The position numbers and the translations under genes are program-made. From positions 1-22,986 of the IMG/VR virus record IMGVR_UViG_3300005518_000042: a stretch of DNA of 22,986 nucleotides. The stretch is one strand, 5' to 3'. The notes below the pieces were generated by a model that was not told where the DNA came from, did not search any database, and was given only the letters and a program-made list of their open reading frames with translations. Below are positions 1 through 22,986 of the stretch, piece by piece; position 1 is the first letter of the stretch; every line of letters starts with the position of its first letter. Source of the DNA: a virus.

Positions 1-66
1 ATGTGTTGGCATTGTAACCCGAAATGTGAAGAAAGATTACAGATGCATTGCGAGACGAAATATCGC

Positions 67-95
67 TTGACGCAGGTCTTCTGATGATCTACACT
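67..95 (+). promoter_or_regulatory. Probable integrase promoter
   Basis: A -35 box TTGACG at 67-72 is followed after 17 bp by a -10 box TACACT at 90-95. Transcription would start near 102, upstream of both candidate integrase starts (143 and 260). The same -10 hexamer appears in the leftward early promoter at 1920-1925. This is inferred from consensus only. The rest of 1-259 shows no convincing gene; an open frame of 27 codons from base 1 to 84 has four cysteines but no visible start signal inside the window. Confidence 0.5.
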
Positions 96-259
96 CCTCC
101 TCGCATTCGCATATTCAGAGTAGAAAGTGTGGTCAGTCGAACATGCATTCCTTCCATTTTTGTGTCATTCTCCTGTATACTTGTACTATAGCTGATATCC
201 ACAGTAACGCCGCCTCTGTACTCTTTCCCATTCACCTGTATAGCCTGAAAGTCCGGCGC

Positions 260-1267
260 ATGAACCTAAGCCTGCTGTGGGAGAACTGTATCGCTGCCTA
301 CCTCAAGGAGGTGTTTTACGCGCATTCGGGCAGCGCGCACACGATCAGGGATTATAGCGGCATCTTGCAGCGGTTCTTCAAGCACACCGCCAAATCCCCT
401 GAGCGCTGCACGCGAGAAGACGTGATCAACTTCATAGCGATGTCCACGCCTGCTGGCACACCACCGTCTCACAACACGCGCAACTATCGCCTGAACGTGG
501 TCCGTGGCTTCTATCGCTTTGCCGCACGCTTTGTTGTCTACGACGGCTATGGGCAGCCCTATCGGTTATTCCAGGGCGAGAACCCGGCCGAGGGCTTGCA
601 TAGGATGAAGGTCGAGGTCAGGCCACGCTATCTCACCGAGGAAGAGGTGCTCCGTTTCTTTGCGGCCATCCCACGTGATACCCTGCGCGGGCTGCGGGAT
701 CGAGCGCTTTTCCTCACCTACTTCCTCACGGCGCGCAGGCTCTCCGAGATTGCAAACCTTTTGTGGGGCGATATCGAATATGGCACGATCAGCGACGAGC
801 AGGGGAACAGGCCGGGCTACCTCTATCACTGGGCAGGCAAGGGCAAAGGTGGACAGATGGACGCCGCCGAGCTGCCAGAGCCAGCATATGAGGCCATCGT
901 GCTGTATCTCAAGGCATCAGGTCGCATGACTACCCTTGCAGCAGATGACCCGATCTTCATAGCTGTGCCCAATCCAAAGGGCGGCGGCTCTCCTATCGAC
1001 CCTTACAAGCGCCTCTGTGACGGCTCGATCCTGCGCCTGGCAAAAGAGTATGCAGAGCTGGCTGGCATCGAGAAGCACAAGCGCAATGTGCATATCTGGC
1101 GGCACACGAGCGCAAAACATAGACTCGATGGGGGCGAGTCTATTTTCTCGCTGAAAGAAACGTTGAGGCATAGCAGCCTCGACTTGACGTACCGGTACGC
1201 TCGTGCCATGCAGACGACAGGCGATGCAGGCGCTGCGCTGCTCATGGGCAAGTTCGCGGAGTTGTAG
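260..1267 (+). CDS. int: Tyrosine-family site-specific integrase
   Basis: Phage integrase that would recombine attP with a host attB site. The 335-residue protein (from ATG 260) has an N-terminal SAM-like core-binding domain (about residues 8-105) and a C-terminal catalytic domain. The family catalytic set is visible: Arg160 in the TARRLSE motif, Lys194 or Lys196 in the beta-hairpin segment AGKGKGG, His278 and Arg281 in HIWRH, His304 in LRHSS, and the nucleophile Tyr313 in TYRYAR. The frame is open back to ATG 143, but the extra 39 residues are hydrophobic and unlike an integrase N-terminus, so 260 is preferred; neither start has a clear Shine-Dalgarno site. It is convergent with the leftward early operon, with only 14 bp between stop codons. 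Its position at the window edge suggests the attachment site lies close to the left, but no att core can be defined from one end. Confidence 0.93.
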   Translation: MNLSLLWENCIAAYLKEVFYAHSGSAHTIRDYSGILQRFFKHTAKSPERCTREDVINFIAMSTPAGTPPSHNTRNYRLNVVRGFYRFAARFVVYDGYGQPYRLFQGENPAEGLHRMKVEVRPRYLTEEEVLRFFAAIPRDTLRGLRDRALFLTYFLTARRLSEIANLLWGDIEYGTISDEQGNRPGYLYHWAGKGKGGQMDAAELPEPAYEAIVLYLKASGRMTTLAADDPIFIAVPNPKGGGSPIDPYKRLCDGSILRLAKEYAELAGIEKHKRNVHIWRHTSAKHRLDGGESIFSLKETLRHSSLDLTYRYARAMQTTGDAGAALLMGKFAEL

Positions 1268-1281
1268 TCAGTCGTAGTGGC

Positions 1282-1515
1282 TCATAATTGGGTATATTTC
1301 ACCTCGTCAGCATCCCATAAGATCGCTTCCTCTAATGTATCATGTGCTGACTTCAAGCTCCTATGCGTAGAGGCTTTCAGCGCGCAAGACATGGTAACGC
1401 GGTCTGGAGCATATTGAAATGCTGCAAGGTAGGCAATGCCGTTGCTTGTCGCTATCTTGTCTATTTGCTCCATCAAGGGCGCTATCTGCTGATCGTAGAT
1501 TTCGCGTCCTGTCAT
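1282..1515 (-). CDS. Small conserved-type phage protein, function unknown
   Basis: A 77-residue acidic protein beginning MTGREIYDQQIAPLMEQ. I do not assign a function, but the opening resembles a family of small phage proteins that I recall as starting with an 'IYD..IAPLM.QI' helix; this is memory, not a search. A plausible ribosome site (AGAAAGG) precedes the ATG by about a dozen bases. It is the last gene of a three-gene leftward operon, 25 bp downstream of the 40-residue membrane peptide. There is no signal peptide or membrane segment. It ends 14 bp from the integrase stop on the opposite strand. Confidence 0.7.
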   Translation of the reverse strand: MTGREIYDQQIAPLMEQIDKIATSNGIAYLAAFQYAPDRVTMSCALKASTHRSLKSAHDTLEEAILWDADEVKYTQL

Positions 1516-1540
1516 TTTATAATCGCCTTTCTTGTGCGTC

Positions 1541-1663
1541 TTACAGAGCAGGGATGACGTGCAGCAGCAGCGTCACGGCCACGTCTACCGCCGCCATGAT
1601 GAGAAGCTGCCAGGGAAGGGTACACCACCAGGGGAGCGGTTGCTGATAGAGTTGTGCTTGCAT
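1541..1663 (-). CDS. 40-residue single-span membrane peptide
   Basis: A short gene read on the minus strand: MQAQLYQQPLPWWCTLPW, then a hydrophobic run LLIMAAVDVAVTLLLHVI and a PAL end. Residues 19-37 form one likely transmembrane helix after a tryptophan-rich polar N-terminus. The ATG overlaps the TAA stop of the upstream gene by one base (TAATG), and AAGGAA lies 8 bases before it, so translation looks coupled. Function is unknown; a membrane peptide in an early lysogeny operon could act in superinfection exclusion, but nothing in the sequence proves that. Confidence 0.6.
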   Translation of the reverse strand: MQAQLYQQPLPWWCTLPWQLLIMAAVDVAVTLLLHVIPAL

Positions 1664-1899
1664 TATGAATTTCCTTTCTGTTTCAACGAGAGGCGAGGCG
1701 GGATGACGTTCTTGTTGAGCGCGTCCTGCAATTGCTTCCTGCGCCTATAAGCGGCCTGCTTCTTTGAGTATACCTTATTGTCATGCGGTATCTTATCCGC
1801 ATAATGCATCGGTGCAGATGGACACCAGAATATCTGATAGCCTTTCTCGGGCTTACCCTCGACCTCTCTGGGAACCTCAAAAACTCTAAACATATACAT
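1663..1899 (-). CDS. Small basic protein, first gene of leftward early operon
   Basis: A 78-residue protein with a lysine/arginine-rich C-terminal half (KKQAAYRRRKQLQDALNKN). AAAGGGG sits 6 bases before the first ATG (1899) and a second in-frame ATG lies two codons on. It is first behind the leftward promoter and so sits where a temperate phage often places its repressor or an immunity gene. I see no confident helix-turn-helix; residues 48-66 could form a basic helix. It might be the regulator that binds the adjacent inverted repeat, but this is inference from position and charge. Confidence 0.7.
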   Translation of the reverse strand: MYMFRVFEVPREVEGKPEKGYQIFWCPSAPMHYADKIPHDNKVYSKKQAAYRRRKQLQDALNKNVIPPRLSLKQKGNS

Positions 1900-1919
1900 C
1901 CCCTTTCTTTGCTAAAACA

Positions 1920-1948
1920 AGTGTAACATTTTGGTAACTACAAGTCAA
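1920..1948 (-). promoter_or_regulatory. Leftward early promoter
   Basis: Read on the minus strand: -35 TTGACT (1948-1943), 17-bp spacer, -10 TACACT (1925-1920), start near 1913, giving a leader of about 14 bases before the ATG at 1899. Five bases of the -35 box lie in the left arm of the inverted repeat 1944-1987. A GTAAC direct repeat (1923-1927 and 1934-1938) lies across the -10 and spacer and may be a second protein site. Confidence 0.6.
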
Positions 1949-1987
1949 TGAATTTTCCTGGTGAAAACTCGTTGAAAATTCATTGAC
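1944..1987. promoter_or_regulatory. 14-bp perfect inverted repeat, candidate operator
   Basis: GTCAATGAATTTTC at 1944-1957 is the exact reverse complement of GAAAATTCATTGAC at 1974-1987, with a 16-bp spacer. Each arm ends in the TTGAC of one of two divergent -35 boxes, so one protein dimer or tetramer bound here would block both promoters symmetrically. A further GAAAA half-motif lies in the spacer at 1963-1967. Confidence 0.8.
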
Positions 1988-2011
1988 AAAACGTTGGAAA
2001 TGTCGTATAAT
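1983..2011 (+). promoter_or_regulatory. Consensus rightward early promoter
   Basis: TTGACA at 1983-1988, exactly 17 bp, then TATAAT at 2006-2011: a full sigma-70-type consensus. Transcription would begin near 2018, which excludes an upstream ATG at 1983 as a start for the next gene and supports ATG 2049. The -35 box lies in the right arm of the inverted repeat. Confidence 0.9.
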
Positions 2012-2048
2012 AAGAATAGAGAATGAAACAGAAACAAGGAGAACGGAA

Positions 2049-2276
2049 ATGCAGGACTATCGCAGAGGATTGAACTTCATAGAGATCAAGAAGATTGCTG
2101 AGCAGTGGGCGGAAGAGTACGAGGCTTCCAGTTACGATGACTGGTGCCATCCCTACAGCAATCAGACTATGACAGTGACCCAGGTACTCTGGAGCCTGCA
2201 CACCGAGCGTGATATGAGCGTAAGCGGCATGCGCGGGCACTTTGAGCGGCATATGAGAGCCGTAAACGCACGATAG
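2049..2276 (+). CDS. First rightward early gene, unknown function
   Basis: A 75-residue protein starting MQDYRRGLNFIEIKKI. AGGAGAA lies just before the ATG, and the promoter at 1983-2011 places the transcript start about 30 bases upstream. The sequence looks helical, with a mixed acidic N-terminal half and a basic C-terminus (MRGHFERHMRAVNAR). It occupies the position of a Cro-like or anti-repressor gene, but I see no definite helix-turn-helix and do not assign a function. It is followed by a small hairpin and then the SWIM-type gene at 2328. Confidence 0.75.
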   Translation: MQDYRRGLNFIEIKKIAEQWAEEYEASSYDDWCHPYSNQTMTVTQVLWSLHTERDMSVSGMRGHFERHMRAVNAR

Positions 2277-2327
2277 AAAGAAAGCCTGAGCCGAAGCCCA
2301 GGCGGTAGATAAAAAGGAGAAATAGCA

Positions 2328-2735
2328 ATGACAACCACACTCAAGACACAGATCACAGCCGCGGCGATTTACCGCGTTACCGATAAAGTCACCGGCGAGA
2401 AGTTCTTCCTGGTGAAGAGCGACTCCTGCCGCGACTGCTACCACGAAGTGCGCTGGGACTCGGAGCGGTTGGCCTGGACCTGCAACGGCGAGCATTGCCA
2501 GTACCAGCGCGGTGGAACCACTTGCAAGCACGCACGCGCGGCTTCAGAGGTGATGCAGGCACGCAGAGCCGCAGCGGTCCGATTGCAAGCGGCAGAAGAG
2601 CGCGCGGTAGCGAACCTGGCATCGGATGATCTCCGCTTCAACGCCTGGCATGGCAGCAACTACGGGGCGGAGCGGCCCATCGACGAGCGCGGCTCGCTCA
2701 ATTATCGAAATGACGGATTCAGGCTGATGCGATGA
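2328..2735 (+). CDS. SWIM-type zinc-finger protein
   Basis: A 135-residue protein with a SWIM-like zinc-binding signature: Cys52 and Cys57 in WTCNGEHC, then Cys66 and His68 in TTCKHARAA, preceded by another pair Cys34/Cys37. The family pattern is CxCx(n)CxH, and the CKHxxA ending with a preceding tryptophan is typical; here the first cysteine pair is spaced by four residues rather than one. SWIM domains bind DNA or proteins and occur in recombination-associated proteins, which fits the single-strand annealing gene two genes downstream. Strong ribosome site AAGGAG at 2314-2319. The C-terminal 60 residues have no recognised domain. Confidence 0.8.
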   Translation: MTTTLKTQITAAAIYRVTDKVTGEKFFLVKSDSCRDCYHEVRWDSERLAWTCNGEHCQYQRGGTTCKHARAASEVMQARRAAAVRLQAAEERAVANLASDDLRFNAWHGSNYGAERPIDERGSLNYRNDGFRLMR

Positions 2736-2763
2736 TGGACGCCTGGCAGCGATTATATAGAGA

Positions 2764-2792
2764 AGAGGAAGAGGCACTCTGCCTCTTCCTCT
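2764..2792 (+). repeat. Perfect 12-bp stem-loop before a ribosome site
   Basis: AGAGGAAGAGGC at 2764-2775 pairs exactly with 2781-2792 around the 5-base loop ACTCT. It ends one base before CGGAGGAG, the ribosome site of the gene at 2807. It may occlude or expose that site, or act as an RNA-processing signal. No U-run follows, so it is not a classical terminator. Confidence 0.7.
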
Positions 2793-2806
2793 CGGAGGAG
2801 TTTACA

Positions 2807-2986
2807 TTGAACACATTTGACATCTACTACGAGCCTGCTGACACAGACGAGCCCCGGCGCTGGCTTGGAATGGTTGACGCTGATACGATGGGTGATGCTT
2901 TACAGAAAGCGTCGGAGTGGTGGGAAGTTCCCAGCTACGATTTGGTGGCAGTACAGGTTCAGAAGGAGCAAGGCAATGGCAATTAA
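2807..2986 (+). CDS. Small acidic early protein
   Basis: A 59-residue protein if read from TTG 2807, beginning MNTFDIYYEPADTDEPRRW. GGAGGAG at 2794-2800 lies six bases before this TTG. A longer form of 84 residues begins at ATG 2732, overlapping the previous stop as ATGATG, but its first 25 codons cover the perfect hairpin at 2764-2792 and encode a low-complexity run (REEEEALCLFLSEE). I prefer the TTG start with moderate confidence. The core (WLGMVDADTMGDALQKASEWW) looks like a small folded domain of unknown function. It overlaps the start of the annealing-protein gene by 11 bases. Confidence 0.6.
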   Translation: MNTFDIYYEPADTDEPRRWLGMVDADTMGDALQKASEWWEVPSYDLVAVQVQKEQGNGN

Positions 2987-3587
2987 ATTGCATGGCAAAG
3001 ACTATGTTGAAGTCAAGGATCGTGTGCAGGCGGCGCACACCGAGGAAAGCTATAGTATGCTCAAGGAAGAGACGTTCAGCATGGGTGGGCGCGAGTATGT
3101 GCGTATCTATATCGATGTCAAGGGTAAGCAATACATCGGCACAGCAGAATGTAAATACAACGCGCCGCCCAAATCGCCTGACGGGCAATCGCCTTTTGAG
3201 TGTGGCGAAACCTCTGCCCTGGGCAGAGCGCTTGGGTTTGCCGGTTATGGCGTGGTAGACTCGATAGCGAGCGCCGATGAGGTTGTGCGCAATGTCGAGG
3301 CACAAGCCTTTGCGCAGCCGAAAGCCCATCCAGGTACTGAGCACCTGACGAACGGCGATGGGACGCCGGCGTTCCCCGCCATGCCGCAGGCTCCCACGCT
3401 TGCAGACATCACCGGGCTGTTCGGCAAGCTCTATAAGCCCGAACGGTTCCCATCGTTCAAGCAGATGGTCCTCGAGCGAACGGTAGACAACAAGGATTTG
3501 ACCGAGGATGACCGGGTGAAGCTGTGGGATAAGTTGAGCAGTATCAAGCGCGCCGCCAAGCCCGCAGGTGAGCAGCCTGCGGCGTAG
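2976..3587 (+). CDS. Erf/Rad52-like single-strand annealing protein
   Basis: A 203-residue protein with the hallmarks of phage single-strand annealing recombinases of the Erf/Sak-like type: an opening YVEVKDRV (residues 10-17), a central beta-rich part, then ETSALGRALGFAGYG (78-92) and SIASADEVV (97-104). These proteins anneal complementary DNA strands during phage recombination and replication. The C-terminal 90 residues are proline-rich then helical, as in variable C-termini of this group. ATG 2976 is chosen because AAGGAG lies nine bases upstream; the frame is open further left without a ribosome site. No partner exonuclease gene is adjacent. Confidence 0.82.
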   Translation: MAIKLHGKDYVEVKDRVQAAHTEESYSMLKEETFSMGGREYVRIYIDVKGKQYIGTAECKYNAPPKSPDGQSPFECGETSALGRALGFAGYGVVDSIASADEVVRNVEAQAFAQPKAHPGTEHLTNGDGTPAFPAMPQAPTLADITGLFGKLYKPERFPSFKQMVLERTVDNKDLTEDDRVKLWDKLSSIKRAAKPAGEQPAA

Positions 3588-3601
3588 AAAGGATAAGTAT
3601 A

Positions 3602-3820
3602 ATGCTCTATCTTATCACATTCTGGGAAGATGAAATCAAACAGAGGATAGCGTTTCTTGTGCAAGCAGACTCACGCGAGCAGGCAAAGCGCATCGTTACA
3701 CGCTACTGTGTTGACAATCACCTATTCGGTGGACTCGGGGCAGTGCCTTCCATGCGGTCACATCTGCTGGTCGTAGATAATGAGCATCTCTTGCAGCGCA
3801 TAGATCAACTAGTGGTGTAG
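3602..3820 (+). CDS. Small early protein, unknown function
   Basis: A 72-residue protein beginning MLYLITFWEDEIKQR. AAAGGA lies eight bases before the ATG, and the gene begins 14 bases after the annealing-protein stop, so it is probably the last cistron of the early rightward operon. The pattern of alternating beta strand and helix (LITFWEDE, AFLVQADSREQAKRIV) looks like a compact ferredoxin-like fold, but I do not recognise a family. A perfect 10-bp stem-loop follows at 3836-3869. Confidence 0.7.
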   Translation: MLYLITFWEDEIKQRIAFLVQADSREQAKRIVTRYCVDNHLFGGLGAVPSMRSHLLVVDNEHLLQRIDQLVV

Positions 3821-3835
3821 TGAAACTACGTGTAA

Positions 3836-3869
3836 ATGCCCTGGCGTACTTACGGTTCGGCCAGGGCAT
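3836..3869 (+). repeat. 10-bp perfect stem-loop after early operon
   Basis: ATGCCCTGGC at 3836-3845 pairs exactly with GCCAGGGCAT at 3860-3869 around a 14-base loop. It lies 15 bases after the early operon's last stop. A short T-run occurs only 25 bases further on (3894-3898), so it is a possible weak terminator or RNA-stability element rather than a textbook terminator. Confidence 0.6.
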
Positions 3870-4142
3870 CGCTTGTTGGTCAATTATGGAACCTTTTTGA
3901 ACCTTTAGTGTACCACATCTTGCAGCAAGAAAAGACGCAATGCGTTTGGTTTCGCTCTTGCGCCGTTTCGGGCTATAGTTGCTGAGAGCAGCAAGCAGGC
4001 CATTCCAGCGTTAACCTACGTCTGTTAACTACCTGTGTCCTGGCATGCCAGGGCTTAGAAAGACTAGACGGGAGGGTGCACTACGGGCATCCTATATAGA
4101 TATATTCTTTCTCATCCTGTCAAAAGCGGAAACGGTTCCCAC
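3870..4142. other. Noncoding control region with repeats
   Basis: No gene is supported here. Visible elements are a direct repeat of GAACCTTT (3889-3905 area), a GTTAAC pair at 4010-4015 and 4024-4029 separated by 8 bp, and a 14-bp palindrome CCTGGCATGCCAGG at 4039-4052. The run CATGCCAGGGC at 4044-4054 recurs exactly at 4621-4631, and its core recurs in the stem at 3836-3869. The region looks regulatory and separates the early operon from the tRNA transcript. Confidence 0.5.
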
Positions 4143-4171
4143 TTGTCTTAGTCCGAATTGTAGGCTATACT
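4143..4171 (+). promoter_or_regulatory. Probable promoter of the tRNA transcript
   Basis: TTGTCT at 4143-4148 and TATACT at 4166-4171 are spaced by 17 bp. The start would be near 4178, upstream of the short peptide gene, the tRNA and the terminator at 4697-4730. This is a consensus-based prediction. Confidence 0.5.
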
Positions 4172-4289
4172 ACTGCTATACCTTTCTTCTTGTAGGTGAC
4201 CCATGTATGCATGCGATACAGGTGAAATTCCCGCAGTCTGTGTTGGGCAACTCAAGCATTTTGAGAATGTCCACACGGAGGATGTCAGC

Positions 4290-4430
4290 ATGATTAGCGA
4301 GTTGATCGGCTGGTTTCGGAAGTTAGCCCGCGGCAATGGCCGCCTGTTGCTCAAGGTCTTTGGCGGCAACATCACGGGATTTGAGCCAACACCTGACATT
4401 CCCAACAAGAAGAAGAAGAAAGCAAGTTGA
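4290..4430 (+). CDS. Short basic peptide immediately before the tRNA
   Basis: A 46-residue peptide from ATG 4290, starting MISELIGWFRKLARGNGR and ending in a lysine run (NKKKKKAS). GGAGG at 4277-4281 precedes the ATG by eight bases. The frame is also open from ATG 4203, which has a weaker site (AGGTGA), giving 75 residues. The N-terminal part is a plausible amphipathic helix and the tail is strongly basic. Its TGA stop ends at 4430, and the tRNA begins at the next base, so ribosomes finishing this frame would run onto the tRNA 5' end. Function unknown. Confidence 0.5.
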   Translation: MISELIGWFRKLARGNGRLLLKVFGGNITGFEPTPDIPNKKKKKAS

Positions 4431-4502
4431 CGCGGGATGGAGTAAAGGCAACTCACCAGGCCCATAACCTGGAGGTTATCGGTTCGATTCCGGTTCCCGC
4501 TA
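4431..4502 (+). tRNA. tRNA-Met(CAT), initiator-like
   Basis: A full cloverleaf can be drawn: acceptor 4431-4437 with 4495-4501, D-stem GAGT/ACTC with loop AAAGGCA, anticodon stem CCAGG/CCTGG with loop CCCATAA (anticodon CAT at 4463-4465), variable loop AGGTT, T-stem ATCGG/CCGGT with loop TTCGATT, and discriminator A at 4502. The first acceptor pair is a C1 x T72 mismatch, and D-stem pair 11:24 is A:T; both are hallmarks of bacterial initiator tRNA. Of the usual three G:C pairs at the base of the anticodon stem, two are present and the third is A29:T41. The 3' end reads CTA, so CCA is not encoded. Alternatives with the same anticodon are elongator Met or lysidine-type Ile. Confidence 0.85.
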
Positions 4503-4559
4503 CTATCCCCAATTTTTAATCGACAGTGACTAGCCAGGGGAGCAGGCTATGAGAGCCTC

Positions 4560-4589
4560 TTGACAATGGCCCGTTTCGCAGGATAGGCG
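4560..4589 (+). promoter_or_regulatory. Possible late promoter with weak -10
   Basis: A perfect -35 TTGACA lies at 4560-4565, but no good -10 follows: GATAGG at a 16-bp spacing or TAGGCG at 18 bp are the nearest. A consensus -35 with a poor -10 can indicate an activator- or antiterminator-linked phage promoter. Transcripts would start near 4594 at GGGCATGCAG, the 5' arm of a 9-bp hairpin, and meet the terminator about 130 bases later. It overlaps the pseudoknot region, so only one of the two interpretations may be right. Confidence 0.35.
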
Positions 4590-4626
4590 ATGAGGGCATG
4601 CAGTGACTATCCCTTTGCTGCATGCC
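4581..4626 (+). ncRNA. Potential H-type RNA pseudoknot
   Basis: Two perfect helices interlock: GGATAG (4581-4586) with CTATCC (4607-4612), and GGCATGCAG (4595-4603) with CTGCATGCC (4618-4626). The 3' strand of the first helix lies in the loop of the second, which is the layout of an H-type pseudoknot. The surrounding 4505-4696 holds other short stems (AGGCT/AGCCT around 4545, GGGC/GCCC at 4677-4689) and no gene. It resembles no riboswitch class that I recognise. Confidence 0.45.
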
Positions 4627-4696
4627 AGGGCAGGGTACACAAGGGGCTCAGCTTCCATCCTAAGTGCTGATAACGCGGGCCTTCGGCCCATGCAGG

Positions 4697-4730
4697 CGCT
4701 CTTGATCTGAGAGGATCAGGGGCGTTTTTT
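4697..4730 (+). terminator. Rho-independent terminator
   Basis: An 11-bp stem (4697-4707 with 4714-4724, including G-T wobbles) around the 6-base loop TGAGAG is followed by TTTTTT at 4725-4730. It would end transcripts from 4143-4171 or 4560-4589, leaving the long rightward gene block without an obvious promoter of its own. Confidence 0.85.
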
Positions 4731-4788
4731 GTTGCATTACACAAGCAAATCGCCAGCCGAGACAGCCACTACGCATAAGGAGGCACAC

Positions 4789-4911
4789 ATGGACATCGAC
4801 ATCCTGGGCACCTGGAGGCAGCTCCCACCGTGGCACAAACGCGCCCTGCTCGTAGCGGCTATCATCCTGCTCGCCTATAGCGGCGCCTATGTGTGGTTTC
4901 TCGCGAGGTGA
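4789..4911 (+). CDS. 40-residue single-span membrane protein
   Basis: MDIDILGTWRQLPPWHKR followed by a hydrophobic helix (ALLVAAIILLAYSGAYVWFL, residues 19-38) and a two-residue AR tail. AAGGAGG at 4777-4783 is five bases before ATG 4789, a far better start than ATG 4729, which overlaps the terminator's T-run. First gene of the long rightward block, overlapping the ribosome site of the next. The Trp/Pro-rich head before a single helix is also seen in the 40-residue peptide at 1541-1663. Function unknown; holin-like or exclusion roles are possible but a holin would usually be longer. Confidence 0.7.
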   Translation: MDIDILGTWRQLPPWHKRALLVAAIILLAYSGAYVWFLAR

Positions 4912-4913
4912 CT

Positions 4914-5120
4914 ATGACCACACTAGAGCAGCGCATCACCGCACACCTGGAGATACACCGCTTCACGCTCGATGTGCATGCAGAGCCCTACCCGCGCATG
5001 CGCTGCTGGTGCGGCGCGTCGATGGAGGTGGACTACAGCCAGGGCCGCGTCGAGATGAACCTGAGATTGGCTAAGTTCTGTGGAGAGCATAAGGCGTGCC
5101 CACCGCCGGAGGATGTATGA
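4914..5120 (+). CDS. Small cysteine-containing protein
   Basis: A 68-residue protein beginning MTTLEQRITAHLEIHRF, with CWCG in the middle and further cysteines near the C-terminus (CGEHKAC), so a zinc site is plausible. GAGGTGA lies three to nine bases before ATG 4914. The frame extends to ATG 4893 without a ribosome site. It is GC-rich, in clear contrast to the following methyltransferase gene, with which it overlaps as ATGA. No family recognised. Confidence 0.65.
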   Translation: MTTLEQRITAHLEIHRFTLDVHAEPYPRMRCWCGASMEVDYSQGRVEMNLRLAKFCGEHKACPPPEDV

Positions 5121-6034
5121 CAACTGTAGCGCAAACTTTAGTGAAATGGGATAGGCTACGGCAAGAAGTTGAAGAAGCCCATGCCATTGATGAATTAAAA
5201 GATATCAGAGATCAAGCTGAAGCCCTCCGCCAGTATGCAAAAAGACGTGGTGAATCTCTGGATATGCAGAACAAAATGGCGGAGATCACCTTGCGCTGCT
5301 CAAGGCGCATGGGAGAGATGCTACCGACATTGATAACTCATGGCACAAAATCACACGATGTTATTTTGTCGGATTTGGAGATTACGCCAAATGATTCATC
5401 ACGATGGCAAACTATCGCCAGATTACCAGAAGATACATTTGAGCAACATATAGAAGAAAAGATGGCGAGGCACGAAGAATTAACAATGGCAGGACTACTT
5501 CGTATTGCCACGCGCGGCACTCCTGCTGCTCTCCAAATGAGCGAGTCAAATGAATGGTATACCCCTAAAGAATATGTAAATGCCGCTAGAGAATTAATGG
5601 GCGGCATTGATCTTGATCCCGCGAGTTGTGCATTCGCTAATGAGACAGTCAAGGCCGCTGACTACTACGATATCACGCAGAACGGACTTGATAAAGAGTG
5701 GACGGGCCGTGTATGGCTTAATCCCCCCTATGGCTTCGATGGTGGCATCAGCAATCAAGAGCGATGGGTAAACAGACTGATAGAACAGTATCCACATAAC
5801 ACTACTGAGGCTGTGCTATTAGTTAATGCAGTTACTGATAGGAAGTGGTTTCAGCCACTTTGGGACTTCCCCATTTGCTTCACAGATCATCGTATTCGCT
5901 TCTATAACACTGATGTTGAGGCAGGACAGCCAACACACGGCAATGCATTGATTTATCTAGGCTTGCAAGAAAAAGAGAGCTTATTTGTTGCTCTCTTCAA
6001 GCAGTTTGGGCCGATTGCAAAGAGGATAGGATGA
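5117..6034 (+). CDS. Phage DNA N6-adenine methyltransferase (Dam type)
   Basis: A 305-residue protein. The C-terminal half matches the phage Dam family (DNA N-6-adenine-methyltransferase): SNEWYTPKEYV (about 144-154), DLDPAS (165-170, likely S-adenosylmethionine-binding region) and the catalytic NPPYG (202-206), which flips and methylates adenine. The N-terminal 130 residues are helical and charged (LRCSRRMGEML), probably a DNA-binding or dimerisation part often fused to such enzymes. GGAGG lies four bases before ATG 5117, and ATG overlaps the prior TGA. The gene is markedly AT-richer than its upstream neighbour (22 of 60 bases G/C at 5401-5460 by hand count). It may protect phage DNA from host restriction or pair with the nuclease encoded next. 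Confidence 0.92.
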   Translation: MTTVAQTLVKWDRLRQEVEEAHAIDELKDIRDQAEALRQYAKRRGESLDMQNKMAEITLRCSRRMGEMLPTLITHGTKSHDVILSDLEITPNDSSRWQTIARLPEDTFEQHIEEKMARHEELTMAGLLRIATRGTPAALQMSESNEWYTPKEYVNAARELMGGIDLDPASCAFANETVKAADYYDITQNGLDKEWTGRVWLNPPYGFDGGISNQERWVNRLIEQYPHNTTEAVLLVNAVTDRKWFQPLWDFPICFTDHRIRFYNTDVEAGQPTHGNALIYLGLQEKESLFVALFKQFGPIAKRIG

Positions 6035-6648
6035 TAGAAACGCGGAGAAGTTTTAATGGGCCTAATGGCACTCTTGCACAAGGGCGCATTGTTGAAGGTG
6101 AGATAGGCCAATGGCTTGTACGGTCACAAGGATGGACTCTTCTTCCTCCCTATGAGATAGAAATTCCTTCAGGCAAAGGGCCTCGTTTGTTTACTCCCAA
6201 TGGAGAGCTAATCGTTCCTGATCTTTTGGGAATGCGATATAGAGGGAAGAAGTTTCAGCTTAAATGGTGGGAGTGTAAGGGTAAATCACGATTTACCTGG
6301 CGGTGGAAGGATGCAAAAGCCTGGCAAACTGGCATTGACTTACGGCATTATCTTGATTATCAGAAAGTGGAGCGGGATACAGTTGAAGTCTTTGTCTGCT
6401 TCTTACATAGTTGTTCCTCACCCTCTAAATACGACCTTGAGCATGGTTCCCCTACTACTTGCCCTACTGGATTATTTGGTCGACCACTTAGCTATCTCAT
6501 GGCACATGAGCATCATAGAGACTCTTATAACAATGGCTGGCGCGATTGCCCGATGGTGTATTGGAACGAAAGCGATTTAGAGCGATTAGCAACGCTTGAA
6601 GAAGTACGGACGCTTCCTACTTCTTTGTGGAAAGGAGTGCCAGTATGA
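6031..6648 (+). CDS. PD-(D/E)XK-type nuclease
   Basis: A 205-residue protein. A PD-(D/E)XK core is visible: Glu22 or Glu24 in a helix with IGQWLVRSQGW, Asp64 in VPDLLG, and Glu81-Cys-Lys83 in WWECKGKSRFTW, followed by a helix (TGIDLRHYLDYQ). These would bind the metal and activate water for phosphodiester cleavage. ATG overlaps the methyltransferase stop as ATGA, so the two are co-translated; together they look like a methylase-nuclease pair. It could be a restriction-like nuclease, a Holliday-junction or repair nuclease, or an anti-host nuclease; the sequence does not decide. It shares the AT-rich composition of the methyltransferase. Confidence 0.72.
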   Translation: MIETRRSFNGPNGTLAQGRIVEGEIGQWLVRSQGWTLLPPYEIEIPSGKGPRLFTPNGELIVPDLLGMRYRGKKFQLKWWECKGKSRFTWRWKDAKAWQTGIDLRHYLDYQKVERDTVEVFVCFLHSCSSPSKYDLEHGSPTTCPTGLFGRPLSYLMAHEHHRDSYNNGWRDCPMVYWNESDLERLATLEEVRTLPTSLWKGVPV

Positions 6649-6869
6649 GCGATGAAATCACTAGGCAACAGGCAGAGAGCATTATTCGACTTCTAAGGCT
6701 TCGCTATGATTATCATCGGCTTATAGCCTGTAGTGAGTGTCAGTCAGCGCCATATGATCCTGAGGGTGAGATATGTTCTGATTGTGAGGAGCTTAATCAG
6801 ATAGAAGAAGCCTTAGAAAAATGGTATGGAATCAAGTATCATTTGTTTGTGCAGGAGGTGCGAGCATGA
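6645..6869 (+). CDS. Zinc-ribbon small protein
   Basis: A 74-residue acidic protein with two CxxC pairs, CSEC and CSDC, spaced about 14 residues apart, giving a zinc ribbon. AAAGGAG precedes the ATG, which overlaps the nuclease stop as ATGA. It is the last gene of the AT-rich cassette; the next gene, also ATGA-coupled, returns abruptly to high GC. It could be an accessory subunit for the methylase/nuclease pair, inferred only from linkage. Confidence 0.65.
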   Translation: MSDEITRQQAESIIRLLRLRYDYHRLIACSECQSAPYDPEGEICSDCEELNQIEEALEKWYGIKYHLFVQEVRA

Positions 6870-7234
6870 TCCACCTCTTGCGCCTGTTCCTGCTCAGGCT
6901 CACGCTACACAAGCAGCCGCCCTATCTCATACGCAAGCTCCGCGCGTTCCGTGACGCTGGCGATGAGCAGGAGCAACGCGAGACGTTGCAAGCCTTGCAG
7001 GAAGCCATGCCTGAGCACTTCGCGCCATCGCCTGACAGCATCAGCACGCCGCTCGGTCATGTGCCCTACAAGCGCCAGGTCAACCCACACGCTTCGCTCG
7101 ATGAGGGCGTGGAGCGCGCACGCAACCGCAGTTATGTACCCTTTGGCGAGGAAATGAGCGATGCTGAGGACGAGGCGTTTTGGCGCGACCATCCCGAACT
7201 CGCCCGCTTTCGACATGTGCGAGGTGACGAATGA
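6866..7234 (+). CDS. Phage protein of unknown function
   Basis: A 122-residue protein beginning with a leucine/arginine amphipathic stretch (MIHLLRLFLLRLTLHK), then charged helices and an acidic C-terminus (EEMSDAEDEAFWRDHPEL). AGGAGGTG five bases before ATG 6866 is one of the strongest ribosome sites here. Overlaps both neighbours as ATGA. GC-rich (38 of 60 bases at 6901-6960 by hand count). No family recognised. Confidence 0.7.
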   Translation: MIHLLRLFLLRLTLHKQPPYLIRKLRAFRDAGDEQEQRETLQALQEAMPEHFAPSPDSISTPLGHVPYKRQVNPHASLDEGVERARNRSYVPFGEEMSDAEDEAFWRDHPELARFRHVRGDE

Positions 7235-7728
7235 GCCGTACCTGCACTATTTGCTCACATCCCCAACGCGCTGCGATTGACTCTGCTTTTGCCGCAGGAG
7301 CATCTTATCGAAGCATAGCGAAGCAGTTCGATTGTTCCGAAGCAGCCATGTATCGCCATACTGCTGAGCATATCTCACAAGCAATTAAAGAGGCGCAGGC
7401 AGCCAAAGAAGAGGCGCAGGCGCTCGACGTGGTGATGCAGTTACGCGAGATCAATGACGTGGCTCGTGCCATCATGCATCAGTCCTTAGAGGCGAAAAAG
7501 AACGGCACGGCACTCTTTGCCATTGATCGTATTCAGAAGCAGTTGGAATTGCAGGCAAAGCTCTTGGGTAATCTCAATGATGCGCCGCAAATCAATATCT
7601 GGCTCTTGCCGGAGTGGCATACTATTCGCTCGACCATCGTACACTCGCTTTCACCGTTCCCTGATGCGCGTGTCGCGGTCGCGACCGCACTTTCACAACT
7701 AGAGGAGAGTCGTGCTCGCCTCAACTGA
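7231..7728 (+). CDS. terS: Probable small terminase subunit (zinc/HTH protein)
   Basis: A 165-residue protein. The N-terminus has CTICSH followed by a helix-turn-helix (about residues 13-42, SYRSIAKQFDCSEAAMYRH), a layout common in phage DNA-binding proteins encoded just before the large terminase. A long helical, Gln/Glu/Ala-rich middle (48-115) fits an oligomerisation region. In the packaging motor the small subunit recognises phage DNA and delivers it to the large subunit. The assignment rests on this domain order and on its place directly before the terminase ATPase; a transcription regulator is the alternative. Confidence 0.7.
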   Translation: MSRTCTICSHPQRAAIDSAFAAGASYRSIAKQFDCSEAAMYRHTAEHISQAIKEAQAAKEEAQALDVVMQLREINDVARAIMHQSLEAKKNGTALFAIDRIQKQLELQAKLLGNLNDAPQINIWLLPEWHTIRSTIVHSLSPFPDARVAVATALSQLEESRARLN

Positions 7729-8461
7729 CTTGGCGATGGCTCTGGATCCGGTGCTTCTGGCACGAGCCGCAGGAATAGAACCGGATCCGTGGCAGGCACG
7801 GTTGCTCAGAAGTTCAGCACAACGCATCCTGCTCAACTGCTCGCGGCAGAGTGGCAAGAGTACAACGGTGGCGACCCTCGCGGTTCATACGGCGTTCTAC
7901 GAGCCAGGCGCGCCCATCTTGCTTCTGTCACCAGGGCTGCGGCAGAGTCAGGAATTGTTCCGCAAGTGCTTGGATGTGTATAGGGCGCTCGACAGGCCCT
8001 ACCCGCCGGAGACAGAGAGCGCGTTACGGTTGGAGCTGGAAAACGGCAGCCGCATTATTAGCCTGCCAGGCACAGAAGCAACGGTGCGCTCGTTCTCAGG
8101 AGTGAAACTGCTGATCATCGATGAAGCAAGCCGGGTGGAAGATGCGCTATACATGGCAGTACGACCGATGTTAGCGGTGAGTGGTGGGCGATTAGTGCAA
8201 CTGTCAAGTCCCTTTGGGACACGCGGCTTCTTTTGGGAAGCGTGGAAGAACAGAGAATATTGGGACTACTACGAGGTGCCTGCAACGGAGTGCCCGCGCA
8301 TCTCGCCTGAGTTCCTGGAGGAAGAGAAGGCAACGATGGGTGAATGGTGGTTTGAACAGGAGTACATGTGCAAGTTCCTGGATGCGCTCACAGCAGCGTT
8401 CAGAAGCGAGGACATCGAGCGTATCGTGAAACCAGGAATCGAGCAATGGCTGTTGAACTAG
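7712..8461 (+). CDS. terL: Large terminase, ATPase part (split gene)
   Basis: A 249-residue ATPase motor domain. Walker A is CSRQSGKST (43-51), Walker B LLIIDEAS (133-140) with catalytic Glu138, and the coupling segment is LSSPFGTRGFFWE (about 164-176). It powers DNA translocation through the portal. GTG 7712 is chosen because GGAG lies four bases before it; ATG 7736 has no ribosome site. The protein stops at 8461 exactly at the linker where an intact large terminase continues into its nuclease domain; that domain is encoded by the next, overlapping frame. No Walker residue is lost, so this looks functional rather than decayed. Confidence 0.9.
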   Translation: MLASTDLAMALDPVLLARAAGIEPDPWQARLLRSSAQRILLNCSRQSGKSTTVATLAVHTAFYEPGAPILLLSPGLRQSQELFRKCLDVYRALDRPYPPETESALRLELENGSRIISLPGTEATVRSFSGVKLLIIDEASRVEDALYMAVRPMLAVSGGRLVQLSSPFGTRGFFWEAWKNREYWDYYEVPATECPRISPEFLEEEKATMGEWWFEQEYMCKFLDALTAAFRSEDIERIVKPGIEQWLLN

Positions 8462-9162
8462 CACAACTGAATCCGGCGTGCGTCGGTGTCGATGTCGGTC
8501 AGATCCATGACCCGACCGCCATAGCCGTGGCCGAGGTGGGACAGGTGTTCACGGGCAAGTATCGCTATGGCGAGCAGTACCGCAAACCTGCCTATGTCGA
8601 TGCACAGATGCAGTTTCACAAGGCGGTCGATGCGCAAGAGGTCATGGTGAGCGAGTACACCGTGCGTCACATCCGGCGCTTGCCACTGGGCACAAGCTAT
8701 CCGGATGTAGCGTTGCACATCGCTGACATGCTGTGCAACGAACTGTTTGCTCATCGCCAGGTGCGCGTGTTGATTGACGTAACCGGCGTTGGCCGCCCAG
8801 TCTATGACGATCTGAAGCGCGAAATCAGATTGCGGCCAGAAGCCCAGGGCGTGCGCTTGCAGCCCATCACCTTCTCGTGGGGTGAGAAGTACAATCGTCA
8901 GACTGGCGTGCTTGCCAAGGCGTTCCTGGTGAGCCGGTTGCAATCGCTCTTACAGGGCGGTCGTGTGCATGCGCCGCAGACGGCAGAGGTGAAGGTGATG
9001 CTGGAAGAGTTGCGCGTGTACGAAATCAAGGTAGACCAGGATGGCAAAGATACCTACGGCGCTACCATCGGTAAACACGATGATCTGGCAACGGCGTTAG
9101 GGCTCGCGTGCCTGGAAGACCCATTTGCCGATCAAGTGGGCTATAGCAGCAGGGTGTATTAG
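8446..9162 (+). CDS. terL: Large terminase, nuclease part (split gene)
   Basis: A 238-residue RNase H-fold nuclease domain of a large terminase. The acidic metal ligands are visible: Asp16 in VGVDVGQ, Asp111 in LIDVTGVG, and Asp212/Asp213 in HDDLATALGLA. It would cut concatemeric DNA at packaging start and end. It starts at ATG 8446 inside the ATPase gene, in the -1 frame, with a 16-base overlap; AGGA lies roughly nine bases upstream. No slippery heptamer is seen in the overlap, so separate initiation by coupling is likelier than frameshifting. The frame is open upstream to ATG 8368 but without domain similarity. Confidence 0.9.
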   Translation: MAVELAQLNPACVGVDVGQIHDPTAIAVAEVGQVFTGKYRYGEQYRKPAYVDAQMQFHKAVDAQEVMVSEYTVRHIRRLPLGTSYPDVALHIADMLCNELFAHRQVRVLIDVTGVGRPVYDDLKREIRLRPEAQGVRLQPITFSWGEKYNRQTGVLAKAFLVSRLQSLLQGGRVHAPQTAEVKVMLEELRVYEIKVDQDGKDTYGATIGKHDDLATALGLACLEDPFADQVGYSSRVY

Positions 9163-9171
9163 GAGAATGGA

Positions 9172-9414
9172 ATGGATGTAACACAAGATCATGCAGCTAT
9201 GTTACCGGCAGGTGACTTTGAGCGGCTCAGTAAGCATGAACGAGAAGAGTTCCATGCCATGCAGGAGCAGGTGGTGGCCTATCTCTTGAAGCAGAGCAAT
9301 GATTTCCAGTTGCGCTTCCCAGGGCTCAAAGTGGAGTGGCGCTTTCAGGCAGAGGTGTATCAGAGCGTGACGCAAAACCCAGGCACCATTCGTTATTCGC
9401 AAAGGGTCTACTAG
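9172..9414 (+). CDS. Small phage protein between terminase and portal
   Basis: An 80-residue protein (MDVTQDHAAMLPAGDFER) with a helical middle and a beta-like C-terminal part. AGGAGA precedes ATG 9172. Its end, RYSQRVY-stop followed by GGAGA, closely copies the end of the terminase nuclease gene (GYSSRVY-stop GGAGA). Function unknown. Confidence 0.7.
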   Translation: MDVTQDHAAMLPAGDFERLSKHEREEFHAMQEQVVAYLLKQSNDFQLRFPGLKVEWRFQAEVYQSVTQNPGTIRYSQRVY

Positions 9415-9424
9415 GAGATAGGTT

Positions 9425-10903
9425 ATGACACAAACTATGCTGCCACCTGCGCAAACCGATTTGCCTCCGCAGCCGACCTACGAGATCACCGAAGCAGACA
9501 AGCGCCGCCAGAAGAAGATAGCCGACGCCTGGAAAGCCTACAACGACGAGTTAGACAAGCCGCTTGTGCCGATGGATGGCGAGCCCGACGATAACGTGAT
9601 GTCCAACCGCTGCCAGCCGGTGGTGGACGCCGGCATTGACTTCCTCTTCGGCAAAGAGCTTGAGATCAGCCTGGGAGAGAACGCGCCGCAAGCAGACCAG
9701 GACTTCCTGAACAAAACGTGGGGTACCAAGGAAGAGCGCATCCCACTCTTGCAGGAATGGGCCATGAATGGGGCTATATCCGGTCAGGGCTTCCTGCGCA
9801 TCGTGCCTGACGATGATGGCGGCTTTGAGATCGTCAACATAGACCCGTCTACCGTCTTCGTGCAAACCGCGCCACAAGACTGTAACCGCGTACTCTTATT
9901 CTGCATTCAATACTCCACGATAGAGAAGATCAACGGCATACCGCGTGAGGTGTTCTACCGCGAAGAGATCGCAGGCAACTACCCGGAACCCGGTCCAGGC
10001 CGCCGCGCAAAGAAAGCGACCTCCTGGACGATCCAGCACTGGACGCAGGTAGGCAACACTGGCATGCAACCCAAACTCACAGGCTGGACGCCAGCAGGCC
10101 CGCCGATTGAGTGGCCCTATTCGTTCCCGCCGCTCTTTGGCAACAAGAACCTACCGAACTCCAATTCGTATTGGGGCAATCCTGATATCACGCCGGGCTT
10201 GATTGGCCTCAACAACGCACTGAACCTGACGAACTCCTGTGCCAATCGCACCTTGAAGATATTTGGCTCACCCATCTTGTGGGGTACAGGTGCAGCTGAG
10301 TCATCTATTGCCATCCAGCCGGGGCGCATCCTGGTACTCGCTGACGGGGCCAAGCTCGACGCCGTGAAGATCAACGCCGATATCCCGGCCTCCATCCAGT
10401 TCGCAGCCGACCTGAGATCCGACATAGACGAACTCTCACATGTGCCAGGCGTGGCAACCGGGCGTATCTCCACCATGCCGCGCGGCAACTTGAGTGGCGT
10501 GGCGATAGAACTCTTGTTTATGCCGATCTCGAAAAAAACCGACACGAAGCGATGTACCTATGGGGGGCCGATCATTGAGATAAGCAAGGCGCTGCTCTTC
10601 CTGAATGGCATGAATGCAGACGTTGTGATCACGCTGGCGTGGCAGAACCCCATCCCCCATGACGATCTGCCAGGGGTGCAGACGGCGGTCGCGAAGAAAG
10701 AGTTGGGTGTGACGAATACCACGTTACTCCGCCAAATCGGGGAAGATCCTGAAGAAGAGGCGAAGCTCGCCACGTCTGAAACGGAACTGATCCTGGCGGG
10801 TCAAACGGTGTCGAACCTGCCGCCGGAAGCCCCTGGGACACCTGTGCTGCCAGGGCAACCATTGCCAGCACAACCAAAGCAGCCAGGAGGGAAGCAGCCA
10901 TGA
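9425..10903 (+). CDS. Portal protein
   Basis: A 492-residue phage portal of the SPP1 gp6-like type. It forms the dodecameric ring at one capsid vertex through which DNA enters and leaves. Features are the charged N-terminus (RRQKKIADAWKAYN), the clip/stem region with DAGIDFLFGKEL and GQGFLRIVPDDDGGFEIVNID (a typical portal strand order), the later SHVPGVATGRI segment, and the C-terminal TAVAKKELGVTNTTLLRQIG. A proline-rich tail (about 465-492) closes the protein. AGGAGA lies seven bases before the ATG. It sits directly after the terminase genes, as usual for packaging modules. Confidence 0.9.
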   Translation: MTQTMLPPAQTDLPPQPTYEITEADKRRQKKIADAWKAYNDELDKPLVPMDGEPDDNVMSNRCQPVVDAGIDFLFGKELEISLGENAPQADQDFLNKTWGTKEERIPLLQEWAMNGAISGQGFLRIVPDDDGGFEIVNIDPSTVFVQTAPQDCNRVLLFCIQYSTIEKINGIPREVFYREEIAGNYPEPGPGRRAKKATSWTIQHWTQVGNTGMQPKLTGWTPAGPPIEWPYSFPPLFGNKNLPNSNSYWGNPDITPGLIGLNNALNLTNSCANRTLKIFGSPILWGTGAAESSIAIQPGRILVLADGAKLDAVKINADIPASIQFAADLRSDIDELSHVPGVATGRISTMPRGNLSGVAIELLFMPISKKTDTKRCTYGGPIIEISKALLFLNGMNADVVITLAWQNPIPHDDLPGVQTAVAKKELGVTNTTLLRQIGEDPEEEAKLATSETELILAGQTVSNLPPEAPGTPVLPGQPLPAQPKQPGGKQP

Positions 10904-11214
10904 GAGAGCAGTTGAGCAGGGTAACGTGCTGGCTTCTATCTGACCCGCCACGTGAGCAGGTTTGGAGGCAAAACAGGGCAGAGCAAGAGTTTGCATGGGG
11001 ATGCAATCAGGCTAAACTCTTAGGCTTCGCTGTCTCACCAATCAGGCGAAGCTCGCGCGATGTCACTAACGAGGACGGCAAGCCCTACATGTGTATGTAC
11101 TATATCAGGGTAATCATCGAAGGGCCAGAGCAGGAGATGCCGCACTTGAAAGATATCATTGACAAGAAGTGCCCTCCGGTCTTTAAGGAAGGTGATCCAT
11201 GGCACAAGCACTGA
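10900..11214 (+). CDS. Small protein, unknown function
   Basis: A 104-residue protein starting MREQLSRVTCWLLSDPPR, coupled to the portal by ATGA with AGGAGGGA upstream. It has a mixed alpha/beta look (PYMCMYYIRVIIEGPEQEM) and no recognised domain. Its 3' end overlaps the next gene by 16 bases and carries that gene's ribosome site. Confidence 0.65.
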   Translation: MREQLSRVTCWLLSDPPREQVWRQNRAEQEFAWGCNQAKLLGFAVSPIRRSSRDVTNEDGKPYMCMYYIRVIIEGPEQEMPHLKDIIDKKCPPVFKEGDPWHKH

Positions 11215-11408
11215 TTGATACGTTAGTAACCCATCTGCAAGCAAAGGGATTTGAAGCCAGGCCGACCACGTACGCGGGCTCCCAACTCCTTGAGGCAAAG
11301 AAGGGCGGGCATACATTCCACTGGGATGCGCTCCTGCTCTCCGCGCTACCCGCAGAAAAGGCGCTTGCCGTTGTGGACAGTCTCGTCGAAGGAAGGTGAT
11401 CTATGGCA
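11185..11408 (+). repeat. Repeated translation-start cassette
   Basis: AAGGAAGGTGATCCATGGCA at 11185-11204 and AAGGAAGGTGATCTATGGCA at 11389-11408 differ in one of 20 bases and start two neighbouring small genes whose proteins are otherwise unlike. This suggests a duplicated initiation segment. Confidence 0.75.
11199..11399 (+). CDS. Small protein, unknown function
   Basis: A 66-residue protein (MAQALIDTLVTHLQAKGFEA) with alternating helices and a short beta hairpin. The start is fixed by AAGGAAGGTGATC ending one base before ATG 11199. The same leader recurs before the next gene. No family recognised; it could be a small head-module accessory by position. Confidence 0.65.
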   Translation: MAQALIDTLVTHLQAKGFEARPTTYAGSQLLEAKKGGHTFHWDALLLSALPAEKALAVVDSLVEGR

Positions 11409-11603
11409 GTTCTCAACGCGAAACAACGCAAGCGCAGCGCCACCATCGTCGTGAACGGGCAAGCCAAGTTCCCGATGCCTGACAAGGCACACGCACGCAA
11501 CGCATTGGCACGGCTGAACCAGGCCAAGCCGCCATTGACGGCAGCTCAGAAAGCGAAAGTGCGCGCACGAGCCAACAGAATATTAGGCAAGAAGGCGAGT
11601 TAG
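11403..11603 (+). CDS. Small basic phage protein (DUF6582-like)
   Basis: A 66-residue very basic protein: MAVLNAKQRKRSATIVVN, a short strand segment, KFPMPDKAHARNALARL, and LTAAQKAKVRARANRIL. This pattern (LNAKQR, FP.PDKAHAR.AL, K.R.RAN.IL) resembles a family of small phage head-region proteins; the DUF number is from memory and unsure. It may bind DNA. AAGGAAGGTGATCT precedes ATG 11403. A large hairpin follows the stop at 11615. Confidence 0.7.
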   Translation: MAVLNAKQRKRSATIVVNGQAKFPMPDKAHARNALARLNQAKPPLTAAQKAKVRARANRILGKKAS

Positions 11604-11614
11604 AGCACGATATC

Positions 11615-11658
11615 GGCAAACTGTGCCGATAATCCTGATTATCGGCACAGTTTGCCGG
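11615..11658. repeat. 21-bp perfect inverted repeat
   Basis: 11615-11635 and 11638-11658 are exact reverse complements separated by two bases, so RNA would form a stem of about 20 bp with a 4-base CCTG loop. Each arm also contains its own dyad, ATCGGCA-N5-TGCCGAT (11613-11631) and the partial ATCGGCA-N5-TGCCG (11642-11658). There is no U-run, so simple termination is unlikely. It lies in the longest gap of the head module (11604-11762), which otherwise contains no gene. Confidence 0.85.
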
Positions 11659-11762
11659 GTAGAACGGGTATTTACGGCGCGCTTTTTGCATGTATAAGCA
11701 GAAGGTTATACAGTCAGGATGAATCGTCATCTTGACATCAGCACAAAGGATAAGGTATAGTT

Positions 11763-12383
11763 ATGACACAGACACCACCGGCAACGCCCCAGGCGGGCAA
11801 TGCTGGTAACGAACCCCAGCCCCAGGCGGGCGCAACTACCACTACACCTACACCCCAGGCGGGCGCAGGCAAGTCACCCGAAGACTATGAGCGCATGCTC
11901 GCTGAACTGCGCCATGAGAACGCCGGCCATCGCACCAAACTCAAGAAATTTGAGGAAGAGGAAGCCGCACGCACCCAGGCGCAAATGAGCGAACTGGAAA
12001 AAGCGCAAAAGCAGGCTGCTGACTTGCAAGAGCAGCATGAGGCGCTGGCAGCCGAACTCTACGAGGCGCGTGTGCGTCAGGACGTAGCCGACAGAATCGG
12101 CAAATTCAACTTTATCCCGAGTGCTCGGACGATTGCAACGCTTTTGCTTGCTGACGATGGCGCCATTGAGTTTGAGGACGGCCATCCAACCAACATTGAG
12201 AAGTTGCTAGAGAAGCTGGCGAAAGCCGAGCCCGAGCTCGTGAAGCCGCTGCCTGCCGCACCAGGGACACCTGGCAATCCGGCGCTCCCGGCCATGAACC
12301 CGGGGCGTAGCAGCATTCAATCACCGGGCGCAACGATACCGGGCCGCATACCGCGCTTAGAGGATATTCCCTGGAAGCGCTGA
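11763..12383 (+). CDS. Capsid scaffold protein
   Basis: A 206-residue protein placed just before the major capsid gene. An N-terminal low-complexity Pro/Gln/Ala/Thr tail carries PQAG or PQPQAG repeats (residues 8-38). A charged coiled coil follows (about 40-110: KLKKFEEEEAARTQAQM...LEKAQKQAADLQEQHEAL), then a short folded segment and a Pro/Gly-rich C-terminus ending RLEDIPWKR. This helix-rich layout is typical of scaffolding proteins that guide shell assembly and then leave. AAGG lies seven bases before the ATG. No head-maturation protease gene is visible nearby. Confidence 0.82.
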   Translation: MTQTPPATPQAGNAGNEPQPQAGATTTTPTPQAGAGKSPEDYERMLAELRHENAGHRTKLKKFEEEEAARTQAQMSELEKAQKQAADLQEQHEALAAELYEARVRQDVADRIGKFNFIPSARTIATLLLADDGAIEFEDGHPTNIEKLLEKLAKAEPELVKPLPAAPGTPGNPALPAMNPGRSSIQSPGATIPGRIPRLEDIPWKR

Positions 12384-12485
12384 ATAACTACTGTCGGGAT
12401 GACAGAAGCAATAAATGATCTTTAGTATCTCGTCCTGAGCACCTTTAGCAGAGATGCCCTGGAGGGGATGATTGGAGAAACCCCT

Positions 12486-13553
12486 ATGGCTATAGGCTCA
12501 GGGACATTTACCCTTGCCGACTACGCGCTGTACTCGAATCAGCCGGCAGTTCAGGCCGTGTCGATGTCCCTTATCGATTACGGCAATGTCCTCCAGGACA
12601 TACCGATGATGACCAAGCAAACGCTGCAAGCCAACGGCGTGCGCTTTGAGGGCAACCTGCCCGTCATTAACTGGTCTCCGCTCAACGCTGAGGGTGTCAC
12701 CGTACACGCCCAGCCAACCCCCTATCAAGAGCAAGCCTACCTGATGCGCAACTATGTGGACGTGGACAAATACATCGTGCTCGATCAGAACCAGATCACC
12801 GACACCCGCGCAAATCAGGCGAAAGCGGTGCTCAAAGCCCTCACCTACGATATCAACTTCAAGTTTTTCAAGAACGCGCATGACGGTACCGGCGACCCTA
12901 ACGCGCCGGTCGGCCTGCGTGCGCGTATTGATGATGCAGCGGGCGCCAACAAGTTCGGGGTAAGGCCAGAAAACAAGATCGACTGTGGCGGGGCAACCGC
13001 CGACATCTCACAGGCGGGCATCAGTGCCGCGAAAGGCAACGCCTTCCTGGAAATGCTCGACCTCTTGTTGTGGTCGGTCGGTAGTCAAGACGGTACCGGC
13101 ATCACCCTCTACATGAACGATTACATGAAAAGGCGCCTCAACTTCGTGCTGCGCAGTTTGGGTACAACTGGTGGTCTTGACGAGAGCAAAGACCAGTTCA
13201 ATCGCACGATCACGACCTATAAAAATGCCGTCATCCGCGATCCTGGCGTCAAAGCTGACCAGACGACTCGTATCATCGCAGGCAACGCCATTCCGGCAGG
13301 CTCAGGCTCCGTTGGTGAGACGGCAGCCGGTGTGGACTCAACGGGTGCCTCTGCGAACTTCACGAGCATTTACGCCGTGAACTACGGCACCGACTACTTT
13401 TTCGGCTGGCAGTTCACCGATGGCCCCAACGTGCAGGACTTGGGTCTGATCAACAACGGCGTCATCTACCGCACACTGATCGACTGGGCGGTTGGCCTCA
13501 TGAACAACAACACGCGCTCTATCGCGCGTTTGTTCGACATCAAGATCGGCTAA
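12486..13553 (+). CDS. Major capsid protein (HK97 fold likely)
   Basis: A 355-residue protein that should form the icosahedral shell. The N-terminus (GSGTFTLADYALYSNQPAVQ) leads to an elongated N-arm/E-loop region, an A-domain rich in helices around LLLWSVGSQDGTGITLYMND, and a C-terminal strand set (YAVNYGTDYFFGWQF). ATG 12486 is preferred over ATG 12468: GGAG is eight bases before 12486, whereas the site before 12468 is only two bases away. There is no long N-terminal delta domain, consistent with the separate scaffold gene upstream. The 12384-12467 gap holds only the leader. Confidence 0.85.
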   Translation: MAIGSGTFTLADYALYSNQPAVQAVSMSLIDYGNVLQDIPMMTKQTLQANGVRFEGNLPVINWSPLNAEGVTVHAQPTPYQEQAYLMRNYVDVDKYIVLDQNQITDTRANQAKAVLKALTYDINFKFFKNAHDGTGDPNAPVGLRARIDDAAGANKFGVRPENKIDCGGATADISQAGISAAKGNAFLEMLDLLLWSVGSQDGTGITLYMNDYMKRRLNFVLRSLGTTGGLDESKDQFNRTITTYKNAVIRDPGVKADQTTRIIAGNAIPAGSGSVGETAAGVDSTGASANFTSIYAVNYGTDYFFGWQFTDGPNVQDLGLINNGVIYRTLIDWAVGLMNNNTRSIARLFDIKIG

Positions 13554-13571
13554 GCCGGAAAGGACAGAACG

Positions 13572-13868
13572 ATGCCACAAGAAGATACCCCGGCTGCTGA
13601 AATGCAGATGTCCCCGGACGAGTTCGCCGAGTTGCGCGCGGGAGTCGCTGCCGTTTCGGTGCAAGATGTGCAACTTGGCCGCGTGCTTGACCTGCTCGTG
13701 CTCCACCTGGGGCATGCGCACGGGCTTGACCCGGCGGTAGAGGACGCGAAAGCAAAGGCTGCCGCGGAGGAACAAGCGGCAGCGGAAGCCGCCAAAGCCG
13801 AAGAGGATGCCAAAGCGGCAGAGCAGGCCGCCGCAGCCCCTGTAGCACCTGCTCAGGAAGGAGCATAA
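13572..13868 (+). CDS. Alanine/glutamate-rich head-module protein
   Basis: A 98-residue protein. Residues 1-57 form a small domain (SPDEFAELRAGVAAVSVQDV...LDLLVLHLGHAHG); residues 58-98 are an Ala/Glu/Lys run likely to be one helix, closed by PVAPAQEGA. AAAGGA precedes the ATG. It could be a capsid decoration or stabilising protein by position, without direct proof. Confidence 0.7.
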   Translation: MPQEDTPAAEMQMSPDEFAELRAGVAAVSVQDVQLGRVLDLLVLHLGHAHGLDPAVEDAKAKAAAEEQAAAEAAKAEEDAKAAEQAAAAPVAPAQEGA

Positions 13869-13871
13869 GCC

Positions 13872-14276
13872 ATGCCCGTCGATGCCCTAAATGTCTTACA
13901 AACAAGTGTGACCAAGGTCGCTTCGTTTTCAGGTGCAGCTTTAATTCTGGCTGGAGGGACGCCCCGGCGTGGGATGAAAGCCCGCATCATCTATAGCGCA
14001 GCCTCTCAAGCCAGTGGAAGCGGCGTGTGGACGTTTTCAATTGATGTTTGCTACGATGGAATTCCCACGCTGTGGAACGTCGATTTCGTAGCACCGCCAA
14101 TCACGCTCACAGCTTCGGCGCAGGCAGGGGAGATTTTTATTCCCTTTGACGTCAGTCCAACGGTTGTAGCCGGGGTTATCACCGCCCCGCAAATACGCTG
14201 TACTGCGACGCTGAGTGGCTCGCCTGTGACGCCGACGATTACCTACCAGTGTGACCTCAGTTTGACGAGGCCTTAG
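13872..14276 (+). CDS. Beta-rich structural protein
   Basis: A 134-residue protein predicted to be mostly beta strands: GAALILAGGTPRRGMKARI, VWTFSIDVCYDG, ITLTASAQAGEIFIPFDVSP, PTITYQCDLSL. It resembles phage head or tail decoration proteins with an Ig-like or jelly-roll fold, an inference from composition and gene order. AAGGAG from the previous gene's end lies nine bases before ATG 13872. Its stop overlaps the stop of the opposite-strand homing endonuclease. Confidence 0.7.
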   Translation: MPVDALNVLQTSVTKVASFSGAALILAGGTPRRGMKARIIYSAASQASGSGVWTFSIDVCYDGIPTLWNVDFVAPPITLTASAQAGEIFIPFDVSPTVVAGVITAPQIRCTATLSGSPVTPTITYQCDLSLTRP

Positions 14277-14971
14277 TCAGGGAAACGCGCTTTCCAGCCT
14301 TTATGGCTGATCTTGTTTCCCTTAGCAACGTGCATGAGGTTGGAACGATCAAGATGATGCTCTTTGCAGAATTGCCGAATACCGTAAATAGTCTGCTCAG
14401 TGCCATCGGGTGCAATGACGATGAGGGCTTTTGTGTTAGTCCTCCCTTGTCTCATTTTCTCTATGGTCTCAGGAGAGCGCTTCTTGCCAAGCTTGGACTG
14501 TCCAACGTTCTTACGGTGTTCAAGAGTATGTTTCTTGCCAAGCCTGATGGTACTGAGCAGTTTGCGAGTTTCAGACGAGGCTTTCTTGCCAGTATGATTG
14601 GTGTTACCACGTCGAGCAGCACTCAGTTTCTCGCGAGTGATAGGCGAGGCTTTCATACCCAGGCTAGAGCCAGCAGTGATAGCAATGTTAAAGCCGCGCT
14701 TTCCAAACGGCTGGTATCGGTCAAGCCAGTATTGCTCGCGTGCCGTCAGACTCATCGGCAAAACCAATTCCAGCACTTCGAAGATGAAGGCATCGGGGCC
14801 GTACTTGTTAAAAGCATGTTGCAGTTTGGGGTTATAGTGCTTGTTCCGCTGAAGCTCACTAAAATGGTTAGCTTTGCGCCAACGCAAATTGACGGCGCTT
14901 CCTATATAGAACATGCCTGTAACGGTGCAAGTGATCTTGTAGATACCCGATGTGTTGGGGATAGTGCTCAT
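14273..14971 (-). CDS. GIY-YIG homing endonuclease with NUMOD repeats
   Basis: A 232-residue selfish endonuclease. The GIY-YIG nuclease domain has SGIYKI (Gly9-Ile10-Tyr11), FYIGSA (YIG 22-24), Arg30 and the catalytic Glu79 in AREQYW. Four NUMOD3-like basic repeats follow (about 105-176, e.g. GKKASSETRKLLS and GKKRSPETIEKM), then a NUMOD1/IENR1-like DNA-recognition helix-turn-helix (about 181-229, with TIYGIRQFCKEHHLDRSNL). Such enzymes cut a phage lacking the gene and are copied in by repair. It faces against the structural operon and its composition differs from the neighbours, both fitting a mobile insertion. No intron boundaries are seen, so it looks free-standing. Confidence 0.95.
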   Translation of the reverse strand: MSTIPNTSGIYKITCTVTGMFYIGSAVNLRWRKANHFSELQRNKHYNPKLQHAFNKYGPDAFIFEVLELVLPMSLTAREQYWLDRYQPFGKRGFNIAITAGSSLGMKASPITREKLSAARRGNTNHTGKKASSETRKLLSTIRLGKKHTLEHRKNVGQSKLGKKRSPETIEKMRQGRTNTKALIVIAPDGTEQTIYGIRQFCKEHHLDRSNLMHVAKGNKISHKGWKARFPD

Positions 14972-15046
14972 ACTAACCTATTCTTTCCCGCTGAGGTAAA
15001 AGCGGTAGTTTCGTAGATTGTAACACGTAGAAAGGAGGCGTACACG

Positions 15047-15655
15047 ATGCCAGTTAGAGGCACGATGGCTAATCTGATAGCGCGCACTCGCCTCCTGATC
15101 AACGATCCGGCAGGGGCTAATCAAGTATTCGATGATCAAACCGTGCAGAATGTGCTCGACGAGAGCCGTCAGGATCTCTATAACCTGCCGCTTGAGCCAA
15201 AGCCGACGTTTAGCGGCGCGACGATCCTCTACCTGGACTACCTGTCGCCCTCGCAACTAGGTGACTGGGAAGACGATATCGTGCTCAAGCAATACATGAC
15301 GGTGGTGGTTACACCGTCACTGATTGACGATATCGTGGGGCATTACACGTTCGCACAGAGCACGTTCCCGCCGGTGTACATCACGGGCAAGACGTTCGAT
15401 CTGTATCGCTCAGCAGCCGACTTGCTTGTGCGCATGGCTGCCAGGTGGGCGATGAGGTTCAACGCCACGGCTGACGGGCAGACGCTGCACTTAGAGGGCG
15501 TGTCCACAAACCTGCTGAACCTGGCGAAGCAATACCGAGCGAAGCAGCGCATCGGCGTCACGACCATGACGCGCTCGGACTTGCAGCAGCCGGCAGGGGC
15601 GAGCAGCGGTGTGAACCTGGATCCAAGGCCGATAGATTTTATGAGCTCGGGGTGA
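15047..15655 (+). CDS. Head-tail connector (adaptor) protein
   Basis: A 202-residue mostly helical protein with LIARTRLLINDPAGANQVFDDQTVQNVLDESR at its start (a pattern recognised in phage connector proteins that dock below the portal) and a later helical hairpin (LYRSAADLLVRMAARWAMR) and TLHLEGVSTNLLNLAKQYR. It should form a ring joining the portal to the head-closure protein. AAAGGAGG lies about nine bases before ATG 15047. It is the first structural gene after the inserted endonuclease. Confidence 0.75.
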   Translation: MPVRGTMANLIARTRLLINDPAGANQVFDDQTVQNVLDESRQDLYNLPLEPKPTFSGATILYLDYLSPSQLGDWEDDIVLKQYMTVVVTPSLIDDIVGHYTFAQSTFPPVYITGKTFDLYRSAADLLVRMAARWAMRFNATADGQTLHLEGVSTNLLNLAKQYRAKQRIGVTTMTRSDLQQPAGASSGVNLDPRPIDFMSSG

Positions 15656-15663
15656 GGTGAGAC

Positions 15664-16029
15664 ATGAGCTTGCTTTCTACTGCTGAACAGGCACAATTGC
15701 AGGCTGATTTCGTGGCGGCTGTCTGCGACAAGACGTGCGTCATTACGCGCAGGCCGACGACATCGGGCAGCTCGGGCGAGCCGACCGGGAACTACAGCAC
15801 GATCAATACGACGGTGGCAGGCATGCGGCAGCCAACAGCAGGCGAGTTGCAGAATTATGGCTACGTTATCGGTGACAAGGCAGCCTGGACGGTGCTCATG
15901 CCGGTCGGGACAGACGCCACGCATCAAGACAGGCTCATTATAGAGGGACAGACGCTCGAGGTGCATGTGTTGCTCAACCCGCGCTCGTATGAAATGTTCC
16001 ATAGCGTGATTGCCGCAGAAATCAAGTGA
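15664..16029 (+). CDS. Head-closure / head-tail joining protein
   Basis: A 121-residue protein with an N-terminal helix (TAEQAQLQADFVAAVCDKTC) and a beta-barrel-like remainder (VITRRPTTSG, YVIGDKAAWTVLMPVGTD, DRLIIEGQTLEVHVLLN). This fits the SPP1 gp16 / HK97 gp7-type head-completion fold by size, strand pattern and place after the connector. GAGGTGAGAC precedes ATG 15664. The motif RLIIEGQTLEV is typical of the family. Confidence 0.75.
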   Translation: MSLLSTAEQAQLQADFVAAVCDKTCVITRRPTTSGSSGEPTGNYSTINTTVAGMRQPTAGELQNYGYVIGDKAAWTVLMPVGTDATHQDRLIIEGQTLEVHVLLNPRSYEMFHSVIAAEIK

Positions 16030-16038
16030 GGTGAGATG

Positions 16039-16257
16039 ATGGCAACCATTGGAGATGTGACTGTCAAAGTCAACTATGAAATGACTGAGGTAAGCAAGCA
16101 GCTTATTCGCAGCCTTGTGGCTGAAATCCTGAAAGAAGCCTTGCTGGACGATAGCACTCGCGTGCCTTTCGATAGCAAAGACGCCGTGCGCGAGTTTATC
16201 CGCGTCGAAGTGCGCAAGACGCTGAACGATATGGCGCTCTCTTCGGGGATGCGCTGA
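16039..16257 (+). CDS. Small protein of the head-tail joining region
   Basis: A 72-residue protein; two ATGs are adjacent (16036 and 16039), and the spacing from GAGG at 16028-16031 favours 16039. A short beta N-terminus (MATIGDVTVKVNYEMT) is followed by helices (KQLIRSLVAEILKEALL, DAVREFIRVEVRKTL). The initiation region repeats the GTGAGGTGAG leader used before 15664. Function unknown. Confidence 0.65.
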   Translation: MATIGDVTVKVNYEMTEVSKQLIRSLVAEILKEALLDDSTRVPFDSKDAVREFIRVEVRKTLNDMALSSGMR

Positions 16258-16273
16258 ATGAAGAGGTGAAGCG

Positions 16274-16693
16274 ATGGCACTGACAGGAGTGGTGTATAAC
16301 CGCTTTCCAGCGATTGCGGCGCGCCTCAAACCAACTTGCCAGGGGATCGTGACGAGGACGACGCTGTACACACGAGATGCGGTACAAAGTTTGGCGCCAG
16401 TGGACTCTGGCTTTATGCAAGGTGCCGTCTATGCCGTTACGCCCGATGGCACATCGACCTATGGGCAAGGAATAGCGCCGCCAACCGACGATGCGTATCT
16501 ATTGCCAGAAGTGCGCCCGGACAATGATACAACGGGCATCGTTGGCGCGGCTGCGAACTATTCGATATTCGTGAATAATGGCACGCGCTTCATGGGTGCT
16601 CAACCATTCTTTGATCAAGGGGTTGAGGATGGCCGGGCATATCTCGATATTGAGGTGAGTCGCTTCGAAGGGTTTTTAGGGTCGATCACATGA
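16274..16693 (+). CDS. Tail-completion protein, HK97 gp10-like
   Basis: A 139-residue protein. It has the gp10-like layout: an N-terminal helix (FPAIAARLKPTCQGIV), APVDSGFMQGAVY (the conserved P-DTGxL-type motif), a strand region, YSIFVNNGTRFMGAQPFF (the conserved YA..vE.GT....QPF motif) and a C-terminal helix. Proteins of this kind finish the tail end that meets the head. GAGGTGAAG precedes ATG 16274. Its C-terminus is echoed in the 31-residue peptide encoded next. Confidence 0.83.
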   Translation: MALTGVVYNRFPAIAARLKPTCQGIVTRTTLYTRDAVQSLAPVDSGFMQGAVYAVTPDGTSTYGQGIAPPTDDAYLLPEVRPDNDTTGIVGAAANYSIFVNNGTRFMGAQPFFDQGVEDGRAYLDIEVSRFEGFLGSIT

Positions 16694-16785
16694 GTGAGAC
16701 AGCACAAGCGTTCTTCTATCCCGCTGTCGAAGAGGGAAGAGCACGATTTGAGGCAGCACTCGCTGCGATGTGGAGTTTTCTATGA
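16690..16785 (+). CDS. 31-residue peptide resembling the gp10-like C-terminus
   Basis: A short gene coupled by ATGA on both sides: MSETAQAFFYPAVEEGR, then ARFEAALAAMWSFL. Aligned without gaps to the last part of the previous protein (AQPFFDQGVEDGRAYLDIEV...), 11 of 27 residues are identical, including AQ-FF, VE-GRA and the final FL. It looks like a tandem duplicate of the C-terminal helix of the tail-completion protein, now read as a separate cistron. Whether it is translated as such is unproven, but the two tight overlaps argue for it. Confidence 0.5.
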   Translation: MSETAQAFFYPAVEEGRARFEAALAAMWSFL

Positions 16786-17207
16786 GCAATGCCGCCATCC
16801 TGTCCTGCTACCGTGAATCACCGCTAGAGCTAGATGAACTGGTGAACGGGGAAGTGTGGAGCAATATAGGCGGCTTGTATCGCTTGCAGGTGCAGGCAAT
16901 CGTGCCGGGGCACGAACTCTATTACAGTTTCCAGTGGCTCAAATCGGTGCTTGTAGCGGATAGCACGCTCATGGGTTACGCCCCAGGGAACATATGGCGT
17001 GGCCTGGCACCATCGGGCACGGTGACGCCCTTCATCGTCATCGCGTTTCAGGCAGGAACTGATGTTCTAACGATGAACGCGACACGGCTCTTTGTCAATC
17101 CCTTGTTTCAAGTAAAAGTTACCGGGCCAGCGACTCTCAGCCCGACGCTAGGAGCGGCGGCGGCAGAGATTGACGCATTGCTTGCGCGCACATCCGGCAT
17201 GATATAG
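16782..17207 (+). CDS. Probable tail terminator protein
   Basis: A 141-residue protein placed between the tail-completion and tail-tube genes, as tail terminators usually are. It has paired strands (YRLQVQAIVPGHELYYSFQW, TPFIVIAFQAGTDVLT, LFQVKVTGP) and a final helix AAAAEIDALLART. The segment FQVKVTGPATLSPTLGAAAAEID resembles the end of phage minor tail proteins of this size. ATG 16782 overlaps the preceding stop as ATGA. Confidence 0.65.
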   Translation: MSNAAILSCYRESPLELDELVNGEVWSNIGGLYRLQVQAIVPGHELYYSFQWLKSVLVADSTLMGYAPGNIWRGLAPSGTVTPFIVIAFQAGTDVLTMNATRLFVNPLFQVKVTGPATLSPTLGAAAAEIDALLARTSGMI

Positions 17208-17223
17208 ATAGGAGAAACCCATC

Positions 17224-18510
17224 ATGGCATGGACGCAGGAAATAACTACCATCAATCAGCGGCTCCAATTCGGGGCTGAGTCGACTTCCGCCCTTGGCGT
17301 CACGGTCCCGGCCAACAGGCTCATACAATGCTTCGATCTCCAGTGGGGGCCGATGGCCGATGTGAAGATGTACGAGGCCACAGGCCGCAAGTACCCCTCG
17401 GCGCAAATAGAGAACTCGGAATGGGTGGAGGGTACCATTGGCGGCTACCTGGACTACAATTGCATCATCTACTTGCTGTCCGGTACGATGGGGTCCATCT
17501 CGCCCATAGCGCATGGGGCCTCAGCCGTAGCAAAGGACTGGGTGTGGAGCCCGCCGCTGAGCGGCTCCGTCGTGCCGCAGACATACAGCATCGAGCAAGG
17601 CGACAGCGTGCGGGGGCGCAAAGCCAGTTATGGCCTCTTCACCGAGTACAGCTTCAAAGGTGATCGTCAGTCGGGTATCTCTATCGGGAGTAAGCTCCTG
17701 GCGCAACCGCTGGTAGACGGCATCACGATGACAGGCAGCCCAACCGCCATTGCGCTTGCCCCTATGGCGGGCAAGCACCTCAACGTGTACCTTGACGCGA
17801 CAAGCGCTGCACTTGGTACGACGCAACTAGCGAAGGTGATGAACCTGGACTATGCCTTTACCGGCATCTACGGCCCGTTCTTCCCGTTCAACCGCGCCAC
17901 GCTTGGCTGGACGTCGCACGTTGACCTCAATCCGGGCTGCGTGATCAAGATGCAACAGGAAGCCGATGCTGTGGGCATGGCGCAACTTACCGCGCTGCAA
18001 ACCGGCGCGACACAGTTCTTACGCATCCAGGCGCAAGGGCTCATTATCGATAATTTGCAGACCGTCACGATTGGCGGCGGCGCCACAGGCGGGACGTTTA
18101 CATTGAGCTATAAAGGGCAGACCACGGCCAACATCACCTATAGCGCCGCGCTGACCTCAGCAACGGTCAATACAGCCTTCCAACTGCTCTCCACGGTCGG
18201 CTCCAACTGTACCGTCACCGGCGGTGCAGGTGGTCCCTACATCTTCACGTTCTCGGGTGCGCTCGCTTCGGATATGTCGCCGGTTGGCGTGACGAACGTC
18301 GCCCTCACCGGTGGCACGCCAACCGTCTCCAGCGTGGCGCAAGCCTACAACATCTACCAGCACGACATGGCGGTGAAGGTGAGCAAGCCCAACCCGTTCG
18401 CAGACAACAAGGGCGTGTTTGCAGAGGAATGGGAGTTCACCGTGGTTGAAGACGCCACCTGGGGCAATGCGCAGAAAGTCACCGTCACCAATCTACTTAC
18501 AGCACTCTAA
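17224..18510 (+). CDS. Major tail (tube) protein with inserted Ig-like domain
   Basis: A 428-residue tail tube protein; its position before the frameshifted chaperones and tape measure is diagnostic. The tube domain is in two parts (1-275 and 374-428). Between them, residues about 276-373 form a Ser/Thr/Gly-rich beta domain (TVTIGGGATGGTFTLSYKGQ, NCTVTGGAGGPYIFTFSG, VALTGGTPTVSSVA) of a kind found repeatedly in tail and surface proteins of phages of Gram-positive-like hosts. It would project from the tail surface and may bind host glycans. The tube sequence resumes cleanly at YNIYQHDMAVKV. AGGAGA precedes ATG 17224. Confidence 0.82.
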   Translation: MAWTQEITTINQRLQFGAESTSALGVTVPANRLIQCFDLQWGPMADVKMYEATGRKYPSAQIENSEWVEGTIGGYLDYNCIIYLLSGTMGSISPIAHGASAVAKDWVWSPPLSGSVVPQTYSIEQGDSVRGRKASYGLFTEYSFKGDRQSGISIGSKLLAQPLVDGITMTGSPTAIALAPMAGKHLNVYLDATSAALGTTQLAKVMNLDYAFTGIYGPFFPFNRATLGWTSHVDLNPGCVIKMQQEADAVGMAQLTALQTGATQFLRIQAQGLIIDNLQTVTIGGGATGGTFTLSYKGQTTANITYSAALTSATVNTAFQLLSTVGSNCTVTGGAGGPYIFTFSGALASDMSPVGVTNVALTGGTPTVSSVAQAYNIYQHDMAVKVSKPNPFADNKGVFAEEWEFTVVEDATWGNAQKVTVTNLLTAL

Positions 18511-18519
18511 AGGAGCTTT

Positions 18520-18846
18520 ATGCCAGTTACGTTCAGACAGATCGCCGCGAAAACGGCAAGTGTCACACTCTCGCTTGGAGACAATACCATCACGATTGTC
18601 TATTATCCCAACAAATACACACCAGAGATTGTTGCAAGGTCTCAGGCTGGAACTATCACGGATAAAGAGTTCTTCCCTGAAATGATCAAAGAATGGGATA
18701 TCTACGAGGATGAGGAACATACCGTGATGTTCCCCATTGAGCGCATTGATGAATTTGGCATCCCATTCAAGCGAGCAGTGGCAGAAGCCATTGGGCGAGA
18801 TATTCTCCCAAACCTGCTGACGCCTCAGATGAATGGGAACAAGTAA
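18520..18846 (+). CDS. Tail-assembly chaperone, short (G-like) form
   Basis: A 108-residue protein, beta-rich at the start (VTLSLGDNTITIVYYPNKYTPE) then helical. By analogy with lambda gpG it helps the tape measure take up tail tube subunits. AAGGAG lies just before ATG 18520. Near its end it carries the slippery heptamer CCCAAAC (18807-18813); ribosomes that do not shift stop at TAA 18844-18846. Confidence 0.85.
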   Translation: MPVTFRQIAAKTASVTLSLGDNTITIVYYPNKYTPEIVARSQAGTITDKEFFPEMIKEWDIYEDEEHTVMFPIERIDEFGIPFKRAVAEAIGRDILPNLLTPQMNGNK

Positions 18847-19043
18847 ATCTGGGGCGTTGGCTCGCAATGGGTGGCAAGATGGGCGCCTGTCCTGAGGATT
18901 ACACCCTGGTGAAAGCGGCGCAATACTACGGGGTTGCGCCGTGGGAACTGATGGAACAGTCCTTCTGGTGGCAGGAGAGAGCAATCATGTTCATGAATGC
19001 CGAGAGTGCCGCAGCGAAGATCCTGGAGCAGCATAGGAGATAG
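18520..19043 (+). CDS. Tail-assembly chaperone, frameshifted GT fusion
   Basis: A product made by -1 frameshifting at CCCAAAC: join of 18520-18813 and 18813-19043, 174 residues. The second part continues as PADASDEWEQVNLGRW, LAMGGKMGACPEDYTLVKAA, then a helix with SFWWQERAIMFMNAES, to the stop TAG 19041-19043. It has no good start of its own. In lambda the equivalent gpGT is made at a few per cent of gpG and both are needed for tail assembly. The -1 frame is open without interruption from the slip site to 19043, directly before the tape measure. Confidence 0.85.
18807..18813 (+). promoter_or_regulatory. Slippery heptamer CCCAAAC for -1 frameshifting
   Basis: C CCA AAC in the reading frame of the chaperone gene is a canonical X XXY YYZ -1 slip site. 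P- and A-site tRNAs can re-pair on CCC AAA. No strong downstream stem or pseudoknot is obvious by eye. Confidence 0.85.
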
Positions 19044-19047
19044 CACA

Positions 19048-21699
19048 GTGCCGATAAGCGCCGCACAACTTATAGCAGAGGTCAGCGTCTTTGGCGTCGA
19101 CAAGGGCGAGCGCGATCTCCTGCGCATGGGACTGGCAAGCGATAACCTTGGCGCCAAGTTCGGTGCGCTTGGCGTTGCCATTGCCGGTATTGGACTGGTG
19201 ACTTTGGGTGCAAAAGTCATTCAGATGGCTGCCGATTTAGAGCAAGGCGTCAATCGCCTGAAGACGGGCGGCGGTGACATCCAGGATACATTCGCCTCAT
19301 TGCGCACGGGCATCCAGAGCGTTGCCGTCGCGACAGGCGTACTGACAGGGCCACTCACTGACTCCATGTATCTCATCGTGAGTGCCGGGCAGCGTGGCGC
19401 GCAGGCGTTCGCGACTGAGACTGCAGCCGCCCAGGGCGCGCAAATCGAACTGGCCAACGTCAAGGACGTGACGCAAATCCTGACGACCATCCAAACCAAC
19501 TTCGGCATCAGTGCCCATACAGCAGCGCAATACATGGATGGATTGGTGTCTGCTGTGAGCCACGGCAAGATCACCCTCGAAGACCTTTCCACCGCGATGT
19601 CTCCTATTCTGTCTCAGGCGGCGGCCCTGCACATCCATTTTGCCGATGTTGCGGCGGCCATGTCGGATATGACCAATCAAGGCATAAACGCATCCCAGTC
19701 AGCGACCGCGCTCCGCTTTGTGATGCAATCCATCATTCAGCCAACCAGCGCCTCGCGCAAGGCCATGCAAGAATTTGGACTGGATAGCGAAAAAGTAGCA
19801 GCAGAGATGAAGGTATCGCTCCCAGGCGCAATCCAGATGTATGTCGATGCCGCAAAGAAAGGCGGAGGGAGCACACAGGACTTCGTTGATCGATTAGGCG
19901 CTATGGTAGGCGGCGGGACGCGTTCAGGAAAGGCACTGCTGGCACTAAGCAATTCAATGGGTACGTGGGAATCAGATATCAAAGCCGTCAACGCTGCCAT
20001 GGGGGATATGAACACGAACGTCGCAGGCTGGGATACCGCGCAAAGCAACCTGAATGTGAAGCTAGAGAAAGGGCAGGCATTTCTGCAAGTGCTTGGGCAA
20101 AATGTCGGCGAGTTACTCATACCCTATGTCGGCCAACTGCTCGATCTCGTCGGGCCGCTCTCCATCGACTTTGACCACTGGGCTACCTCTACCGATGGAT
20201 TGGCAGGCGATATCAACCAGCTCGCTTCGTTTGTCACCTACCTCGTCAGGGACGTGCAGAATAATGGCGCGATCAAAGAGTTTGGCGCGATCATGGGGGA
20301 TATCGGGCAAACGGTTGGCAATGTCGTCAATACCGCGCTGCTGCTCCTTGGTGAAATCTTCGGCACCACGGCCACCAACGCTGGCAAAGCATCGGATGCG
20401 GCTACCAATGTGGCGAATGGCCTCAAACGGGTGCTCGATACGGTCAAGCCTCTGACGGATGCCATGTCCTGGCTCAGCAGCCAATTTACCGATACGGGTG
20501 CCAAAGGGCAAATATTGCGCGGGGCGCTGCTCACGATAGGCGGGGTGATTGCTGGTATCAAGATTGCTGAGTTCGCTAGTGCTCTGGGAACTGCATTAGC
20601 TAATGCAGGATTGGATGTCCAATATTTCGGCGCGAAATTGCTAGGTATGCAGTACGCAGCCGATATCGATGCGATGAGTCTGACAAAGGTGGGCGTTGCT
20701 GCGGAGTCGGCCGGCACATCAGCGGCTGCCGCTCGCGGGTGGTTTGTGCAGCTTGAGGCAACCCTTGATGGGGACGCCCTGGCCGCAACCCAAGCTGGTA
20801 CTGCGTTTGGAGGCATGGGTCCATCGGTGAAAGGGCTTGGGTTGGCAATGGGTCCAATTATCGGCATAGCCACCGGGGTGACACTCGCGTTGCAGGCTCT
20901 CCCACCGGTAGCTGATGGGGCCAAGCTTGGTTTCCATAATCTGCTGGAGCAATTTCAACTCTTTTCGATGTCTACTGCGCTGGCACCGCTCCACCAGGGC
21001 ACCCAACAAGTCGTGCTGGACTTCCACAACATGTACCAGGGCGCAACCGACAGCACCACACGCCTCAAAAGTGGCGTCACGCTCTCAGCCAATCAGATGT
21101 CGAACGGGATGATAGAGACCGTTACCTACATGCAGGCGATGGCCTCCGGCCAGTTCAGAGTGCTCAACAGCAATGGCAGCAACTACACGCGCAACCTGGA
21201 GGCCCAGGTCACGACCAACTTCTTCAACATGCACAAGCAGGTATACGGCGAAACGCAAGCAATGTCCAATGATGCGGTGGCAGCAATGGCGCGATTGAAC
21301 GGTGACATGACGGCGCAAGCAGCATCGATGGATGCCAATGTGATCGGCTACTGGAATGATGTGGCGAACTATATTGCGGGCCATCCCATCAACGGCAATA
21401 TCACCTATACTGTGCAGAACATAGGCGGTAGTGGAGCGCCTGCACGCTATAGCGCTGAAGGCTGGCCCAATTCTCCTGGTGGCCTGTCCTGGGTCGGTGA
21501 GCGCGGGCCGGAACTCATGTATGTGCCACGCGGCGCGAGCATCATCCCACACCAGCAGAGCGAGCGCATAGCGGCCGGTGGAGGAACTTCAGGTCGACCC
21601 GTGGTGATTCAGTTCGTCGTCAATGGCCGCCAACTGGCCCAGGCCGCATTGCCTGACTTCGTAGCCGCTATACGTGATGGAGTCGGCACAAGATTTTGA
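19048..21699 (+). CDS. Tail tape measure protein
   Basis: An 883-residue protein, the longest complete gene here. GTG 19048 has AGGAGA seven bases upstream and follows the chaperone stop by four bases. The N-terminal 350 residues match the TP901/lambda-type tape measure core (segments such as HGKITLEDLSTAMSPILSQA and ALRFVMQSIIQPTSASRKAM). Hydrophobic stretches (LGVAIAGIGLVTLGAKV; later LTIGGVIAGIKIAEFAS and GPIIGIATGVTLALQAL) fit membrane-active segments. The C-terminus has the common ending WVGERGPELMYVPRGASIIP. From the family rule of about 0.15 nm per residue the tail would be near 130 nm. No lysozyme or peptidase domain is apparent. Confidence 0.93.
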   Translation: MPISAAQLIAEVSVFGVDKGERDLLRMGLASDNLGAKFGALGVAIAGIGLVTLGAKVIQMAADLEQGVNRLKTGGGDIQDTFASLRTGIQSVAVATGVLTGPLTDSMYLIVSAGQRGAQAFATETAAAQGAQIELANVKDVTQILTTIQTNFGISAHTAAQYMDGLVSAVSHGKITLEDLSTAMSPILSQAAALHIHFADVAAAMSDMTNQGINASQSATALRFVMQSIIQPTSASRKAMQEFGLDSEKVAAEMKVSLPGAIQMYVDAAKKGGGSTQDFVDRLGAMVGGGTRSGKALLALSNSMGTWESDIKAVNAAMGDMNTNVAGWDTAQSNLNVKLEKGQAFLQVLGQNVGELLIPYVGQLLDLVGPLSIDFDHWATSTDGLAGDINQLASFVTYLVRDVQNNGAIKEFGAIMGDIGQTVGNVVNTALLLLGEIFGTTATNAGKASDAATNVANGLKRVLDTVKPLTDAMSWLSSQFTDTGAKGQILRGALLTIGGVIAGIKIAEFASALGTALANAGLDVQYFGAKLLGMQYAADIDAMSLTKVGVAAESAGTSAAAARGWFVQLEATLDGDALAATQAGTAFGGMGPSVKGLGLAMGPIIGIATGVTLALQALPPVADGAKLGFHNLLEQFQLFSMSTALAPLHQGTQQVVLDFHNMYQGATDSTTRLKSGVTLSANQMSNGMIETVTYMQAMASGQFRVLNSNGSNYTRNLEAQVTTNFFNMHKQVYGETQAMSNDAVAAMARLNGDMTAQAASMDANVIGYWNDVANYIAGHPINGNITYTVQNIGGSGAPARYSAEGWPNSPGGLSWVGERGPELMYVPRGASIIPHQQSERIAAGGGTSGRPVVIQFVVNGRQLAQAALPDFVAAIRDGVGTRF

Positions 21700-21711
21700 G
21701 GAGGAAGCCAC

Positions 21712-22986
21712 ATGTCACGATTGCCAACCGTAGGAGCCGACAGCAACACCTGGGGCACCGTCCTCAACGATTTCCTGAGCGTGGCCCACAATGCCGATGG
21801 GTCAATCAAAAACCTGTTTGTGAACGTCACAAACCCGGTCTATGGCGCTGATCCGACCGGGGTGAATGACTCGACCACGGCTATCCAGGCGGCTATCACG
21901 GCGGCACAAGCGGCAGGCGGGGGCGTGATCTTCTTTCCAGCGGGCACCTATAGTATCAGCAGCACACTCAGCGTCACAGCCGACAATATCCAGTTTCTCG
22001 GCGTAGGACGAAGTAGCATCATTCAAACAAAAGCCACCTTCACTGCCTCACCGATGATCTGGTATCAGGGACCAGGCGGCGCGGGCAACTTCCGCTTTGG
22101 CGCACAGCTCGTAAGCCTGCGCCTTATCAATACAGCGGGCTCTACTGCCGCCATCGGCATCCAGTTAGACAGCACCTATTACGCCAGGATACACCGCGTT
22201 GATGTCACTGGCGTCTATGCAAACAACATCTACCTCAATGGCATCGCAACCGCATTCGGGGCATATACAAGCATTAGAGATTGCAACTTGGGACCGGGGC
22301 CAGGAGGCGTAACGAGTGGCGGCATCGGCATACTCACCAATAATCATGAGTTCAATGTCATCGATAGCAACGTGATCAACTGGTTCAGCGTGGCCGGCGG
22401 CTATGGCATCAAGATGGCAAATGGCTCTACGGTCATCTCTAATAACACCTTCGATGAATGCGATACAAGCATCTGGAATAGCTTTCAATCGTTCAATCGC
22501 ATTGTCAACAATCAATTTGATCGCGGCATCACCCAATTTATCTACCTCAATGGCTGTAAGCATACGACGGTCGCAAATAATGCCTTCCAGCATTTCGTGG
22601 GGACCGGCTCCAAGACAATCTTGAATGTGGATAACTCTGCAAATGCCAGCAACGTCATCGCCAACAATACCTGTATGCTTGCTTCTGGCTGGACGAACTT
22701 TGTGATCGAGGGTGGGAGCCTGGGAACGTCCAACACTTACGAGAACAACGATACGGCAGGGTTGGCAATCACGCAGACAAACGGCATCTTCAAGAATAAC
22801 CGGGGCTACAACCCGGTCGGGCAAGTAACCGCACCCGCCTTTCCAGCAACCACGGTGGCCGCGACCAATACGACAGGCGTAGATGTCACCGCGTATATCG
22901 CCAATGGCACAAGCGCCATTACGGTCGTGCAGATTGCAGGCGTGGGTGGTACCTACGTGACAACGCTCTATCAGATTGCGGCAAGT
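21712..22986 (+). CDS. Beta-helix tailspike (pectate-lyase-like), incomplete
   Basis: 425 codons, open at the window end. GAGGAGG lies before ATG 21712. Residues 1-35 (PTVGADSNTWGTVLNDFLSV, HNADGSIK) form a virion-attachment-type N-terminus seen in many phage tail fibres. YGADPTGVNDSTTAIQAAI then GGGVIFFPAGTYSISSTL opens a right-handed parallel beta-helix of the pectate lyase 3 / glycosyl hydrolase 28-like family, with repeated Asn-rich turns (NNIYLNG, ISNNTFDEC, IVNNQF, VANNAFQ). It would bind or cut a surface polysaccharide. A second domain begins around residue 370 (Ala/Thr-rich). The active-site acidic residues cannot be assigned by eye. Confidence 0.85.
   Translation, partial: MSRLPTVGADSNTWGTVLNDFLSVAHNADGSIKNLFVNVTNPVYGADPTGVNDSTTAIQAAITAAQAAGGGVIFFPAGTYSISSTLSVTADNIQFLGVGRSSIIQTKATFTASPMIWYQGPGGAGNFRFGAQLVSLRLINTAGSTAAIGIQLDSTYYARIHRVDVTGVYANNIYLNGIATAFGAYTSIRDCNLGPGPGGVTSGGIGILTNNHEFNVIDSNVINWFSVAGGYGIKMANGSTVISNNTFDECDTSIWNSFQSFNRIVNNQFDRGITQFIYLNGCKHTTVANNAFQHFVGTGSKTILNVDNSANASNVIANNTCMLASGWTNFVIEGGSLGTSNTYENNDTAGLAITQTNGIFKNNRGYNPVGQVTAPAFPATTVAATNTTGVDVTAYIANGTSAITVVQIAGVGGTYVTTLYQIAAS

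Follow-up and report, generated by a model that had tools for sequence, protein, structure and literature searches.

The window, a 22,986-base IMG/VR virus record analyzed over its whole length, comes from a tailed phage with tyrosine integrase, terminase, portal and capsid genes. ARAGORN, Rfam and our own reading of the sequence placed an initiator-type tRNA gene with the anticodon CAT at positions 4431–4502 on the plus strand, where it forms a complete cloverleaf. It was the single tRNA called by ARAGORN in the whole window (tRNA-Met(cat), 4431–4503, +), and the match of 4431–4502 to RF00005 scored 53.8 bits (E = 3.2e-9), confirming the CAT cloverleaf claimed in a preliminary description of this DNA. 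In standard numbering, the acceptor stem (CGCGGGA/TCCCGCT) contains a C1×T72 mismatch, the D stem (GAGT/ACTC) includes the A11:T24 pair, and the anticodon stem (CCAGG/CCTGG) has A:T at 29:41 and G:C at 30:40 and 31:39. The mismatch, the A11:T24 pair and the presence of only two of the three usual G:C pairs are thus as that description had read them. The T stem is ATCGG/CCGGT, and A73 is followed by CTA, so that CCA is not encoded. The anticodon loop, CCCATAA, carries C at position 33 instead of the near-universal U, a feature absent from the preliminary description.

Two further pairs of the tRNA are also unusual: 13:22 is U:A and 15:48 is A:U, rare yet paired versions of C:G and G:C. Because both are paired replacements of C13:G22 and G15:C48, the fold is probably still under selection, and together with the intact stems these changes argue that the gene is not decaying. 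When the isolated strand was folded, the minimum-energy form was not the cloverleaf. Such a result is common for unmodified tRNAs, and we give it little weight.

The stop codon of a 75-aa ORF (4203–4430, +) lies directly before the tRNA, and the two are probably carried on one transcript. A family search with this ORF gave no match, and its one weak relative (33%) was found in locus L011. A σ70-like promoter match (TTGTCT-17-TATACT; 4143–4171, +) lies upstream of the ORF and the tRNA, and a terminator-like hairpin with a T tail (4694–4727, +) lies downstream of the tRNA; neither kind of match exceeded the shuffle rate. The tyrosine integrase gene (143–1267, +), near the contig end, suggests a temperate phage or a derivative of one. 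The tRNA itself sits in a variable region to the left of the terminase genes and was absent from the close terminase relatives in which it was sought, indicating that it is dispensable in this lineage.

In bacteria, formylation and P-site determinants comprise the 1:72 mismatch, G2:C71, C3:G70, A11:U24 and the anticodon-stem G:C pairs (PMC7949028), and the window tRNA has every one of these except G29:C41. Set against bacterial tRNA-fMet as a class, it combines CAT in a complete cloverleaf with an unpaired 1:72 and with the formylation helpers G2:C71, C3:G70 and A11:U24. It departs from that class in the run of three consecutive G:C pairs at 29–31:39–41, interrupted by A:T at 29:41, and in U33, replaced by C33, neither of which is a strict requirement. 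The paired 1:72 and the elongator-type positions of elongator tRNA-Met or lysidine tRNA-Ile2 were not found. To the extent that CAT by itself permits an elongator or lysidine identity and that 29:41 is not G:C, the gene could be an elongator tRNA-Met or a lysidine-type tRNA-Ile that resembles an initiator by accident. A position-specific log-odds comparison over 47 positions, leaving out 1, 72, 29–31, 33–36 and 39–41, nevertheless gave the window tRNA +15.9 bits for initiator over other CAT tRNAs, with an initiator class that was defined by the GG/CC stem only and may include some mislabelled members. Leave-one-out trials assigned 109 of the 133 initiator-type tRNAs and 60 of the 63 other CAT tRNAs to the right class. 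Since these positions are independent of the features on which the preliminary description had relied, they support its initiator assignment well, as do the viral relatives described below, in which A11:U24 and the 1:72 mismatch co-occur. We consider an elongator or lysidine identity very improbable.

To learn how far the initiator features extend, we scanned IMG/VR with sequence patterns around the anticodon and T arms. In a set of 195 unique viral initiator-type tRNAs, which was restricted to those with A11 and an intact D stem and whose acceptor register was set without reference to 1:72, position 1:72 was paired in only 23%, whereas every other stem pair was paired in about 95% or more. 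The unpaired 77% comprised many kinds of mismatch (CA, TT, CT, AC, AA), and the restored pairs were most often T:A. The mismatch occurred in 158 of 220 viral initiator-type tRNAs, as compared with 22 of 645 (3.4%) non-CAT phage tRNAs from the same contigs. Because it is rare in other phage tRNAs but frequent and varied in the initiator type, these results indicate that the 1:72 mismatch in viral initiator tRNAs is maintained by selection, rather than arising by drift. The expectation that relatives restoring the 1:72 pair would count against the assignment therefore holds for a minority of the viral tRNAs, the larger part having remained mismatched in many different ways.

The pattern AGGCCCATAACCTNNAGGT by itself matched 91 stretches in IMG/VR. 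In a joint scan for C33 and U33, the first 80 matches listed comprised 77 U33 and 3 C33 tRNAs, placing C33 at about 4% of viral initiator-type tRNAs. With an estimated 213 or so C33 viral contigs overall, there should be thousands of U33 viral contigs, an approximate number that depends on three C33 events. Named phages with an initiator-type tRNA include Pseudomonas D3, Myrna, Wakanda and Pan5. Thus, the statement that phages normally carry elongator tRNAs, made in the preliminary description, understates the case. Among the 277 viral loci that carry an initiator-type tRNA (L046–L328), 175 showed no other tRNA in the stretch examined, which argues against carriage for codon compensation. Taken together, the data make it likely, at a probability of about 0.7, that the window gene encodes a working initiator tRNA for the phage, one of a known and widespread kind; judged from sequence, it belongs to a real, common class of viral tRNA, has the rarer C33 loop and is probably functional.

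As to the host, a Chloroflexota genome has four copies of the large-terminase ATPase protein, one of which is 64% identical to that of the phage, as compared with at most 55% in Pseudomonadota and 50% in Thermus and Meiothermus phages. A search for the capsid protein in the class of the terminase-bearing Chloroflexota genome found nothing, and we regard Chloroflexota as a lead to the host, not a conclusion. A patescibacterial host, to which the nearest tRNAs pointed, was not supported: the best terminase match in 287 genomes had an E value of 2.8e-7 at 27%, as against 64% in the one Chloroflexota genome, and the ranking of nearest tRNAs is biased, the cellular sample having been fetched largely for C33. 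All initiator-type matches listed in that Chloroflexota class had U33; if the phage infects this group, position 33 is a point of difference between its tRNA and that of the host.

Neither deviation is confined to this gene. In the U33 viral set (n = 101), 29:41 was A:T in 38, G:C in 34 and T:A in 21, and since A:T or T:A prevails, a weak first anticodon-stem pair is normal in viruses. A29:U41 is also native in part of the Chloroflexota class that holds the closest cellular terminase relative and in Dojkabacteria initiators. The idea that A29:U41 marks a half-initiator was accordingly dropped, A:T or T:A being found in most viral initiators and A29:U41 being native in some Chloroflexota. As to position 33, C33 was the sole initiator form that the pattern matched in Weissella and in the complete chromosomes of Dojkabacteria and Phycisphaerales, and it occurred in about one in seven pattern-matching Patescibacteria. 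Because it is native in these groups, C33 is compatible with initiation in cells. We also rejected C33 as a viral hallmark, given its low share of viral initiator-type matches and its native occurrence in several bacterial groups. The native bacterial C33 initiator tRNAs were seen in L409, L423, L335 and Patescibacteria genomes (Dojkabacteria, Phycisphaerales, Weissella and others).

The tRNA-Met of Pseudomonas phage D3 (AF165214, 53398–53473) is, like that of the window, a phage-encoded initiator-type tRNA with C1×T72, the loop CCCATAA and C33, but it has all three G:C pairs, encodes CCA and lies near other tRNA genes. The D3 gene (L447, 801–876) is annotated merely as tRNA-Met, although it is initiator-type with C33 and C1×T72. 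The tRNA-Met genes of Mycobacterium phage Myrna and Pseudanabaena phage Pan5 share A29:U41 and two G:C pairs with the window tRNA but have U33; 1:72 is an A×C mismatch in the initiator-type tRNA of Myrna and is restored to A:T in Pan5. The Pan5 initiator-type tRNA (L446, 2000–2073), itself unannotated, overlaps the start of an annotated omega repressor gene. Nearest by sequence in the set (83%) was a native initiator tRNA of Candidatus Dojkabacteria (L409/L464), which shares C33, A29:U41 and an identical D-loop, AAAGGCA, with the window tRNA but is a cellular gene with C1×A72 and an encoded CCA; the genomes sampled from its phylum showed no near relative of the phage terminase. Escherichia coli tRNA-fMet (metZWV/metY) resembles the window tRNA in its 1:72 mismatch, in A11:U24 and in G:C at 30:40 and 31:39, and has U33 where the window tRNA has C33. 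It further differs in having C1×A72 and G29:C41 (PMC7949028).

From the anatomy of the gene and the initiator features kept in its viral relatives, both of which were observed, we infer how the tRNA may be expressed, charged, formylated and used in initiation, and why it may be carried. It would be released from a transcript that also carries the 75-aa ORF, receive CCA from a host enzyme and be charged by the host methionyl-tRNA synthetase. The unpaired 1:72 and the A:U at 11:24 would then lead to its formylation, and the two kept G:C pairs (30:40 and 31:39) would let it enter the ribosomal P site. During infection it would thereby replace the host initiator pool or add to it, in the latter case perhaps as no more than a simple boost. 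It might be most useful where a defence directed at tRNAs has cleaved or blocked that pool, for initiator tRNA is known to be attacked by toxins of this type: VapC cuts it (PMC7180214) and AtaT blocks it (PMC8522696). One paper proposes that tRNAs of phages can resist the tRNases of the host (PMC10264068); it also reports that phages infecting one VapC host tend to avoid carrying tRNA-fMet, which counts against a defence setting. Also against it, A37, A38 and C39, at the 3′ side between anticodon loop and stem where VapC toxins cut, are unchanged in the window tRNA. As to changes near the cut of an anticodon nuclease, the tRNA differs at position 33 from the U33 of the sampled Chloroflexota initiators, bearing in mind that Chloroflexota may not be the host, and is unchanged at 37–39. 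We offer defence as a tentative reason for carriage, and on balance an unlikely one. It is considerably more doubtful that C33 and the weakened first anticodon-stem pair were themselves selected to keep the tRNA competent for initiation while escaping toxins that cut or modify initiator tRNA; if this were true, phages with C33/weak-29:41 tRNAs would carry a defence-proof initiation supply.

Two other reasons for carriage were considered. Under tRNA-dependent lysogeny, described for some mycobacteriophages (PMC10865867), the phage inserts itself into the host initiator gene and so disrupts it, and the phage-borne copy makes up for the loss of this essential tRNA. The phage tRNA is still an initiator in that case; only the reason for carriage differs. 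Both the tyrosine integrase and the fact that this is the only tRNA of the window would fit such a strategy. However, no core of at least 13 bp matching Chloroflexota initiator genes was found elsewhere in the window, a negative result tempered by the facts that only about 10 bp are needed, that Chloroflexota may not be the host and that the integrase lies near the contig end, and the 11–12-bp matches to these genes were at chance level and far from the integrase. Recombinase motifs, moreover, occurred in just 11 of the 175 viral loci in which the initiator-type tRNA is the sole tRNA, at a per-base rate about that of the terminase relatives; given this lack of enrichment, lysogeny is unlikely as a general reason, and for this phage we think it improbable. 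The window tRNA was also rejected as an attachment site, since the first 5.5 kb contain no long repeat of this gene and no 13-bp Chloroflexota initiator match lies elsewhere. Alternatively, the gene could be a neutral passenger, an initiator gene acquired only recently and not under selection for any role in the phage, as its absence from close relatives, its lack of an encoded CCA and its location in the variable region would allow. The paired compensations at 13:22 and 15:48, the intact stems and the maintenance of initiator features across many diverse viral tRNAs make this the least probable of the reasons considered.

An initiator tRNA is needed by every new protein and is a known toxin target, and the open papers found treat phage tRNAs mainly as elongator supply. 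Viral initiator-type tRNAs are a common but little-studied class: many phages keep one, and usually no other tRNA accompanies it in the stretch examined, something that codon compensation fails to explain. This wider viral pattern is of more interest than the single window gene.

Two further features of the window were recorded. The large terminase is split into overlapping ORFs (7712–8461 and 8368–9162, +) for the ATPase and the RNase H-like nuclease; a terminase ATPase ORF of about 250 aa is also present in a Chloroflexota genome, and L011 and L012 have about 250 extra bases between the ATPase and nuclease parts. An ORF at 14273–14971 (−), on the strand opposite to the structural genes, resembles a GIY-YIG homing endonuclease when read by eye.
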